A stretch of DNA of 64,000 nucleotides, taken from an uncultured Lacinutrix sp. (GTDB lineage: Bacteria; Bacteroidota; Bacteroidia; Flavobacteriales; Flavobacteriaceae). A program made the translations under genes and the position numbers. Positions 1 to 64,000 of this stretch are shown here, piece after piece. The stretch lies in assembly GCF_947500605.1 (NCBI RefSeq), contig NZ_CANMSJ010000001.1:124001-188000 (forward strand), in the 5' to 3' direction. The first letter of the stretch is position 1. The number at the start of each line of letters is the position of its first letter. The notes under the pieces are model-generated. The model saw only the letters and a program-made list of their open reading frames with translations. It ran no database searches and was not told the DNA's origin.

Positions 1-1541
1 CTCTCAGTATCTTTTGGGTGCAAACCAATACTAGGTTCATCGAGAATATACATAGAACCAACTAGGCTACTTCCTAAAGAAGTTGCAAGGTTAATTCTTT
101 GGCTTTCTCCACCAGATAAAGTGTTTGATTTTCTGTTTAATGTTAAATAATCTAAACCTACTTTAGATAGGAAAGCCAAACGATTTTCAATTTCTTTTAA
201 TAATCGCTTTGCAATAGTATTATCATGCTCATTAAGCTCTAATTCCTTAAAGAAAATTGATAGTTTATCTAGTGGCATTTCTACCAAATCGGTTAAAGTA
301 GCGCCTGCTATTTTTACATAATTAGCTTCTGGTCTTAAACGTTTACCGTTACAAAATTTACATTTCGTTTTACCTCTGTAACGCGATAACATTACTCGGT
401 TTTGTATTTTGTACGCTTTACTTTCTAGTTCTGCAAAGAAGGTGTTTAAACCTTCAAAATATTTATTGCCAGACCACACTAGGTCTTTGTATTTTTGTTC
501 TAATTCAAAATATGGTTTGTGTATAGGGAAATCGAATTTATGGCAATTATTAACCAATTGATCGCGATACCAACTCATGCTTTCTCCTCTCCAAGGAAAA
601 ATAGCATTCTCGTATACAGATAATGCTGTGTTTGGGATCACTAAATCATCATCAATACCAATAACATCTCCATAACCTTCACACTTTGGACAAGCACCGT
701 AAGGATTATTAAAACTGAATAAATGTACATTTGGTTCTAAAAAAGTTATGCCATCTAATTCAAATTTATTAGAAAATTGTCTAGAGGTATTATCACTTAA
801 TTGTTCTATAAAACACTCTCCCTTACCTTCAAAAAAGGCAGTCTGTATCGCATCTGCTAATCTGTTATAGAAATCCTCATCATCTTTAGTAACAATTCTA
901 TCAACTACTAAATAAAGATCTTTAGTTTTTTCTGTAATGCCTTCAGCTTTATCCAACCGTAAAACTTCGCCATTGGCTTTTATTCTAGCATAACCTTGTG
1001 CGTTTAAGGCTTTTAATTTGTCACTCATTTCACGACCATCTTCAAGATGAATAGGAGCGAGGAGTAATAATTTTTCGCCTATTGCTATAGATTTTACATA
1101 GTTTAAAACATCTGTAACGCTGTCTTTTTTTACTTCTAGTCCAGAAACAGGAGAATAAGTTCTACCAACTCTAGCGAACAGTAATTTAAGATAATCGTAA
1201 ATTTCTGTAGTTGTACCAACGGTTGAACGTGGATTTGTAGAATTCACTTTTTGCTCTATAGCAATGGCAGGAGCAATTCCTTTTATATAATCTACTTTAG
1301 GTTTGTTTAAACGACCTAAAAACTGTCTAGCATAACTAGAAAGGCTCTCTACATAACGTCTTTGACCTTCGGCATACAAGGTGTCGAAAGCTAAACTAGA
1401 CTTTCCAGAACCAGATAAACCGGTAATAACAACGAGTTTATTTCTTGGAATTACAACATCAATATTTTTTAAATTGTGCAATTTGGCACCTTTAATAATG
1501 ATATTGTGTTTAGGGTTTACTTCGGAAAGCTTAGTGTTCAT
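1..1541 (-). CDS. uvrA: Excinuclease ABC subunit A, partial (3' end beyond window)
   Basis: UvrA is the damage-recognising ATPase of nucleotide excision repair and loads UvrB on DNA. Only the first ~513 codons are present; the gene continues past the left edge. Reading from ATG at 1541 I see Walker A GLSGSGKSS followed by LYAEGQRRYVESLSSYA, then LFSFNNPYGACPKCEGYG, then CKFCNGKRLRPEA, and near the edge the ABC signature LSGGESQRINLA with Walker B ILDEPSIGLHP. The CxxC pair that precedes the LFSFNNP strand in proteobacterial UvrA is missing here, so that zinc module seems half-built; I believe this is common in Bacteroidetes. A TATCTTTG box on the minus strand (1574..1567) is the likely -7 element. 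Identity is secure. Confidence 0.97.
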   Translation of the reverse strand, partial: MNTKLSEVNPKHNIIIKGAKLHNLKNIDVVIPRNKLVVITGLSGSGKSSLAFDTLYAEGQRRYVESLSSYARQFLGRLNKPKVDYIKGIAPAIAIEQKVNSTNPRSTVGTTTEIYDYLKLLFARVGRTYSPVSGLEVKKDSVTDVLNYVKSIAIGEKLLLLAPIHLEDGREMSDKLKALNAQGYARIKANGEVLRLDKAEGITEKTKDLYLVVDRIVTKDDEDFYNRLADAIQTAFFEGKGECFIEQLSDNTSRQFSNKFELDGITFLEPNVHLFSFNNPYGACPKCEGYGDVIGIDDDLVIPNTALSVYENAIFPWRGESMSWYRDQLVNNCHKFDFPIHKPYFELEQKYKDLVWSGNKYFEGLNTFFAELESKAYKIQNRVMLSRYRGKTKCKFCNGKRLRPEANYVKIAGATLTDLVEMPLDKLSIFFKELELNEHDNTIAKRLLKEIENRLAFLSKVGLDYLTLNRKSNTLSGGESQRINLATSLGSSLVGSMYILDEPSIGLHPKDTE

Positions 1542-1566
1542 AAGTGTTTTTAATCTAAAAGAATAA

Positions 1567-1574
1567 CAAAGATA
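1567..1574 (-). promoter_or_regulatory. Putative -7 box of uvrA
   Basis: TATCTTTG on the minus strand fits the Bacteroidetes -7 consensus TAnnTTTG and lies 26 nt before the uvrA ATG. No clear TTTG -33 element is seen at the right distance, so this is a motif-only call. Confidence 0.45.
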
Positions 1575-1637
1575 ACACTTAAAAGGAGCTTCTTAAAAAG
1601 AATATTGTGCAATAAAATGTTAAATTTTCAAATTATT

Positions 1638-1670
1638 TTTGCTTTTTTGGAATGATTGTTGTTATATTTA
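1638..1670 (+). promoter_or_regulatory. Putative promoter of the sigma factor gene
   Basis: TTTG (1638-1641) and TATATTTA (1663-1670) are separated by 21 nt, close to the Bacteroidetes TTTG / TAnnTTTG layout with one mismatch in the -7 box. It would give a leader of roughly 90 nt before 1767. Confidence 0.35.
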
Positions 1671-1766
1671 CCTCAATATTAATAAACTAATTGTCAAGCC
1701 TATAATACAACATTACTTTTTAAATTAATTAACCAAGCTGAAGCCCTAACTTCTGCAATAAAAGTA

Positions 1767-2357
1767 ATGATTATGCGACAAGAACTTATCTCAGATGCTA
1801 CTCTAGTTAGTAGTTATATTGGAGGCGACGAATCTTCTCTAGAAGTTTTAATTAAAAGACACAAACAACGTATTTACAGTTTTATATACTCTAAAGTCTA
1901 CGATAGAGATATTGCTGAAGATGTTTTTCAAGACACCTTTATTAAGGTTATTCGTACGCTTAAATTAGGGAAATATAACGAAGAAGGTAAATTTTTACCG
2001 TGGGTTATGCGTATTGCTCATAATTTGGTAATCGACCATTTTAGAAAGAGTAATCGTATGCCTAAATTTCAAAATAGTGGAGATTTTAGTATTTTTTCTG
2101 TGTTAAGCGACACGAGTTTAAATGCTGAAAAAGCAATTATTAAAGACCAAGTAGAAAGCGATGTTAGACGTTTAATAGAAGAATTACCAGACGACCAAAA
2201 GGAAGTTTTAGTAATGCGTATGTATCAAGATATGAGTTTTAAAGAAATCTCAGACCGAACAGGCGTAAGTATAAATACAGCATTAGGGCGTATGCGTTAT
2301 GCATTAATTAATATGCGTAAAGTAATAGAAAAGCATAATATTATTTTAACGAATTAA
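1767..2357 (+). CDS. RNA polymerase sigma factor, sigma-70 (ECF-like) family
   Basis: A 196-aa two-domain sigma factor that would direct RNA polymerase to a set of promoters. Region 2 lies about residues 28-95 (DIAEDVFQDTFIKVIR, then FLPWVMRIAHNLVIDHFRK) and region 4 about 138-188 (LPDDQKEVLVMRMYQDMSFKEI, then the recognition helix TGVSINTALGRMRYAL). No anti-sigma gene is adjacent; instead a 47-aa gene follows 58 bp downstream and shares the terminator at 2566. Two close ATGs (1767, 1773) could start it. This compact single-copy type, without an anti-sigma partner, is widespread in Flavobacteriaceae as far as I remember, so a housekeeping or stress role is possible; the regulon cannot be read from the sequence. 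Confidence 0.92.
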   Translation: MIMRQELISDATLVSSYIGGDESSLEVLIKRHKQRIYSFIYSKVYDRDIAEDVFQDTFIKVIRTLKLGKYNEEGKFLPWVMRIAHNLVIDHFRKSNRMPKFQNSGDFSIFSVLSDTSLNAEKAIIKDQVESDVRRLIEELPDDQKEVLVMRMYQDMSFKEISDRTGVSINTALGRMRYALINMRKVIEKHNIILTN

Positions 2358-2415
2358 TTTTATACAATATTAGAATAAATGTTGCGTTATTTATTTGAAA
2401 CAAAAAATCAAATAC

Positions 2416-2559
2416 ATGGCAAAAATTTACTCTGAGAATTCTAAAAATGCAAAAAAAATGAATCCTAATGATGAAACCATAAGTTTCATTCTTAATTACT
2501 CCAAGGCTTTAAGTGTTATAAATTATAAAAAAATGAAGTTTGAAGCACTTCTGAATTAG
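2416..2559 (+). CDS. Conserved-looking 47-aa protein downstream of the sigma factor
   Basis: An ATG-initiated 47-codon frame (starts MAKIYSENSKNAKKMNP, ends YKKMKFEALLN) lying 58 bp after the sigma gene and ending 7 bp before a strong terminator. The protein is basic, has no signal peptide or membrane segment, and carries a central NYSKAL-type helix. Codon use looks like the neighbours and I recall similar short proteins beside the same sigma factor in other flavobacteria, but I cannot check this here. Function unknown; a regulator or partner of the sigma factor is only suggested by position. Confidence 0.7.
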   Translation: MAKIYSENSKNAKKMNPNDETISFILNYSKALSVINYKKMKFEALLN

Positions 2560-2565
2560 ACTGAG

Positions 2566-2600
2566 AGATCCTGTTTTTTTATAAATCAGGATCTTTTTTT
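2566..2600 (+). terminator. Rho-independent terminator after sigma factor unit
   Basis: AGATCCTG (2566-2573) pairs with CAGGATCT (2587-2594) and is followed by a run of T to 2600. It overlaps the last codons of the convergent lipoprotein gene. Confidence 0.85.
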
Positions 2601-3134
2601 GAATTGTAATTCTAGATAATTTTGGGTTCTTAAGTATTCTTTTCTAAGGGCTTCCAAATAATTAATTACTTTTTTATTACTTGGGTGTTCAGGCTTTAAA
2701 CAGTTTTTTAAAGCATCATCGTAAACGGTTAGTAAAATGTACCATTTGCCGACTCTTTTTGAATAATTATCTTCAAAAAGCCTTGAATTACCATTAGATT
2801 CTCTTTTTGCATCTATAGCTGCTAAAGCTAAATTAACGGTTTTTGTTTCTCTTTCTGTCTCTCTGTAAGATAAATAATAGGTTTTATTATCTATTTTAAA
2901 AGGTGTATTGGCACCAACGTTTACATGGTATAAGCTATATTTGGCGTTTAAATAATTATAAAATTCACCATCATCTTTTGGATCGTTAAATATAAATGAG
3001 GTCTCTTTTGGGAGTTTCCTTTTAAATTTCTTTGCTGTAGTAATTTTATGGTTTTCAATATTTGGTGCAATCTTTACAGGAAAGCAAGATGATGTTAATA
3101 GTAAAATAACTAAGATTAGAAGTTGGTTTTTCAT
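2586..3134 (-). CDS. Putative lipoprotein of unknown function
   Basis: 182 aa with an N-terminal signal segment MKNQLLILVILLLTSSC that ends in a lipobox-like Cys at residue 17, so it is expected to be lipid-anchored in the periplasm or outer membrane. The mature part is rich in Lys, Tyr and Asn, with no motif I recognise (FIFNDPKDDGEFYNYLN, YYLSYRETERETKTVNLALAA, KRVGKWYILLTVYDD). It converges on the sigma factor unit and its stop lies inside that unit's terminator. It is followed upstream by nth with a 70-bp gap. I call it a conserved-style flavobacterial lipoprotein without assigned function. Confidence 0.8.
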   Translation of the reverse strand: MKNQLLILVILLLTSSCFPVKIAPNIENHKITTAKKFKRKLPKETSFIFNDPKDDGEFYNYLNAKYSLYHVNVGANTPFKIDNKTYYLSYRETERETKTVNLALAAIDAKRESNGNSRLFEDNYSKRVGKWYILLTVYDDALKNCLKPEHPSNKKVINYLEALRKEYLRTQNYLELQFKKRS

Positions 3135-3204
3135 AAGTTAGATTTTCTACTAAGCATCAATTATTAGACCATAAAGTATAGGTTACTATTTATATGGAAA
3201 ACTA

Positions 3205-3861
3205 CTATTTTTTAGATTTTTCGTAGTCATTTATAACAGTACTTCTACCAATAGTTTTTGTAATAATATCTTTATCTAAATCCCAACCTCGAGCAGGTGA
3301 GTATTCTCTACCATACCAAATAATTTGTAAATGTAAATCGTTCCAAGTTTCTTTTGGAAACAAACGTTTAGCGTCTTTTTCGGTCTGTACTACATTTTTT
3401 CCATTGGTTAAATTCCATCGGTACATTAATCTGTGAATGTGTGTATCTACAGGAAATGCAGGCACACCAAAAGCTTGAGACATTACAACACCAGCTGTTT
3501 TGTGGCCAACTGCCGGTAAAGCTTCTAAGTGTTCAAAACTTTGTGGTACTTCACCGTTGTGTTTGTCTATTAGAATATGAGAGAGTCCATGAATACCTTT
3601 GCTTTTCATAGGAGATAGACCACAAGGTCTTATTATTTCTTTTATTTCCTCTACGCTCATTTTTATCATATCGTAAGGGTTATCTGCTTTAGCAAAAAGT
3701 AGTGGCGTAATTTGGTTTACGCGTACATCTGTACATTGAGCAGACAATAAAACGGCTATTAATAAAGTATATGGATCTTTATGATCTAAAGGAATTGGTA
3801 TCTCTGGATAAAGTTCATTTAACGTATTTATAACAAAATTTACCTTTTCTTGCTTATTCAT
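3205..3861 (-). CDS. nth: Endonuclease III, HhH-GPD DNA glycosylase/AP lyase
   Basis: Removes oxidised pyrimidines in base excision repair and cuts the abasic site. The helix-hairpin-helix LPAVGHKTAGVV carries the catalytic Lys (K121) and FPVDTHIHR the catalytic Asp (D139), the same positions as in E. coli within one residue. At 218 aa the length is typical. The C-terminal Cys-x6-Cys-x2-Cys-x5-Cys motif that holds the 4Fe-4S cluster in E. coli Nth is absent; the end reads WYGREYSPARGWDLDKDI instead, so this enzyme should lack the cluster. It is divergent from bcp with a short shared gap. Confidence 0.95.
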   Translation of the reverse strand: MNKQEKVNFVINTLNELYPEIPIPLDHKDPYTLLIAVLLSAQCTDVRVNQITPLLFAKADNPYDMIKMSVEEIKEIIRPCGLSPMKSKGIHGLSHILIDKHNGEVPQSFEHLEALPAVGHKTAGVVMSQAFGVPAFPVDTHIHRLMYRWNLTNGKNVVQTEKDAKRLFPKETWNDLHLQIIWYGREYSPARGWDLDKDIITKTIGRSTVINDYEKSKK

Positions 3862-3933
3862 TAGTCGTATTTTTGATAAAAGATACCAAAGTAATAATTT
3901 ATTGGTATAATAATGAAAACCAAAATTACAACT

Positions 3934-4389
3934 ATGAATACATTAAAGCAAGGAGATAAAGTACCAGATTTTACAGTTAACGATCAAAGTGGAAATGCAA
4001 TTTCTTTAAGCGACTATAGAGGAAAAAAGTTAATTGTATTCTTTTACCCAAAAGCGAGTACGCCAGGTTGTACAGCCGAAGCTTGTAATTTAACAGATAA
4101 TTATAAAACACTACAAGATAAAGGCTACGAGATATTGGGTGTAAGTGCCGATTCTGAAAAACGCCAAACTAATTTTAAGGAAAAATATAAATTTCCATTT
4201 CCTTTATTAGCAGATGAAAATAAAGAAGTAATTGAAGCTTTTGGAGTTTGGGGAGAAAAGAAATTTATGGGGAAAATCTATGACGGAATCCATAGAAAAA
4301 CCTTTTTAATAGACGAAAATGGAGTAGTTGCACATGTTATTGATAAAGTAAAGACTAAAGATCATGCGGCACAAATACTCGAATTATAA
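3934..4389 (+). CDS. bcp: Thioredoxin-dependent peroxiredoxin, BCP/PrxQ type
   Basis: Reduces hydrogen peroxide and organic peroxides using thioredoxin. The motif YPKASTPGCTAEACNL gives the peroxidatic Cys (C46) and the resolving Cys five residues on (C51), the classic BCP arrangement, with the later conserved segment ILGVSADS. I chose the ATG at 3934 (MNTLKQGDKVPDF) because family members begin there; an in-frame ATG at 3913 would add seven residues (MKTKITT) without homology. It is divergent from nth, so two oxidative-damage functions sit back to back. A terminator follows at 4404. Confidence 0.95.
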   Translation: MNTLKQGDKVPDFTVNDQSGNAISLSDYRGKKLIVFFYPKASTPGCTAEACNLTDNYKTLQDKGYEILGVSADSEKRQTNFKEKYKFPFPLLADENKEVIEAFGVWGEKKFMGKIYDGIHRKTFLIDENGVVAHVIDKVKTKDHAAQILEL

Positions 4390-4403
4390 ATAATAATTTT
4401 AAT

Positions 4404-4434
4404 AAAAAAAGCACTCATTGAGTGCTTTTTTTTA
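4404..4434. terminator. Bidirectional terminator after bcp
   Basis: A-run, then GCACTC ATT GAGTGC (4411-4425), then T-run to 4434. Works in sense for bcp; the A-run makes it able to act for the minus strand as well. Confidence 0.85.
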
Positions 4435-4485
4435 CATTTTTATATAGTAATAAAATATTTGCTGGTATTATATTTAATTACCTAA

Positions 4486-4526
4486 CAAAAAAGCTCAGAA
4501 TTATATTAATTCTGAGCTTTTTTATT
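4486..4526. terminator. Terminator of the lipoprotein/TonB receptor unit
   Basis: A perfect 12-bp stem (4492-4503 with 4507-4518, loop TAT) flanked by an A-run on the left and a T-run on the right, so it can act in both directions. It closes the minus-strand unit ending at 4545. Confidence 0.85.
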
Positions 4527-4544
4527 TTACTTTTTAATATTCTA

Positions 4545-5108
4545 TTATTGAATACTTACAGAAAAAGTAGCTTCAATATCAGTTTCACCACCAGCATCAG
4601 ATAAACCAGTATTTGGTTTAGTAGGCTCGTGACGTAATGTAAAAGTTAATGTTCCATTACTAGCTGCTCCAGCTTCTAATGTAAATTCTGTACCTAATGG
4701 ATTACCATTGCTATCGAAACTTGTATAAGTTGTAGTGACATCAAGATCTCCTCCAATAGTGTAAAAGAATTGGTGCTCATCACTTTCTTCTTCAACTTCT
4801 TCTGTAATATTCTCAGCAGGATTCTCAGTTTCATTAAGTAATTCTATAACTGCATTATAGGTAGTTCCGGCAACTAAATCTCCAGAAACATCAACAGTTG
4901 GAGCATTTGGTCCATCTCCATCTAAATCTTGTTTTTGTAATATAATTTCTGTTCCTCCACCTTCAGGTGTTAATGTTACAGTTACAGTAGTTATTATTTC
5001 TTCTTCATTTATAGGTGTTGGAATAGAAGAATTATCATCATCACTTGAACATGCTGTAGTTAAAAAAAGAGATAAGAATGCGATAGTTAAAAATTTAAAG
5101 TTTTTCAT
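4545..5108 (-). CDS. Acidic lipoprotein paired with TonB receptor
   Basis: 187 aa with a lipoprotein signal (MKNFKFLTIAFLSLFLTTAC, Cys at residue 20) followed by an acidic SSDDDN tether typical of surface or outer-membrane lipoproteins of Bacteroidetes. The body is a beta-rich, Thr/Glu-rich domain with TVTVTLTPEGGGTEIILQ, an Asp-rich stretch DLDGDGPNAP that could bind a divalent cation, and LTFTLRHEPTKP near the end. It begins 17 bp after the TonB receptor stop, so the two are co-transcribed, and I infer an accessory ligand-binding role. I recall similar pairs beside ZnuD-like receptors; substrate is not proven. Confidence 0.75.
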   Translation of the reverse strand: MKNFKFLTIAFLSLFLTTACSSDDDNSSIPTPINEEEIITTVTVTLTPEGGGTEIILQKQDLDGDGPNAPTVDVSGDLVAGTTYNAVIELLNETENPAENITEEVEEESDEHQFFYTIGGDLDVTTTYTSFDSNGNPLGTEFTLEAGAASNGTLTFTLRHEPTKPNTGLSDAGGETDIEATFSVSIQ

Positions 5109-5125
5109 TATTTTGTATTTTAAAA

Positions 5126-7528
5126 TTAATAATTTATTTTAAGGTTTATTAAAAAATTTCTACCTAAATCGTCTGCATAAAAGCGTGTGCGATTTAAGTA
5201 ATTACGGTAGGAAGTATTAAAAATATTAGAAACATCAAAACCTACCGTTAATGATGTTTTGTTACTTAATTTAAAGTCTGCACTAGAATTAAAGCTGAGT
5301 AAGTGGTAGGCATCAGGAGGAGTGCTAATGTCTACAATTTCTGTGGTTTCAGTTTCGGCAACAAATACCTCAAAGTTATTATCTGGGTATTCATTTTGTC
5401 TAAAAACATATTCACTTTCTAGCTTTAAGTATAGGTTATTTAGTTTTTTGTTATTATAAATAATAGCGTTTTTTGTGCTCGCAGCGGGCATGTTTATTAA
5501 AGCTTCGTCTAGGGCAGTGTCTTTTCCTTTTACTAAAGAAAATTGATTTTTAAATTGAAAATTATTTGTCAAGTTAAAAGCACTATTAACATCTACACCT
5601 AATAACCTTGCATTAGTTTGTCTATATTCCCAAACCTGAAAGTTTCCTCTAATAGTTTGCTGAATTTCTACGGGTTCAATGACAATAAAATCTTTAATAA
5701 AATTAACATAAGGATTTATTGAGAAACTAAAATTATTGCTTTCTCGTTGTAATGTTAACGATACTTTGTTTGCAGTTTCAGAATTGAATTGTAAATCTCC
5801 ATATTCTATTCTTGAAGCAGAATGGTGTAAACCTTCACTAAATAATTCTGAAGGATTAGGTGCTCTAGAAGCTAGAGAGTAATTGAATAATAATTTATAA
5901 TCGTCTTTAAATTGATAAGTTAATCCTGCTGTAGCAGAAGGATTGTAGAAATTTAATTTCGGATTTGCTAACACTTGATTTCCAAAGTCTCCATCAATTA
6001 CAATGTCTTGAAAAATAGTATCATAATCTCTACTTTCCCAAAACGAAGTTCTATAAAACTTTAATGCATCTAGATAAGTATAATCAAATCTAGCTCCAAT
6101 TTCAAAGAGCAGTTGGTTGTTAATTTTCTTATCTAAAACGGCATAAATTCCAGCGTTATATTTATCGTAATCAGGTATTAATCTTCTAACTCCCGTACTA
6201 GGATCTGCAAAATTAGTTTGGTATTGTCCTGTTAGACCTAATTTTAATTTTGTAGTACTAGAAATTTTAGAATCCAAATCTAAAAGTAGTGTGTGCGTAT
6301 TAAGTTTTAAATCTAAAGAAGCTTTGTCTTTGTCATCTCCACGTCTTACGTCAAACTCTAATCTATTATTTTGTTGAAAGCCATACTGAAAATTTAATGT
6401 GCCAATGTTCTCAAGCTTTTTAAAAGCTTTAATTCTTGCTAGATGGTGTGTAACATCTTGGTAAGGAGCGTCTAAATTGTATGTAAAATCTTCAATATAT
6501 AAAGGTTCTTGGCTATTAATAGCTCTAACCTGGTCTTGTGCACCTCCCAAATGTGAAGCTCTTAAAATACCAGTTTTTACTTTATACAACGAGTAATAGG
6601 CTTCTATGCCAGAGTTAAATTTATTTACACCACCACGCAAAGAGAAACTATGCTCAAAAACACCTGTATTACTCAGGTTATAATCCGGTGCATTAAAATC
6701 TCCAAAGCGTTTGGTAGAACCTTGTACTTTTCCATACCAACCACTTTTAAAACTTTTGGTTAGTTGAGATGTTATAGATCCGCCACGACCATTGGTAGCA
6801 CCAGTAATAATTGTTTTGCCATATAAACTATCTTTTACAGGTGTTTTAGCATTTTCAGTAATAATTATACCGCCTATAGCATTTCCGCTATACTGTAAAG
6901 CACTTGCTCCTTTTATTACAGTAATATTGTCTATTGCATTAATGTCTATATTAGGAGCATGTTCGGATCCCCAATCTTGATCTTCCATTCTTAAACCATC
7001 ATTCATTACAACAACTCTACTACTGTGTAAACCATTAATTATTGGCTTAACAATTGTGTTTCCTGTATTTAAAGAAGAAACACCAGAAATATTATTTAAA
7101 ACATCGCCTAGAGATTTAGCACTATTTCTGTCTATATCTTCTTTTGATATTTTATTTTCTAGAGTAGTGTTAGATTTCTTTTCTACACTTTTCCCTTCTA
7201 AAATAATTTCATTTAATTCTTCTAAATGATGTTCAAGACGAAAAGTTTTATCAATATCGCCAGAAACAGCTATTGTATAGGTTTTAGAGTCGCAGAATGC
7301 ATGATACACTTCAATAGTATATGTTCGATTACATAAACCTGAGATGCTAAATTCACCTTGAAAATTAGTTAAAGCTATTTGCTTAGTCTCTAAAACGGTA
7401 ACTTTAGCATCAATTAAAATTGTGCTATCATGTTGGTCTATTACTTTTCCAGTAATTGTGTTTTCACAATTTTGTGAAATAGCAATTTGACTACTTATAA
7501 AAAGTAAACTTATAAAAAATAAACGCAT
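5126..7528 (-). CDS. TonB-dependent receptor, possibly metal (zinc) uptake
   Basis: 800-aa outer-membrane receptor. Order: signal peptide (1-18), CarboxypepD_reg-like domain about 25-95 (ITGKVIDQHDSTILIDAKV), plug domain about 120-230 (SLGDVLNNISGVSSLNTGN, then GASALQYSGNAIGGIIITE), and a 22-strand-type beta barrel to the C-terminal aromatic end FLINLKINY. The segment RAPNPSELFSEGLHHSASRI followed by EYGDLQ resembles the region of ZnuD-type zinc receptors (ELYA-G-H-AT---E-G). With a His-rich small protein upstream and an Asp-rich lipoprotein downstream, I infer metal import; the family alone would also allow other ligands. Confidence 0.88.
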   Translation of the reverse strand: MRLFFISLLFISSQIAISQNCENTITGKVIDQHDSTILIDAKVTVLETKQIALTNFQGEFSISGLCNRTYTIEVYHAFCDSKTYTIAVSGDIDKTFRLEHHLEELNEIILEGKSVEKKSNTTLENKISKEDIDRNSAKSLGDVLNNISGVSSLNTGNTIVKPIINGLHSSRVVVMNDGLRMEDQDWGSEHAPNIDINAIDNITVIKGASALQYSGNAIGGIIITENAKTPVKDSLYGKTIITGATNGRGGSITSQLTKSFKSGWYGKVQGSTKRFGDFNAPDYNLSNTGVFEHSFSLRGGVNKFNSGIEAYYSLYKVKTGILRASHLGGAQDQVRAINSQEPLYIEDFTYNLDAPYQDVTHHLARIKAFKKLENIGTLNFQYGFQQNNRLEFDVRRGDDKDKASLDLKLNTHTLLLDLDSKISSTTKLKLGLTGQYQTNFADPSTGVRRLIPDYDKYNAGIYAVLDKKINNQLLFEIGARFDYTYLDALKFYRTSFWESRDYDTIFQDIVIDGDFGNQVLANPKLNFYNPSATAGLTYQFKDDYKLLFNYSLASRAPNPSELFSEGLHHSASRIEYGDLQFNSETANKVSLTLQRESNNFSFSINPYVNFIKDFIVIEPVEIQQTIRGNFQVWEYRQTNARLLGVDVNSAFNLTNNFQFKNQFSLVKGKDTALDEALINMPAASTKNAIIYNNKKLNNLYLKLESEYVFRQNEYPDNNFEVFVAETETTEIVDISTPPDAYHLLSFNSSADFKLSNKTSLTVGFDVSNIFNTSYRNYLNRTRFYADDLGRNFLINLKINY

Positions 7529-7651
7529 AATTGTAAAGCGTATTATTAGTTAAACGCACAAAAGCATTTAACTAATTTATATGTTAAGATGGTTTTTTTA
7601 TGAGTGTATCATAAAAAAGAAGATTGGTAAATTACTTTAGAATAAAGTAAT

Positions 7652-7996
7652 TTAAGAGAAAATAATTAATGAAGAAGGAGGGCCTCTTAATGCAATACCA
7701 ATACTTTCGTAGCTGCTAATATAAAAATATTGATTATCAATTTTTTTATGATTATTTTGAAATATAGGTATAATAACGTCGTTAAAAACGAACGAAAAAG
7801 TATTATTTAATTTAAACTTGTAAAATTCACAGTCTACCTCAATTTCGTGAAAATGAGTATCTGATGGATTATTACAAACCTCGTGTTTATGATCCTCAAA
7901 AACATGAGCAAACTTTACAGCAGAAGGAAAAAGAACAACAAGCAAAAGGAGTATTGCCGTGCCTTTAAATAATATATGTTGTAATTTTTGCTTCAT
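7652..7996 (-). CDS. Small membrane-anchored His-rich protein
   Basis: 114 aa with one hydrophobic segment near the N-terminus (about residues 10-28, GTAILLLLVVLFPSAVKFAH) followed by a His/Cys cluster: HVFEDHKHEVC, then HFHEIEVDC. This looks like a metal-binding patch on the periplasmic side. The ATG follows directly on the stop codon of the upstream membrane gene (TAA at 7999-7997, ATG at 7996-7994), so translation is coupled. Downstream, after 123 bp, comes the TonB receptor. I have seen such small proteins before ZnuD-like receptors in flavobacteria; a metal chaperone or sensor is inferred, not shown. Confidence 0.75.
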   Translation of the reverse strand: MKQKLQHILFKGTAILLLLVVLFPSAVKFAHVFEDHKHEVCNNPSDTHFHEIEVDCEFYKFKLNNTFSFVFNDVIIPIFQNNHKKIDNQYFYISSYESIGIALRGPPSSLIIFS

Positions 7997-8491
7997 TTAA
8001 TCTAAATACCTACCTAAGCCAAAACGGCGTAACATTTTTTTCTCAAATTCCCAGAAAAATTTACCTTGACCAAGTAAGTAACCAATTGTTACTAGTAAAA
8101 CTTGATAAAAAATAAGCCCAATGATAATATATAAAATCCAATAGACAAAGACATTTAAGTTTTCTTTAGTAATTCCTATAAACTTAATAAAAGGTCTGCC
8201 TACCAATAAAGAGGAAGAACCAGTGATTGCAAAAACTATAAATATTCTAATTATTTCCCAGCGTTGTTTAACAACCCATTTGTTTTCTAACTTCTTGAAT
8301 ATTAGCAAAACTAAACGTAAAAGAAAGAAAGCTATTAAAAGTGCAAATGCAATTTGAAATGCTATATGGGATTCCTTTCTAAACAATCCAGCTATTTTAA
8401 AGCTAGAATAGAAGAGACCTAACAACCCAATTAAAGGAAATAGTAATTGCCAGTTTTTTGTAATCTCCCAACGTTTTTTAAATTGCTTCAT
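7997..8491 (-). CDS. Conserved membrane protein (DUF6787-like)
   Basis: 164 aa with four to five hydrophobic helices. The motif K-RWEI occurs twice, as KKRWEITKNWQLLFPLIGL near residue 5 and KQRWEIIRIFIVFAITGSSS near residue 75, suggesting an internal duplication. The C-terminal tail FWEFEKKMLRRFGLGRYLD is basic and probably cytoplasmic. From memory this matches the flavobacterial family DUF6787; no function is known. It sits between a lipoprotein gene (29 bp upstream) and the His-rich protein, which it abuts without a gap. Confidence 0.75.
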   Translation of the reverse strand: MKQFKKRWEITKNWQLLFPLIGLLGLFYSSFKIAGLFRKESHIAFQIAFALLIAFFLLRLVLLIFKKLENKWVVKQRWEIIRIFIVFAITGSSSLLVGRPFIKFIGITKENLNVFVYWILYIIIGLIFYQVLLVTIGYLLGQGKFFWEFEKKMLRRFGLGRYLD

Positions 8492-8520
8492 TGCCTTTTT
8501 TTAGAAGCTGCAAATATAAA

Positions 8521-8958
8521 TTAATTTTGAGGAACTCTTGTGCCTAAAAGGTTTTGCTTGTATCTATTTTGAAAATAAACAAAATAGTTATACATTTTGT
8601 AGTTTACATCGTAGCCATAATTTACACCTTGAGAGTAGTTAATTTGCATTTCGTATAAATTAGTATTGTATTGTCTAGGTTGTAATACGCGTCTGTTCCA
8701 TTCTTGAACATATCGTATGTTTCTAGTTTCTAAATAGTTTTGTGTATAGAATCCTTTTGGTTTAGCAATAGAAGAGAGGTATGTGCCAAAACCAGGTTCA
8801 ATAATAATAACATCGTACTCAATATTGTCTCTCGAAATTTTAATAGTATCACCTTTTTTAATTTCAATGTCTTCGTTTTTTGCAGCTGCAGTTTCTTTAG
8901 AAGAGTTACAAGCAAAAAGCATAAGTATAACGGAGAATAAAAGGAATACGTTTTTCAT
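8521..8958 (-). CDS. Lipoprotein, DUF6146-like
   Basis: 145 aa with a short lipoprotein signal (MKNVFLLFSVILMLFAC). The mature protein contains YDVIIIEPGFGTYLSS, then RNIRYVQEWNRRVLQPRQYN, a pattern I remember from the flavobacterial family DUF6146; function unknown. It is rich in Tyr and Asn toward the C-terminus (NYGYDVNYKMYNYFVYFQNR). It lies in the same orientation as its neighbours, after a terminator at 9013-9047, so it probably has its own promoter and may lead the downstream membrane-protein and receptor genes. Confidence 0.78.
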   Translation of the reverse strand: MKNVFLLFSVILMLFACNSSKETAAAKNEDIEIKKGDTIKISRDNIEYDVIIIEPGFGTYLSSIAKPKGFYTQNYLETRNIRYVQEWNRRVLQPRQYNTNLYEMQINYSQGVNYGYDVNYKMYNYFVYFQNRYKQNLLGTRVPQN

Positions 8959-9012
8959 CAGTTTAATTTTTATAAAAATACAAATTATATAATTGAGTTA
9001 AGTATTTTAAAT

Positions 9013-9047
9013 AAAAAGAGCCAAACCTTAGTTTGACTCTTTTTATT
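9013..9047. terminator. Terminator after DUF937 gene
   Basis: AAAAAGAG-CAAAC CTTA GTTTG-CTCTTTTT, a 13-bp stem with one mismatch and A/T runs on either side. It ends transcription from the DUF937 gene on the minus strand. Confidence 0.8.
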
Positions 9048-9071
9048 TATTATTTCAGGATTTTTGAAATA

Positions 9072-9707
9072 TTATTTACCAAAAAGACCTCCTAATAGTC
9101 CACCAAGACCACCTTTGCTTTTTGCTCCACCAAGTACCATTCCGGCAACATCATCTACAATACTTCCGTCTCCATCTGCATCTAAAATAGACTCTAAGAA
9201 ACTTTGTTCTTTATCAGCAGAGTTTCCTCCTAATAAACCACCAAGTAAATCTCCAATACCATTAGAAGAGCTTACGTTTTGCTGTTGTGCTTGTTTTCCT
9301 AAAACACCCATTAAAATTGGTGCAGCTACTTTTAAAATATTTGCAACAGAACTAGCATCTAAACCAGACTTCTCACCTATAATTTTTTCTACTCCTTCTT
9401 TTTTAGCACCTAAAACGTGATTTAAAATCTTATCTCCATCATTTTTAACTTCGTCATCAACACCACCACCAAATAATCCACCAAGATTATCTAATATACT
9501 TCCGTTGTGTTTTCCTTGTATTGCACCCATAAGTCCTTCAGCTCCTTCTGGAGTAGCGGCATTACGCTGCATAGCTTTCATTAATACAGGTAGAGCCATT
9601 GTAAGTACGCTACTTGTTTTTGATGAGTCGTTTCCTGTTGATCCTGCAACACCACTAATTATTGATTTTCCTAAATCGCTTCCTAATAAATCTAAAATTC
9701 CAGACAT
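9072..9707 (-). CDS. DUF937 domain protein
   Basis: 211 aa, made of repeated small-residue helices typical of DUF937/YidB-like proteins: GILDLLGSDLGKSIISGVAG at the start, then ALPVLMKAMQRNAATPEGAEG, a VLGAKKEGVEKIIGEKSGLD segment, and an Ala/Leu helix VANILKVAAPILMGVLGKQA. The last 60 residues are Gly/Leu-rich (LLGGLLGG, GGLGGLLGGLFGK) with a DADGDGSIVDD insertion. No signal peptide. Biochemical role unknown. It lies downstream of serC-serA in the same direction but after a terminator. Confidence 0.85.
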   Translation of the reverse strand: MSGILDLLGSDLGKSIISGVAGSTGNDSSKTSSVLTMALPVLMKAMQRNAATPEGAEGLMGAIQGKHNGSILDNLGGLFGGGVDDEVKNDGDKILNHVLGAKKEGVEKIIGEKSGLDASSVANILKVAAPILMGVLGKQAQQQNVSSSNGIGDLLGGLLGGNSADKEQSFLESILDADGDGSIVDDVAGMVLGGAKSKGGLGGLLGGLFGK

Positions 9708-9750
9708 TTTTTAATATTGTTTAAGTTATTATTGTGTTGAAAAGGTACAT

Positions 9751-9790
9751 AAAAAAAGCCCTAACATAAATATTAAGGCTTTGCATTTTT
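9751..9790 (-). terminator. Terminator of the serCA operon
   Basis: AAAGCC-CTAA pairs with TTAA-GGCTTT (one mismatch) around 9755-9784, with an A-run at 9751-9757 that reads as a U-run on the minus strand just after the serA stop. Confidence 0.7.
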
Positions 9791-9819
9791 TTATTTTTTG
9801 AAATTAATCGGCTAAAACG

Positions 9820-10782
9820 TTAGTTTTTACCGTCAAGTAACAGGTTCTTTATTTGTGTTGCTAATTCTACACCTATACGATCTTGTGCTTCATTTGTTGC
9901 CGCACCAATGTGAGGTGTTAATGAAATTTTTGGATTCATAAGTACTTGTACAGCTGGAGTTGGTTCATCTTGAAAAGTATCTAAACCAGCAAATGCAATT
10001 TTACCACTGTCTAAAGCTTTTACTAATTCGACTTCGTTAACAACACCACCACGAGCAGCATTTATTAATGCAGAACCATCTTTCATCATATCAAACTGTG
10101 CTTGACCAATTACGTAGTCTTTTTGTGCAGGTACGTGAAGCGTAACAAAATCCGATTGCTTTAAAACATCGTCTATTGCTTGTGTCTTAATATTAAAGTT
10201 TACCGATTGTCCGTCGAAAAAATCTACAGATACATCTGCAGTTTCAATAAATTTATCGGCAGCAATAACTTTCATACCAACACCTAAACCTATTTTAGCA
10301 ACTTCTTGACCAATACGTCCAAAACCAATAATACCAAGAGTTTTACCTCTTAATTCAACTCCTTTTGCGTAGTTTTTCTTAAGTTTCTTAAATTGAGTAT
10401 CACCATCTAATGGCATGTTTCTATTAGAGTCGTATAAGTAACGTACACCTGTAAAAAGGTGAGCGAATACTAATTCGGCTACAGATTGAGAAGAAGCAGC
10501 AGGTGTGTTAATGACGTGTAATCCTTGTTCGCGTGCATAATCTACATCAATATTATCCATACCAACACCACCGCGTCCAATAATTTTTAAATCTGGACAA
10601 GCATCAATAACTTCTTTTCTTACTGTTGTTGCACTACGTACTAAAACAACACTAATCTTGTTTTCGTTAATATAGTTTGCTAATTGTTCTTGTGCTACAG
10701 TTGTTGTAGACACTTCGAATCCAGCACTTTCTAAAGCGTCAATTCCACTTTGAGAAATACCATCGTTTGCTAATACTTTCAT
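9820..10782 (-). CDS. serA: D-3-phosphoglycerate dehydrogenase
   Basis: First step of serine synthesis, oxidising 3-phosphoglycerate to 3-phosphohydroxypyruvate with NAD. The Rossmann motif GFGRIGQEVAKIGLGVGMKV is at about residues 153-172, the conserved RGGVVNEVELVKAL and the catalytic His in LTPHIGAATNEAQ near residue 285. At 320 aa it is the short form without an ACT domain, so feedback by serine through ACT is not expected. It follows serC by about 110 bp that contain a short palindrome, and together they form the serine operon. Confidence 0.96.
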   Translation of the reverse strand: MKVLANDGISQSGIDALESAGFEVSTTTVAQEQLANYINENKISVVLVRSATTVRKEVIDACPDLKIIGRGGVGMDNIDVDYAREQGLHVINTPAASSQSVAELVFAHLFTGVRYLYDSNRNMPLDGDTQFKKLKKNYAKGVELRGKTLGIIGFGRIGQEVAKIGLGVGMKVIAADKFIETADVSVDFFDGQSVNFNIKTQAIDDVLKQSDFVTLHVPAQKDYVIGQAQFDMMKDGSALINAARGGVVNEVELVKALDSGKIAFAGLDTFQDEPTPAVQVLMNPKISLTPHIGAATNEAQDRIGVELATQIKNLLLDGKN

Positions 10783-10797
10783 AGAAATTTATTTTTT

Positions 10798-10820
10798 CAT
10801 TTCCGTGAAAACGGAAATCT
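10798..10820. repeat. Short palindrome between serC and serA
   Basis: TTTCCGT GAAA ACGGAAA hairpin followed by TCTC. It belongs by sequence to the same style of palindrome as those at 54586-54604 and 59014-59036 (GATTTCC...GGAA), so it is probably a copy of a dispersed REP-like element rather than a terminator (no T-run). Confidence 0.6.
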
Positions 10821-10891
10821 CTTTAATTAATATTTTATTTAAATAAGTTTGAGTAAGACTGCCGATTAAAGACTGCTCACTACCAACTGTT

Positions 10892-11953
10892 TTAAGCTTT
10901 ACTCTCTAATTCACTCATGATCTCTACTAATACTTTTACGCTGTCTAGTGATAAAGCATTGTACATTGATGCTCTATAACCACCAACACTTCTATGACCA
11001 TTAATACCGTTAATACCGCCTTCTTTACACATAGCATCGAAGGTTTCTTTAAGGTTTTCATTCTCTAACGTAAAAGTAGCATTCATTTTAGAGCGGTCTT
11101 CTTTGGCAGCAAATCCTTTAAATAGAGGATTTAAATCTATTTCAGAATACATTACAATTGCTTTCTTTTCGTTTTCTTTTTCTATAGCTTTTATACCACC
11201 TAAGTCTTTTAACCATTGCATAGTTAACATAGAAGTATATACTGCAAATACTGGAGGAGTATTAAACATACTGCCTTTATCGATATGTACTTTGTAATCC
11301 ATCATAGATGGCATTTTACGAGATACTTTACCTAGAATATCTTCTTTAATAACAACTAAAGTTGTTCCTGCAGGTCCCATATTTTTTTGAGCTCCAGCAT
11401 AAATTAAATCAAATTGAGAAAAGTCTAATGTACGAGAGAAAATATCACTACTCATATCGCAAACTAATGGTATATCTACTTTTGGAAAACTTTTCATTTG
11501 TGTTCCAAAAATAGTATTGTTTGAAGTACAGTGAAAGTAGTCGTAATCTGAAGGGACATCGTATCCTTTAGGAATGTAATTATAATTAGCATTTTTAGAT
11601 GAAGCTACTTCGTAAACATCGTCATAAATTTTAGCTTCTTTAATCGCTTTATCACTCCATGCACCTGTATTTAAATATCCTGCACGTTTTTCTAATAAAT
11701 TAAGAGCAACCATTAAAAACTGTGTACTTGCTCCACCTTGTAAAAATAAAGCTTTGTACCCTTTACCTTCTAAGCCTAACAGCTCCAAAGCTAAAGCTCT
11801 AGCTTTTTCCATTACATCAACAAAAGGTTTACTTCTATGCGATATTTCAATTAAAGATAATCCGTTATCGAAATCTAATAATGCTTCCGAAGCTTTTAAA
11901 ATTACTTCTTTAGGTAATACGCAAGGTCCTGCGCTAAAATTGTGTCTTTTCAT
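10892..11953 (-). CDS. serC: Phosphoserine aminotransferase
   Basis: Transfers an amino group from glutamate to 3-phosphohydroxypyruvate (and in pyridoxal synthesis to 4-phosphohydroxythreonine). A PLP enzyme of 353 aa with the Schiff-base Lys at K190 in YAGAQKNMGPAG, phosphate-binding LQGGASTQF, and the C-terminal GINGINGHRSVGGYRAS motif of the family. It begins MKRHNFSAGP, the usual start. It leads the serC-serA operon; the 418-bp gap upstream should hold its promoter. Confidence 0.97.
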   Translation of the reverse strand: MKRHNFSAGPCVLPKEVILKASEALLDFDNGLSLIEISHRSKPFVDVMEKARALALELLGLEGKGYKALFLQGGASTQFLMVALNLLEKRAGYLNTGAWSDKAIKEAKIYDDVYEVASSKNANYNYIPKGYDVPSDYDYFHCTSNNTIFGTQMKSFPKVDIPLVCDMSSDIFSRTLDFSQFDLIYAGAQKNMGPAGTTLVVIKEDILGKVSRKMPSMMDYKVHIDKGSMFNTPPVFAVYTSMLTMQWLKDLGGIKAIEKENEKKAIVMYSEIDLNPLFKGFAAKEDRSKMNATFTLENENLKETFDAMCKEGGINGINGHRSVGGYRASMYNALSLDSVKVLVEIMSELESKA

Positions 11954-12371
11954 GGTATGCTGAATTTATTTCAGGATGAATTAATTTTTCATTTCTGTTA
12001 AAAATGATTTGAATAACAAGAATACAAAGGTGCTAAATATTGAATTGTTTTCTGTTATTAATATGATAATTTATTAGCGATAATTTTAACAAATGTTAAT
12101 GTTTAATTTTTCGCAAAAGAACAATATTAATACTGCAACATAAGTTAAAAACTGTTTTTAGTACAGTTTTTAACTTAGTAATATTAGTTTTAATGATTTG
12201 ATATTGAGTATGTTTTGTTCTTAAGCTATACGCCGTTCAAAAAGTTAAACTAAATGTGTTATAAGTTTTGTTAAATATTCCTTTTGAAAGAATGGTCTAA
12301 TATTTTAATAATTAAATCAAAAGTAAAGTAGTCTTAAAACTGAAAGGTATTAATATAGCTGTTTCTTCTTT
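11954..12371. other. 418-bp intergenic region between acyl-CoA reductase gene and serC
   Basis: No reading frame of note. The left part should contain the serC promoter, but I see only imperfect boxes such as AACATTTG on the minus strand. The middle contains a perfect 15-bp inverted repeat (12141-12177, separate entry). The rest is AT-rich without further signals I can support. Confidence 0.5.
12141..12177. other. Perfect 15-bp inverted repeat, unexplained
   Basis: TAAGTTAAAAACTGT (12141-12155) pairs with ACAGTTTTTAACTTA (12163-12177) around a 7-nt loop. Neither side has a T-run in the proper place, so it is not a standard terminator. It lies midway between the end of the acyl-CoA reductase gene and the start of serC, so a transcript end, an operator or a small RNA is possible. 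Confidence 0.6.
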
Positions 12372-13430
12372 CTATAAGTTTAATAAAAAAGTAATAGTAT
12401 CTACATTATCTGCATAATCCCAAAGTTCCGGTTTTTGAGTATTACCGAATTTAATTTCATTTTCTGTGAAATCCTTAGCTACAATGCATTGTATGTTTTC
12501 TGTTTCTTGTTCTAGTGTATCTTGCAATGCTTTAGTGTTTTCATAAAACTCGTAAAATACTGTAGCTATTGGAGAGGAGAAGCTTTTGTCTTCTTTAATC
12601 ATAAGAAAACCATTTTCAAGCATGTCAAACTCACTCATTATATAAACGGCCTTATTATAATCGTAATTATTAGCATATTTAGATTCGTTTATAATAGGAT
12701 TCCATTTGTACATAGCTTTAAAAAAAGCGTCGAAATTATAATCTTTTGGTAAGAATAGCTTAGAAACGTTTCTACATCCTAAACCGTAGTACCTAAAGAT
12801 ATCTTCAGATAGATTTTCAAGTTCTTCGTGAGTTTCGTTTCCAGTTAAAACAGCAACTGAATTTCTATTTTTTCTAATTATAGAAGGTTTGTCTTTAAAA
12901 TAATATTCAAAATAACGAGCTGTATTAGAACTTCCTGTAGCAATAACGGCATCGAAGTTTTCCATCTTAGCTTCTGTAAACTTTATTTTTCCTTTAAAAC
13001 CAGGCTCTACATGTTCTAGATATTTTGCTAGGAAAGGTAACAAATGCTTATCGTTAGACGATTGTTTTACTAAAACCGAATGTCCTGAAATTAAAACAGA
13101 AATAAAATCGTGAAAACCAACCAAAGGAATATTTCCAGCCATAATAATGGCAACATTTTGAGAGGTGTTTTCTGTAAAGTTATAGTATGAAGTCCATTTT
13201 GTTAATTGGTTTTTTGTTAACGAGTTAACCCAACCATTAAGAGAAAATATAATATTGGCTTTTGTAAACCATCCATTATTTTCCTGTGCTAATTTTATTT
13301 GATGCTTAAAGCCCTCGAAAAACAATTCATTGTGTGGAATGTTATCTTGTTCTTGGAATGTTTCCGAAGAAAATTGACTAATAAATGTTCCTAATTTTGA
13401 GAAAGCGTTAATTCTTTGTTCTAAAGTCAT
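12372..13430 (-). CDS. Acyl-CoA reductase (LuxC-like)
   Basis: 352 aa from the chosen ATG at 13430 ([14 protein letters not shown]); an in-frame start at 13487 would add 19 unlikely residues that overlap the ferredoxin promoter. The protein has the aldehyde-dehydrogenase-like fold of Lux[19 protein letters not shown] near residue 92, [36 protein letters not shown], and the nucleophile Cys in [13 protein letters not shown] near residue 220. It should reduce a fatty acyl-CoA or acyl-enzyme to an aldehyde, though no luciferase or LuxD/E gene is nearby. It is divergent from a 2x4Fe-4S ferredoxin, a pairing I recall as conserved in flavobacteria. Confidence 0.88.
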
Positions 13431-13436
13431 TCTGTA

Positions 13437-13482
13437 TTTGGTTATGAATGGTTTTGGCTTTATTTTTGCAATTGCAAATTTA
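13437..13482. promoter_or_regulatory. Overlapping divergent promoters with a 14-bp palindrome
   Basis: On the plus strand TTTG (13437-13440), 20 nt, then TATTTTTG (13461-13468) is a near-ideal promoter for the ferredoxin. On the minus strand TAAATTTG (13482..13475) is a -7 box for the acyl-CoA reductase. The two -7 boxes face each other and form the perfect palindrome TTTGCAATTGCAAA at 13465-13478, so the two polymerases or a dimeric regulator would compete here. Confidence 0.65.
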
Positions 13483-13506
13483 CGCAAACTAAATAAAAAA
13501 ACTACT

Positions 13507-13860
13507 ATGGCAATTATTATAACAGACGAATGTATAAATTGTGGAGCATGCGAGCCAGAATGCCCGAATACTGCAATTTATGAAGGTGCTGACGATTGGA
13601 GATATAAAGATGGAACAAGTTTAGACGGTAATATTGTACTTACAGATGGTAAAGCTGTGGATGCAGATGAAGCGCAAGAACCTATTAGTGATGAAATTTA
13701 TTACATAGTTCCAGATAAATGTACAGAGTGTGTTGGGTTTCATGAAGAGCCACAATGTGCTGCAGTTTGTCCTGTGGATTGTTGTGTGCCTGATGATGAT
13801 CACGTTGAAACTGAAGAAGTATTGTTAGGAAAGCAGAAGTTTATGCATCCTGATGGATAA
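13507..13860 (+). CDS. Ferredoxin, 2x[4Fe-4S] type
   Basis: 117-aa electron carrier. Start at 13507 ([15 protein letters not shown]) because family members begin there and the plus-strand promoter ends at 13468; a start at 13438 would lie upstream of the transcript. The first cluster motif is [12 protein letters not shown] (C9, C12, C15, C19) and the second [20 protein letters not shown] with an expanded spacing, as in Alvin-type ferredoxins. A 30-residue insertion separates them. It is acidic. It likely feeds electrons to a soluble redox enzyme; its divergent partner is an acyl-CoA reductase. Confidence 0.93.
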
Positions 13861-13882
13861 TAGATTATTAATCTATACTAAT

Positions 13883-13921
13883 AAAAAAAAGCCGAACATT
13901 TAAAATGCTCGGCTTTTTTTT
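13883..13921. terminator. Bidirectional terminator between ferredoxin and lipoprotein genes
   Basis: AAGCCGA-CATTT ... AAATG-TCGGCTT stem with one mismatch (13889-13915), A-run before and T-run after, serving both converging genes. Confidence 0.88.
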
Positions 13922-13929
13922 ATTTTATG

Positions 13930-15057
13930 TTAATCAATGTCAGTCATTTCAAAAACTAAATATTCCATTATTCTATCTGTTGTAGTGAAATCGAATTCTT
14001 GATTTTCAGTATGAAACGAAGAATAAAAAACAGCACCTTGCCCCAATAGGAACGTAAAAGCTAAATCTTTGTTTTCTGTAATAGTTGTAGAAGTAGCATC
14101 ATTATAATCTACTTCACCATTAATCCATGAGATAGTTGTAGCAGGATCATAAGAATCTACAACTTGCCAAGCGTATAAGAATTCATCAATTTCCACAACA
14201 TCATTAACAGATATTCCAAAGTTTAACGATAACCAAGCACTTAAATTACCATCTAAAATGGTAGCAGTAGTTGTTAGGGATTGTCCGCTTCGTCTAGGTG
14301 TGTAGAAAGATAAATAATTAGTATCGTTGTTTGTTATGGTATTTAATAGGCTAGAAGACCAATCTGTAACATATAAAAAGCCTCCATTATTAACATAATC
14401 CATTAAGTTTTGTTCGTATGTAGGATTTTCTGAATGGCTACTGCAATTAATAAATAAAACATCGTAAGAAGCTAAAAGAGTAGGGTCGGACATTAAATCT
14501 GTATAAGAGAAGTTTACGTTGGGATCTAATATTGGGTTTTTCATTTGGCTAGAGCTTTTGTTAGCTCCGTGTGCATGCTCTAAGTTGTCTAAAGACGTAT
14601 TTTTGTTTGTAGTAATACCATCTATTATATCGAATAGAGGTTGTTCAGTAATAGGGTTTACTAAACCAATACCATATAAAACGCTTTCAATATTGTCGAA
14701 ACTTCCTGTAATTACTCCAATGCTAGGAAGTGTTTCAATTTTATAATTTTCTAAAGTTGTTTCTTCTTCAACCGTAATTTGTTTTTCGGTAGTAAATAAT
14801 CCTTTAGCTAGATTTAAATTATAATCACCTTTTTCAAGAGATAATTGAAAATTACCTTGAGCATCTGTTGTGGTTTCATATGTAATTATATTATTGTGTA
14901 ATGCTGTAACTTTTGCATTTACAATAGGATCTAGATTGTTAGGAGCGAGTAATCTTCCAGAAACATTTATGCTTTCAGGAGTTGGGCTTGGTTTTTCGTC
15001 TTCAGAACAAGAGAAAACAAATAATAGTAATAATGCTGATAAAATAATTGATTTCAT
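13930..15057 (-). CDS. Lipoprotein with carboxypeptidase-regulatory-like and GATase-like domains
   Basis: 375 aa. A lipoprotein signal (MKSIILSALLLLFVFSC) precedes an acidic tether (SEDEKPSPTPE), then a CarboxypepD_reg-like beta domain about residues 30-110 (INVSGRLLAPNNLDPIVNAK, then TTTDAQGNFQLSLEKGDYNL). The rest, about 115-370, has the look of a class-I glutamine-amidotransferase-like or ThuA-like fold: SIGVITGSFDNIESVLYGIG, YDVLFINCSSHSEN, LMDYVNNGGFLYVTDWSSSL, and FLLGQGAVFYSSFHTENQ near the end. The Cys in INCSS may be the nucleophile-elbow position. Function unknown; exported and possibly surface-exposed. Monocistronic, between terminators. Confidence 0.75.
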   Translation of the reverse strand: MKSIILSALLLLFVFSCSEDEKPSPTPESINVSGRLLAPNNLDPIVNAKVTALHNNIITYETTTDAQGNFQLSLEKGDYNLNLAKGLFTTEKQITVEEETTLENYKIETLPSIGVITGSFDNIESVLYGIGLVNPITEQPLFDIIDGITTNKNTSLDNLEHAHGANKSSSQMKNPILDPNVNFSYTDLMSDPTLLASYDVLFINCSSHSENPTYEQNLMDYVNNGGFLYVTDWSSSLLNTITNNDTNYLSFYTPRRSGQSLTTTATILDGNLSAWLSLNFGISVNDVVEIDEFLYAWQVVDSYDPATTISWINGEVDYNDATSTTITENKDLAFTFLLGQGAVFYSSFHTENQEFDFTTTDRIMEYLVFEMTDID

Positions 15058-15189
15058 AATGGTTGGTTTTAGTGATATATAAATATAACAACTTTAATGT
15101 CAAAATCCCTACCGTTTTTTTATTTCAACTCTCTATTTGTCAGTTTTATACATGTGTTTTTTATTGTTTTTTAATTAAAATTATTAAAT

Positions 15190-15225
15190 AAAAAAATGCT
15201 ACTCGGCTAGGAGTAGCATTTTTAA
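15190..15225 (-). terminator. Terminator of the large TonB receptor gene
   Basis: AAAAATGCTACTC and GAGTAGCATTTTT form a perfect 13-bp stem around GGCTAG (15192-15223), 20 bp past the receptor stop. The flanking A/T runs allow both directions. Confidence 0.88.
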
Positions 15226-15245
15226 ATTATGAACTTAGTTTTTAA

Positions 15246-18134
15246 TTAAAACTTGTAGTTTATAGATAAATTAAACATTGTACCTAATTGGCTAAAATGA
15301 GAACCATCGTAAGTCATTTGAGAATAACGTTGGTTAAAAGTAATTAAATTAGATTGGTTTCTTGTTGCAGCAGCATCAGCTAATATAGCTGCACCATCTG
15401 TATTTTCTGCTTTAAATTCCCATTCTGGTAATACATTAAGAAGGTTGTTTACGTTTAAAGAGATTGTTAATTTTTCTGTAGCATTATAATTAACAGCTAA
15501 GTCTGTAACAATTTTAGGAATAAACTCTGTACGTAAATCATTACTTAAACCTTGTTGTTTAAAAGTAGTTTTACCAAAGTAAGTATTGTTTAAAGAGAAC
15601 CCGAATTTATTAATATCGTAGTTAGCGCCAAGAATCCATTTTGTTTCTGGTCTAGATGTAAAAAATAAAGCTTCTTGAGTAGCATTTACAACAGATTGTC
15701 CTGCATTTGCTACTAAAGGAATATCTTTAACCGCTCCATCTCTTTCGTTTTTAATAGTATAGTTTCCAGAAAGGTTAAGATCTAAATCACCTTCTCCTAA
15801 AGAAATGTTTTTCTTACTTAAAACAACATCAATTCCAGATGTTCTAGTGTCTATTGCGTTAGAGAAGAAACTTACATCGTTTAAATTGTTGTCTCTTAAA
15901 ATATCATCTAATGGAGTTGTTCCAATGTTATTTCCATTATCATCAAATGCAGTACCTGTTATTTCAGAACCTAAAACAATACGATCTTCTACACTAATAC
16001 TATAATAATCTATAGTAAATGTTAGGTTGTCAGCTAACTTTCCTCCAAATCCTATTGTAAAGTTATTTGAAGTTTCAGCATCTAATTCTGGAATACCTAG
16101 TAATTTAGCTTGTGTTGAAACATTATTAATTAAACCTCCAACTTGAATACCTGATCCAGGAGTAAAGCTATATTGTGCTTTTTGAGTATAGATTTGGTGA
16201 AGCGTTGGCGCTCTAAACCCTGAAGAAATAGATGCTCTAGCTGTTAAATTTTCTGTTAGTTTGTAACGAGAACTAAGTTTGTAAACAAATGTGTTCCCAA
16301 AATCTGAATAGTTTTCTGTTCTAACTGTACCACTTAATAAAAAAGCGTCACTTACATCGTAATCTAAAGAGAAATAACCACCAATGTTGTAACGGTTAAA
16401 TTTTCCAGAGTTTTGAGGTGCATTACCAGAAAATGAATCTGCTCCACCACCATCATAAGATGCTAATTCACCTTCAATAACTTCGAAAGTTTCATTTCTA
16501 AACTCAGCACCAAAACCAACACTTATTTTATCAGATAGTATTCTAGAAATATCAATATTTCCTACGTTATGAGTAAATTTTGTTCCACCTGGGTCGAATG
16601 ATTGCTGACTATTCTCTCTATATAATTCTGTAGGCTCAAATTCACCAGTATCTGGATTGAAACTAGGAGCAAATACATCATTTCTGTTATGAGAATTACT
16701 AACAGTATAAGTTTGCGTGTTTCCACCAGTTGTATAACTTAAATCTACATTCCAATCGTCAATTTTTGTTTTTACACCAATAGTACCATTATAATCATTT
16801 AATAAACCTTCAAAAGTAGGAGTGTAACCATCGTAACCACCAGCAGTATTTGGGTTGTTACCAGGGAAAAAATCTGCTAAATAAGGATCTGCATCAACAG
16901 ATCTCCAATATGGCGTTCTATTATTTGCAAAACTATTAACCTTTTTGTAAACATAAGCTGCATTAAAATACAATTCAGTATTATCTGCAACATCAAAACC
17001 ACCATTAATTAAAAATTTAGAAGATGCATTTTCAGGAGATCCATTTACATTGTCAGCATCAGGATTACGACCTAAATACTCATCTATTTGTGCAGCTCCT
17101 GCTGCATTATCTGCAGTAATAGAAGCTTCAGTAGCTCCATTTACATAGTTATCAGGATTAGTTGGATCAACATAAACAAAATCGGCATATTCACCGCCTT
17201 CTAATGGTTCTCCATTTGGTCCAAGATTAGATGTTCCTCCATCTACTGTTCCAGGTCTGTTTGCTAAATTAGTTTTAGATAAATCTATAGTATAGTTAAT
17301 GTAACCTTTATCGTCACCAATAGTAGTACCATTGTTTACAGAGAAACCTATCGTTTCTCCATCGCCTTCAGATGTCATTCCAGTTCTTAAAGTAGCAGAG
17401 CCATTATTTACATCGTCTTTTAATATAATATTCATTACACCAGCAATCGCATCAGATCCGTATTGAGCAGAAGCACCGTCACGTAATATTTCAACTCTTT
17501 TAATCGCGTCTGTTGGTATTGCAGAAATATCTGCACCAGTTTCTCCACGACCAGGAGAGGTTTGTGTGTACAATAATGCACTTAGGTTTTTACGTTTACC
17601 ATTAATAAGAATTAATGTTCTACTAGGTCCCATATTTCTAATTTCATAAGGATCTAAAAGTGAAGTTGCATCATTTACAGGTGTTTGTACCGTGTTAAAA
17701 GATGGTATTCTGTATTGTAAAGCTTTATCAAAAGAAGCTTGACCCGTAGAGGTAAGTTCTTTAACACCTACGACATCAATTGGTAATGCTGTATCAACAC
17801 TACTTCTAGGAGCTGTACGCGATCCTACAAGAACGACTTCGTCTAACGCTTCACCATCAACCATTGTAAGGTTGATTACAGACTTGCCATCTACTGCTAC
17901 TTCTTGTTTGTTGTAGCCAACTGAGCTAAATACTAATGTTGCAGATTCACTAACATTTAAAGAGTAGTTACCGTCAAAATCGGTAGCTGTTCCATTAGAT
18001 GTTCCTTTTTCCACAACATTAACACCTGGTAGAGCAGATTCATTCGAATCTGATACTGTACCCGAAACTGTCTGTTGTGCAAAAGCAAATGCTGTGCACA
18101 TAAGGAGGGATAATAAAAAACTTAGTTTTTTCAT
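15246..18134 (-). CDS. TonB-dependent receptor with carboxypeptidase-like domain
   Basis: 962-aa outer-membrane receptor. Signal peptide (MKKLSFLLSLLMCTAFAFAQ), CarboxypepD_reg-like domain about 22-100 (VSGTVSDSNESALPGVNVVE), plug about 105-240 with NMGPSRTLILINGKRKNLSA, VEILRDGASAQYGSDAIAG and a linker GSRTAPRSSVDTALPIDVVG, then a large beta barrel ending HFSQLGTMFNLSINYKF. It resembles the Asn/Gly-rich CirA/FyuA-like receptors common in marine flavobacteria rather than SusC, since no SusD gene follows. Substrate unknown; it stands alone between a terminator and the ychF promoter region. Confidence 0.9.
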   Translation of the reverse strand: MKKLSFLLSLLMCTAFAFAQQTVSGTVSDSNESALPGVNVVEKGTSNGTATDFDGNYSLNVSESATLVFSSVGYNKQEVAVDGKSVINLTMVDGEALDEVVLVGSRTAPRSSVDTALPIDVVGVKELTSTGQASFDKALQYRIPSFNTVQTPVNDATSLLDPYEIRNMGPSRTLILINGKRKNLSALLYTQTSPGRGETGADISAIPTDAIKRVEILRDGASAQYGSDAIAGVMNIILKDDVNNGSATLRTGMTSEGDGETIGFSVNNGTTIGDDKGYINYTIDLSKTNLANRPGTVDGGTSNLGPNGEPLEGGEYADFVYVDPTNPDNYVNGATEASITADNAAGAAQIDEYLGRNPDADNVNGSPENASSKFLINGGFDVADNTELYFNAAYVYKKVNSFANNRTPYWRSVDADPYLADFFPGNNPNTAGGYDGYTPTFEGLLNDYNGTIGVKTKIDDWNVDLSYTTGGNTQTYTVSNSHNRNDVFAPSFNPDTGEFEPTELYRENSQQSFDPGGTKFTHNVGNIDISRILSDKISVGFGAEFRNETFEVIEGELASYDGGGADSFSGNAPQNSGKFNRYNIGGYFSLDYDVSDAFLLSGTVRTENYSDFGNTFVYKLSSRYKLTENLTARASISSGFRAPTLHQIYTQKAQYSFTPGSGIQVGGLINNVSTQAKLLGIPELDAETSNNFTIGFGGKLADNLTFTIDYYSISVEDRIVLGSEITGTAFDDNGNNIGTTPLDDILRDNNLNDVSFFSNAIDTRTSGIDVVLSKKNISLGEGDLDLNLSGNYTIKNERDGAVKDIPLVANAGQSVVNATQEALFFTSRPETKWILGANYDINKFGFSLNNTYFGKTTFKQQGLSNDLRTEFIPKIVTDLAVNYNATEKLTISLNVNNLLNVLPEWEFKAENTDGAAILADAAATRNQSNLITFNQRYSQMTYDGSHFSQLGTMFNLSINYKF

Positions 18135-18287
18135 TTTTTTTATTTTTAATGATTAGTACTGCTAAATTATGTTAAAGAATTCACAAAATGATTAAATTAT
18201 TAAATAAATGTTAATTTTTTAAGAAAAAAAAATAGTTTTCATTAGAAAAATACTTAAAAAAATGAAAATAATATTGAGTGATTCAAA

Positions 18288-18319
18288 TTGTATTTTAATA
18301 ATTAAGTATAGTATATTTG
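18288..18319 (+). promoter_or_regulatory. Promoter of ychF
   Basis: TTG (18288-18290), 21 nt, TATATTTG (18312-18319), a good Bacteroidetes promoter 21 nt before the ATG of ychF. Confidence 0.65.
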
Positions 18320-18340
18320 CAGCTTTAAAAATTCGTATAT

Positions 18341-19435
18341 ATGAAAGCAGGAATTGTAGGCTTACCAAACGTAGGGAAATCAACGTTATTTAATTGTTTA
18401 TCTAATGCAAAGGCGCAAAGTGCAAACTTTCCATTTTGTACAATAGAGCCTAATATAGGTGTGGTAAATGTACCAGATCCAAGACTTCAAAAATTAGAGG
18501 AATTAGTAAACCCTGAACGTGTTTTGCCAGCAACTGTAGAGATTGTTGATATTGCAGGTTTGGTAAAAGGAGCAAGTAAAGGTGAAGGTTTAGGTAACCA
18601 ATTCTTAGCTAATATTAGAGAAACAGATGCTATTTTACACGTATTACGTTGTTTCGATAACGATAATATTGTGCATGTAGATGGGAAAGTGGATCCTATA
18701 AGTGATAAAGAAACTATTGATATCGAATTACAATTAAAAGATTTAGATACAGTAGAGAAGAAGCTTGATAAAGTTAAGCGTGCTGCAAAAACAGGTAATA
18801 AAGAAGCACAGAAAGAAGAAGCTGTACTTTTAAAGCTTAAAGGAGGTTTAGAAGCCGGAATTTCTGTTCGTGCTATAGAGTTTACAGAAGATGAAGATAA
18901 AGAATTTGTAAAACCCTCTCAGTTAATTACAGACAAGCCAGTATTATATGTTTGTAATGTAGATGAAGGAGCGGCAGTTAATGGAAACGAATATGTAGAT
19001 AGAGTAAGAGAAGCGGTTAAAGATGAAGGTGCTGAGGTTTTGGTACTAGCCGTTGGAACTGAAGCAGATATTACTGAGTTAGATGATTACGAGGAACGTC
19101 AAATGTTTTTATCAGATATTGGTTTAGACGAGCCAGGTTCGGCTAAATTAATTCGTTCAGCATACAAATTATTAAACCTACAAACATATTTTACTGCAGG
19201 TGTAAAAGAAGTGCGTGCTTGGACAATTAATATTGGATCAACGGCGCCACAAGCAGCTGGTGTAATTCATACAGATTTCGAAAAAGGTTTTATTCGTGCA
19301 GAAGTTATTGGTTATAACGACTATGTAGAGCATGGGAGTGAAGCTAAAGTGAAAGAAGCTGGTAAAATGAAAGTAGAAGGTAAAACTTACGTTGTTAAAG
19401 ATGGAGATGTAATGCATTTCTTGTTTAATGTGTAA
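18341..19435 (+). CDS. ychF: Ribosome-associated ATPase YchF (OBG family)
   Basis: 364-aa P-loop protein that binds ribosomes and prefers ATP over GTP. G1 is [12 protein letters not shown] at residues 6-17, the switch II region [19 protein letters not shown] near residue 70, the altered G4 NVDE (YVCNVDEGA) that marks the ATP-preferring YchF subgroup, and the C-terminal TGS domain ([44 protein letters not shown]). Length is normal. The next gene starts 9 bp downstream, so both may be read from the promoter at 18288. Confidence 0.97.
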
Positions 19436-19444
19436 CTTACTTTA

Positions 19445-20860
19445 ATGTTAGACTTTATAAAAAAAATAAGCTACAAGCAAGTACTATTTTTTTTGGTAAC
19501 TATTTTAGTTTTTCAATTTGTATTATTAAAAGACTTACCTTTTTTTTGGGATGGTATCAGTAAATCTGTAAGGGCAAGTTGGATTTATAATTCTAATTTT
19601 ACTGAATGGATTGTTCCAACGAACATAAATTCTGGGCATCCACCACTATGGATATTGTTATTGGCTGCTTTTTGGACTGTTTTTCAAAAAGCGCTATGGT
19701 CTTCAAGGCTTCTATTATTATTAGTTAATATAGGAGCCGTGTGGCAATTAGTTTTACTATGTAAGACTAATTTTGCTAAAGTAATATCTCCATTTTTAGT
19801 CTTTTTGGTTTGTTTAGAGCCTACTTTTATAGCTCAAACTACGAGTTTGAATAACGACATGTTATTGTTGTTTTTTACGCTATTAGCCATAAATTCCTTA
19901 ATAAAAAACAAGCTATTTTTCTTTACGTTTGCTGTTACAGGTTTGCTGTTTACAAACCTTAGAGGAATGTATATTGTGCTTGCCATATTGTTAATTCATT
20001 TTGCATATTTAAAATATAAATTAATAGAAGTCAAGAAGTCAATGTACTTCGGTTATTTGGTATCTGTTCTATTGTTTTCTGTTTTTTGCGCACTACAGTA
20101 TCAAAAATTAGGTTGGTTTATTATTAGCTTAAATGAAGGGTATAATGATCATAGGCAATCTGTTGATTTTAATCAAATAATTATAAATACTATTGTAGTT
20201 TTAAAGTGTTTCTTAGAATATGGTAGGTTTATAATATATATAATTTTATTGCCTTTACTTATTAAGTATCTTAAAGAGCGAAAAAACAACAAGAATAAGG
20301 AGATTGATAGATTATTATTAGCTTTTTTAATCCTTGTTTTTGTTTTATTAGCAGGTATGATACCGTTTTCTAACCCAATTGGAGACAGGTATTTTATGAT
20401 TTGTCATATGCTGTCTATTGTGTTGTTAATCAATTTGGTGAATAGATATTTAGCCAATAAAAGAGCAATTATTTATAGTCTAATTGCTGTGTTTTTTATC
20501 TCTGGACATTTTTGGGTTTATCCTGCTACAATATCTCAATCTTGGGATAGTTCGTTAGCTTATATAAACTATTATAAAGTAGAATCTAAAATGGAAGATT
20601 TTATAACTTCTCATGGTATTGATAAAGCGAAAATTGGAACAAGAATAAGGTTGAATGAACGTTTTTATTCAGAGTTGAAAACAGTAGAAGTTGCTAAGCG
20701 ATATTCTACTTTCGATATTACTACAAATGAATATATCTTACTTTCGAATATAGAAAACTACACAAAAGACAAAGAGTTAAATCATGTCAGGAATAATTGG
20801 AAACTTATTAAAGAGTATTCTCAATTAGGTGTATTTGTTTCTTTGTATAAAAGGCCATAA
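19445..20860 (+). CDS. Polytopic membrane glycosyltransferase (GT-39/83-like)
   Basis: 471 aa with about ten membrane helices. The first loop carries LPFFWDGISKSVRASW and a following SGHPPLWILLLAAFW, the layout of GT-C enzymes where an acidic residue in the first periplasmic loop is catalytic and a HPPL motif follows (ArnT/PMT-type). It would use a lipid-linked sugar donor, but acceptor and sugar cannot be read. Another hydrophilic stretch (TSHGIDKAKIGTRIRLNER) forms a C-terminal soluble part. It follows ychF by 9 bp; no glycan cluster is nearby. Confidence 0.7.
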   Translation: MLDFIKKISYKQVLFFLVTILVFQFVLLKDLPFFWDGISKSVRASWIYNSNFTEWIVPTNINSGHPPLWILLLAAFWTVFQKALWSSRLLLLLVNIGAVWQLVLLCKTNFAKVISPFLVFLVCLEPTFIAQTTSLNNDMLLLFFTLLAINSLIKNKLFFFTFAVTGLLFTNLRGMYIVLAILLIHFAYLKYKLIEVKKSMYFGYLVSVLLFSVFCALQYQKLGWFIISLNEGYNDHRQSVDFNQIIINTIVVLKCFLEYGRFIIYIILLPLLIKYLKERKNNKNKEIDRLLLAFLILVFVLLAGMIPFSNPIGDRYFMICHMLSIVLLINLVNRYLANKRAIIYSLIAVFFISGHFWVYPATISQSWDSSLAYINYYKVESKMEDFITSHGIDKAKIGTRIRLNERFYSELKTVEVAKRYSTFDITTNEYILLSNIENYTKDKELNHVRNNWKLIKEYSQLGVFVSLYKRP

Positions 20861-20997
20861 AATTACCCCAAAAAACAAGTTTTTAAAGCAAAAAAGACTT
20901 ATTATAAAACATTGTTAATTAATTTATCAATGCAGTGTTTCATTTTTTGCTATGTTGTATTATATTAGCATTCTATCACGAAATTTTACTCAAATCT

Positions 20998-22854
20998 ATG
21001 TCTGAAGAAACTAAATATACCGAAGATAATATACGCTCGCTCGACTGGAAAGAACATATCCGTATGCGACCAGGAATGTATATTGGTAAGCTTGGTGATG
21101 GTTCTTCGCCAGACGATGGTATTTACATCCTATTAAAAGAGGTGCTCGATAACTCTATAGATGAGTATGTTATGGGTGCTGGTAAAACTATTGAGATTTC
21201 GGTTCAAGGTACTAAAGTAATTGTTCGTGATTACGGTCGTGGTATTCCACTTGGTAAGGTTGTAGATGTAGTGTCTAAAATGAACACCGGAGGAAAGTAC
21301 GATTCTAAAGCCTTTAAAAAATCGGTAGGTTTAAACGGTGTTGGTACGAAAGCGGTAAATGCTTTGTCATCTTATTTTAGAGTAGAATCTTCTCGAGATG
21401 GTAAAAGTGCATCTGCAGATTTTGAGCAAGGAAACCTTGTTGATGAAGAGTTTTTAGAAGAAACTAGCAGAAGAAAAGGAACAAAAGTATCTTTCGTTCC
21501 AGATGAAATTATCTTTAAAAATTACAAATACCGTCCAGAGTATATTGTAAAAATGCTTAAAAACTATGTGTACCTAAATCCAGGTTTAACAATAGTTTTT
21601 AATGGCGAAAAATATTTTAGTGAAAACGGTTTAAAAGATTTATTAGCCGAAAAAATAGCAGAATCAGATTTACTTTATCCAATTATTCATCTTCGTGGTG
21701 ATGATATTGAAGTTGCAATAACGCATAGTAAAACGCAATATAGCGAAGAGTATAATAGTTTTGTTAACGGACAAAATACTACGCAAGGTGGAACACACTT
21801 AACAGCATTTAGAGAAGCTGTTGTAAAAACCATTCGCGATTTTTACGGTAAACAGTACGATGCATCAGATATTAGAAAATCTATTGTATCTGCCATTGCA
21901 ATTAAAGTAATGGAACCTGTTTTCGAGAGTCAGACAAAAACAAAATTAGGTTCTACAGATATGGGTGGCGAATTGCCAACCGTAAGAACTTATATTAATG
22001 ATTTCTTAAAAACGTATTTAGATAATTATTTACATAAAAATCCAGATACAGCAGATAAAATTCAACGTAAAATTCTACAAGCAGAACGCGAGCGTAAAGA
22101 ATTATCAGGTATTAGAAAATTAGCAAAAGACAGAGCTAAAAAAGCAAGTTTACACAATAAAAAATTACGCGATTGTCGTGTGCATTTTGGAGATGCTAAA
22201 AACCCTAGAAATTTAGAATCAACTTTATTTATTACAGAGGGAGACTCAGCATCCGGTAGTATTACAAAATCTCGTGATGTAAACACGCAAGCCGTTTTTA
22301 GTTTAAAAGGAAAGCCTTTAAATTGTTACGGACTTACAAAGAAAATTGTATATGAAAACGAAGAGTTTAACTTATTGCAAGCGGCTCTTAATATTGAAGA
22401 GTCTTTAGAGGATTTAAGATATAATAATGTAGTAATAGCAACCGATGCCGATGTAGATGGTATGCACATTCGCTTGTTATTAATTACATTTTTTCTTCAG
22501 TTTTTTCCTGAGGTTATAAAAGAAGGACACCTTTATATTTTACAAACTCCTTTGTTTAGGGTTAGAAATAAAAAGGAAACAATTTATTGTTATTCTGAAG
22601 ATGAAAGGCGTGATGCAATCGATAAATTAAAGCCAAAGCCAGAAATTACCCGATTTAAGGGACTTGGAGAGATTTCACCAGACGAGTTTGTGCATTTTAT
22701 TGGTGAGGATATTAGATTGGATCCAGTGATGTTAGACGATAATATGTCTATTGAAGAACTATTATCTTTCTATATGGGTAAAAATACACCAACAAGGCAA
22801 GAGTTTATTATCGATAATCTTAAGGTTGAGTTAGATGTAATTGAAGAATCTTAA
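20998..22854 (+). CDS. parE: DNA topoisomerase IV subunit B
   Basis: 618 aa from the ATG at 20998 ([17 protein letters not shown]), the usual flavobacterial start; an upstream ATG at 20935 would add 21 hydrophobic residues without homology. GHKL ATPase site: [10 protein letters not shown] near residue 48, [47 protein letters not shown] and [11 protein letters not shown]. The end shows [14 protein letters not shown]. Together with parC downstream this makes topoisomerase IV, which unlinks daughter chromosomes. The short length and the parC neighbour favour ParE over GyrB. A 58-aa gene lies between the two subunits. Confidence 0.93.
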
Positions 22855-22866
22855 AGTAGATAAAAG

Positions 22867-23043
22867 ATGAGAATATTTAAAATAGTAGGTTGGCTTGCGC
22901 TAATATGTTATTGGATTTATAAAATTTATACAAACGATTTACAAGTAAAGAGCAATACAATGTACTATGCAGCAGCATTAATCTCAGTTGGAGGTTTAGC
23001 TAAAAGTATTTACGATTACAAAAGTGCTTTAAAAGATAAATAA
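22867..23043 (+). CDS. Small membrane protein between parE and parC
   Basis: 58 codons starting ATG 12 bp after the parE stop and ending 74 bp before parC. Two hydrophobic stretches: IVGWLALICYWIYKIY near the N-terminus and YYAAALISVGGLAKSIY later, with a Lys-rich C-terminus (YKSALKDK), so it is probably a two-helix inner-membrane protein. Function unknown. Placement inside the topoisomerase operon suggests co-transcription; I do not know whether this arrangement is conserved. Confidence 0.7.
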   Translation: MRIFKIVGWLALICYWIYKIYTNDLQVKSNTMYYAAALISVGGLAKSIYDYKSALKDK

Positions 23044-23117
23044 TTGTTTGTTATTCTAGTGAAAACTAGAATTCATAAAAAAGAATATATTTCTGCTAAT
23101 ACAGGAATAATAGAAAT

Positions 23118-25853
23118 ATGACAGAAGACCAAAACGACGATTTAGAAAACATAACTAACGAAAATTTAGAAAGCCAAGAGCCAAAAGAAACCATTACCAG
23201 AATTACTGGAATGTATAAAGAGTGGTTTCTGGATTATGCTTCGTATGTTATCTTAGAACGTGCAGTACCAGCTATAGAAGATGGTTTTAAACCTGTGCAG
23301 CGTCGTATCATGCATTCTATGAAGGATTTAGATGATGGGCGTTACAATAAAGTAGCAAATATTGTCGGTCACACCATGCAGTATCATCCACATGGTGATG
23401 CAAGTATTGCAGATGCTATGGTTCAAATTGGTCAGAAAGATTTATTAATAGATACTCAAGGAAACTGGGGAAATATATTAACAGGAGATAGAGCAGCAGC
23501 TTCTCGTTATATCGAAGCACGAATTTCTAAATTTGGTTTAGATGTTGTTTTTAATCCTAAAATTACCGATTGGCAACAGAGTTACGATGGTAGACGTAAG
23601 GAACCAATAAATTTACCAGTAATGTTTCCATTATTGTTAGCGCAAGGTGGTGAAGGAATTGCGGTAGGTTTATCTACAAAAATATTACCTCACAATTTTA
23701 TAGAGTTAATAGATGCTTCAATAAAGCATTTACAAGGAAAACGTTTTACTATTCTTCCAGATTTTCCAACTGCGGGAATCGCAGATTTTTCAAACTATAA
23801 CGATGGTTTAAGAGGAGGAAAGGTACGTGTTCGTGCTAAAATTTCTCAAATAGACAAAAACACATTGGCTATTACCGAGATTCCTTTTGGTACAACAACA
23901 TCGTCACTTATCGATTCGGTTTTAAAAGCGAACGATAAGGGAAAGATTAAGATTAAAAAAATTGAAGACAATACAGCTGCCGAAGTTGAAATATTAATTC
24001 ATTTACCATCTGGATTATCACCAGATAAAACTATAGATGCATTATTTGCATTTACAAGTTGCGAAAGTTCAATTTCACCATTAGGTTGTGTAATTGAAGA
24101 TAACAAGCCATTATTTGTAGGTGTAACAGAAATGCTTCGTAGGAGTACAGATAATACTGTTCAGCTTTTAAAACAAGAACTAGAAATAAAACTTGGAGAG
24201 TTTGAAGAACAATGGCACTTTGCGAGTTTAGAACGTATTTTTATAGAGAATAGAATCTATCGCGATATTGAAGAAGAGGAAACTTGGGATGGTGTAATTA
24301 CTGCTATCGATAAAGGACTTCAACCACATATAAAACATTTAAAACGCGCTATAACCGTAGAGGATATTACTCGTTTAACTGAAATACGAATTAAACGTAT
24401 CTCGAAATTTGATATAGATAAAGCGCAACAAAAAATTGATGCTTTAGAAGATCAAATAGCAGAAGTAAAACATCATTTAGCAAATTTAATCGATTATGCA
24501 ATTGCATACTTTACAAGATTAAAAAAGGAATATGGAGAAGGTAGAGAGCGTAAAACTGAAATAAGAACTTTTGGAGATGTAGATGCTACTAAAGTAATTA
24601 TTAGAAACACTAAACTTTATGTAAATAGAGAAGAAGGTTTTGTTGGTACTTCTTTACGTCGCGACGAGTATATTGGTGATTGTAGTGATATTGACGATAT
24701 TATAGCATTTACTGGAGACGGAAAAATGATGGTAACTAAAGTAGATTCTAAAACCTTTATTGGTAAAGATATTATACACGTTGCTGTTTTTAAGAAAAAA
24801 GATAAGCGTACTATTTATAATATGATTTATCGTGATGGTAGTAAAGGTGCATCATACATAAAACGTTTTGCAGTAACTTCTATTACTAGAGATAAAGAAT
24901 ACGACTTAACCAACGGAACAAAAAGCTCTAAACTTTGGTATTTTTCTGCAAATCCAAATGGAGAAGCAGAGGTAATAAGTGTACTTTTAAGACAGGTTGG
25001 TAGTGTTAAAAAATTAAAATGGGATATCGATTTTGCCGATATTTTAATAAAAGGTCGCGCATCTAAAGGTAACGTAGTTACTAAGTATCCTATAAAAAAA
25101 ATAGAATTAAAAGAGAAAGGTGTCTCTACACTTAAGCCACGTAAAATATGGTTCGACGAAACTGTTCAACGTTTAAATGTTGACGGTAGAGGTGAGCTTG
25201 TTGGTGAGTTTAGAGGTGAAGATAAATTGTTAATCATCAATCAAAAAGGAATTGTAAAAACAGTAACACCAGAGGTTACGCTTCATTTTGATGACGACAT
25301 GATAGTCATGGAAAAATGGATTCCTAAAAAACCAATTTCTGCTGTTTACTTTGATGGTGAAAAAGAAAAGCACTACGTTAAACGTTTTGTTATCGAGAAC
25401 GAAAGTCGTGAAGAAAGCTTTATTACTGAGCATGAGAAATCTCAATTAGAAATTGTTTCTACAGATTGGAAACCTATGGCTGAGATTGTTTTTGTTAAAG
25501 AAAGAGGTAAAGACAGAAGAGAGAATGAAGAAATAAATATAGAAGAATTTATTTCTGTAAAAGGTATTACGGCTCTTGGAAACCAGTTGACTAAGCATAA
25601 GATTAACCAGGTGAACTTGTTAGAGCCTTTGCCTTATGATGAGCCTGAGGAAGTTTCTGTAGAGGTTATTGATGTTGTAGATGAGGTCGTGGTAGAGAAT
25701 ACTTTATCTATAGATGTTCCTGTTGTAGAAGTTGAGAAACCTGCTAAAGAATTTGTTAGTAAGGAGGAGAAGGCGAAAAAGGCATTAGAAAGAGCAATAC
25801 AAAAGAAAAAAGAAAACCTTGAAGATGGAAAGGATCAAACGTCATTGTTTTAA
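23118..25853 (+). CDS. parC: DNA topoisomerase IV subunit A
   Basis: 911-aa breakage-reunion subunit. The DNA-cleaving Tyr is Y131 in GDRAAASRYIEARISKFG; the preceding helix motif QRRIMHSMKDLDDGRYNK and HPHGDASIADAMV are canonical. The coiled-coil tower follows at about 400-480 (IRIKRISKFDIDKAQQKIDA) and a beta-pinwheel C-terminal domain at 540-830. After about 840 comes a Val/Glu-rich tail and then a Lys/Glu helix (KEEKAKKALERAIQKKKENL), which looks disordered. There is no GyrA-box, so it acts as ParC with ParE encoded upstream. Confidence 0.94.
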   Translation: MTEDQNDDLENITNENLESQEPKETITRITGMYKEWFLDYASYVILERAVPAIEDGFKPVQRRIMHSMKDLDDGRYNKVANIVGHTMQYHPHGDASIADAMVQIGQKDLLIDTQGNWGNILTGDRAAASRYIEARISKFGLDVVFNPKITDWQQSYDGRRKEPINLPVMFPLLLAQGGEGIAVGLSTKILPHNFIELIDASIKHLQGKRFTILPDFPTAGIADFSNYNDGLRGGKVRVRAKISQIDKNTLAITEIPFGTTTSSLIDSVLKANDKGKIKIKKIEDNTAAEVEILIHLPSGLSPDKTIDALFAFTSCESSISPLGCVIEDNKPLFVGVTEMLRRSTDNTVQLLKQELEIKLGEFEEQWHFASLERIFIENRIYRDIEEEETWDGVITAIDKGLQPHIKHLKRAITVEDITRLTEIRIKRISKFDIDKAQQKIDALEDQIAEVKHHLANLIDYAIAYFTRLKKEYGEGRERKTEIRTFGDVDATKVIIRNTKLYVNREEGFVGTSLRRDEYIGDCSDIDDIIAFTGDGKMMVTKVDSKTFIGKDIIHVAVFKKKDKRTIYNMIYRDGSKGASYIKRFAVTSITRDKEYDLTNGTKSSKLWYFSANPNGEAEVISVLLRQVGSVKKLKWDIDFADILIKGRASKGNVVTKYPIKKIELKEKGVSTLKPRKIWFDETVQRLNVDGRGELVGEFRGEDKLLIINQKGIVKTVTPEVTLHFDDDMIVMEKWIPKKPISAVYFDGEKEKHYVKRFVIENESREESFITEHEKSQLEIVSTDWKPMAEIVFVKERGKDRRENEEINIEEFISVKGITALGNQLTKHKINQVNLLEPLPYDEPEEVSVEVIDVVDEVVVENTLSIDVPVVEVEKPAKEFVSKEEKAKKALERAIQKKKENLEDGKDQTSLF

Positions 25854-25926
25854 GTAGAATTAACTTAATTTTTTGATTCTTTAGTTTTGTGATAATTATT
25901 TTTAAATAATTATTAAAACACTTAAT

Positions 25927-26196
25927 CTGAGACTTTTAAAAAACATACTTTTATTTCAGAAGAAAATATTTTTTACTTCTTATATAATTTCAATCCCGAT
26001 TGCTCTTTTGGGAAATACTGCGGCTGTTGGTGTTTCTGTTATGTTAGTTATGTTGCTACTTCATTATTTTATATATGAAGTCAAAAATCAACACGAATAT
26101 TTTTACTATTATAATTTAGGGTTTACAAAACTACAAATGTGGTTATCAACTTTTATTATAGGAATAATTAACGTTATAATATTTGTGTTAATATGA
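25927..26196 (+). CDS. Small membrane protein coupled to ABC ATPase, no ATG start
   Basis: The frame is open from 25906 and encodes two or three membrane helices (FFTSYIISIPIALLGNTAAV, SVMLVMLLLHYFIYEV, MWLSTFIIGIINVIIFVLI) with a YYYNLGFTKLQ linker. It ends TGA at 26194-26196 inside the ATG of the ABC ATPase (ATGA overlap), which argues that it is translated and coupled. No ATG exists in the frame before the first helix; candidates are CTG 25927, ATT 25909/25912 or, cutting off a helix, TTG 26008. I chose CTG, giving about 89 aa, with little certainty. It is probably the membrane partner of the ATPase. Confidence 0.6.
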   Translation: MRLLKNILLFQKKIFFTSYIISIPIALLGNTAAVGVSVMLVMLLLHYFIYEVKNQHEYFYYYNLGFTKLQMWLSTFIIGIINVIIFVLI

Positions 26197-26855
26197 GTAG
26201 TCTTTTTGTAGATAGTATTACCAAATCTTATAATAATAGAGTTGTTTTATCTGATGTGTTTTTGTCTTGTAAAATTGGAGAGGTAAAAGCATTAATTGGC
26301 AGAAATGGTAGTGGAAAATCGACACTACTTAAAATTATTTTTGGTGTAGAAAGTGCAGAAAATAGATTTGTAAAGATTGATAGTCGGTTAATTAAGAACA
26401 CATCAGATTGTAAAGGTTTAATAAGCTATTTGCCACAAAAGCATTTTTTGCCTAATGGAGTAAATATCTCAAAAATTATTAATTTGTTTCTTGATAAAAA
26501 GTATAGAGAAAAACTGTTATCAAACAAATTTATAATTCCATTACTTAATAGAACTAGTCAAGAGCTTTCTGGAGGAGAAAGGAGAATTGTTGAAATCCTA
26601 TTATTAATTCATTCAAATTCTAGATTTATATTATTAGATGAACCTTTTAATGGAGTAAGTCCAATATTAAAAGAATATATATCAGAGAGTATTTTGGAAG
26701 CGAAAAAAGAGAAAGGTATTATAATAACAGATCATGATTACGAAAATGTGCTAAAATTAGCAGATACTATTTCGTTTTTAAAAGATGGTTATTTAAGGAC
26801 TATTAAAGAAAAATCTCAATTAATTGAATTAGGTTATTTTGTGAGGGTAGACTAA
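26193..26855 (+). CDS. ABC transporter ATP-binding protein
   Basis: 220-aa ABC ATPase: Walker A GRNGSGKSTLLK (about residues 36-47), Q-loop SYLPQKHFLP, signature LSGGERR, Walker B FILLDEPFNG, H-loop ITDHDYENV. It overlaps the small membrane-protein gene by four bases, so the unit may be a tiny exporter or a non-transport regulatory ABC protein. There is no larger permease gene nearby. The substrate cannot be guessed. Confidence 0.88.
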   Translation: MSSLFVDSITKSYNNRVVLSDVFLSCKIGEVKALIGRNGSGKSTLLKIIFGVESAENRFVKIDSRLIKNTSDCKGLISYLPQKHFLPNGVNISKIINLFLDKKYREKLLSNKFIIPLLNRTSQELSGGERRIVEILLLIHSNSRFILLDEPFNGVSPILKEYISESILEAKKEKGIIITDHDYENVLKLADTISFLKDGYLRTIKEKSQLIELGYFVRVD

Positions 26856-26904
26856 AATGTATCTACTCATTAAATTCAAAGTAATCAAATAAGGCAGTGT
26901 GTTC

Positions 26905-27693
26905 TTATTTTTTAGTCTTACTCGTTTTTTTATTTAAAAATTCTACAAACAGAGAAAATGTAATCGCAAAATATAAATAACCCTTAGGGATTGCGCCAAC
27001 GCTATTACCAAAAAACTCAGTGTGAGATAGGTGGGCTGCTTCTGTAAGAAGCATAAAGCCAATTAGTATTAAAAACGATAATCCTAATATTTGAATACTT
27101 GGGTTTTCGTCTATAAAACGTCTTATTTTGTTTGCAAAGCCAATCATTATAGCAATCGAAATTACAACTGCAATTATCATTAGTATTAAATTATGGTCTT
27201 GATTGTCTGATAGTCCATTGGTCATCCCTACAGCAGTTAAAATAGAATCGATAGAGAAAATAAAATCGATAATTAATATTTGCACAATAGCTTGTTGAAA
27301 AGACTTTATCACTTTCCCTTTAGCTTCGTCTTCATCATGTTTTGGAGTTTCTACTTTTTCTCTAATTTCTGAAGTAGACTTATAAATTAAAAATAGTCCA
27401 CCACAAAACAATATTAATGCTTGCCAGCTTATTTCAAGATGAAGCCAACTTGTTTCTATAATTTTAAAAGGCTCGGAAAGGCCAACTAAAAATGATACAA
27501 AAAATAATAAAATAATACGTTGTACCATTGCAAGCAATAAACCAATGTTGGTTACTTTTCCACGTTGCTCTTCTGGAAGTTTATTTGCTGCAATAGAGAT
27601 AAACACAATATTATCTATTCCAAGAATTATTTCAAGGAAGGTTAGTGTTAGTAGAGCGAAAATAGCGTCAGAGGTTAGTAGAAAGTCTAGCAT
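26905..27693 (-). CDS. TerC family integral membrane protein
   Basis: 262 aa with about seven membrane helices. The TerC hallmark acidic motifs are seen as LEIILGIDNIVFIS near residue 20 and DFIFSIDSILTAVGM near residue 140, which in this family are thought to form a metal (Mn or Ca) passage. A charged loop (VETPKHDEDEAKGKVIKSF) divides the two halves. TerC proteins are linked to tellurite resistance and to manganese export or loading of exported enzymes. It converges on the ABC gene. Preceded by a lipoprotein gene 16 bp upstream. Confidence 0.92.
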   Translation of the reverse strand: MLDFLLTSDAIFALLTLTFLEIILGIDNIVFISIAANKLPEEQRGKVTNIGLLLAMVQRIILLFFVSFLVGLSEPFKIIETSWLHLEISWQALILFCGGLFLIYKSTSEIREKVETPKHDEDEAKGKVIKSFQQAIVQILIIDFIFSIDSILTAVGMTNGLSDNQDHNLILMIIAVVISIAIMIGFANKIRRFIDENPSIQILGLSFLILIGFMLLTEAAHLSHTEFFGNSVGAIPKGYLYFAITFSLFVEFLNKKTSKTKK

Positions 27694-27709
27694 AATTATT
27701 TTATGGCTT

Positions 27710-28090
27710 TTAATTAATTAATTCAGCTTTAGTTACGGTGCCTTTTTGTTTTTCAGATTTCCCAACATAAGAATATTCAAAAGTATAGCCCGAATCTGTT
27801 GTGCTTAAAATTTTTAAATGAATATCATTTTTGTCGGCCATGCGTTTTGGGTTGATGGTTTTAAATACCACTTCGCAATCATTAATCCATCTCACTTCAG
27901 AAGAATCTATTTTATTATCATAAGTTTCTATTTGAAGATTTTCAGACCTTAATATATGTCCAACTTTTTCAACACCATTATCGTTGTATTTAAATTCAAA
28001 ATAACCCGTTTTATAATCTGTACAATTTCGTTCTGGCTGCTGGCAACTAATAATAAGAATAAGAGAGAATAGGAAGAATATATTTTTCAT
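27710..28090 (-). CDS. Lipoprotein of unknown function
   Basis: 126 aa with a signal segment MKNIFFLFSLILIISC. The mature part has a lipocalin-like small beta look: YKTGYFEFKYNDNGVEKVGH, IRWINDCEV-type motif (here VRWINDCEVVFKTINPKRM), YTFEYSYVGKSEKQKGTVTK. I recall close relatives in flavobacteria wrongly labelled DNA topoisomerase IV; nothing here supports that. It is 16 bp upstream of terC in the same direction and may share its transcript. Confidence 0.75.
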   Translation of the reverse strand: MKNIFFLFSLILIISCQQPERNCTDYKTGYFEFKYNDNGVEKVGHILRSENLQIETYDNKIDSSEVRWINDCEVVFKTINPKRMADKNDIHLKILSTTDSGYTFEYSYVGKSEKQKGTVTKAELIN

Positions 28091-28197
28091 TTTTTAAAAT
28101 TTGCTTTAAAACAAAATTACAAAATGAAAAACTTAAAAAAGGGCTTTTTTGTTATTCTCTTAGAATCACGTATTTTAAAATTTTAAGTGACTTGTGC

Positions 28198-28632
28198 TTA
28201 ATTTTCAAAATTTGAAAAACTACCATCTTTATAAAAAATGACAATGCGATCAATTTCCTTTTTAGAATTTGAAACAATTTGTTTTACCTCCAAATTTTCG
28301 GTTGGTCTTTTTTCTGTTTCAGTTTTATTTTCAGTTTCTGCTTTCGAAAATAAATCCTGAGTTTCAACTTTTGGTTTCACTTCAACTTTATGTTCAGAAT
28401 CTTTTTCAGATGGAAATTTTCCTTTTCCATTCATCAACCAATATAATTCTACTTCCGGAAAAGAGGAGAGTACTTTTAATACAAATTCTAAACTTGGCTT
28501 ATTTCTACCAGAAAGAATGTGCGAAATGCTAGAGCGTTGCACACCTATTTTTTCGGCAAAAGAAGAGGCACTTTCGCCGTAGTAATCTATTACTTTTTTA
28601 AGTCTTTTAGTAAATTCTTCGTTGTTTATCAT
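28198..28632 (-). CDS. XRE-family helix-turn-helix regulator
   Basis: 144 aa. The N-terminal HTH_3 domain (about residues 6-65) reads FTKRLKKVIDYYGESASSFA, KIGVQRSSISHILSGRNKPS and is followed by the family segment VELYWLMNGKGKFPS. After it comes a Glu/Lys/Thr-rich linker (about 75-120) and a short beta end (DRIVIFYKDGSFSNFEN). It should bind DNA as a dimer. The gap upstream contains six copies of a TTTACA-TGTAAA site, one only five bases before its own ATG, so autoregulation and control of the divergent peptidase are likely. Confidence 0.9.
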   Translation of the reverse strand: MINNEEFTKRLKKVIDYYGESASSFAEKIGVQRSSISHILSGRNKPSLEFVLKVLSSFPEVELYWLMNGKGKFPSEKDSEHKVEVKPKVETQDLFSKAETENKTETEKRPTENLEVKQIVSNSKKEIDRIVIFYKDGSFSNFEN

Positions 28633-28637
28633 TGTTA

Positions 28638-28682
28638 TACAAATGTAAACAATCTAAAAGAAATAGAGTGTTTACATTTGTA
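28638..28682. promoter_or_regulatory. Pair of operator sites forming an inverted repeat before the XRE gene
   Basis: TACAAATGTAAAC (28638-28650) and its exact reverse complement GTTTACATTTGTA (28670-28682), 32 bp centre to centre (three helical turns). Each half-site contains TACATTTG, which equals the -7 consensus TAnnTTTG; the first one, read on the minus strand, would place the transcript start almost at the regulator's ATG. Confidence 0.75.
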
Positions 28683-28859
28683 TATTTAACAGTATTATTA
28701 TTAGTAGAGTTAGTCTAATACGCTTAAATATATTAAACAAACACTTTATAATAAATACTTTAAACACCTGAAAATAAGTATTTTGGTTTTGATTTTAGTA
28801 ATTAGGTGTTATTTGTATTTTGGGTTAAGGGTTTCCTGTATTATTAATATTGTTTTTGG

Positions 28860-28931
28860 TTACATGTGTAAATTACATTTGTAACAATAAGTGTTTACAA
28901 ATGTAAAATAGATAATGTTTACATTTGTAAC
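28860..28931. promoter_or_regulatory. Cluster of four operator sites before the M14 peptidase gene
   Basis: TTACATGTGTAA (28860-28871), TTACATTTGTAA (28873-28884), TTTACAAATGTAAA (28894-28907) and GTTTACATTTGTAAC (28917-28931). All are variants of one near-palindrome; the last contains TACATTTG in position to act as -7 box for the gene at 28948. The 315-bp gap shows nothing else I can support between 28683 and 28859. Confidence 0.75.
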
Positions 28932-28947
28932 ATAAATAAAAACCTAT

Positions 28948-30090
28948 ATGGAACAGAAAGCTTTAAAGACTATATTTAATACTTGTAAAGAGACGTCTCT
29001 TAGTGGACGATATATTAATGCAGAACATATTAAACCACTTTTAATTAAGCACTCAAATAATTTTAAAATTGAAATTATTGGGCAGTCTGTTTTAAAAGAA
29101 GACATACACTCTATTAAAATTGGATCTGGAAATAAAAAGATATTAATGTGGTCTCAAATGCATGGAAACGAATCGACAACTACTAAGGCTGTTTTCGATT
29201 TGTTAAACTTTCTTGCAGATGATAATGCTGCAAAATCCATCTTAAAAGACTGTAAAATACTTATTATTCCTATTTTAAATCCGGATGGAGCAAAGGCGTA
29301 TACGCGTTTAAACGCTAATGGAGTAGATTTAAATCGCGATGCACAAAACTTGTCTCAGCCCGAAAGCAATGTATTAAGATCTCTTTATAATGGCTTTAAG
29401 CCGCATTATTGCTTTAATTTGCACGGCCAACGTACTATATTTAGTGCAGGTAATGTGGATAAAAGTGCAAGTTTGTCGTTTCTGTCTCCAGCTCAAGACG
29501 AAAAATGTAGTATTACAGACAATAGAAAGGTTGCTATGTCTATAATATCTAATATTAATAATATGTTACAGACCGAAATCCCTAATCAGGTTGGTGTTTA
29601 TGATGATGCTTTTAATATAAACTGTGTTGGTGATGCTTTTCAAACTTTAAACACGCCTACGGTATTGTTTGAGGCTGGGCATTATGCAGACGATTATCAA
29701 AGAGAAGAGGTGAGGCGCTTGGTGTTTCAGTCTTATTTGGCTGCATTAAACGTTATAGTTGAGGGTAGGGTTGATTTAAAAGAATTTGAGGATTATTTAA
29801 AAATCCCTGAAAATGGAAAGCTCTATTTTGATGTGATTATTAGAAATGCTTTGTATGAAAATGAAATCGTAAATATTGCTGTGCAGTATCAGGAGAAATT
29901 AATTGATAATAAAGTGCGTTTTATTCCAAAAACTGAAAAAATTATAAATGATGATGCTTTTTTTGCTCACAACTATTTGGATGCTAGTGGTAACGCGGTT
30001 TATGGAGGTGATGGAGAATCTTTGACTTTAGGGAGCGAAAACGATTTCGTAATAATAAATAATGCAAAATTTTCATTAAAATTTGATTAA
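28948..30090 (+). CDS. Zinc carboxypeptidase-like protein (peptidase M14)
   Basis: 380 aa without signal peptide, so probably cytoplasmic. The M14 zinc site is seen as MHGNESTTT (H and E, near residue 72) and the downstream His in HYCFNLHGQRT near residue 152; the substrate Arg/Asn motif is NANGVDLNRDAQN. A likely catalytic Glu is in TVLFEAGHY near residue 238. The C-terminal ~100 residues form a separate beta domain. It could remove C-terminal residues from peptides or muropeptides. It shares an operator-filled gap with the XRE regulator. Confidence 0.88.
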   Translation: MEQKALKTIFNTCKETSLSGRYINAEHIKPLLIKHSNNFKIEIIGQSVLKEDIHSIKIGSGNKKILMWSQMHGNESTTTKAVFDLLNFLADDNAAKSILKDCKILIIPILNPDGAKAYTRLNANGVDLNRDAQNLSQPESNVLRSLYNGFKPHYCFNLHGQRTIFSAGNVDKSASLSFLSPAQDEKCSITDNRKVAMSIISNINNMLQTEIPNQVGVYDDAFNINCVGDAFQTLNTPTVLFEAGHYADDYQREEVRRLVFQSYLAALNVIVEGRVDLKEFEDYLKIPENGKLYFDVIIRNALYENEIVNIAVQYQEKLIDNKVRFIPKTEKIINDDAFFAHNYLDASGNAVYGGDGESLTLGSENDFVIINNAKFSLKFD

Positions 30091-30161
30091 TCTGTATTTT
30101 TAGTATGGATAATTTAGTAAAAATGTATTATTTTTGATTTTTATTTAAGAAAATTAACAAA

Positions 30162-30641
30162 ATGGCTAAATTTAAACTAGACGAAATAGATCACCAAATT
30201 CTTGACATGCTGATCGATAATACAAGAGTACCTTTTACAGATATTGCAAAGAAGTTATTAATATCTGCAGGAACAGTACATGTAAGAGTGAAGAAAATGG
30301 AAGATGCTGGGATTATTAAAGGCTCTTCATTAACATTGGATTATAAAAAATTAGGGTATTCATTTATCGCTTATGTAGGTGTGTTTCTTAAAAACACATC
30401 GCAAACAACTTTTGTTTTAGAGCGCATTAATGATATTCCTTTTGTTACTGTAGCTCACGTTACTACAGGTAAATTTAATGTTTTCTGTAAAATTAGAGCA
30501 AAAAACACCGAGCATGCTAAGGATGTAATCTTTATGCTTGATGCTATTGAAGGTGTTTACAGAACAGAAACTATGATATCTTTAGAAGAAAGTATAAACG
30601 ATAAAAAGCGTTTAATGCACGATATTTTCAATTCTTTATAA
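30162..30641 (+). CDS. Lrp/AsnC family transcriptional regulator
   Basis: 159 aa. N-terminal winged HTH about residues 5-65 (LDEIDHQILDMLIDNTRVPF, then ISAGTVHVRVKKMEDAGIIK) and C-terminal RAM/AsnC ligand domain about 70-150 (YVGVFLKNT, TGKFNVFCKIRA, METMISL-like segment TETMISLEES). It should form octamers and respond to an amino acid; target genes not known. A strong terminator follows. The first helix start MAKFKLDEID is typical for flavobacteria. Confidence 0.93.
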   Translation: MAKFKLDEIDHQILDMLIDNTRVPFTDIAKKLLISAGTVHVRVKKMEDAGIIKGSSLTLDYKKLGYSFIAYVGVFLKNTSQTTFVLERINDIPFVTVAHVTTGKFNVFCKIRAKNTEHAKDVIFMLDAIEGVYRTETMISLEESINDKKRLMHDIFNSL

Positions 30642-30665
30642 GACTATTTAAGTGTGATAATTTAG

Positions 30666-30698
30666 AGTCCTTTAGCTATCTTGCTAAAGGACTTTTTT
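30666..30698 (+). terminator. Terminator after the Lrp-family gene
   Basis: AGTCCTTTAGC (30666-30676), loop TATCTT, GCTAAAGGACT (30683-30693), T-run to 30698. Confidence 0.9.
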
Positions 30699-30718
30699 AT
30701 GAATAAAAATTAAGAAAA

Positions 30719-31240
30719 ATGAAAGCAACAGATTTAAATAAAAACGAGTATTTACCGTATTTTCAGCCGTATATTAATAAAATTGGAGATTTAATACTTT
30801 TAGAAGGTTTGGTAGATGGTTTGGAGAAAACAATTACTTTCTTGAAGTCTATTCCAGAAGATAAGTTGGAATATCGTTACGAGGCTAACAAGTGGACTAT
30901 TAAAGAGATAGTGTGTCATCTTATAGATTCGGAACGTATTTTTGCATACAGAGCTTTGCGCTTTGCTAGAAAGGATAAAACGCCTGTTGCAGGTTTTGAG
31001 CAGGATGATTATATTTTGGCTAGTGAGGCTAATAAAAGAAGTATGGAAGATCTTTTGGAGGAATTTACGCTGGTAAAGCAGGCTTCTATTGCGCTTTATA
31101 AAACTTTTGGTACAGATAGTGAGGTTTTAAAAAGAACAGGTGTTGCAGGTGGTGGAGAGGTTTCTGTTCGTGCTTTAGGATTTTTAATTGCTGGACACGA
31201 AAAACATCATTGCGATATAATTAGAGAGCGTTACCTATAA
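30719..31240 (+). CDS. DinB family protein
   Basis: 173 aa, four-helix DinB/YfiT-like fold. Metal-ligand His residues are visible in EIVCHLIDSERIFAYRALRF (near residue 67) and in the C-terminal LIAGHEKHHCDIIRERYL. Members of this superfamily act as metal-dependent thiol S-transferases (bacillithiol or glutathione) or have unknown activity; this is not the DNA polymerase DinB. It is monocistronic and converges within 6 bp on the next gene. Confidence 0.88.
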   Translation: MKATDLNKNEYLPYFQPYINKIGDLILLEGLVDGLEKTITFLKSIPEDKLEYRYEANKWTIKEIVCHLIDSERIFAYRALRFARKDKTPVAGFEQDDYILASEANKRSMEDLLEEFTLVKQASIALYKTFGTDSEVLKRTGVAGGGEVSVRALGFLIAGHEKHHCDIIRERYL

Positions 31241-31246
31241 AAGTAA

Positions 31247-31537
31247 TTACTCCTCTTCGTCGTTATTGAAGGACTCATTAATTATAATGTGTCCTTCATT
31301 GTTTAAAACTAAATCATCTGTGTCGTCAAAATTCGCCATGGTATAGTGAAGTTTGCTACTTATTTTTACGAGATAAATTATTTCATCGGTTCTAACTTCT
31401 ACGGCTTCTATAGTTTTGTTTTTGTGGTTATCGAAAACAAGAATGTCGTCATCTCCATATCCATCAGGATACTTTTGAGTAAGTAGTGTTAGTACTTCTG
31501 GTGTTAGTTTTTTGTAATCTACAATAACTCTGCGCAT
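31247..31537 (-). CDS. Conserved-style acidic hypothetical protein
   Basis: 96 aa, acidic, without signal peptide. It begins MRRVIVDYKKLTPEVLTLLT and shows YPDGYGDDDILVFDNHKNK, then VEVRTDEIIYLVKIS, ending in an Asp/Glu tail (NNDEEE). I recall similar proteins next to aroB or proline dehydrogenase genes in flavobacteria but know no function. It ends 6 bp from the converging DinB gene and lies 87 bp downstream of aroB in the same direction, so they may share a transcript. Confidence 0.75.
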   Translation of the reverse strand: MRRVIVDYKKLTPEVLTLLTQKYPDGYGDDDILVFDNHKNKTIEAVEVRTDEIIYLVKISSKLHYTMANFDDTDDLVLNNEGHIIINESFNNDEEE

Positions 31538-31624
31538 AACATTAAAGGTTTAGGTTAGAGGTTTTATTTGGCTTAAAACTTGTATCTTAGTTATAAAAAT
31601 ACGAATTTTTATTTATAAATCATA

Positions 31625-32692
31625 TTAAGATTTATAAAACTTAAAAGCTTCTAAGATGTCTTCGTTTTCAACTATACAATCTGTTTTGGGTTTGCCTATA
31701 GCTTCTAGAAGTACAAAGTTAATGTTGCCGTGTTCGTTTTTCTTATCGTATTTTAATAGGTCAATAATAGGTGAGTAGTCAGCCTCATTTATATCTATAT
31801 TTCCATAAACAGCTTTAATTACGCTTTTAATAGTGTTGCTTTTCTCTTCTGGAAAACCGCAGTATTTAACAGAGAGGTGATTGGCTAAGATAATTCCAAT
31901 AGCTATAGCTTCACCATGTAGTAAGCGTTCTTTATTGTCGTTATCCATGTAGTAAGATTCTATGGCGTGGCCTAGAGTGTGTCCGTAATTTAAAGTCTTA
32001 CGCAAGCCTTGTTCTGTAGGATCTTCCTCAACAATAGTCTTTTTTATTATTATAGACTCGTAGATTAAATCGTCTAAATCTTCTATTGTAGATTGCGATA
32101 AATCTTGAAGTTGGTTCCAATATTTTTCGTCGTAAATTAAGCCGTGTTTTAGCATTTCGGCTAAGCCAGAACGCATTTCTAATTGTGGTAATGTTTCTAG
32201 GAACGAAGTGTCTACTATGATTAATTCAGGTGTGTTAATAACTCCAATTTGGTTTTTTAAAGTACCTAGGTCTATTCCTGTTTTTCCTCCAATCGATGCG
32301 TCAACCATTGCTAGGAGTGATGTAGGGATGTTTATAAAATCTATACCGCGTTTAAAAGTTGAGGCTACAAAACCACCTAAATCTGTAACAACTCCGCCGC
32401 CAATATTAATGATAACACTTTTTCTATCAGCACCATATTCAGATAAGGTTTCCCAAAGTCCTAAGCATATGTCTAGGTTCTTAGATTCTTCTCCTGGATC
32501 AATTTCTAAAATATCATAAGCAATCTCTGTATCTATATTAGCGAGAAAAAAAGGAACGCAATCTATATTTGTGTTAGTATCGCATAAGATAAAAACTTTT
32601 GAATAATTTGAATCGCTTAGATGTTGGTTTAGTGCTTTATAACCGTTGCTATTGAAATGAATAGTGTAATCTTGTGTTGTGATAGAAGTCAT
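31625..32692 (-). CDS. aroB: 3-dehydroquinate synthase
   Basis: Second step of the shikimate pathway, converting DAHP to 3-dehydroquinate with NAD and a divalent metal. 355 aa. NAD-binding GGGVVTDLGGFVASTFKRG, IPTSLLAMVDASIGGKTGID, and the metal His residues in LNYGHTLGHAIE and LLHGEAIAIG are all visible. Length and motif order are standard. It is divergent from proline dehydrogenase across a 91-bp gap. Confidence 0.97.
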   Translation of the reverse strand: MTSITTQDYTIHFNSNGYKALNQHLSDSNYSKVFILCDTNTNIDCVPFFLANIDTEIAYDILEIDPGEESKNLDICLGLWETLSEYGADRKSVIINIGGGVVTDLGGFVASTFKRGIDFINIPTSLLAMVDASIGGKTGIDLGTLKNQIGVINTPELIIVDTSFLETLPQLEMRSGLAEMLKHGLIYDEKYWNQLQDLSQSTIEDLDDLIYESIIIKKTIVEEDPTEQGLRKTLNYGHTLGHAIESYYMDNDNKERLLHGEAIAIGIILANHLSVKYCGFPEEKSNTIKSVIKAVYGNIDINEADYSPIIDLLKYDKKNEHGNINFVLLEAIGKPKTDCIVENEDILEAFKFYKS

Positions 32693-32729
32693 TAAAAAAT
32701 ATATTATTATGATGTAAAAGTAAGGAGTT

Positions 32730-32763
32730 TTTGAATAAGTATAACTTAGTTAATTTATATTTG
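32730..32763 (+). promoter_or_regulatory. Putative promoter of proline dehydrogenase gene
   Basis: TTTG (32730-32733), 22 nt, TATATTTG (32756-32763), 20 nt before the ATG at 32784. Confidence 0.6.
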
Positions 32764-32783
32764 TGAAATAATTTATTTTAAAA

Positions 32784-33956
32784 ATGACATCAAAAAACAT
32801 CTTCAATAATACGGAAGTCGCTTTCGCTTTAAAAAGTGATTCAGAATTAGAGCGTGCTTATTTTTTATTTAAAATGATTGCTAACGAGCCTTTGGTTCGT
32901 ATAGGTACAGCAGCTACAAGGTTTGCTTTGAATGCAAAATTACCAGTTGAAGGTTTAATAAGGGCAACGGTATTCGATCATTTTTGTGGAGGAGTAAGCG
33001 AAGAAGATTGCTTGCCAGCAATAGATAAGATGTTTACCGCAGGAGTTTGTTCAGTTTTAGATTATTCAGTAGAAGGTAAAGCTTCAGAAAATCAATTTGA
33101 TGATGCAACGGATCGTTTAGCAAAGATTATTGAGTTTTCCGACGAAAAAGAAGCAATGCCAATTGTTGTTTTTAAACCAACAGGCTTAGGTCGTTTTGCT
33201 TTATTTCAGAAAAAAGGAGAAGGAAAAGCTTTTACGGCTGAAGAGAATGAGGAATGGAATAGAATTATAGAACGTTTTAAAAAACTGTGCAGTTTAGCTA
33301 AATCTAGGGATGTTGAGGTTTTAATTGATGGTGAAGAAAGCTGGATGCAAGATGCTGCAGATGATTTAATTGAGGAAATGATGGCGCTTTATAATAAAGA
33401 TGTGCCTATTGTTTATAATACATTGCAGACCTACCGCTGGGATAGGTTAGATTATTTAAAGGCGTCTCACAAACGTGCGAAAGAAAAAGGATACAAGCTA
33501 GGTTTTAAAATTGTTCGTGGCGCTTATATGGAAAAAGAACGCGATAGAGCGAAAGAAAAAGGATACGACTCTCCAATTTGTGCAGATAAAAAAGCTACAG
33601 ATGATAATTTTGATAATTGTCAGCGTTATATTTTAGATAACTTAGAGGATATTTCTATATTTATTGGAACGCACAACGAAGAGAGTACTTATTTAGCTCT
33701 TGAGTTAATGGATAAGTTAAATATAAAAAAAGAAGATAATCGCGTGTGGTTTGGGCAATTATATGGTATGAGTGATCATATAAGCTTTAATCTTGCAAAA
33801 AAAGGATATAATGTAGCTAAGTACTTGCCTTTCGGGCCTGTAAAAGATGTTATGCCTTACTTAATACGTAGAGCAGAAGAAAACACATCTGTTGCCGGGC
33901 AAACAAGTAGGGAGTTGTCTTTATTAAAGAAAGAACGTAAACGTAGAAAAGATTAA
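32784..33956 (+). CDS. Proline dehydrogenase
   Basis: 390-aa FAD enzyme oxidising proline to pyrroline-5-carboxylate; the single-domain form, so the P5C dehydrogenase must be elsewhere. Visible motifs: FDHFCGGVSEEDCLPAIDK, VLIDGEESWMQD, YNTLQTYRWDRLDYL, LGFKIVRGAYMEKERDRAKE, IFIGTHNEES and the C-terminal FAD/proline-site signature YLIRRAEENTSVAGQ. Its last four bases overlap the stop of the converging gene at 33953. With alanine dehydrogenase close by, the region has two amino-acid-oxidising enzymes. Confidence 0.95.
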   Translation: MTSKNIFNNTEVAFALKSDSELERAYFLFKMIANEPLVRIGTAATRFALNAKLPVEGLIRATVFDHFCGGVSEEDCLPAIDKMFTAGVCSVLDYSVEGKASENQFDDATDRLAKIIEFSDEKEAMPIVVFKPTGLGRFALFQKKGEGKAFTAEENEEWNRIIERFKKLCSLAKSRDVEVLIDGEESWMQDAADDLIEEMMALYNKDVPIVYNTLQTYRWDRLDYLKASHKRAKEKGYKLGFKIVRGAYMEKERDRAKEKGYDSPICADKKATDDNFDNCQRYILDNLEDISIFIGTHNEESTYLALELMDKLNIKKEDNRVWFGQLYGMSDHISFNLAKKGYNVAKYLPFGPVKDVMPYLIRRAEENTSVAGQTSRELSLLKKERKRRKD

Positions 33957-34327
33957 TCTAGAAGCTTAACAGAGTTTATAGTTGCAGTTTCTTCGCAGTT
34001 TTCAACTATTAAGGCGATGTCTTTTTTATTTACATTGCCTTCTACAAAATAGAGCCCGCAAGGTTTTCTTTTGGCTTCACTTTTAGAAAAATCTACATCT
34101 CCTTTAAATAGGATATAGTTAATATTTGTAGTATCTATACCTTTAGATTTCATAAAGGCAGTAGCTTCGTTAGAATACACCAAGGTTTTAGTTCTAATGT
34201 TTTTTAGTGTTCTAGCATCTGGGCCATAGTCGCATGATGCTTTTTTTCCATTTAGAAAAAAGGCTAAAATGATTAAGCCTATAGAAAAACCTCCAAAATA
34301 ATAACCAAATCTTTTAAGTAAACTCAT
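33953..34327 (-). CDS. DUF4258-like membrane-anchored protein
   Basis: 124 aa with one N-terminal membrane helix (YYFGGFSIGLIILAFFL) and a small soluble domain with two Cys (SCDYGPDARTLKNIRTKTLVY near residue 32, KPCGLYFVEGNVNKKDIALI near residue 88). I remember this type being labelled DUF4258 in flavobacteria; no function. It ends inside the last codon of proline dehydrogenase (tail-to-tail overlap of four bases). Confidence 0.75.
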   Translation of the reverse strand: MSLLKRFGYYFGGFSIGLIILAFFLNGKKASCDYGPDARTLKNIRTKTLVYSNEATAFMKSKGIDTTNINYILFKGDVDFSKSEAKRKPCGLYFVEGNVNKKDIALIVENCEETATINSVKLLD

Positions 34328-34344
34328 TTAAAAACTTCTTTTTG

Positions 34345-34368
34345 TTATTCTGATTGTGTTTCAGAATG
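34345..34368. repeat. REP-like palindrome (ATTCTGA...TCAGAAT family)
   Basis: ATTCTGA and TTCAGAAT arms around a short loop, followed by GACG, in the gap between alanine dehydrogenase and the DUF4258-like gene. The same pattern occurs at 58915-58935 in the his operon, so it is a dispersed element. Confidence 0.6.
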
Positions 34369-34437
34369 ACGTTATTTTCAACAAAATTCGTGAATAAAAC
34401 TGGTTTATAATAGAGAAAACCATAATTAAAATTGAAT

Positions 34438-35637
34438 TTAAAAAATAAGAAGATTAATATCGTTGTAATTCATGTCAAACCATTCGCCAACTGCACGATT
34501 GGTTAAAATACCATGATAGAAGTAGAGTCCATTTTTAAGACCATGATCCATTCTTAAAGAATGTTCCAGGCCACCGTCCTCTGCAATTTTAAGAAGATAT
34601 GGTGTAAAGATGTTGCTTATAGAAGCAGATGCGGTTCTTGAGTAACGAGCAGGGATATTAGGTACACAATAATGTATTACGCCATGTTTTTCAAAAATTG
34701 GATGTTTGTGAGTTGTAACATCGCTAGTTTCAAAACAACCTCCCATATCTATGCTTACATCTATAATTACGGCTCCTTTTTTCATTTGCTCGACCATATC
34801 TTCTGTAACAATTACAGGAGAGCGATCTTTTCCTCTAACTGCTCCAATAACAACGTCGCAACGCTTTAAAGCTTTTTTTAGATGTTTTGGTTGAATAGTA
34901 GAGGTGTAAAGTGTTCTGCCTAAATTGGTTTGTACGCAACGAAGTTTAGTGATAGAATTGTCGAAAATCTTAACATTTGCACCCAAGCCAATAGCGCTTC
35001 TAGCTGCAAATTCGCCAACGGTTCCTGCTCCAAGAATAACAACTTCTATGGGAGGAACGCCGCTAATGTTTCCGAACATTAATCCGTTGCCATTTGTCGT
35101 ATTACTCAGTAATTCCGATGCTATTAAAACTGAAGCTGTTCCAGCAATTTCGCTTAATGCGCGAACAGCAGGATAAGCACCGTCTTCGTCGCGAATAAAC
35201 TCGAAAGCTAAAGCAGTAATGCGTTTACTAGCTAGTGTTTCAAAATATTTTTTAGATTGTGTTTTTATCTGTAATGCCGAAATTAATGTAGATTTCGGAT
35301 TTATTAATTTTAATTCTTCTAGAGTAGGTGGTTCTACTTTTAAAATCATTGGGCAACCATATACCTTTGCTACATCATTAGTTATTTCAGCTCCATTTTC
35401 ACTGTAATCCTTATCGCTAAATTTTGAGCCTTTTCCTGCACCAGATTCTATAAGTACGCGATGGCCATTGTTTACAATAGCCGAAACAGCATCTGGTGTT
35501 AAGCAAACGCGCTTTTCTTGAAAAGCGGTTTCCTTAGGGATACCAATAAATAGTGAGCTTTTTTGTTTTGAAATCTCTAAAGTTTCCTCTTGTGGTAAGA
35601 GTTGTGCCTTAGAAAATGGAGTAATGGATTTTGCCAT
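34438..35637 (-). CDS. ald: Alanine dehydrogenase
   Basis: 399 aa. Converts alanine to pyruvate and ammonia with NAD, or the reverse. The N-terminal AlaDh/PNT domain (IGIPKETAFQEKRVCLTPDA) and the NAD domain (VIVLGAGTVGEFAARSAIGL) are clear, with the catalytic region IDVSIDMGGCFETSDVTTH and a pyruvate-site Lys/His in the N-terminal part. The extra ~30 residues at the start (KSITPFSKAQLLPQEETLEI) are usual in flavobacterial members. Transhydrogenase subunit alpha was considered but the C-terminal sequence fits alanine dehydrogenase. Confidence 0.93.
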   Translation of the reverse strand: MAKSITPFSKAQLLPQEETLEISKQKSSLFIGIPKETAFQEKRVCLTPDAVSAIVNNGHRVLIESGAGKGSKFSDKDYSENGAEITNDVAKVYGCPMILKVEPPTLEELKLINPKSTLISALQIKTQSKKYFETLASKRITALAFEFIRDEDGAYPAVRALSEIAGTASVLIASELLSNTTNGNGLMFGNISGVPPIEVVILGAGTVGEFAARSAIGLGANVKIFDNSITKLRCVQTNLGRTLYTSTIQPKHLKKALKRCDVVIGAVRGKDRSPVIVTEDMVEQMKKGAVIIDVSIDMGGCFETSDVTTHKHPIFEKHGVIHYCVPNIPARYSRTASASISNIFTPYLLKIAEDGGLEHSLRMDHGLKNGLYFYHGILTNRAVGEWFDMNYNDINLLIF

Positions 35638-35721
35638 ATGTTGCTATTCGTTATTTACAAAGATTTAAATTACGAATAAATAGTAAATTAACAAGTATAT
35701 TATAAAGTAATATTAACACAA

Positions 35722-36264
35722 TTAAAAAAACTGCTTAATTTTCCCCCAAAGAGTTTTTGGTTTAAAGGTTAATTCGTCTTCAAAGTCTTGCGTGGTTTTG
35801 TCAACAGTATTTAGTTTGTTGAAAATTCGAGCTCGACCCAAGTATATTGATGGAATTATTATTGCCATTACCGGTAAAAGGTGCAGGGAATTCAAATCAT
35901 CAAAAAAGATTAAATCATCATTAATAGAATTTATTGTTTGGTAAATGTAAAGTATAATAGGGACTATTATAGCATGATGCCACCAATGGCGACAAGTCGA
36001 GAACCAAATAATAAGTAAGAGTAGTGGTATTAATTTACCCGAAAGAACCCATATTGCGACATTTGCATCGTCATAATGGATACTGGTATAGGTGAAAAGA
36101 AAAGTGTCCCAAACTTTTGTGTCTGGAACACTTTTGTAGAATTGAAACATTAAAGGTGTTGATGCAATAATAGTTGCAATAACAGATCCTTTTATTATAT
36201 GTTTTTTATCCGTGAGTTGGTACTTTGATTTTTCTTTTGTCAACTCCTGTTTCTGTTTGGTCAT
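35722..36264 (-). CDS. Membrane protein of unknown function
   Basis: 180 aa. A basic start (MTKQKQELTKEKSKYQLTDK) precedes three or four membrane helices (VIATIIASTPLMFQFY, GKLIPLLLLIIWFSTCRHWW, IIVPIILYIYQTI, LHLLPVMAIIIPSIYLGRAR) and a cytoplasmic tail. The WFSTCRHWWHHA segment is His/Trp-rich. Its first 59 bases overlap the end of the 47-aa gene in another frame, so translation is probably linked. Conserved in relatives as far as I remember; function unknown. Confidence 0.8.
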   Translation of the reverse strand: MTKQKQELTKEKSKYQLTDKKHIIKGSVIATIIASTPLMFQFYKSVPDTKVWDTFLFTYTSIHYDDANVAIWVLSGKLIPLLLLIIWFSTCRHWWHHAIIVPIILYIYQTINSINDDLIFFDDLNSLHLLPVMAIIIPSIYLGRARIFNKLNTVDKTTQDFEDELTFKPKTLWGKIKQFF

Positions 36265-36349
36265 TTAAGTCAATAATGTTAGTCGCGTTTGCGGTGAATA
36301 ACACACCTCCGAAAATAGCTAGGGCTATTAAATACTTTTTACTTTGCAT
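36206..36349 (-). CDS. 47-aa exported-type small protein overlapping the next gene
   Basis: ATG at 36349, stop at 36206. The sequence begins with a signal-like helix (MQSKKYLIALAIFGGVLFTA followed by NAT) and ends in a Lys-rich tail (GVDKRKIKVPTHG). If cleaved, the mature peptide has only about 25 residues. The gene overlaps the start of the 180-aa membrane-protein gene by 59 bases in a different frame. A TAGATTTG box (36388..36381) is in position for a promoter. Function unknown. Confidence 0.65.
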   Translation of the reverse strand: MQSKKYLIALAIFGGVLFTANATNIIDLNDQTETGVDKRKIKVPTHG

Positions 36350-36380
36350 AATTTATAGGGATTTAGATTAATTAATTACT

Positions 36381-36388
36381 CAAATCTA
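36381..36388 (-). promoter_or_regulatory. Putative -7 box for the overlapping small-gene pair
   Basis: TAGATTTG on the minus strand matches TAnnTTTG, 32 nt before the ATG at 36349. No TTG-type -33 element is obvious. Confidence 0.35.
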
Positions 36389-36524
36389 AATAAATCTCTA
36401 TCTGTATTTTTCGGTAAATGTTAAATTTTTGTTAAAAACAGCAATTTTTGCTTTTTTTATTACGGTAAAAACCGTAATCGGTCCAAAAATACACTTTTTG
36501 TTGAGATAAAAAAGTTTTATGATT

Positions 36525-36935
36525 TTAATTTAAAGTCATTTTTAGTACTCTACAAGTGTCATTTTTTATGCTAATTGTAATACAATTATAAGTTTCAATT
36601 AGATTTTTAGCAAGTTCAGGCCATTCTATAAACAGGTAAGCATTTGAGTTTAGGTACTCTTCAATACCAAAATCGTAAAGTTCGTCTTCATCTTCCACAC
36701 GGTATAAATCGAAATGATATATAGTGTCTGTTTTAGTTTGGTATTCGTTTACTAATGAAAAGGTAGGACTGCTAACTGTATCGTCGCAACCAAGCGCGTT
36801 AACTAAAGCTTTAATTAGTGTGGTTTTACCAGCTCCCATTTCGGCTTTAAAAAGAAAGGACTTTGAAGTCGCATGTTTTAAAACTTGTTTAGCAACGTTA
36901 TCTATGTCTTTTAAAGTATATTCTATTTCCAGCAT
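36525..36935 (-). CDS. tsaE: tRNA N6-adenosine threonylcarbamoylation ATPase TsaE
   Basis: 136 aa. Part of the TsaBDE machine that makes t6A at position 37 of ANN-decoding tRNAs. Walker A is MGAGKTTLIK near residue 33, followed by the family motif VSSPTFSLVNEY and the Walker B/Trp motif HFDLYRVEDEDEL and FIEWPE. A TAATTTTG box (36947..36940) ends only four bases before the ATG, so the mRNA may be leaderless. It follows the porX unit in the same direction after a terminator. Confidence 0.94.
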   Translation of the reverse strand: MLEIEYTLKDIDNVAKQVLKHATSKSFLFKAEMGAGKTTLIKALVNALGCDDTVSSPTFSLVNEYQTKTDTIYHFDLYRVEDEDELYDFGIEEYLNSNAYLFIEWPELAKNLIETYNCITISIKNDTCRVLKMTLN

Positions 36936-36939
36936 GTGA

Positions 36940-36947
36940 CAAAATTA
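36940..36947 (-). promoter_or_regulatory. -7 box directly before tsaE (possible leaderless mRNA)
   Basis: TAATTTTG on the minus strand, then TCAC and ATG. If used, the transcript would begin at or near the initiation codon. Confidence 0.4.
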
Positions 36948-37032
36948 AAGTTAAATGTCAAATAACTATAATAAAAGGATTAGAAAAAAATAGAAACTAA
37001 AAATTGAAGAGTTTCTTTATTTAAAATTAAGG

Positions 37033-37092
37033 TAAAAAAAACTGTGGTAGTCTATTTAAATTAATTTATAATTTAGACGGACTACCACAGTT
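37033..37092 (-). terminator. Terminator of porX
   Basis: AACTGTGGTAGTC (37040-37052) pairs perfectly with GACTACCACAGTT (37080-37092), with extra pairing of TAAATTA/TAATTTA inside the loop; the A-run at 37034-37041 becomes a U-run on the minus strand. Confidence 0.85.
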
Positions 37093-37119
37093 ATTAATAA
37101 TTTGTAATGAAGTATGCTG

Positions 37120-38673
37120 TTACTTTGGATCTAAGACAATAAAAGGAATAATCATTTCTTCTAATGATACACCTCCATGTTGGTATGTGTTTCTATAATA
37201 ACTTACATAATGATTGTAGTTATTGGGGTATGCAAAAAATAAATCGCTCTTAGCAAAAATAAAAGAGCTATTCATCGACATAGAAGGTAGGTGTATAGAT
37301 TTAGGGTCTTTAGCTGCTAAAACATCTTTATTCTCATAGCTTAAACTGCGTCCTGTCTTATAACGTAAATTTAAACTTGTATCTCTATCTCCAACTACTT
37401 TAGACGGATTTTTTACGTTAATAGTACCGTGATCTGTAGTAATAATTAATTTAAAGCCCATTTGTTGTGCTTGCTGGATCATTTCTAAAAGCGGAGAGTT
37501 TTTAAACCAGCTCTGTGTTAGTGACCTATAAGCTTTATCGTTAGAAGCAAGCTCTTTTACAACATCCATTTCTGTTTTAGAATGCGACAACATATCTACA
37601 AAATTGTAGACTACTACTGTTAAATCGTTGTCTTTGGTGCCTTTAAAGTTGTCTGCTAATTTTTTACCGTTTTTTAAGTTGGTAATTTTGTAATATTCAT
37701 GTTTATAATTAGTTAAGCCTAAACGCTTCATTTGTGCTTCTAAAAAATCATTTTCATGCATGTTTTTACCACCTTCATCTGTATCATTTTTCCAAAATTC
37801 AGGATGTAGTTTTTCCATATCACTAGGCATAAGTCCGGAGAAAATGGCATTTCTAGCATATTGTGTAGCTGTAGGTAAGATGCTAAAAAAAGCACTTTCG
37901 TTTTTCTTCTTATAATGATTAGTTACAAAAGGCTCGAAAGCTTTCCATTGGTCGTAACGTAAATTATCGACTACTACTAAAAGTGTTGGTTGTTCTTTGC
38001 TTAATTCGGGAACAATTTTGTCTTTAAATAAGTTGTAAGATAGTGTAGGGGCATCTACGTTAGGTTCGAACCAAGTAGGGTAGTTTTTGTCAATAAATTT
38101 CCCAAACAAAAGATTGGCTTCGTTTTTTTGAGATTCTAAAATCTCAAACATGCCAGTATCTTCAATGTCTTCCAATTGCATTTCCCAATATATTAGCTTT
38201 TGGTAAAGCGCAACCCATTCTTCGTAACTATTCACCATTGCCATATCCATAGCAATTTTTCTAAACTCTTGTTGGTAGTTAGAGGTTGTTTTCTCTGAAA
38301 CCAATCGAGAATGGTCTAAGTTTTTCTTTAAACTTAGTAGAATCTGATTAGGGTTAACGGGTTTTATAAGGTAATCGGCAATTTTATTACCAATAGCATC
38401 TTCCATTATATATTCCTCTTCACTTTTGGTAATCATAACTACCGGAAGCGTGTCTTGTTTCTCTTTTATTTCGTTAAGTGTCTCTAAACCTGTTAATCCA
38501 GGCATATTCTCATCTAAAAATACAATATCAAATTTTTCTTCTTCTAAAATCTCAAGCGCTTCTGTACCGCTGTTACACTTGGTTACAGCGTAATTTTTTT
38601 GTTCTAAAAAGATAATATGTGGTTTTAGTAAATCGATTTCATCGTCAACCCAAAGTATTTTTATTTTATCCAT
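37120..38673 (-). CDS. porX: PorX, response regulator of the type IX secretion system (PglZ domain)
   Basis: 517 aa. N-terminal receiver domain about 1-120 with DDE at 10-12, phosphorylated Asp D54 in FLDENMPG, the Thr in VVMITKSEEEY and the Lys in YLIKPVNP. The rest is an alkaline-phosphatase-superfamily PglZ domain (about 200-517): VVVDNLRYDQW near 235, the nucleophile Thr in SILPTATQYARNAIFSG near 268-270, ITTDHGTINVKNP and YQHGGVSLEEMIIP. PorX works with the PorY sensor kinase and controls T9SS genes, and in relatives hydrolyses oligonucleotides. Its presence means the organism secretes proteins by T9SS. Its start is only 38 bp from the divergent HD gene. Confidence 0.95.
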   Translation of the reverse strand: MDKIKILWVDDEIDLLKPHIIFLEQKNYAVTKCNSGTEALEILEEEKFDIVFLDENMPGLTGLETLNEIKEKQDTLPVVMITKSEEEYIMEDAIGNKIADYLIKPVNPNQILLSLKKNLDHSRLVSEKTTSNYQQEFRKIAMDMAMVNSYEEWVALYQKLIYWEMQLEDIEDTGMFEILESQKNEANLLFGKFIDKNYPTWFEPNVDAPTLSYNLFKDKIVPELSKEQPTLLVVVDNLRYDQWKAFEPFVTNHYKKKNESAFFSILPTATQYARNAIFSGLMPSDMEKLHPEFWKNDTDEGGKNMHENDFLEAQMKRLGLTNYKHEYYKITNLKNGKKLADNFKGTKDNDLTVVVYNFVDMLSHSKTEMDVVKELASNDKAYRSLTQSWFKNSPLLEMIQQAQQMGFKLIITTDHGTINVKNPSKVVGDRDTSLNLRYKTGRSLSYENKDVLAAKDPKSIHLPSMSMNSSFIFAKSDLFFAYPNNYNHYVSYYRNTYQHGGVSLEEMIIPFIVLDPK

Positions 38674-38674
38674 G

Positions 38675-38682
38675 TATATTTG
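38675..38682 (+). promoter_or_regulatory. -7 box of the HD hydrolase gene, abutting the porX start
   Basis: TATATTTG immediately after the porX initiation codon on the opposite strand; the expected -33 region falls inside porX coding sequence. Confidence 0.5.
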
Positions 38683-38711
38683 TTTATCTTAATCATTGAA
38701 AATTCATCAGT

Positions 38712-39935
38712 TTGCAGAAAAGTAACAAACTTAAAATATTAAACGACCCAATTTACGGATTTATTACAATCCCTAATTCGTTAATCTTCGATTTAATCGA
38801 ACATCGTTATTTCCAAAGACTACGTCGCATCACTCAAATGGGAATGAGTTACTTGGTTTATCCGGGTGCTCATCATACACGTTTTCATCACGCGATTGGT
38901 TGTATGCATTTAATGCAAAAAGCGGTTCAAGTGCTTAGATTTAAAGGTGTTGAGATTTCTGAAGAAGAAAAAAACGCACTTTACATTGCTATTTTATTAC
39001 ATGATATTGGTCATGGACCGTTCTCTCACGCAATGGAACATAGTATAGTAAATGGCATCTCTCACGAGCATATTTCTATGCTTTTTATGGAGAAACTGAA
39101 TGCGGAATTTAACAACGATTTAACTTTGGCAATACAGATATTTAAAGGTGATTATCATCGACAGTTTATGTGCGAGCTTATTTCTAGCCAAATAGATATG
39201 GATAGAGCAGATTATTTAAAGCGAGATAGTTTTTACACAGGAGTTGCTGAAGGTAATATTAATAGCGAGCGTTTAATTACCATGCTTAATGTTAAGGACG
39301 ATAAATTAGTGGTAGAAGATAAAGGTATTTATAGTATCGAAAAATTCTTGGTTGCTAGACGCTTAATGTATTGGCAAGTGTACTTACATAAAACAAGTTT
39401 ATCTGCAGAACAAGTATTAATAAGAGTGCTTAAACGTGCAAAGGAGCTAACAAGAAGAGGAGAGGAGTTACATGCTAGTAGATCGCTTCAGTATTTTTTA
39501 AAGAAAGAAATAACATTAGATAATTTTAATGATGAAAGCTTAGAGACGTTTTCTAAGTTAGACGATTATGATATTGTTTCAGCAATGAAAGAATGGCAAT
39601 ACCATGACGATTTTGTTTTAAAGCACCTTTGTAAAATGATTATTAATCGTGATTTATTAAAAGTCAAAATTAAAAAGAAAGAGATTAAACCTTCTTTATT
39701 AATTCAGCATAAAAAGGAATTAATTGAAAAGCACTCTATTTCTGAAGCTGAAGCAGAATATTTTGTGTTTACTGGTAAGATATCAAACCAAGCATATACT
39801 AGAAAAAAGCAAGGCATTAATATTTTACATAAAAATGGAAAAATTGAAGATATAGTAAAAGCAAGCGACCAGTTAAACCTTAAGGCGCTCGCTAAACCTG
39901 TAACTAAATATTATATTTGTTATCCTAAAAATTAA
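38712..39935 (+). CDS. HD-domain phosphohydrolase (dNTPase/SAMHD1-like)
   Basis: 407 aa. HD metal site: HHTRFHHAIGCMHLM (first His), AILLHDIGHGPFSHAMEHS (HD pair) and DMDRADYLKRDSFYTG (distal Asp). The family hydrolyses dNTPs or nucleotides. The C-terminal half (about 240-407) is a helical extension. The only start near the family N-terminus (KLKILNDPIYGFI) is TTG at 38712, since a stop codon lies 13 bases upstream in frame and no ATG is available, so initiation at TTG is required. Divergent from porX. Confidence 0.9.
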   Translation: MQKSNKLKILNDPIYGFITIPNSLIFDLIEHRYFQRLRRITQMGMSYLVYPGAHHTRFHHAIGCMHLMQKAVQVLRFKGVEISEEEKNALYIAILLHDIGHGPFSHAMEHSIVNGISHEHISMLFMEKLNAEFNNDLTLAIQIFKGDYHRQFMCELISSQIDMDRADYLKRDSFYTGVAEGNINSERLITMLNVKDDKLVVEDKGIYSIEKFLVARRLMYWQVYLHKTSLSAEQVLIRVLKRAKELTRRGEELHASRSLQYFLKKEITLDNFNDESLETFSKLDDYDIVSAMKEWQYHDDFVLKHLCKMIINRDLLKVKIKKKEIKPSLLIQHKKELIEKHSISEAEAEYFVFTGKISNQAYTRKKQGINILHKNGKIEDIVKASDQLNLKALAKPVTKYYICYPKN

Positions 39936-40087
39936 TATAGAGTAGTAATTGCTAAAGCGCGTGTGGGTTTAGTTTTTTAACTTAATTAATAGATTAAACT
40001 AATGCAGATAAAACATTAAATTAATCACGACATAAGCTAAGCAGTAAACAACTTTAGAAGTTTTCACGTTATATGATACATTTTTTC

Positions 40088-40095
40088 TATTTTTG
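40088..40095 (+). promoter_or_regulatory. -7 box directly before lpxD (possible leaderless mRNA)
   Basis: TATTTTTG, then six bases, then ATG at 40102. With the usual distance of a few bases from this box to the start site, the mRNA would begin at or next to the initiation codon. No TTG lies about 20 nt upstream. Confidence 0.5.
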
Positions 40096-40101
40096 CGAGA
40101 G

Positions 40102-41130
40102 ATGAAATTTACAGCAGAACAAATAGCTGGTATTTTAGAAGGCGACGTAGTTGGTAACCCACAAGCGGAAGTTTCTAAATTATCAAAAATAGAAGAAGGC
40201 GTAGAAGGTGCTTTAACCTTTTTGGCTAACCCAAAATATACTCCTTATATATATAGTACAAAAGCATCTATTGCGATTGTAAATAAAGATTTTGAGCCTG
40301 AGCAAGAAATTAAAACAACTTTAATTAAAGTTGACGATGCTTATAAATCCTTTTCAAAACTTTTAGAATACTATAATCAAGTAAAACTTAATAAGTTTGG
40401 AATCGAGCAACCATCGTTTATTTCAGAATCCTCGACAGTAGGTAAAGATATTTATGTTGGTGCTTTTTCATACATTGGAGACAATGTGAAAATAGGTGAT
40501 AATGTTAAAATATTTCCAGGATGTTACATTGGTGATAATGTAGTTATTGATAACGATACGGTATTGTTTGCAGGTGCTAAAGTTTATTCAGAATGTATTA
40601 TAGGTAAAAATTGCGTCATAAATTCCGGTGTTATTATAGGAGCAGACGGATTTGGTTTTGCACCAAATGAAGCAGGAGAGTATGATAAAGTACCACAAAT
40701 AGGAAATGTAATTTTGGAAGATTTTGTAGACGTAGGAGCTGCAACTACTATAGATAGAGCAACATTAGGTTCTACAATTATTAGAAAAGGTGTTAAGTTA
40801 GATAATCAAATTCAAATTGCACATAATGTCGAAATTGGCAAAAACACAGTAATAGCTGCACAAACAGGTATTGCTGGATCAACTAAAATTGGCGAAAATT
40901 GCCAAATAGGTGGTCAAGTTGGTTTTGCAGGACATTTAGTAATTGGGAATAATGTAAAAATACAAGCACAGTCTGGAATAGGAAAAAATATTAAAGACAA
41001 CGATATATTACAAGGTTCTCCGGCTTTTGGCTATGGAGACTGGAATAAATCTTATGTTTACTTTAAAAACTTACCAAAACTAGTTAAAACTATTAACGCA
41101 CTAGAAAAAAAAGGAAATGGCAATAGTTAA
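40102..41130 (+). CDS. lpxD: UDP-3-O-(3-hydroxyacyl)glucosamine N-acyltransferase
   Basis: 342 aa from ATG 40102 ([18 protein letters not shown]); a TTG at 40093 is in frame but lies inside the promoter. Third step of lipid A synthesis, adding the N-linked acyl chain. N-terminal uridine-binding domain about 1-100, then a long left-handed beta-helix of hexapeptide repeats ([20 protein letters not shown]), the catalytic His in [15 protein letters not shown], and a C-terminal helix. The stop overlaps lpxC-fabZ by 14 bases, so they are coupled. First gene of the lipid A operon. Confidence 0.96.
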
Positions 41131-42523
41131 TTCGGAAATCAAACAAAAAACGATAAGTAATGAAGTCTCTTTGACTGGTGTAGGATTACACACAGGTAAA
41201 GATGTTACTTTAACTTTTAAACCAGCTCCAGCAAACTCTGGATTTGCTTTTAAACGTGTAGATCTTGAAGGTAGTCCAGTAATCGAAGCAGATGCAAACT
41301 ACGTAACGAGTACACAACGTGGTACTTGTTTAGAGAAAAACGGTGTTACTATTCAAACATGCGAGCATGTTTTAGCAGCATTTACTGGTTTAGATATTGA
41401 TAATGCAATTATAGAATTAGATAATTCTGAACCTCCTATTATGGACGGTTCTTCAAAATTCTTTGTTGAAGCTATTGAAAAGGCTGGAATTGTAGAGTTA
41501 GATGCTTTTCGCGAAGAATATATTGTAAAAGATGTTATTTCTTATGTAGACGAAGAGAGTGGTAGTGAGATATTAGTAATGCCGGCTAAAGAATATCAAG
41601 TAACAACAATGGTAGACTTTGGTACTAAAGTTTTAGGTACTCAAAATGCAACTCTTAATCGTTTATCAGATTTTAAAGAACAAATTTCAGATTCTCGTAC
41701 TTTTAGTTTTTTACATGAACTAGAATCACTTCTAGAGCATGGATTAATTAAAGGTGGAGATTTAAATAATGCTATTGTTTATGTAGATAAAGAATTATCT
41801 CCAGAAACAATGAAAAAACTTCAAATTGCTTTTAATAAAGATGCTATTGCAGTAAATGCTAATGGTATACTAGATAATTTAACTTTACATCATCCTAACG
41901 AAGCTGCAAGACACAAATTATTAGATGTTATTGGAGATTTAGCTTTAATTGGTACACGAATTCGTGGAAAAGTAATTGCTAATAAACCAGGACATTTTGT
42001 AAACACACAGTTTGCGAAAAAAATGTCTAAGTTAATTAAAAACGAAAGACGTAACAATGTTCCTGCTGTAGATTTAAACCAAACACCTTTAATGGATGTT
42101 AACCAAATAATGGATATGTTGCCACATAGGCAACCATTCTTGTTATTAGATAAGGTTTTCGAATTAACAAGCAGTAAGGTTATTGGAATGAAAAATGTAA
42201 CCATGAACGAAGAGTTCTTTAAAGGTCATTTTCCAGGTTCTCCAGTAATGCCAGGTGTTTTAATTGTAGAAGCGATGGCGCAAACAGGAGGTATTCTAGT
42301 ATTAAGTACTGTACCAGATCCTGAAAATTATTTAACATTTTTCATGAAAATGGATAAGGTTAAATTTAAACAAAAGGTTGTTCCTGGTGATACATTAATT
42401 TTTAAATGTGAATTAATAACACCAATTAGAAGAGGTATTTGCCATATGCAAGGTTATGCTTACGCTAATGGAAAATTATGTGCTGAAGCAGAATTGATGG
42501 CGCAAATATCTAAAATAAAATAA
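41117..42523 (+). CDS. lpxC-fabZ: Bifunctional LpxC deacetylase / FabZ dehydratase
   Basis: 468 aa fusion. Residues 1-310 are LpxC, the zinc deacetylase that commits UDP-acyl-GlcNAc to lipid A ([58 protein letters not shown] with the zinc His and Asp). Residues about 325-468 are FabZ, the 3-hydroxyacyl-ACP dehydratase with hot-dog fold ([37 protein letters not shown] containing the active-site His, and [15 protein letters not shown]). Fusion of these two genes is a Bacteroidetes trait and couples lipid A and fatty acid supply. It overlaps lpxD and is followed by lpxA. Confidence 0.97.
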
Positions 42524-42581
42524 GAATATTAGTAACGTTAACCGCTTACAGATTTTACCTTTCAAAACAAATATTACAAAA

Positions 42582-43367
42582 ATGAACCAACCCTTAGCAT
42601 ACGTACATCCTGGAGCAAAAATCGCAAAAAATGTGGTTATTGAGCCTTTTACAACTATATATAATAACGTTACTATTGGAGAAGGAACTTGGATAGGGAG
42701 TAATGTAACCATTATGGAAGGTGCTCGTATTGGTAAAAATTGCAGTATTTTTCCTGGTTCTGTAATTTCTGCAGTGCCTCAAGATTTAAAGTACGATGAT
42801 GAAGATACTTTAACTATTATTGGAGATAACGTTACTATTAGAGAATGTGTTACCATAAATAGAGGAACAACAGATAGAATGAAAACCGTAATTGGTGATA
42901 ATTGCTTAATAATGGCATATTGCCATATAGCGCACGATTGTATTGTTGGTAGTAACTGTATTTTTTCAAATAACAGTACACTTGCTGGTCACATTACTAT
43001 TGGTGATTATGTTATATTAGCAGGTATGACAGCAATACACCAGTTTTGTTCTGTAGGTAATCATGCTTTTGTAACAGGAGGATCTTTAGTAAGAAAAGAT
43101 GTGCCACCATTTGTAAAAGCGGGTAGAGAACCTTTATCTTACGTAGGTATTAATTCTGTTGGATTAAGAAGAAGAGGATACACGACAGAAAAAATTAGAG
43201 AGATTCAAGATATATTTAGAATATTATATCAAAAAAATTATAACAATACACAAGCCGCTGGTATTATAGAGGCAGAGATGGAAGCAACCACAGAACGCGA
43301 CGAGATTCTTCAGTTTATTAAGAACTCTCATCGTGGTATAATGAAAGGTTATTTCAAATCAAATTAA
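42582..43367 (+). CDS. lpxA: UDP-N-acetylglucosamine acyltransferase
   Basis: 261 aa. First acyl transfer of lipid A synthesis from 3-hydroxyacyl-ACP. Hexapeptide beta-helix (IAKNVVIEPFTTIYNNVTIG), DDEDTLTIIGDNVTIRECVT, the catalytic His in CHIAHDCIVGSNCIF, GMTAIHQFCSVGNHAFV and a C-terminal helical domain (YVGINSVGLRRRGYTTEKI). It lies 58 bp after lpxC-fabZ in the lipid A operon. Confidence 0.97.
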   Translation: MNQPLAYVHPGAKIAKNVVIEPFTTIYNNVTIGEGTWIGSNVTIMEGARIGKNCSIFPGSVISAVPQDLKYDDEDTLTIIGDNVTIRECVTINRGTTDRMKTVIGDNCLIMAYCHIAHDCIVGSNCIFSNNSTLAGHITIGDYVILAGMTAIHQFCSVGNHAFVTGGSLVRKDVPPFVKAGREPLSYVGINSVGLRRRGYTTEKIREIQDIFRILYQKNYNNTQAAGIIEAEMEATTERDEILQFIKNSHRGIMKGYFKSN

Positions 43368-43469
43368 TTTTTGATACAAAAGAATAAAGAAGACCGATTT
43401 AATGATTGAAAATAGATTCTAAAATTTAGAATTATATCAATAATAAAAGACTTAATAATAAATAATAAT

Positions 43470-44036
43470 ATGGCTACTACTTCAGATATAAGAAACGGAT
43501 TATGTATTAAATACAATAATGATATTTATAAAATTGTTGAATTTTTACATGTAAAACCAGGAAAAGGTCCTGCTTTTGTTCGTACTAAAATGAAAAGTGT
43601 TACTAACGGAAAAGTATTAGATAATACTTTTTCAGCAGGACATAAGTTAGAAGATATTCGTGTGGAAACTCATAAGTTTCAATATTTATATAATGATGGT
43701 GAATTTTATCATTTTATGAATGAATCAGATTACACACAGATTAGACTTCTAGAATCTGCTTTAGATAATCCTGGATTAATGAAAGAGGGAGAGGTTGTAA
43801 CCATTCAAATTAATACAGAAGACAATATGCCATTGTCTGTAGAATTGCCTGCAACTGTTATTTTAGAAATAATAGCTACAGAGCCAGGTGTAAAAGGAAA
43901 TACAGCAACCAATGCAACAAAGCCAGCTACTGTTGAAACAGGAGCAGAGGTAAACGTGCCTTTATTTATAAATGAAGGTGATAAAATTAAGGTTGAAACA
44001 ACAAAAGGAACTTATAAAGAACGTGTTAAAGAGTAA
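43470..44036 (+). CDS. efp: Elongation factor P
   Basis: 188 aa. Rescues ribosomes stalled on proline stretches. The KOW-like N-terminal domain has the tip loop HVKPGKGPAFVRTKMK with the Lys (K32) that is usually modified, and the C-terminal OB domains include TEPGVKGNTATNATKPATVE and NVPLFINEGDKIKVET, the signature. Gene order lpxA-efp-lpxD2 looks like a conserved Bacteroidetes arrangement. Length normal. Confidence 0.97.
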   Translation: MATTSDIRNGLCIKYNNDIYKIVEFLHVKPGKGPAFVRTKMKSVTNGKVLDNTFSAGHKLEDIRVETHKFQYLYNDGEFYHFMNESDYTQIRLLESALDNPGLMKEGEVVTIQINTEDNMPLSVELPATVILEIIATEPGVKGNTATNATKPATVETGAEVNVPLFINEGDKIKVETTKGTYKERVKE

Positions 44037-44067
44037 TCTTACACAATTAACACCTATTTATTAAAGA

Positions 44068-45003
44068 ATGAAATTCCCTAAAACACATACTCTAAAACAA
44101 GTTGCTCAAATAATCGATTGTGATTATGTTGGAGCAGATAATTTTCAGGTTTTAGGAATGAATGAAATTCATGTAGTAGAGCCAGGAGATATTGTTTTTG
44201 TAGACCATCCAAAGTATTACGATAAAGCACTACAATCTGCTGCGACTATAGTTTTAATTAATAAAGATGTAGATTGTCCAGAAGGTAAAGCACTTTTAAT
44301 AAGTGACGATCCTTTTCGTGATTTCAATAAGTTAACTAAGCATTTTAAGCCATTTCAGGCTTCAAACAGTAGTGTTTCAGCTTCAGCTAAAATAGGAGAG
44401 AACACTATAATTCAGCCTAACTGTTTTATTGGTAACAATGTAACAATTGGAGATCATTGTGTTATTCATGCTAATGTTACCATATACGACGATGCTGTTA
44501 TTGGTAATAATGTGACTATACATTCTGGAACTATTTTAGGTGCAAGTGCTTTTTATTATAAAAACAGACCGGAAGGTTTCGATCAATTAATTTCTGGAGG
44601 CCGTGTTGTTATAAAAGACAATGTAGATATTGGTGCGTTGTGCACTATAGATAAAGGCGTTACAGGAGATACAATTATTGGTGAAGGCTCTAAGTTAGAT
44701 AATCAAATACAAGTTGGACACGACACCGTTATTGGAAAAAAATGTTTAATTGCTTCTCAAGTAGGTATTGCAGGATGTTGTATTATTGAAGACGAAGTTA
44801 CTATTTGGGGACAAGTAGGTACAAATAGTGGAATTACTATTGGCAAAAAAGCAGTTATTCTTGGTCAAACAGGTGTTACAAAATCTGTTGCTGGTGGAAA
44901 AAGCTATTTTGGTACTCCTATTGAAGAAGCAAGAGTTAAATTAAAAGAATTGGCTTATGTTAAGCAGATTCCTAATATTATAGATCAATTAAAAAACAAA
45001 TAA
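44068..45003 (+). CDS. Second LpxD-like hexapeptide acyltransferase
   Basis: 311 aa, same architecture as lpxD at 40102 but shorter and diverged: N-terminal uridine-like domain ([40 protein letters not shown]) and a beta-helix ([20 protein letters not shown]) with His in [15 protein letters not shown] at the position of the LpxD catalytic base. It may add a different acyl chain, act on another UDP-sugar, or be a regulatory copy. It sits between efp and a small NTF2-like gene that starts one base after its stop. Confidence 0.85.
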
Positions 45004-45004
45004 T

Positions 45005-45409
45005 ATGTCTGCTAAAAAAGTTGTTAAAGCGTTTTATGATTCTAATTTAGCCAAGGATGAAGATATAATCAACATGTTTCATGATGATTGTGTTTTGCAT
45101 TGGAATAGCAGTCAGGGTTTTACAACGTTAAATAAAGATGAGATATCAGAAAAACTTGAAGGAGTTAAAGAGTCTTATTTTTCATTTGCATATAGATTAA
45201 GTCATCTTTTAGAAGATGGAGATACTGTTACGGCTAGATATACTATTTATTGTACAACAATAGAAAGACCTTTTAAAGAAGAGCCTTTGGCGCATTTTAT
45301 CTCAATATGGGAAGTAAAAGACGGTAAAATGTATAGAGGTTATGAGATTAGTCAGAGATTAGATGAAAGCGTAGAAAATTTAACTACTTTTTCTGAAATA
45401 AAAATTTAA
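45005..45409 (+). CDS. NTF2-like/SnoaL-like protein
   Basis: 134 aa, cone-shaped NTF2-like fold: starts with VVKAFYDSNLAKDEDIINMF, then LHWNSSQGFTTLNKDEISEK and the beta strands VTARYTIYCTTIERPF and HFISIWEVKDGKMYRGYEIS. Such proteins are ketosteroid isomerase-like enzymes or binding proteins; no catalytic residues can be assigned. The ATG begins one base after the stop of the LpxD-like gene, so it is co-translated. Confidence 0.8.
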   Translation: MSAKKVVKAFYDSNLAKDEDIINMFHDDCVLHWNSSQGFTTLNKDEISEKLEGVKESYFSFAYRLSHLLEDGDTVTARYTIYCTTIERPFKEEPLAHFISIWEVKDGKMYRGYEISQRLDESVENLTTFSEIKI

Positions 45410-45477
45410 ATACATTTAAAAAATAGCTATCAAAAACTTACTTTTGTGGCAGATAAATAAAAACAACTCCATTTTTG

Positions 45478-45506
45478 TTTCCCTTTGGGAAATGTCTGAA
45501 AAGACA
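45478..45506 (+). other. Two tandem hairpins in the sucD leader
   Basis: TTTCCC TTT GGGAAA (45478-45492) and directly TGTCT GAAA AGACA (45493-45506), 20 nt before the sucD ATG. A TACTTTTG box (45439-45446) upstream could place them in the 5' leader. Function unknown; the first resembles the dispersed TTTCC palindromes. Confidence 0.4.
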
Positions 45507-45526
45507 ATGGGACAAAAAACATACAA

Positions 45527-46399
45527 ATGAGCGTTTTAGTAAACAAAGATTCAAAAATTATAGTTCAAGGATTTACTGGTAGTGAAGGAACATTTCACGC
45601 TGGACAAATGATTGAGTACGGAACAAATGTTGTTGGTGGTGTTACTCCAGGAAAAGGAGGACAAACACATTTAGATAGACCAGTTTTTAATACAGTTGAA
45701 GAAGCTGTTGTTAAAGTTGGAGCAGATACAACAATTATTTTTGTACCACCTGCTTTTGCTGCAGATGCTATTATGGAAGCTGCAGATGCAGGAATTAAAG
45801 TAATTATTTGTATTACTGAAGGTATTCCTGTTGCAGACATGATCAAAGCATCAGATTATATTAAAGGTAAAGAGTGTAGATTAGTTGGACCTAACTGTCC
45901 AGGAGTTATTACTCCAGGTGAAGCTAAAGTTGGTATTATGCCAGGTTTCGTTTTCAAAAAAGGTACTGTAGGTATTGTTTCTAAATCTGGAACATTAACT
46001 TACGAAGCTGCAGACCAGGTTGTAAAACAAGGTTTAGGTATTACTACTGCAATTGGTATTGGTGGAGATCCAATTATTGGAACAACTACTAAAGAAGCTG
46101 TTGAGTTGTTAATTAACGATCCAGAAACTGAATGTGTAGTAATGATTGGTGAAATAGGTGGTCAATTAGAAGCTGATGCTGCTAATTGGTATAAAGCTAG
46201 TGGATCTAAAAAGCCAGTTATTGGTTTTATCGCTGGTGAAACTGCACCTGCAGGTCGTACTATGGGACATGCTGGAGCAATTGTTGGAGGAAGTGATGAT
46301 ACTGCTCAAGCTAAAAAAGCTATTATGAGAGAATGTGGTATTCACGTTGTAGATTCTCCTGCAGAGATTGGTAAAAAAGTGAAAGAAGTTTTAGGATAA
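45527..46399 (+). CDS. sucD: Succinyl-CoA synthetase alpha subunit
   Basis: 290 aa. TCA-cycle enzyme forming ATP or GTP from succinyl-CoA; needs SucC, which is not in this window. CoA-binding [57 protein letters not shown] and the phospho-His in [20 protein letters not shown]. Length normal. It has its own upstream box TACTTTTG and hairpin leader and is followed by a terminator. Confidence 0.97.
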
Positions 46400-46466
46400 G
46401 ACTTTAAGTAGTTCAGTATTTTAACAGTTAAATTCTGTTAAAATATATATAATATAATAACGTTAT

Positions 46467-46503
46467 AAGTTCGTTGGCTGTACATTAGCTAACGAACTTT
46501 TTC
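46467..46503 (+). terminator. Terminator after sucD
   Basis: AAGTTCGTTgGCT with AGCtAACGAACTT (46467-46499, one mismatch) followed by TTTTTC. A further hairpin TTTTAACAG/CTGTTAAAA is seen at 46419-46443. Confidence 0.8.
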
Positions 46504-46590
46504 GTTTTATAGCATTGATGTATTTTAAAACGAATCTTTAGTTTGGCTTATAACCACAAATATTAACACAATCAACCAAAAACCTTTACA

Positions 46591-49560
46591 ATGAGAAATT
46601 TAAGATTGGTTGTTATTCTTTTACTTGTAGCTTTAGTCTACAGTTGTAAAAAAGAAGACAACAAAACAATGGCTTACGCAGTAGAAAGTCAGAAAGATGC
46701 TAACGGATTTACATACGAAACCGTTGAAAACGATCCAACCGGATTACGTTTATATACTTTAGACAATGGTCTAAAAGTGTATATGAGTAAAAATACAGAT
46801 GAGCCAAAAATACAAACTTACATTGCTGTAAGAGCAGGTTCTAACTACGACCCTAAAGAATCTACAGGTTTAGCACACTATCTAGAACACATGGTTTTTA
46901 AAGGTACAGATGAAATTGGAACTATAGACTACGAGAAGGAGAAAGTGTATTTAGATAAAATTTCAGATTTATACGAGCAGCATAGAGCTGAGCAAGATCC
47001 TGATAAGAAGATTGCATTATATCGCGAGATAGATAAAGTGTCTTTAGAGGCATCTAACTATTCTGTCGCAAATGAGTATGATAAAATGACGAGTTCTCTT
47101 GGAGCAACAGGAACAAACGCACATACTTGGTATGAAGAGACTGTTTATAAAAATAAAATTCCAGCAAACGAGCTTAGTAAGTGGTTAGCATTAGAAGAAG
47201 AGCGTTTTGGTAAATTAGTATTACGTTTATTTCATACGGAATTAGAAGCTGTTTTCGAAGAATTTAATAGAGGTCAAGATAACGACGGAAGAAAGCGTTA
47301 TGCTGCAATGTTAGACGGTTTGTTTCCTAACCATCCATATGGTCAGCAAAAAACTATTGGTACTGCAGAGCATTTAAAGAATCCTTCTTTAGTTGATATT
47401 AATAACTATTTCGATAAATATTACGTGCCTAATAATATGGCAATGGTATTAGTTGGAGATTTAGATTTCGATGCGACTATTAAAGAAGTTGAAGCAACTT
47501 TTGGAAAATTAAAACGTAAAGAAGTAATACATCCTACGTTACCAAAAGAGCAACCAATTACTCAAGTATTAACTACAGAGGTTTTCGGACCAACATCAGA
47601 GAGTATTTCTATAGCATACAGAGCTGCGGCGATAAATACTAAAGAAGAAAAATTAGTAACGCTTTGCGATATGATTTTGGCTAATGGAAATGCAGGATTA
47701 ATAGATTTAAATCTAAATCAGAAACAACTGGTGCAAAGAGCTGGATGTAGTCCAACTTTTTTGAACGATTATGGTTACCATAGTTTTTCGGGTTCTCCAA
47801 AAGAAGGGCAGTCTTTAGATGAAGTTAAAGAGCTAATTTTAGGTCAAATTGAAAAACTTAAAAAAGGTGAGTTTGAAGATTGGATGATGGATGCTGTAAT
47901 TAACGATCTTAAAAAGTCACAACTTCAAGAGTATGAAAATAGCACAGCATTAGCTTCAGCTTATTTTAATGCTTTTATTCATAGAGTAGATTGGAATCAT
48001 AAAGTAAGTTTCTTAAACGATTTAAAGAAAATCACAAAACAAGAATTAGTAGATTTCGCAAATACGTTCTATAAAGATAATTACGTAGTAACTTATAAAC
48101 GTAAAGGTGAAGATAATAATATTGTAAAAGTATCTAATCCAGGTATAACACCAGTTAAACTTAATAGAGATCAATCTTCAGATTATATAAAAGCATTTAA
48201 TGCTAAAAAATCTAAGCCATTAGCACCTTTATATGTTGATTATGCTTCAGCTATAAAAGAAAAGAAAACAGATAGTGGTTTAAGTGTTTCATATATTGAA
48301 AATGAAACTAACGATTTGTTTACTATGAATATCATTTTCGACATGGGAAGTGATAGCGATAAAAAATTAGGTTTAGCAGTTGGTTACCTAGAGTATTTAG
48401 GAACAGAGAAATATTCGGCTGAAGCTTTAAAGAAAGAATTCTACAAATTAGGAATCGATTATTCTGTAAATACAGGAGGAGAGCAAACGTTTGTTGGTTT
48501 AAGCGGATTAAAAGAAAACTTACCAAAAGGATTAGAGTTATTAGAGCATCTTTGGGAAAATGCAGTGCCAGATAAAGAGGCTTATGGTAAGTATGTAGAG
48601 TCAATTGGTAAAGGAAGACAAAATAACAAAACAAGTAAAGGTAGTATTCTGCGTTCTGGTTTATTAAATTATGCTAAATACGGAGAGAACTCAAGATTAA
48701 GAAATATTATTTCTGTTAGCGAATTAGAAAAAATAGATCCTCAAGAGCTTGTAGATTTAACTAAGGATTTAAAAAACTATAATCAACGTATTTTTTACTA
48801 CGGAAAAGATGTAGATGCAGCGGTAACAGCTTTAAATACTTTTCATAAAGTATCAGATAAGTTAGTAGAATATCCAGAAGCAACAGTTTACGAAGAAAAA
48901 GAAACTGGTGGTAATGTGTATTTTGTAGATTATGATATGGTGCAAAGTGAAATGATGTTTTTAGCAAAAGGAGAACCTTTTAAAGCAGAAAACATGGCAG
49001 CTTCTACATTGTTTAATACTTATTTTGGAGGTGGTTTATCTTCAATTGTATTTCAAGAAATTCGTGAATCTAAGTCTTTAGCGTATTCTGCATGGTCTAA
49101 TTACTCTACAGCACGTAAACAAGACGATGCTAATTATGTAATGGCTTACATTGGAACGCAAGCAAACAAAATGCCTCAAGCTGTAGAAGCGATGATGGAT
49201 TTAATGAGCGACATGCCTGAGGCAGAAGAGCAATTTAATGCAGCTAAAGAAGCAACATTAAAGAAGTTAGCAGCACAGCGTATTACAAAGTCTAATATTT
49301 TCTGGAGTTACGAAAGACTTCAAAAATTAGGAATAGATAACGATAATCGTGAAGAAATGTATAATGCTATTCAAAACATGACAATGGCAGATTTACGTGA
49401 TTTCTTCAACAACAACATTAAAGGAGAAGATTATAATGTAATGGTTATTGGAAATAAAAAAGATATTGATTTCAAAGCACTTGAGAAATTAGGTGAAGTA
49501 CAAGAAATGGATGTCGATCATTTATTTAATTATGAAAAAGCAGAAGACGTTAAGATGTAA
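46591..49560 (+). CDS. M16 family zinc peptidase, lipoprotein
   Basis: 989 aa with a lipoprotein-type start (MRNLRLVVILLLVALVYSC). The first M16 domain has the inverted zinc motif HYLEHMVFKG (HxxEH) with the distal Glu in ELEAVFEEFNRG, and two further paired halves follow (second half begins near residue 520, with an M16-like segment TLFNTYFGGGLSSIVFQEI near residue 800). It would degrade peptides in the periplasm or at the outer membrane. Monocistronic with terminator at 49601. Confidence 0.93.
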   Translation: MRNLRLVVILLLVALVYSCKKEDNKTMAYAVESQKDANGFTYETVENDPTGLRLYTLDNGLKVYMSKNTDEPKIQTYIAVRAGSNYDPKESTGLAHYLEHMVFKGTDEIGTIDYEKEKVYLDKISDLYEQHRAEQDPDKKIALYREIDKVSLEASNYSVANEYDKMTSSLGATGTNAHTWYEETVYKNKIPANELSKWLALEEERFGKLVLRLFHTELEAVFEEFNRGQDNDGRKRYAAMLDGLFPNHPYGQQKTIGTAEHLKNPSLVDINNYFDKYYVPNNMAMVLVGDLDFDATIKEVEATFGKLKRKEVIHPTLPKEQPITQVLTTEVFGPTSESISIAYRAAAINTKEEKLVTLCDMILANGNAGLIDLNLNQKQLVQRAGCSPTFLNDYGYHSFSGSPKEGQSLDEVKELILGQIEKLKKGEFEDWMMDAVINDLKKSQLQEYENSTALASAYFNAFIHRVDWNHKVSFLNDLKKITKQELVDFANTFYKDNYVVTYKRKGEDNNIVKVSNPGITPVKLNRDQSSDYIKAFNAKKSKPLAPLYVDYASAIKEKKTDSGLSVSYIENETNDLFTMNIIFDMGSDSDKKLGLAVGYLEYLGTEKYSAEALKKEFYKLGIDYSVNTGGEQTFVGLSGLKENLPKGLELLEHLWENAVPDKEAYGKYVESIGKGRQNNKTSKGSILRSGLLNYAKYGENSRLRNIISVSELEKIDPQELVDLTKDLKNYNQRIFYYGKDVDAAVTALNTFHKVSDKLVEYPEATVYEEKETGGNVYFVDYDMVQSEMMFLAKGEPFKAENMAASTLFNTYFGGGLSSIVFQEIRESKSLAYSAWSNYSTARKQDDANYVMAYIGTQANKMPQAVEAMMDLMSDMPEAEEQFNAAKEATLKKLAAQRITKSNIFWSYERLQKLGIDNDNREEMYNAIQNMTMADLRDFFNNNIKGEDYNVMVIGNKKDIDFKALEKLGEVQEMDVDHLFNYEKAEDVKM

Positions 49561-49600
49561 GAAATCTTAAGAGTCTTGTACAAGCAGGAATTCATTATTA

Positions 49601-49637
49601 AAACCTCACAAATACTTTAATTTGTGAGGTTTTTTTA
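49601..49637 (+). terminator. Terminator after the M16 peptidase gene
   Basis: AAACCTCACAAAT (49601-49613), loop ACTTTA, ATTTGTGAGGTTT (49620-49632), T-run. Confidence 0.9.
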
Positions 49638-49659
49638 TTCTGAAGAACATAGTAATTAC

Positions 49660-49667
49660 TATATTTG
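49660..49667 (+). promoter_or_regulatory. Putative -7 box of fabG
   Basis: TATATTTG matches TAnnTTTG, 57 nt before the fabG ATG; the -33 element is unclear. Confidence 0.4.
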
Positions 49668-49724
49668 AAATACTAAAAATTAATACTCCGAAAACCATCG
49701 GAAAATAGAATTAAACCATTTTTT

Positions 49725-50471
49725 ATGAAACTTTTAGAAGGTAAAACAGCTATAATTACAGGAGCAAGTAGAGGTATTGGAAAAGGTATCGCAGAGGTAT
49801 TTGCACAACAAGGTGCAAATGTTGCATTTACTTACAGTTCTTCTGTAGAAGCAGCTAACGCATTAGAAAAAGAATTAAATGCTTTAGGTGTTAAAGCAAA
49901 AGGATATAAAAGTAATGCAGCAAATTTTGATGAATCTCAAAAATTAGCTGAAGATGTTTTAACTGAATTTGGAAGCATCGATATTTTAATTAATAACGCA
50001 GGAATTACAAAAGATAATTTATTAATGAGAATGGGTGAGGCTGACTTCGATAAAGTAATCGAGGTAAACCTAAAATCTGTTTTTAACATGACAAAAGCGG
50101 TGCAGCGTACAATGCTTAAGCAGCGTAAAGGTTCTATAATTAATATGAGTTCTGTTGTTGGTGTTAAAGGAAACGCCGGACAAACAAATTACGCAGCATC
50201 TAAAGCTGGTATTATTGGTTTTTCTAAGTCTGTAGCTTTAGAATTAGGGTCTAGAAATATTAGAAGTAACGTAATCGCTCCAGGTTTTATTGAAACTGAA
50301 ATGACTGCAAAGTTAGATGAAGAAACTGTAAAATCATGGCGTAATGCAATTCCACTAAAACGTGGTGGAACTCCAGAGGATATCGCTAATGTTTGCGTAT
50401 TTTTAGCGAGTGATATGTCTGCTTATGTTACAGGACAGACGTTGAATGTTGATGGAGGAATGTTAACATAA
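49725..50471 (+). CDS. fabG: 3-oxoacyl-ACP reductase
   Basis: 248-aa short-chain dehydrogenase, the NADPH-dependent ketoreductase of fatty acid elongation. Cofactor site TGASRGIGKGIAEVF, NNAGITKDNLLMRM, catalytic Ser in NMSSVVGVKGNAGQ and YxxxK in TNYAASKAGIIGFS. C-terminal VTGQTLNVDGGM is typical. No acpP or fabF neighbour here. A REP-like remnant follows the stop, then the VWA gene. Confidence 0.96.
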   Translation: MKLLEGKTAIITGASRGIGKGIAEVFAQQGANVAFTYSSSVEAANALEKELNALGVKAKGYKSNAANFDESQKLAEDVLTEFGSIDILINNAGITKDNLLMRMGEADFDKVIEVNLKSVFNMTKAVQRTMLKQRKGSIINMSSVVGVKGNAGQTNYAASKAGIIGFSKSVALELGSRNIRSNVIAPGFIETEMTAKLDEETVKSWRNAIPLKRGGTPEDIANVCVFLASDMSAYVTGQTLNVDGGMLT

Positions 50472-50476
50472 TTGTA

Positions 50477-50496
50477 ATTCCTGCTTAGGCAAGAAT
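50477..50496. repeat. Degenerate ATTCCTGC palindrome
   Basis: ATTCCTGC ... GCAAGAAT, an imperfect copy of the ATTCCTGC/GCAGGAAT hairpin found many times in the his operon, in the 49-bp gap between fabG and the VWA gene. Confidence 0.6.
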
Positions 50497-50520
50497 CTCA
50501 TAACAATTTTATAAAACTTA

Positions 50521-52554
50521 ATGAGTTCTGAAACTCTTATATATATAATATTAGCAGGAATAATAGCGCTTTTACTAGCATTGTTCCAATATAAATACAA
50601 AGCAAAAGGTGCATCTAAAAAGAATGCACTTTTTGCTTTTTTTCGTTTTTTAAGCATTTTCGGAGTTTTATTATTGCTTATCAATCCTAAGTTCGAACAA
50701 GTAAACGTTTATAACGAAAAACCAAACTTGGTAGTAGCTATAGATAATTCTAATTCTATAAAATACTTTAACCAAGAGGAGAATGTTACTAGTGTAGTAA
50801 AACGTATTAAAGAAGATAAAACGCTAAAAGATAAATTTAATATTGATGTATTTTCTTTTGGAAACACGCTTAATGCTTCAGATTCATTGTCATTTACAGA
50901 GCATCAAACCAATATAGATAAGGCTTTTAAGGAGTTAGGTCAAGTTTATAAAAGAACAGTGTCTCCAACCATTATTATTAGTGATGGAAATCAAACCTAC
51001 GGAAACGATTACGAATATGCTGCTAACAAATACAATCAGCCTATTTATCCAATAGTTGTTGGTGATACCACGCGTTATTCCGATTTAAAACTAAAGCAAC
51101 TTAACGTTAATAAGTATGCGTTCTTAAAGAATAAGTTTCCTATAGAAGCTATTTTAGTGTATAATGGAGACGAAAATGTAAGCACAAAGTTTGTTGTAAC
51201 ATCAGGAAAAAACACAGTGTATTCTAGGAATTTAAGTTTTTCGGAAAACGATAATTCTAAAATTTTAAACTTCACTTTACCAGCAAATAGTGTTGGCGTA
51301 AAAAGTTACAGGGCATCTTTAATTCCTATTGCTACAGAAAAAAACAAAGTAAATAATTCTAAGAATTTTGCAGTTGAAGTTGTAGATGAAAAAACAAAAG
51401 TAGCTATTGTTAGCTCTGTTTTACATCCAGATTTAGGAATGCTTAAAAAGAGTATTGAAACTAACGAGCAGCGTGAAGTGGTGTTTTTAAAACCACAAGA
51501 AACTATTGGTCAATTAAATGATTTGCAATTAGTTGTGTTGTTTGATCCAAATAATTCATTTAAGTCTTTGTTTGATGCTTTAAAGCTTCAGAATAAAAAT
51601 AAATTTGTAATTGCAGGACCTAAAACGGACTTCAATTTCTTGAATTCGGTTAGCGAATATTACCAACATGATATAACTTCTCAAACCGAAGATTATCAAC
51701 CCGTATTAAATGTAAATTACAGTTCGTTTATTGTGGACGATTTAGATTTCGAATCATTTCCACCTTTACTTGCTAATTTTGGAGAACCTACTTTTTCGGT
51801 TCCTTTTGAAAGTATTCTTTATAAAAAAGTAGGATCTATAAATACTGAAGAACCACTTTTAGCAACTTTCGAAATTAACGAAAGGCGAGAAGCAGTTTTG
51901 TTTGGCGAAAACCTTTGGAAATGGAGAGCCCAAAGTTTTATTAATACAGATGGTTTTAATGCTTTCGATAATTTTACAGGAAAATTAATACAGTATTTAG
52001 CATCTAATAAACGTAAAAACAGATTAAACCTAGATTACCAATCGTTTTACCAAGGTAGTAGTAATATAATAGTGTCTGCTCAGTTTTTTAATAAAAACTA
52101 CGAGTTTGATGCTAACGAGAGTTTAAATATTACTGTAACAGACAAGGTTAGTAAAACGTCTAAAACGATTCCTTTTATTCTAAAAAATAATAACTACCAA
52201 GTAGACTTAAGTACCTTACCAGCTTCAGACTATGCCTTTACAGTAAAAGCAACAAGCGAAAACATTTCTAAATCGGGTAATTTTAAAATATTAGAATACA
52301 ATATCGAGCAGCAGTTTTTAAATGCTAATGTTTCAAAATTAAAAACCATTGCAAGTCAAAGTAATGGAAGTAGCTATTTTATTGATAATTACGAATCATT
52401 AATAAAAGAATTAACTAACGATGAACGTTACAAACCAATACAGAAAAGCAGTAAAAATATTGTACCTTTAATCGATTGGAAATACCTTCTTGCGCTAATA
52501 GCATTAACGCTTGCAATAGAGTGGTTTATGAGAAAATATAACGGATTAATATAA
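50521..52554 (+). CDS. Membrane-anchored von Willebrand factor A-like protein
   Basis: 677 aa. Two N-terminal membrane helices (SETLIYIILAGIIALLLALF and FFRFLSIFGVLLLLIN), then a large periplasmic part with a VWA-like fold: LVVAIDNSNSIKYFN is the MIDAS DxSxS, IIISDGNQTYGND the fourth-strand Asp. A last helix (YLLALIALTLAIEWFM) anchors the C-terminus. The middle has beta-sandwich segments and VVLFDPNNSFKSLFDALK, glutamine-amidotransferase-like. Function unknown. It ends 20 bp before the SPFH gene, so they are probably one operon. Confidence 0.82.
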   Translation: MSSETLIYIILAGIIALLLALFQYKYKAKGASKKNALFAFFRFLSIFGVLLLLINPKFEQVNVYNEKPNLVVAIDNSNSIKYFNQEENVTSVVKRIKEDKTLKDKFNIDVFSFGNTLNASDSLSFTEHQTNIDKAFKELGQVYKRTVSPTIIISDGNQTYGNDYEYAANKYNQPIYPIVVGDTTRYSDLKLKQLNVNKYAFLKNKFPIEAILVYNGDENVSTKFVVTSGKNTVYSRNLSFSENDNSKILNFTLPANSVGVKSYRASLIPIATEKNKVNNSKNFAVEVVDEKTKVAIVSSVLHPDLGMLKKSIETNEQREVVFLKPQETIGQLNDLQLVVLFDPNNSFKSLFDALKLQNKNKFVIAGPKTDFNFLNSVSEYYQHDITSQTEDYQPVLNVNYSSFIVDDLDFESFPPLLANFGEPTFSVPFESILYKKVGSINTEEPLLATFEINERREAVLFGENLWKWRAQSFINTDGFNAFDNFTGKLIQYLASNKRKNRLNLDYQSFYQGSSNIIVSAQFFNKNYEFDANESLNITVTDKVSKTSKTIPFILKNNNYQVDLSTLPASDYAFTVKATSENISKSGNFKILEYNIEQQFLNANVSKLKTIASQSNGSSYFIDNYESLIKELTNDERYKPIQKSSKNIVPLIDWKYLLALIALTLAIEWFMRKYNGLI

Positions 52555-52574
52555 ATAATAACAAAAAAGAGAAA

Positions 52575-53387
52575 ATGGAGAAATTACCAAAATTAGGATT
52601 ACCTGTAATAGTAGGAATAGTTTTACTACTATTTTTAGTAGTAAAATCTGCAGTAACTATTGGTCCAGGAGAGGGAGGTGTTATTTTTGAGCGTTTAGGA
52701 GATGGTATTAATACAGATAAAACATACGGAGAAGGTTTTCATATTGTTGCACCTTGGAATGATATGATTGTGCGTAAAGTGCGTCAGCAATCAATTTCAG
52801 ACGAAATGAATGTATTGTCTGTAAATGGATTAGAGGTTAAAGTAAATGGAACGATTTGGTATGAACCTGAATACGAAAATTTAGGAAAGTTAATTCAAAC
52901 TAAAGGACAAGATTACGAGCGCGAATTATTAGATCCTGCAATAAACGCAGCAGCAAGAAGTGTTGTTGGACGTTACACACCAGAGCAATTGTATTCTAGT
53001 AAACGTGATGTAATCGAGCAAGAAATTTTAGACGAAGTAACTAAATTATTAGAAGGACAATTTTTAAATGTTAAGCGTGTTTTAGTTGAAGATGTAAAAT
53101 TACCACCAACAATTAAGGAAGCAATTGAACGTAAATTAAAGCAAGAGCAAGAATCTTTAGAGTACGAATTTAGATTAGTAACGGCCTCTAAAGAAGCAGA
53201 GAAAGTAATTATCGATGCTAAGGGTAAAGCAGAGTCTAACCGTATATTAAGTGCGTCTTTAACAGATAAAATTTTACAAGATAAAGGTATTGAAGCTACG
53301 GTTAAATTATCTGAATCACCTAACAGTAAAGTTATTATCATTGGTTCAGGAGAGAGTGGGATGCCTATAATTTTAGGAAATCAATAA
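52575..53387 (+). CDS. SPFH domain (prohibitin-like) membrane protein
   Basis: 270 aa. N-terminal membrane anchor (LGLPVIVGIVLLLFLVVKSA), SPFH domain about 30-200 (GPGEGGVIFERLGDG, YGEGFHIVAPWND) and a coiled-coil tail with QEQESLEYEFRLVTASKEAE. These form large ring assemblies that keep membrane proteases and microdomains in order. The C-terminal end (KVIIIGSGESGMPIILGNQ) is like that of flavobacterial prohibitins. Shares a transcript with the VWA gene. Confidence 0.93.
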   Translation: MEKLPKLGLPVIVGIVLLLFLVVKSAVTIGPGEGGVIFERLGDGINTDKTYGEGFHIVAPWNDMIVRKVRQQSISDEMNVLSVNGLEVKVNGTIWYEPEYENLGKLIQTKGQDYERELLDPAINAAARSVVGRYTPEQLYSSKRDVIEQEILDEVTKLLEGQFLNVKRVLVEDVKLPPTIKEAIERKLKQEQESLEYEFRLVTASKEAEKVIIDAKGKAESNRILSASLTDKILQDKGIEATVKLSESPNSKVIIIGSGESGMPIILGNQ

Positions 53388-53441
53388 TTTAAAGCTGAAT
53401 TATTAATAAAAACATAAAATTTAGAATAATTTTACAATTGA

Positions 53442-53474
53442 TTTGGAATTGTAAATTTATTTTAACAATATTTG
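53442..53474 (+). promoter_or_regulatory. Likely promoter of the his operon leader
   Basis: TTTG (53442-53445), 21 nt, AATATTTG (53467-53474), one mismatch from TAnnTTTG, placing the start about 10 nt before the leader ATG. Confidence 0.55.
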
Positions 53475-53491
53475 TAAACAGAAAAAAAGCA

Positions 53492-53548
53492 ATGAACTTT
53501 ATTCAATCACATCATCATCATTTTCATATTTGCACTCAAGCGAACTGA
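53492..53548 (+). CDS. hisL: His operon leader peptide
   Basis: 18 codons, MNFIQSHHHHFHICTQAN, with five His codons in six positions (7-10 and 12), followed by a TGA at 53546. It is the sensor of histidyl-tRNA supply: with too little charged tRNA-His the ribosome stops at codons 7-12. It lies between the promoter and the attenuator terminator. Its coding end contains CTCAAGCG (53535-53542), the segment able to pair with the terminator. No similarity is needed for the call; composition, position and RNA pairing agree. Confidence 0.9.
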   Translation: MNFIQSHHHHFHICTQAN

Positions 53549-53610
53549 TTATGTATTGAATAAAATCAAGATATTATTAAAAACCGTTTGAGCTAATCAA
53601 ACGGTTTTTT
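53535..53610 (+). promoter_or_regulatory. Transcription attenuator of the his operon
   Basis: Terminator: AAAACCGTTTGA (53580-53591), loop GCTAA, TCAAACGGTTTTTT (53597-53610). Antiterminator: CTCAAGCG (53535-53542) can pair with CGTTTGAG (53585-53592), eight pairs with one G-U, which destroys the terminator stem. TGATTA (53546-53551) and TAATCA (53594-53599) could extend it. Ribosome stalled at the His codons leaves 53535-53542 free (genes on); a ribosome at the stop covers it (genes off). Confidence 0.85.
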
Positions 53611-53666
53611 GTATTTATATACTTCCCAAAAGATTTGCTCAAATAAGAAAAATAAAAAAAAAGAAA

Positions 53667-54524
53667 ATGAGTAAATTAAGAATTGCAGTACAGAAATCAG
53701 GAAGATTAAACGAAGATTCAATGAAGCTTCTTAAAGATATTGGTATTTCTATCGAGAATGGAAAAGATCAATTAAAAGCATCGGCTAGAAATTTTCCTTT
53801 AGAAGTGTTTTATCTACGAAATGGCGATATACCTCAGTATTTAAGAGATGGTGTTGTGGATATTGCTATTATTGGCGAGAACGTTTTAATAGAAAAAGGA
53901 AACGATTTACCAATTGTAGAGCGCTTAGGTTTTTCAAAATGTAAAGTTTCTATTGCAGTACCAAAAGAATCTAATGCATCAAGTTTAAAAGATTTAGAAG
54001 GCAAGCGCATTGCAACATCGTACCCAAATACAGTAAATCAATTTTTAGAGAAAAACGGAATAGAAGCAAACCTTCACATTATTAATGGTTCTGTAGAAAT
54101 AGCGCCAAATATAGGTTTAGCAGATGGTATTTGCGATATTGTTTCTAGTGGAAGTACATTATTTAAAAACGGATTAAAAGAAGTAGAAGTGCTTTTAACA
54201 TCTGAAGCCGTTTTAGCAAAATCTCCAAAATTGTCTGATGATAATGAAGCGTTATTACAAAAAATTCAATTTAGAATCCAATCGGTTTTAAGAGGACAAA
54301 ATTCTAAATACGTTTTATTAAATGCGCCAAATGATAAATTAGAAGAAATTATTTCAATATTACCAGGAATGAAAAGTCCAACAGTACTGCCATTAGCAGA
54401 AGAAGGTTGGAGCAGCGTACACTCGGTAATCGATAAAAATTTATTCTGGGATGTTATCGATGAGCTAAAAGCCAAAGGAGCTCAAGGCATTTTAGTTTGT
54501 CCAATTGAAAAAATGGTAATGTAA
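53667..54524 (+). CDS. hisG: ATP phosphoribosyltransferase, long form
   Basis: 285 aa. First and committed step of histidine synthesis, joining ATP and PRPP. Catalytic domains (AVQKSGRLNEDSMKLLKDIG, DIAIIGENVLIEKGNDLP, GKRIATSYPNTV, the PRPP loop DGICDIVSSGSTLFKNGL) and a C-terminal ~75-aa regulatory domain (LPGMKSPTVLPLAEEGWSSV, AQGILVCPIEKMV), the feedback-sensitive long type that needs no HisZ. First structural gene after the attenuator. Confidence 0.97.
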   Translation: MSKLRIAVQKSGRLNEDSMKLLKDIGISIENGKDQLKASARNFPLEVFYLRNGDIPQYLRDGVVDIAIIGENVLIEKGNDLPIVERLGFSKCKVSIAVPKESNASSLKDLEGKRIATSYPNTVNQFLEKNGIEANLHIINGSVEIAPNIGLADGICDIVSSGSTLFKNGLKEVEVLLTSEAVLAKSPKLSDDNEALLQKIQFRIQSVLRGQNSKYVLLNAPNDKLEEIISILPGMKSPTVLPLAEEGWSSVHSVIDKNLFWDVIDELKAKGAQGILVCPIEKMVM

Positions 54525-54528
54525 TTAA

Positions 54529-54574
54529 CGTCACTTCGAGTGATTTTGAGGCACGAGAAATTGTATCGAGAAGT
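54529..54574. repeat. GTCACTTCGAGTGA-family repeat between hisG and hisD
   Basis: A ~46-bp unit beginning GTCACTTCGAGTGATTTTGA and ending TGTATCGAGAAG. A second copy with about 75% identity is at 60697-60747 between hisF and hisIE. The internal TCACTTCGAGTGA is palindromic. Confidence 0.75.
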
Positions 54575-54585
54575 AATTTAAAAAG

Positions 54586-54604
54586 ATTACCGCTTTCGCG
54601 GAAA
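54586..54604. repeat. Short CCGC-TTTC-GCGG palindrome before hisD
   Basis: ATTACCGC TTTC GCGGAAAAT hairpin, the same pattern as 10798-10820 and 59014-59036 (GATTTCC..TTTTC/GAAA..GGAA). Confidence 0.6.
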
Positions 54605-54610
54605 ATAAAT

Positions 54611-55894
54611 ATGAATACTATACTAAACCCAAACAAATCAACGTGGTCAGCCCTTTTAAAAAGGCCTACACAAACGGTTGATGATATTGAGAACACTGTG
54701 AATCAGGTTTTTGAAGATGTATCTAAAAATGGAGACGAAGCCATTGTTAAATACACTAAGAAATTTGATGGTTGCGAATTGACTTCAAATGTTGTTACTG
54801 CTGAAGAAATAGAAAAGGCATCGGCTTTAGTTTCAGAAGATTTAAAAGAAGCTATCCAACAAGCAAAGTCAAATATAGAAGCATTTCACAGTGCTCAGAA
54901 AACAGATAAAGTTGAAGTAGAAACTGTAAAAGGTGTTCAATGTTGGCAAGAAAAAAGACCAATAGAAAAAGTTGGTTTATATATTCCAGGCGGTACTGCA
55001 CCATTATTTTCTACAGTACTAATGTTGGCAACTCCTGCAAATATAGCAGGTTGTAAAGAATTGGTGTTATGCACACCACCAAATAAAGAAGGTAAAGTAG
55101 CTAACGAAATTTTATACGCGGCAAATTTATGTGGTGTTACTAAAATTATTAAAGTTGGAGGTATTCAAGCGATTGCAGGTTTAACGTTTGGTACAGAAAC
55201 GATTCCTCAGGTTTATAAAATTTTCGGGCCAGGAAATCAGTTTGTAACTGTTGCAAAGCAAATTGCAACTAAGTTTGGTGTCGCTATAGATATGCCTGCT
55301 GGACCAAGTGAATTGTTAATTGTGGCAGACGATACAGCTAATGCAACTTACGTGGCTTCAGATTTGTTAAGTCAAGCCGAGCATGGAGCAGACAGCCAAG
55401 TTATTTTGGTATCAACCTCTAAATCTTTAATAGAAAAAGTTTCTATTGAAGTTGAAAAGCAGTTAGCAGAACTACCAAGAAAAGAGATTGCAACACAAGC
55501 AATAGCGAATTCTAAGTTAATTTATGTTGAAAACGATAACATTGCCTTAGAAATGATAAATGAATATGGACCAGAACATTTTATTGTTTGCGTAGAAAAT
55601 GAAGATTTATACGTTAATAGAATAGCAAACGCAGGCTCAGTTTTTATTGGTAATTATACACCAGAAAGTGCTGGAGATTATGCGTCTGGAACCAACCATA
55701 CGTTACCAACTAACGGATTTAGTAAAGCGTATTCCGGAGTGAATTTAGATAGTTTTACAAAAGCAATTACGTTCCAAAAAATATCAAAAGAAGGTATTTT
55801 AAATATTGGAAACACTATTGAGTTAATGGCTGAAGCCGAAGGATTACAGGCACATAAAAATGCTGTAACTTTAAGATTGAAGGATTTAAAGTAA
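54611..55894 (+). CDS. hisD: Histidinol dehydrogenase
   Basis: 427 aa. Last two oxidations of the pathway, histidinol to histidine with NAD and Zn. Motifs: ERPIEKVGLYIPGGTAPLF-like segment KVGLYIPGGTAPLFSTVLML, MPAGPSELLIVADDTA, LLSQAEHGADSQVILVS and NEYGPEHFIVCVENE with the catalytic Glu/His. Length normal. It begins 86 bp after hisG, a gap filled by two repeat elements. Confidence 0.97.
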   Translation: MNTILNPNKSTWSALLKRPTQTVDDIENTVNQVFEDVSKNGDEAIVKYTKKFDGCELTSNVVTAEEIEKASALVSEDLKEAIQQAKSNIEAFHSAQKTDKVEVETVKGVQCWQEKRPIEKVGLYIPGGTAPLFSTVLMLATPANIAGCKELVLCTPPNKEGKVANEILYAANLCGVTKIIKVGGIQAIAGLTFGTETIPQVYKIFGPGNQFVTVAKQIATKFGVAIDMPAGPSELLIVADDTANATYVASDLLSQAEHGADSQVILVSTSKSLIEKVSIEVEKQLAELPRKEIATQAIANSKLIYVENDNIALEMINEYGPEHFIVCVENEDLYVNRIANAGSVFIGNYTPESAGDYASGTNHTLPTNGFSKAYSGVNLDSFTKAITFQKISKEGILNIGNTIELMAEAEGLQAHKNAVTLRLKDLK

Positions 55895-55895
55895 C

Positions 55896-55928
55896 TGTCA
55901 TTTAGAGAGCAGAGAAGAATCTATAAAA
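55896..55928. repeat. GTCATT-AGAG-GAAGAATCTATAA repeat after hisD
   Basis: Begins TGTCATTTAGAGAGCAGAGA and ends GAATCTATAAAA. A sister copy lies in frame inside hisA at 59610-59641 with 26 of about 31 bases equal. Confidence 0.75.
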
Positions 55929-55943
55929 GAATAACGTTTTGTT

Positions 55944-55963
55944 ATTCCTGCGAAGGCAGGAAT
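55944..55963. repeat. ATTCCTGC hairpin before hisC
   Basis: ATTCCTGC GAAG GCAGGAAT, an 8-bp perfect stem, followed by CCAT. One of at least eight copies of this hairpin in the his operon. Confidence 0.85.
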
Positions 55964-55980
55964 CCATTTTAAGAAACAAT

Positions 55981-57012
55981 ATGAATATTAACATAAACAA
56001 CCTCGTTAGAGACAACATAAAAGCTTTAAAGCCTTATTCATCAGCAAGAGATGAGTTTAAAGGTACTGCCGATGTTTTTTTAGATGCCAACGAAAATCCA
56101 TTTGGAACTTTAAATAGGTATCCAGATCCGCAACAAAAAGAAATTAAAGAGAAGTTAGCTACACTTAAAACAGTAGAAACAAATCAAATTTTTATTGGTA
56201 ATGGTAGCGATGAAGTTATCGATTTAGCGTTTCGTATTTTTTGTGAACCAGGAAAAGACAAAGTATTAACGTTTTCGCCAACTTATGGAATGTACGATGT
56301 CTCTGCGAATATCAATAATATCGAGATTATAAAACAACCGTTAATTAACGATTTTCAAATTAGCCTAAACCAATTACAACCGTATTTGGATTTCGAAGAC
56401 ATAAAAATCATTTTTATCTGTTCACCAAATAACCCAACAGGAAACAGCATTAATCCTGAAGATATTGAATATGTTTTAGAAAATTTTGAAGGCATCGTTA
56501 TAGTGGACGAAGCGTATATAGATTTTAGTGCACAAGCATCATTTATTAAAAATATTAATAAATACAATAACTTAATAGTAAGCCAAACCTTTAGTAAAGC
56601 TTGGGGATTAGCAGGTGTTAGAGTAGGAGTCGCTTATGCAAGCGAAGCCATTATAAAATTATATAATCGTGTAAAACCACCATATAATATCAGTACTTTA
56701 AATCAGGAAGCCGTTTTAAAAAGCTTAAATAATTTTGAAGCAGTTACCGAAAACATTCAAATAATTCTTGATGAAAGAACAAAGTTAAAAGAAGCTTTGA
56801 GTACATTATCTATAGTGAAAAATATACATCCAACGGATGCTAATTTTTTACTCGTAGAGGTTGAAAACGCTAATAAAACGTATCAATATTTAATTGAAGA
56901 AAAAGTAATTATTAGAAATAGAAATACACAAGTAGAAAACTGTATTCGTATTACAATTGGTACTTCTGAGGAGAATGACAGATTAATAAAAGTATTAAAA
57001 GAAATATCATAA
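55981..57012 (+). CDS. hisC: Histidinol-phosphate aminotransferase
   Basis: 343 aa from ATG 55981 (MNININNLVRDNIKALKPYS). An apparent upstream start at 55939 would translate the repeat (MLFLRRQESIL), so I reject it. PLP enzyme with the substrate Tyr/Asn region NENPFGTLNRYPDP, the SPNNPTGNSI loop, IVDEAYIDFSA and the PLP Lys in SQTFSKAWGLAGVRVG. Third gene of the operon in pathway sense; converts imidazole-acetol phosphate to histidinol phosphate. Confidence 0.96.
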   Translation: MNININNLVRDNIKALKPYSSARDEFKGTADVFLDANENPFGTLNRYPDPQQKEIKEKLATLKTVETNQIFIGNGSDEVIDLAFRIFCEPGKDKVLTFSPTYGMYDVSANINNIEIIKQPLINDFQISLNQLQPYLDFEDIKIIFICSPNNPTGNSINPEDIEYVLENFEGIVIVDEAYIDFSAQASFIKNINKYNNLIVSQTFSKAWGLAGVRVGVAYASEAIIKLYNRVKPPYNISTLNQEAVLKSLNNFEAVTENIQIILDERTKLKEALSTLSIVKNIHPTDANFLLVEVENANKTYQYLIEEKVIIRNRNTQVENCIRITIGTSEENDRLIKVLKEIS

Positions 57013-57017
57013 TGTTT

Positions 57018-57093
57018 TGTCATTCCTGCGAAAGCAGGAATCCGGAGCATATTAACAATAAAAAAATAGATTCCTGCTTTCGCAGGAATGACA
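57018..57093. repeat. 76-bp element with 25-bp perfect inverted ends
   Basis: Left arm 57018-57042 (TGTCATTCCTGCGAAAGCAG...) and right arm 57069-57093 are exact reverse complements over 25 bp and each arm is itself a hairpin (ATTCCTGC GAAA GCAGGAAT). The spacer has 26 bases. The whole has the look of a tiny non-autonomous (MITE/REP pair) element and fills the 87-bp gap between hisC and hisB. Confidence 0.85.
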
Positions 57094-57099
57094 AATAAG

Positions 57100-58239
57100 A
57101 TGAAAAAAGTATTATTTATAGATAGAGACGGAACATTAGTATTAGAGCCACCAGTAGATTATCAATTAGATAGTTTAGATAAGTTAGAATTCTACCCAAA
57201 AGTATTTCAATATATGGCTAAAATAGCTTCAGAATTGGATTACGAATTGGTAATGGTTACAAATCAAGATGGTTTAGGAACAGATTCTTTTCCAGAAGAC
57301 ACCTTTTGGCCTGCTCAAAACAAAGTAATGAGCGCTTTCGAAAAAGAAGGTGTTGTTTTTACTGAAGTTTTTATAGATAAAACGTTTCCTCATGAAAATG
57401 CCGAAACACGCAAACCAAGAACAGGTTTGTTAACGCAGTATTTTGACAAAGAAAAATACGATTTAGAAAATTCTTTTGTTTTAGGTGATCGTATTACAGA
57501 TATGGAATTGGCTAAAAATTTAGGAGCTAAAGGTATCTTTCTATCTGAAGATCCTGAGTTAGGAGCAGATGAAATTGAAACTTCTAAACAAGCAATCTTA
57601 GACTGTATCGCTTTAACAAGCACAGATTGGGAAGCTATCTATGAGTTTTTAAAATTAGAAGATCGTGTAGAAGAAATTACACGTAATACTAACGAAACAC
57701 AGATTTACATTAAACTAAATCTTGATGGTTCTGGTAAAAACGATATTGATACGGGTTTATCTTTTTTCGATCATATGTTAGACCAAATTGGTCGTCATGG
57801 CGCAATGGATTTAACCATTAAAGTAAAAGGTGATTTAGAAGTAGACGAGCACCACACTATTGAAGATACCATGATTACTTTAGGTGAGCTATTCAACAAA
57901 GCTTTAGGGAACAAATTAGGAATAGAACGTTATGGTTTCTGTTTACCAATGGACGACTGTTTAGCACAAGTAGCAGTGGATTTTGGAGGTAGAAATTGGT
58001 TAGAATGGGAAGCAGATTTTAAACGTGAAAAAATTGGCGATATGCCAACAGAAATGTTTTTCCATTTATTTAAATCGTTTACAGATGGCGCAAAATGTAA
58101 TTTAAACATAAAAGCTGAAGGTAAAAACGAACACCACAAAATAGAAGGTATTTTTAAAGCCTTTGCAAAAGCTATGAAAATGGCAGTAAAACGCGATTCA
58201 AATAAAATGTTTTTACCATCAACTAAAGGCATGTTGTAA
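57100..58239 (+). CDS. hisB: Bifunctional histidinol-phosphatase / imidazoleglycerol-phosphate dehydratase
   Basis: 379 aa from ATG 57100 ([17 protein letters not shown]); an ATG at 57088 lies in the repeat. Residues 1-165 are the HAD phosphatase (DRDGTL with the nucleophile Asp, [39 protein letters not shown]). Residues about 185-379 are the dehydratase with duplicated Mn ligands ([29 protein letters not shown] and [17 protein letters not shown]). The enterobacterial-style fusion is usual in Bacteroidetes. Confidence 0.96.
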
Positions 58240-58246
58240 ATAGTTT

Positions 58247-58321
58247 TGTCATTCCTGCGCAAGCAGGAATCCACAAGCTAAAAATAATTAAAAATAGATT
58301 CCTGCTTTTGCAGGAATGACA
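58247..58321. repeat. 75-bp inverted-pair element between hisB and hisH
   Basis: Left arm 58247-58271 (TGTCATTCCTGCGCAAGCAG...) and right arm 58297-58321 are inverted copies differing at two bases; each is a hairpin. Sister of the element at 57018 with almost the same size. Confidence 0.85.
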
Positions 58322-58326
58322 GAAGA

Positions 58327-58908
58327 ATGAAACTAGTTATAATAAATTACGGAGCAGGAAATATTAAAAGCATTCAGTTTGCTTTTAAAAGACTTGGTGT
58401 AGATGCTATTTTGTCTAACAATCCAGAAGAAATAAAAGCTGCTGATAAAGTGATTTTCCCAGGTGTTGGTGAAGCAAACTCAGCAATGAAAATGCTTAGA
58501 GCCTCAGGATTAGATGCTTTAATTCCAACTTTAAAACAACCTGTTTTAGGTATTTGTTTGGGTATGCAATTAATGTGTAAATCTTCGGAAGAAGGAAATA
58601 CAAAAGGTTTAAGCATCTTTAATGTCGCTATTAAACGTTTTTCAAATGCTGTAAAAGTGCCACAAATGGGATGGAATACTATTTCAGATTTAAAATCACC
58701 TTTATTTAAGGACATTAAGGAAGATGCTTTTATGTATTTAGTCCATAGCTTTTATGCCGAAGCGTGTATCGAGCAAATTGCAACTACAAATTATGAGTTT
58801 AATTACGCATCTGCATTACAGAAAGATAATTTTTATGGTGTGCAATTTCACCCAGAGAAAAGTAGTGTAGTGGGAGAGCAAATTTTGAAGAATTTTTTAG
58901 CACTTTAG
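58327..58908 (+). CDS. hisH: Imidazole glycerol phosphate synthase, glutaminase subunit
   Basis: 193-aa class-I glutamine amidotransferase that feeds ammonia to HisF. Nucleophile Cys C77 in GICLGMQLM, catalytic His and Glu in VQFHPEKSSVVGEQIL, and the oxyanion strand IFPGVGEANSAM. Pairs with hisF at 59931 in a tunnel complex. It begins 6 bp after the end of the repeat, so the repeat provides its 5' context. Confidence 0.97.
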   Translation: MKLVIINYGAGNIKSIQFAFKRLGVDAILSNNPEEIKAADKVIFPGVGEANSAMKMLRASGLDALIPTLKQPVLGICLGMQLMCKSSEEGNTKGLSIFNVAIKRFSNAVKVPQMGWNTISDLKSPLFKDIKEDAFMYLVHSFYAEACIEQIATTNYEFNYASALQKDNFYGVQFHPEKSSVVGEQILKNFLAL

Positions 58909-58913
58909 GGCGT

Positions 58914-58983
58914 TATTCTGAATTTATTTCAGAATCTAATAGTAAGATATAATGTTTTGTCATTCCGCACTTGATGCGGAATC
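58914..58983. repeat. Two palindromes between hisH and hisA
   Basis: First ATTCTGAA ... TTCAGAAT (58915-58935), sister of 34345-34368. Second TGTCATTCCGCA CTTGA TGCGGAATC (58958-58983), a variant of the ATTCCTGC hairpin with the GTCATTCC start kept but a different stem. Confidence 0.75.
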
Positions 58984-59013
58984 CACAATAAAAGAATAAG
59001 TATTAATTAAAAC

Positions 59014-59036
59014 AGATTTCCCTTTTCACGGGAAGG
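59014..59036. repeat. TTTCCC-TTTTCAC-GGGAA palindrome before hisA
   Basis: GATTTCCC TTTTCAC GGGAAGG, 7 bp before the hisA ATG; same family as 10798-10820 (in reverse orientation) and 54586-54604. Confidence 0.6.
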
Positions 59037-59042
59037 TAAACT

Positions 59043-59786
59043 ATGAGAATAATACCAGCAATAGATATTATAGACGGAAAATGTGTTCGTTTAAGTAAAG
59101 GAGATTATAACACAAAGAAAATATATAACGAAAGTCCGTTAGAAGTAGCTAAGTCTTTTGAAGGTGCAGGAATCCAGTATTTGCACGTTGTAGATTTAGA
59201 TGGCGCAAAAGCAAAACACATTATTAATCATAAGGTTTTAGAGCAAATAGCAATTAAAACGAACTTGAAAATAGATTTTGGAGGTGGATTAAAAACCGAT
59301 GAAGATTTAAAAATAGCTTTTAATTCTGGTGCTTCTCAAATTACAGGAGGAAGTATTGCAGTTAAAAATCCTGAGATTTTTCAAGAATGGTTAATTAAGT
59401 TTGGAAGCGATAAAATTATTCTTGGAGCCGACTGTAATAACGAAAACATTGCTATTAGTGGTTGGTTAGAAGAAAGTGATTTAAAAGTAATTCCGTTTAT
59501 TAAAGAGTATCAAGAAAAAGGAGTAAGCTACGTTATTTGTACAGATATTTCTAAAGATGGTATGCTTGAAGGCCCTAGTTTTGAGTTGTATGAGCGTATT
59601 TTAAAAGGTTGTCATTCAGAGAAAAGCGAAGAATCTATAAAACTAATAGCTTCTGGAGGAATTTCAACTTTCGATGAGTTGCCAAAATTAGCCGAGTTAG
59701 GTTGCGAAGGTGTTATAATTGGTAAAGCAATTTATGAAAACAGAATTAGCTTAAAACAATTAGAGAATTATATAATTAATAAATAG
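59043..59786 (+). CDS. hisA: ProFAR isomerase with an in-frame repeat insertion
   Basis: 247 aa. Amadori isomerase of histidine synthesis, TIM barrel. Catalytic Asp D8 in [19 protein letters not shown], phosphate loop [13 protein letters not shown], second catalytic Asp in [17 protein letters not shown], and [16 protein letters not shown]. Residues about 189-199 ([11 protein letters not shown]) between the seventh helix and the LIASGG strand are encoded by a dispersed repeat (59610-59641); relatives have about six fewer residues here. The barrel motifs are all intact, so the protein is probably active with a longer loop. Confidence 0.95.
59610..59641. repeat. Repeat copy inside the hisA coding sequence
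   Basis: Starts TGTCATTCAGAGAAAAGCGA and continues GAATCTATAA. It aligns with the intergenic copy at 55896-55928 and keeps the hisA frame open, coding [11 protein letters not shown]. Confidence 0.75.
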
Positions 59787-59790
59787 TTTT

Positions 59791-59927
59791 TGTCATTCCT
59801 GCGTAGGCAGGAATCCACAATAAAAGTAATAGTATAGTTATGTAACACTTGAATAATTAAAAGTGTTTCTACGAAAAGAAAATTAAGAACAATAATTAAT
59901 AAGATTCCTGCCTACGCAGGAATGACA
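59791..59927. repeat. 137-bp element with 25-bp perfect inverted ends
   Basis: Left arm 59791-59815 (TGTCATTCCTGCGTAGGCAG...) equals the reverse complement of 59903-59927 exactly over 25 bp. The spacer of 87 bases is AT-rich with no frame. It ends four bases before the hisF start, and its right arm contains an ATG (59922) that must not be taken for the gene start. Confidence 0.85.
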
Positions 59928-59930
59928 GAT

Positions 59931-60686
59931 ATGCTTACAAAACGAATAATACCTTGCTTAGATATTAAAAATGGACGTACCGTAAAAGGCGTAAATTTTG
60001 TCGATTTACGAGATGCTGGAGATCCTGTAGAATTAGCCAAGCAATATGCTTTAAAAGGAGCAGATGAGTTGGTTTTTCTTGATATTTCTGCAACTTTAGA
60101 AGGTCGAAAAACCATGCACGATATGGTTTTAAAAGTTGCCGAACATGTAAATATTCCATTTACAGTTGGTGGTGGAATTTCGAGTATTGAAGATGTAGAC
60201 GCTTTATTAAAATGCGGAGCAGATAAGATTTCTATAAATTCGTCAGCAGTAAAAAGACCAGAATTGGTTAACGAATTGGCGAATAAATTTGGAAGTCAGT
60301 GCGTTGTGGTTGCTATAGATGCTAAAAATGTAGATGGTAATTGGATTGTGCATTTAGCAGGAGGAACTATTCCAACAAAACTAAATTTATTCGATTGGGC
60401 AAAAGAAGTAGAACAACGTGGAGCAGGAGAAATTTTGTTTACGTCTATGGATAATGATGGTACAAAGGATGGTTTTGCAAACGATGCTTTAGCAAAATTA
60501 TCTGAAGAATTAAATATTCCAATTATAGCTTCAGGTGGAGCAGGAACGATTCAGCATTTTGTGGATACCTTTAAAAAGGGAAAGGCAGATGCTGCTTTGG
60601 CTGCGAGTGTATTTCATTTTGGAGAAATACCAATTTCAGAATTAAAAGAAGCATTAAAAGAAAATAATATAGCAGTACGATTATAG
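59931..60686 (+). CDS. hisF: Imidazole glycerol phosphate synthase, cyclase subunit
   Basis: 251 aa from ATG 59931 ([20 protein letters not shown]); the in-frame ATG at 59922 is within the repeat. TIM barrel with D11 in CLDIKNG and the second catalytic Asp in [44 protein letters not shown], and [15 protein letters not shown]. Works with HisH to close the imidazole ring. Length standard. Confidence 0.97.
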
Positions 60687-60696
60687 TTGTACATAA

Positions 60697-60747
60697 TGTC
60701 ACTTCAAGTGATTTGTGAAGCATGAACAAAGTGTATCGAGAGGCTTT
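60697..60747. repeat. GTCACTTCAAGTGA-family repeat between hisF and hisIE
   Basis: Begins GTCACTTCAAGTGATTTGTG and ends GTGTATCGAGAGGC. Second copy of the family seen at 54529-54574, with the palindromic TCACTTCAAGTGA start and the CGAGA end kept. Confidence 0.75.
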
Positions 60748-60818
60748 TAAAAATGACTTTTGATACTAAATTGTAGAAAACACAATCTCATTAGAACTGG
60801 CGTAAATAATAAAACAAA

Positions 60819-61421
60819 ATGAATATAGATTTCAATAAAAACAAAGATGGTTTAGTACCTGCAGTTATACAAGACGCAACAACAAAAAACGTATTAATGT
60901 TGGGTTATATGAACGAAGAAGCGTTCAATAAAACGAAGGAAACTAAATTAGTGACCTTTTTTAGTAGAACTAAAAATCGTTTGTGGACTAAAGGAGAAGA
61001 AAGCGGAAACGTTTTAAATTTAGTAGATATAAAACTGGATTGTGACAACGACACGTTGTTAATTCAGGTAAATCCAAAAGGACCAACATGCCATAAAGGA
61101 ACAGATACGTGCTGGAATTATGAAAATACTGAGAATTTTGGTTTTATTTCAAAATTAGAAAACACTATTGAAAGTAGAGTAAAATCCGGTGATTCAGAGA
61201 AATCTTATGTCGCTTCATTATTTGCATCTGGTATTAATAAAGTCGCTCAAAAAGTAGGTGAGGAGGCTGTGGAAGTTGTTATTGAAGCAATGGATAACAA
61301 CGACGACTTGTTTTTAAGTGAAAGTGCAGATTTATTATTTCATTATTTAATGTTGTTACAAGCAAAAGGCTTTAAATTAAATGATGTAGTTGCTGTTTTA
61401 AAGGGAAGAGAGAAGAAGTAA
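60819..61421 (+). CDS. hisIE: Bifunctional PR-AMP cyclohydrolase / PR-ATP pyrophosphatase
   Basis: 200 aa. Residues about 1-105 are HisI (VLMLGYMNEEAFNKT, FFSRTKNRLWTKGEESGN, IKLDCDNDTLLIQV, zinc Cys motif CHKGTDTCWN). Residues about 110-200 are HisE (SYVASLFASGINKVAQKVGE, EEAVEVVIEAMD, DLLFHYLMLLQAKGFKLNDV). The two catalyse steps two and three of histidine synthesis. Last gene of the operon; a strong hairpin follows the stop. Confidence 0.97.
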   Translation: MNIDFNKNKDGLVPAVIQDATTKNVLMLGYMNEEAFNKTKETKLVTFFSRTKNRLWTKGEESGNVLNLVDIKLDCDNDTLLIQVNPKGPTCHKGTDTCWNYENTENFGFISKLENTIESRVKSGDSEKSYVASLFASGINKVAQKVGEEAVEVVIEAMDNNDDLFLSESADLLFHYLMLLQAKGFKLNDVVAVLKGREKK

Positions 61422-61435
61422 GCTATAAAATATAA

Positions 61436-61466
61436 ACTGTCGCTAAAATCATTTAGCGACAGTTAT
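61436..61466 (+). terminator. Hairpin ending the his operon
   Basis: ACTGTCGCTAAA (61436-61447), loop ATCA, TTTAGCGACAGT (61452-61463), a perfect 12-bp stem followed by a short T-rich stretch. The T-run is weak, so termination may be partial. Confidence 0.7.
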
Positions 61467-61523
61467 TCTAATGTATTTAGAAAGTTTAATCGTGCATTAG
61501 AACCACGTAAACCATTATGTCTA

Positions 61524-62765
61524 TTAGTTATTTTTAGATATAATCTCTAAAGTTTGTGCTAACCAATCGCTATTAAAATCTAATGGATATTCTGGCACAA
61601 TCCCTTTTCCTTCGTATTCTAGATATTTACTAAAATCCATATCTGTTGGTGTAATATTAAAATGCGCTGAAGGCGTATTATAGTTGTATCCATAATTCAT
61701 TCCATAAGCAATAATACCTCTTGTAGTTTGCCCTAAATGTTTAGCATTTTTTAATGCTTTTAGTTTTAAGGTAAATTGTTCACCATTACTGCCAGCAAAA
61801 CAATTGGTTATAATATACACGTTTTTCTTTTTTAATAACTTTAAAAAAGGATCGGACAGTTTACTATTTCCACCACCATTACTTCTTAAATCTACAATTA
61901 CATTTTTAGCTGTAAGCTTCGTTTTCATGTCTGCATAGAAATTTTTAAAAGCTGTTTTGTTTTTTTTGCTGAAAGAACTAAAATTACCAAAATACATGTA
62001 TTGTGTTTCTGGTGTTAGTTGTTTAAACTCCCAGTTTGATTGATCTTTAATTGGTAATTCAAAATTATTTGTATTTCCTATTTTTTTGTAAGCCCAAAGC
62101 CTTCCGTTTTCTAAAGAAATGCTTTTAACAAAGCTTGGTGTTCTTGTTATTGGGTGGTAATAAAACAAGTTGTATTTATTACCATTTGTATAAGTTGCTT
62201 CAAAAATTATTTCTCCAGTTTCCCATTGGTTTAAATCGCTTTTTAAAACCACACCAATTAAGTCTTTCTTGTTTTTAGAATAATACACACCAATAGTTTG
62301 CTGGTCTTTAAAGTTATAAAGTCCTTCTAAGTCTGTGATAGCTTTTTGAGACAATTCGGCTTCTAAAGTTTCTAGATTTTGATTTGTTTTTGGATGATTT
62401 ATAAACTTATTAGTAGCTTTAAAGGCTTCAATTCCGTTTTCTGTATCTATTGTTTCTTGAGATAAATATTTGGTATTAAATTTTAAGCCGCTGTGTACAT
62501 CGTTAACTAAAACCATTTGTTCTAATAACATTTTATAACAAGTTTCTACTGGAATTGGTTGCGTCATTTTAGCTGAAAGCATTTTGTAACTTGCTTCAAA
62601 TTCATCTTTTTTAGTGCCTTTAATTTGATGTTTATAAGAAGGCATCTTTTTCAGTTTTTCAACTATAAAATCTAAATCAGTTTTACAGTTACATGTTTCC
62701 GTTTGTGAAAAAGCGAATGCGATTCCGAATAAAAAAAAGAGACTAAGTGTGATTACATTTTTCAT
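61524..62765 (-). CDS. S41 family peptidase-like exported protein
   Basis: 413 aa with a signal peptide (MKNVITLSLFFLFGIAFAFS, cleaved about Gln21). The C-terminal half has tail-specific protease features: VIVDLRSNGGGNSKLS near residue 291, the Ser region FAGSNGEQFTLKLKALKN near residue 325, HLGQTTRGI and the end GIVPEYPLDFN. The N-terminal part has TDLDFIVEKLKKMPSYKH and QMVLVNDVHSGLKFN. The PDZ domain is not evident. Probably a periplasmic protease; preceded by a good promoter. Confidence 0.85.
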   Translation of the reverse strand: MKNVITLSLFFLFGIAFAFSQTETCNCKTDLDFIVEKLKKMPSYKHQIKGTKKDEFEASYKMLSAKMTQPIPVETCYKMLLEQMVLVNDVHSGLKFNTKYLSQETIDTENGIEAFKATNKFINHPKTNQNLETLEAELSQKAITDLEGLYNFKDQQTIGVYYSKNKKDLIGVVLKSDLNQWETGEIIFEATYTNGNKYNLFYYHPITRTPSFVKSISLENGRLWAYKKIGNTNNFELPIKDQSNWEFKQLTPETQYMYFGNFSSFSKKNKTAFKNFYADMKTKLTAKNVIVDLRSNGGGNSKLSDPFLKLLKKKNVYIITNCFAGSNGEQFTLKLKALKNAKHLGQTTRGIIAYGMNYGYNYNTPSAHFNITPTDMDFSKYLEYEGKGIVPEYPLDFNSDWLAQTLEIISKNN

Positions 62766-62800
62766 AATTAAGTGGTTTTATATGATTAAACTTTCTGAAG

Positions 62801-62832
62801 CAAAGATATTTCAGAATAAGCTTTAAACTCAA
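62801..62832 (-). promoter_or_regulatory. Promoter of the S41 peptidase gene
   Basis: On the minus strand TTG (62832..62830), 21 nt, TATCTTTG (62808..62801), 36 nt before the ATG at 62765. A good match to the Bacteroidetes consensus. Confidence 0.65.
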
Positions 62833-62861
62833 TTATAATAGTGCTTTGGGATGGAATGATG

Positions 62862-63659
62862 CTATGCTGTGGTGAAATTCAGGACAACTTTAGTAGCTTC
62901 TAGGTAGGTTTTAGAAATTGGAGCTTCAATAGCGTTAGAAAGTAGTAAAGAGTGTTTACCTTTTTCTGTTTTCCATTGTTCAAAATGATACGGATTAACA
63001 ATATAAGAACGATGCGTTCTCAATAATTCGGGAAAAGATTCTGCAATAACAGATAGTTTATTTCTAATTAAACTTTTCTTTAATGTGTTATTAGAAAGAT
63101 AAAATATTTCAATATAATTATCGCTGGATTGCAGACATATTAAATCGTTTAAAAGCAGTCTTAAACTTTCGTAGTTTCCTTCTCCTTTAATTTCAATTTT
63201 CTGATCTTCTAGTTTTTTTTGCTTGTATTTACCAAAACCAAAACGACATATAACAACTATTGGTAAAATGGTAAACATGGCAGGTAATATAATTGATTTA
63301 ATGTGGTAAAATAAACTATGAGCATTTGGGTGCCAATCGACCACAAATTGAAGATAGAATAACCTAATTATTACTATTGCCGTTATTATAAAAAAGAAGA
63401 TAAATAGTAACTCGCTTGAAAACGTCCAAACGTTTTTATTTTTTTTATAAATCCAATATTGAAATGGGAGTGTACCTATATATAAAAGAGCTGCAACTAA
63501 GCCATAGCCTGGTAAATAGACTAGTTTCTCGGTTCCATTAAGCTCATTAACATCAAAAGGTTCGGTAAAATAAAGAAACACAAAAACCCATAAAGCCAAT
63601 CCTAAAGCGATTAAGAGGTGGTGTTTTATAGAGGAATCGAAAGGATATTTAAGCTTCAA
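62862..63659 (-). CDS. Membrane-bound LytTR transcriptional regulator
   Basis: 265 aa. Four membrane helices (about 13-140: HHLLIALGLALWVFVFLYF, VAALLYIGTLPFQYWIY, LLFIFFFIITAIVIIRLFYL, IILPAMFTILPIVVICRFG) followed by a LytTR DNA-binding domain (about 165-260: LLNDLICLQSSDNYIEIFYL, SFPELLRTHRSYIVNPYHFE and a final ISKTYLEATK). There is no receiver domain, so it would sense a membrane or small-molecule signal and bind DNA from the membrane. No sensor kinase is adjacent. Confidence 0.9.
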   Translation of the reverse strand: MKLKYPFDSSIKHHLLIALGLALWVFVFLYFTEPFDVNELNGTEKLVYLPGYGLVAALLYIGTLPFQYWIYKKNKNVWTFSSELLFIFFFIITAIVIIRLFYLQFVVDWHPNAHSLFYHIKSIILPAMFTILPIVVICRFGFGKYKQKKLEDQKIEIKGEGNYESLRLLLNDLICLQSSDNYIEIFYLSNNTLKKSLIRNKLSVIAESFPELLRTHRSYIVNPYHFEQWKTEKGKHSLLLSNAIEAPISKTYLEATKVVLNFTTA

Positions 63660-63684
63660 TAGTATTTGGTTTTAAACGAATTTA

Positions 63685-63724
63685 ATAAAAAAGCATCAAT
63701 TCTAAAAGGATGAAATTGATGCTT
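63685..63724 (-). terminator. Terminator after the partial membrane-protein gene
   Basis: AAGCATCAATT (63691-63701) pairs with AATTGATGCTT (63714-63724); the A-run at 63685-63692 forms a U-run on the minus strand. Confidence 0.8.
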
Positions 63725-63747
63725 AATATTTAAGTTTAAGTTGGTTT

Positions 63748-64000
63748 TTAAGAAATCCAACCTTTTTTTGTAGCATGTTTTGCTAGAAAAACTAAAGCTA
63801 TGCCAACAATTATAATTAAAAGAGTCATAGTATTTGCCATTTCTAAAACAAAAGTGAGGTAACTCATTTGTGCAATAGCAGCAATTAAAGAGACTAGCAA
63901 TATAATATAAGCCCATTTTTTTCTAAGTACTAAAGCTAAGCATCCTAAAGCACCAGCAAATACTGCTATAGCAAATGCTGCTGTGTACCAAGCTGGTAAA
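63748..64000 (-). CDS. Membrane protein, partial (N-terminal part beyond window)
   Basis: The last 84 codons of a gene entering from the right edge: AWYTAAFAIAVFAGALGCLA, RKKWAYIILLVSLIAAIAQM, then TMTLLIIIVGIALVFLAKHA and KKGWIS at the end. Three hydrophobic helices with short basic turns, resembling the small polytopic proteins with an AWYT motif common in flavobacteria. No function is known. An unrelated frame on the same strand at 63656-63916 is a shadow. Confidence 0.75.
   Translation of the reverse strand, partial: LPAWYTAAFAIAVFAGALGCLALVLRKKWAYIILLVSLIAAIAQMSYLTFVLEMANTMTLLIIIVGIALVFLAKHATKKGWIS

Follow-up and report, generated by a model that had tools for sequence, protein, structure and literature searches.

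The interval between an SPFH-domain gene (Band_7) and hisG, at positions 53442-53667 of the window (the whole 64,000-nucleotide stretch of uncultured Lacinutrix sp. DNA analysed here), contains what is in all likelihood a genuine attenuator of a known kind, widespread in Bacteroidia and partly in print; its apparently new part is a conserved helix whose second strand lies past the terminator. Judging from the sequence and its relatives, we consider it very likely that the his operon is controlled here by ribosome-mediated transcription attenuation. A sequence-only reading of this DNA had proposed his attenuation logic of the proteobacterial type, and that proposal is supported by the leader, by covariation in the antiterminator and by the geometry of the element. 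The gene downstream, hisG, is the first of a hisG-D-C-B-H-A-F-IE run, so the attenuator precedes its cognate biosynthetic operon. The features are collected in Table 1.

Table 1. Features of the hisG upstream region and the his operon, in window coordinates
Feature	Position	Strand	Basis
Candidate promoter: TTTGGA (53442-53447) and AATATTTG (53467-53474)	53442..53474	+	Resembles the Bacteroidetes -7 element TAnnTTTG
Leader ORF MNFIQSHHHHFHICTQAN	53492..53548	+	Five His codons in six positions; kept in 79/79 usable named relatives
P1, 5' strand (codons 3-7 of the leader; first His codon included)	53498..53512	+	Pairs with 53551-53564; swap test
Region 2, 5' strand of the antiterminator, CTCAAGCG (last leader codons)	53535..53542	+	Pairs with 53585-53592; swap tests
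P1, 3' strand (just past the leader stop)	53551..53564	+	Pairs with 53498-53512; swap test
Intrinsic terminator (regions 3 and 4, loop GCTAA 53592-53596)	53579..53609	+	Predicted 13-bp hairpin, running into T-run 53605-53610
Region 3 core CGTTTGAG, contested by regions 2, 4 and 5	53585..53592	+	Complementarity to all three
3:5 helix, 5' strand (region 3 and terminator loop)	53586..53598	+	Complementarity to 53632-53644; covariation
Region 5 GATTTGCTCAAAT, 22 nt upstream of the hisG ATG	53632..53644	+	Complementary to 53586-53598
hisG	53667..54524	+	PF01634 (2.1e-49), PF08029 (2.6e-29)
hisD, hisC, hisB, hisH, hisA, hisF, hisIE (remaining his operon)	54611..61421	+	Inferred names (Pfam families, gene order)

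The leader starts with an ATG at 53492, carries its His codons at 53510-53521 and 53525-53527 and ends with a TGA at 53546-53548, exactly where the sequence-only reading had placed an 18-codon frame with five His codons in six positions followed by a stop. The fold of the leader region was better than those of 200 out of 200 dinucleotide shuffles (z -3.53). As a chance control for the leader itself, we searched ATG-started short frames in the 260 nt upstream of 80 hisG genes and in shuffled sequences (n = 2,000). At least three equal residues within eight were found for His in 80/80 upstream regions, compared with 10/80 for the next residue, Ile, and with 24/2,000 shuffles for His; at a threshold of at least four within eight, the counts were 63/80 for His, 2/80 for Ile and 3/2,000 in the shuffles. 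The His-rich leader is therefore far above chance, and codons for the amino acid made by the operon are clustered in a short leader frame. The -7 element of Bacteroidetes promoters has the consensus TAnnTTTG. In the 60 nt before the leader ATG, 69 of the 80 loci have a relaxed promoter match (51 at 16-20 nt and 16 at 7-8 nt), and 20 of the 80 have the strict motif; a -7 element of this type is mentioned in the text of PMC6847099.

Conservation of the leader was followed through a family, an order and a class sample. The family set comprised the best 80 of at least 502 relatives recovered by a hisG search of genome contigs, all titled with Flavobacteriaceae genera or as uncultured Flavobacteriaceae apart from two titled only Bacteroidia bacterium. 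In the order sample, hisG was found in 80 of 128 genomes, 60 of which were taken into the order set; the window's own genome, five others, 13 of a genus with ~600-kb genomes and one with a split gene stayed outside it, and the family and order sets have a single locus in common (L161 of the order sample, identical to the named L021). The class sample yielded hisG in 69 of 158 genomes, the window's own included, and the 68 others were used. All 79 named relatives whose upstream sequence was long enough have a His-rich leader before hisG, as do 52 of the 60 order-level genomes and, counting ATG-started frames with at least three His in eight, 58 of the 68 class loci; the check for a conserved His-rich frame that the sequence-only reading had called for thus came out positive. 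That reading had also regarded such leaders as mainly proteobacterial, with the implication that they would be rare here, and in this it was wrong, since they are instead common in the class sample.

All eight order-level genomes without the leader belong to the genus with ~600-kb genomes (f76/g133), whose members are probably endosymbionts. By eye, a hairpin-like repeat lies close before hisG in all eight of these loci (L202-L209) and no His-rich frame was seen, and it seems that the sensor has been lost and the terminator-like hairpin retained. Also by eye, the class loci L108 and L111 have GTG-started leaders. Four class loci of family f39 (L143, L144, L145 and L148) show a different leader layout, with ends such as HHRHERR, HHHHHVVIR, HHRHCGDR and HHRR and no clear intrinsic terminator before hisG; these are possibly under translational or Rho-dependent control. 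Four more class loci (L122, L128, L131 and L142) have leaders ending in HHSS, HHHSS or HHAS and a purine-rich stretch past the stop, again with no clear terminator, which may represent a further design.

An intrinsic terminator lies between the leader and the first gene. The hairpin and T-run described in the sequence-only reading are there, although the predicted stem has 13 bp rather than the 12 bp it gave. Hairpins with a T-run and stronger than -10 kcal/mol were found in 80/80 family, 52/60 order and 48/68 class loci. The antiterminator competes with this hairpin: CTCAAGCG at 53535-53542 pairs with CGUUUGAG at 53585-53592 in 8 bp, one of them G.U, and CGUUUGAG lies in the 5' arm and loop of the terminator. 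The sequence-only claim that an 8-nt segment in the last leader codons pairs here and excludes the terminator was accordingly borne out. If the pairing of regions 2 and 3 (2:3) is real, terminator arms from other loci should be poorer partners for a leader than the arm of its own locus, and we tested this by swapping partners, with one locus for each distinct region 3. Across the order (29 distinct), own pairs scored -14.12 and swapped pairs -10.77 (sd 0.47), and across the other orders of the class (40 distinct) the values were -13.68 and -10.94 (sd 0.42); in neither case was any of 20,000 permutations as good. Within the family the same test gave no covariation signal (-12.52 vs. -12.29; 3,545/20,000), because both segments hardly vary there. 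The compensating changes that the sequence-only reading had proposed to look for are thus found across order and class, the antiterminator being invariant within the family, and antiterminator and terminator are mutually exclusive. Region 2 is the stretch TCAAGCG, and as a result 74 of 80 rows (window included) have leaders whose last three residues are QA and one more.

Counted from the first clustered His codon, region 2 begins a median of 23 nt (family), 21 nt (order) and 24.5 nt (class) further on; its end is at about the stop codon. Given the size of a ribosome footprint, a ribosome at the stop codon should therefore cover region 2 and one at the first His codon should not, and this geometry of ribosome and antiterminator strand is similar in family, order and class. 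A second stem, P1, joins the early leader codons to the sequence just past the stop. Its swap test was clear in the family (own -10.66 vs. -8.86, 0/20,000) and gave 88/20,000 in the order and 2/20,000 in the other orders; P1 covariation is weaker than that of 2:3 and of the post-terminator helix described below. Because the first His codon is inside the 5' strand of P1, this stem would come apart under a ribosome on the His run; we infer that P1 would help to hide region 2 when the leader is untranslated.

Read as an attenuator of this type, the element would work as follows. When charged tRNA-His is scarce, a ribosome would stall on the His run at 53510-53527, with P1 open and region 2 free; free region 2 would pair with nascent region 3, the terminator pairing of regions 3 and 4 (3:4) would come too late, and RNA polymerase would run on into hisG. 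When histidine is sufficient, the ribosome would reach the stop and cover region 2, and 3:4 would end transcription. An untranslated leader would also be expected to lead to termination, by forming P1 and a small hairpin that covers region 2. In Flavobacteriales, region 3 and the terminator loop have a fourth partner, region 5, which would act after the termination decision. Under equilibrium folding of the modelled starved state, 2:3 exceeded a probability of one half in only 5 of 80 loci, which counts against the scheme at equilibrium; antitermination must therefore be kinetic, as it is in attenuators in general.

In the aligned loci, the reverse complement of the terminator 5' arm and loop recurs past the terminator. 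In the window this gives a 13-position helix between 53586-53598 and 53632-53644 (3:5), with 11 Watson-Crick pairs, one G.U pair and one mismatch. Neither this helix nor P1 appeared in the sequence-only reading, and both are conserved. In swap tests, 3:5 scored -12.75 vs. -9.60 (sd 0.35) in the family (35 distinct) and -12.59 vs. -7.95 (sd 0.49) in the order (29 distinct), with 0/20,000 permutations as good in each and again none for the 28 order loci that remain without the family-shared one. Across the other orders, the result was -5.10 vs. -4.46 (448/20,000), weakening to 4,525/20,000 without L126 and L139; the helix is clear there in only three of 43 loci (L091, L126 and L139), in which it is perhaps older than the order or was perhaps transferred. 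Of 137 Flavobacteriales loci (135 distinct), 116 have a predicted 3:5 duplex of -9 kcal/mol or better, a loose cut-off that six of the 43 other-order loci also pass, three of them by a clear 3:5. The remaining 21 of the 137 have no duplex of that strength, and 3:5 is therefore dispensable in some.

We then examined the helix pair by pair in 65 rows drawn from the 132 loci of the family and order sets that have a terminator, taking those with a loop of 5-6 nt, a duplex of -9 or better and a stretch of up to 105 nt and removing near-duplicates. The 13 pairs were 91.7% standard, a figure that this selection biases upward, and the share dropped to 22-42% when the partner was slid. The swap tests are free of that kind of selection. 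Eight of the 13 pairs change on both sides, with 48 such cells compared with 11.5 in shuffles; in the terminator stem of the same rows, which was 98.8% paired, two pairs change on both sides. On a hisG tree of 55 of the 80 loci (those with 5-nt loops, in registers that were chosen for pairing and so inflate it), we counted 16 double compensatory changes in 3:5, against a mean of 4.1 and a maximum of 10 in 200 permutations. We conclude that 3:5 covaries strongly across Flavobacteriales.

Leaders rich in aromatic residues and followed by terminators also occur in relatives of the window's genome, before pheA (18 of 20 loci analysed) and before trpE (8 loci, picked for having leader and terminator), and these served as controls. 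No 3:5 helix was detectable in the phe set (18 loci; 3,706 of 5,000 permutations as good) or in the trp set (8 loci; 2,193 of 5,000), and 3:5 therefore does not simply come with an attenuator. In the window's own genome, a Trp leader, MKTKLNHTWWWTSRNFNFVN, with a terminator precedes trpE (L313:492-554, G000:C9), and small hairpin-like repeats lie directly before the trpE start. The same genome has a Phe leader, MKTFQTTYYSWFYFFFSEKNETAYV, before pheA (L314:337-414, G000:C11), the start of which seems to be TTG; here a 9-bp complement flanks the terminator (5' flank vs. downstream), and the phe set as a whole follows no such rule. A scan for leaders before ilvD gave no consistent picture.

Region 5 is made after the termination decision, so that 3:5 cannot decide termination and concerns read-through RNA only. 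In the window 3:4 is much more stable than 3:5 (-15.8 vs. -7.5 kcal/mol), and 3:4 is the stronger helix in most loci. When we folded three ribosome states at equilibrium, the probability of 3:5 averaged 0.09-0.10; in a calculation without the hisG coding bases its mean was 0.34, and it exceeded one half in 46 of 137 loci. The distance from region 5 to the ATG has a median of 16 nt (IQR 14-19). In F. johnsoniae, according to PMC6847099, pairing tends to be absent from the region from -20 to +20, and mRNA structure near the start codon tunes initiation, if subtly. Because of these findings and because region 5 is near the ATG, translation is our first guess for the role of 3:5, and we would put just under an even chance on the helix adding a layer of hisG control that acts on translation. 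A further-reaching account of the Flavobacteriales his attenuators, to which we give somewhat less than even odds, is a two-level switch in which region 3 would be a hub that chooses region 2 (read-through), region 4 (stop) or region 5, and in which region 5, with the loop as a toehold, would control hisG translation either in cis or in trans via the released leader RNA.

The evidence does not all point towards translation. The distance from region 5 to the terminator (median 20, IQR 17-24.5) is about as constant as that to the ATG, so region 5 does not clearly keep its place relative to the start codon; given this and the loci of genus g2 (inferred to be Flavobacterium), where region 5 lies 24-34 nt from the ATG in 11 of 13, anchoring to the start codon was rejected as decisive proof of a translational role. 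The openness of the hisG start in the three-state folding did not differ between states (mean 0.54-0.55), a result that lends no support to translational gating. The g2 spacing, the equal openness and the restriction of 3:5 to read-through RNA would all suit a plain attenuator in which the helix affects the fate of the read-through mRNA, through its stability or the processing of the his 5' end, rather than translation. We nevertheless think this unlikely to be the full account, as 94 of 116 loci have the end of region 5 at 10-22 nt before the ATG, in or beside the segment reported as mostly unpaired in F. johnsoniae (PMC6847099).

It is less probable still that the helix acts chiefly in trans, with terminated leader RNA, made when histidine is high, using its loop and 5'-arm region 3 to bind region 5 in full-length his mRNA. 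In Sinorhizobium, the attenuator RNA rnTrpL acts on trp mRNA in this way, the covarying stretch consists of the terminator loop and one arm, which is the layout of loop-seeded antisense RNAs, and a plentiful attenuated transcript is to be expected; pairing in cis, however, is the simpler account of the same covariation. It is very improbable that the inverted repeat formed by regions 3 and 5 serves a regulator as its DNA site instead of forming an RNA helix: its two 13-nt arms do lie inverted between promoter and hisG, but G.U makes up 48% of the non-Watson-Crick cells compared with 21% in the null (80 loci), an excess that speaks for an RNA of the plus strand, the arm sequences vary with compensation, and one arm doubles as a terminator arm.

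An Rfam covariance-model scan of the window returned no family at its gathering score, and in 53400-53700, where 10 matches had E up to 10, neither His_leader (RF00514) nor T-box was one of them. Weak matches to Phe_leader (21.3 bits) and to a plastid 3'UTR family (28.6 bits) were both far below the gathering score and were set aside. A His-rich frame is not known as a component of T-boxes. With that and the Rfam result against it, control of the operon by a tRNA-sensing T-box or another known riboregulator is scarcely credible, even though T-boxes precede his genes in Firmicutes (PMC9413887).

Compared with known systems, the element is most readily set beside the enterobacterial his attenuator (RF00514), with which it shares a leader rich in His codons before hisG, alternative antiterminator and terminator structures and a cognate operon. 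It differs in that the window has no Rfam match, and probably also in the position of its antiterminator strand inside the last leader codons and in the extra 3:5 helix. A 2021 transcriptome of F. psychrophilum reports clues to leader-peptide attenuation before amino-acid operons and a structured 5' element preceding hisG that other Flavobacteriaceae genera share and Rfam lacks (PMC9723704). This is very probably the same element in a relative, although the text on it in PMC9723704 presents no leader sequence, alternative pairing scheme or post-terminator helix. In Bacteroides thetaiotaomicron, short frames reminiscent of attenuation leaders were described in 2020 (PMC7366714). His attenuators were placed in Proteobacteria and some Firmicutes in 2022 (PMC9413887), and a text on his genes in Bacteroidota mentions attenuation for enterobacteria (PMC8305728). 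The Firmicutes attenuators, including the hisZ and hisS leaders (PMC2965389), resemble ours in their short frames with runs of His codons and in having terminator and antiterminator (PMC9413887), but they belong to another phylum, and the passages on them in PMC9413887 and PMC2965389 mention no post-terminator partner. The phe and trp attenuators of relatives are similar in their aromatic-rich short frame and terminator before pheA or trpE and differ in having no detectable 3:5. In the text of these papers, found by querying open-licence literature with terms other than a name for the helix, we saw no description of 3:5.

Leader-peptide attenuation requires a ribosome close behind RNA polymerase. 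The phylum has no Shine-Dalgarno sequences (PMC6847099), and the wide presence of the attenuator in Bacteroidia offers a natural test of coupling there. The 3:5 helix, kept through most of an order, is a concrete and mutable element next to the first gene of the operon, and it suggests a second level of control.
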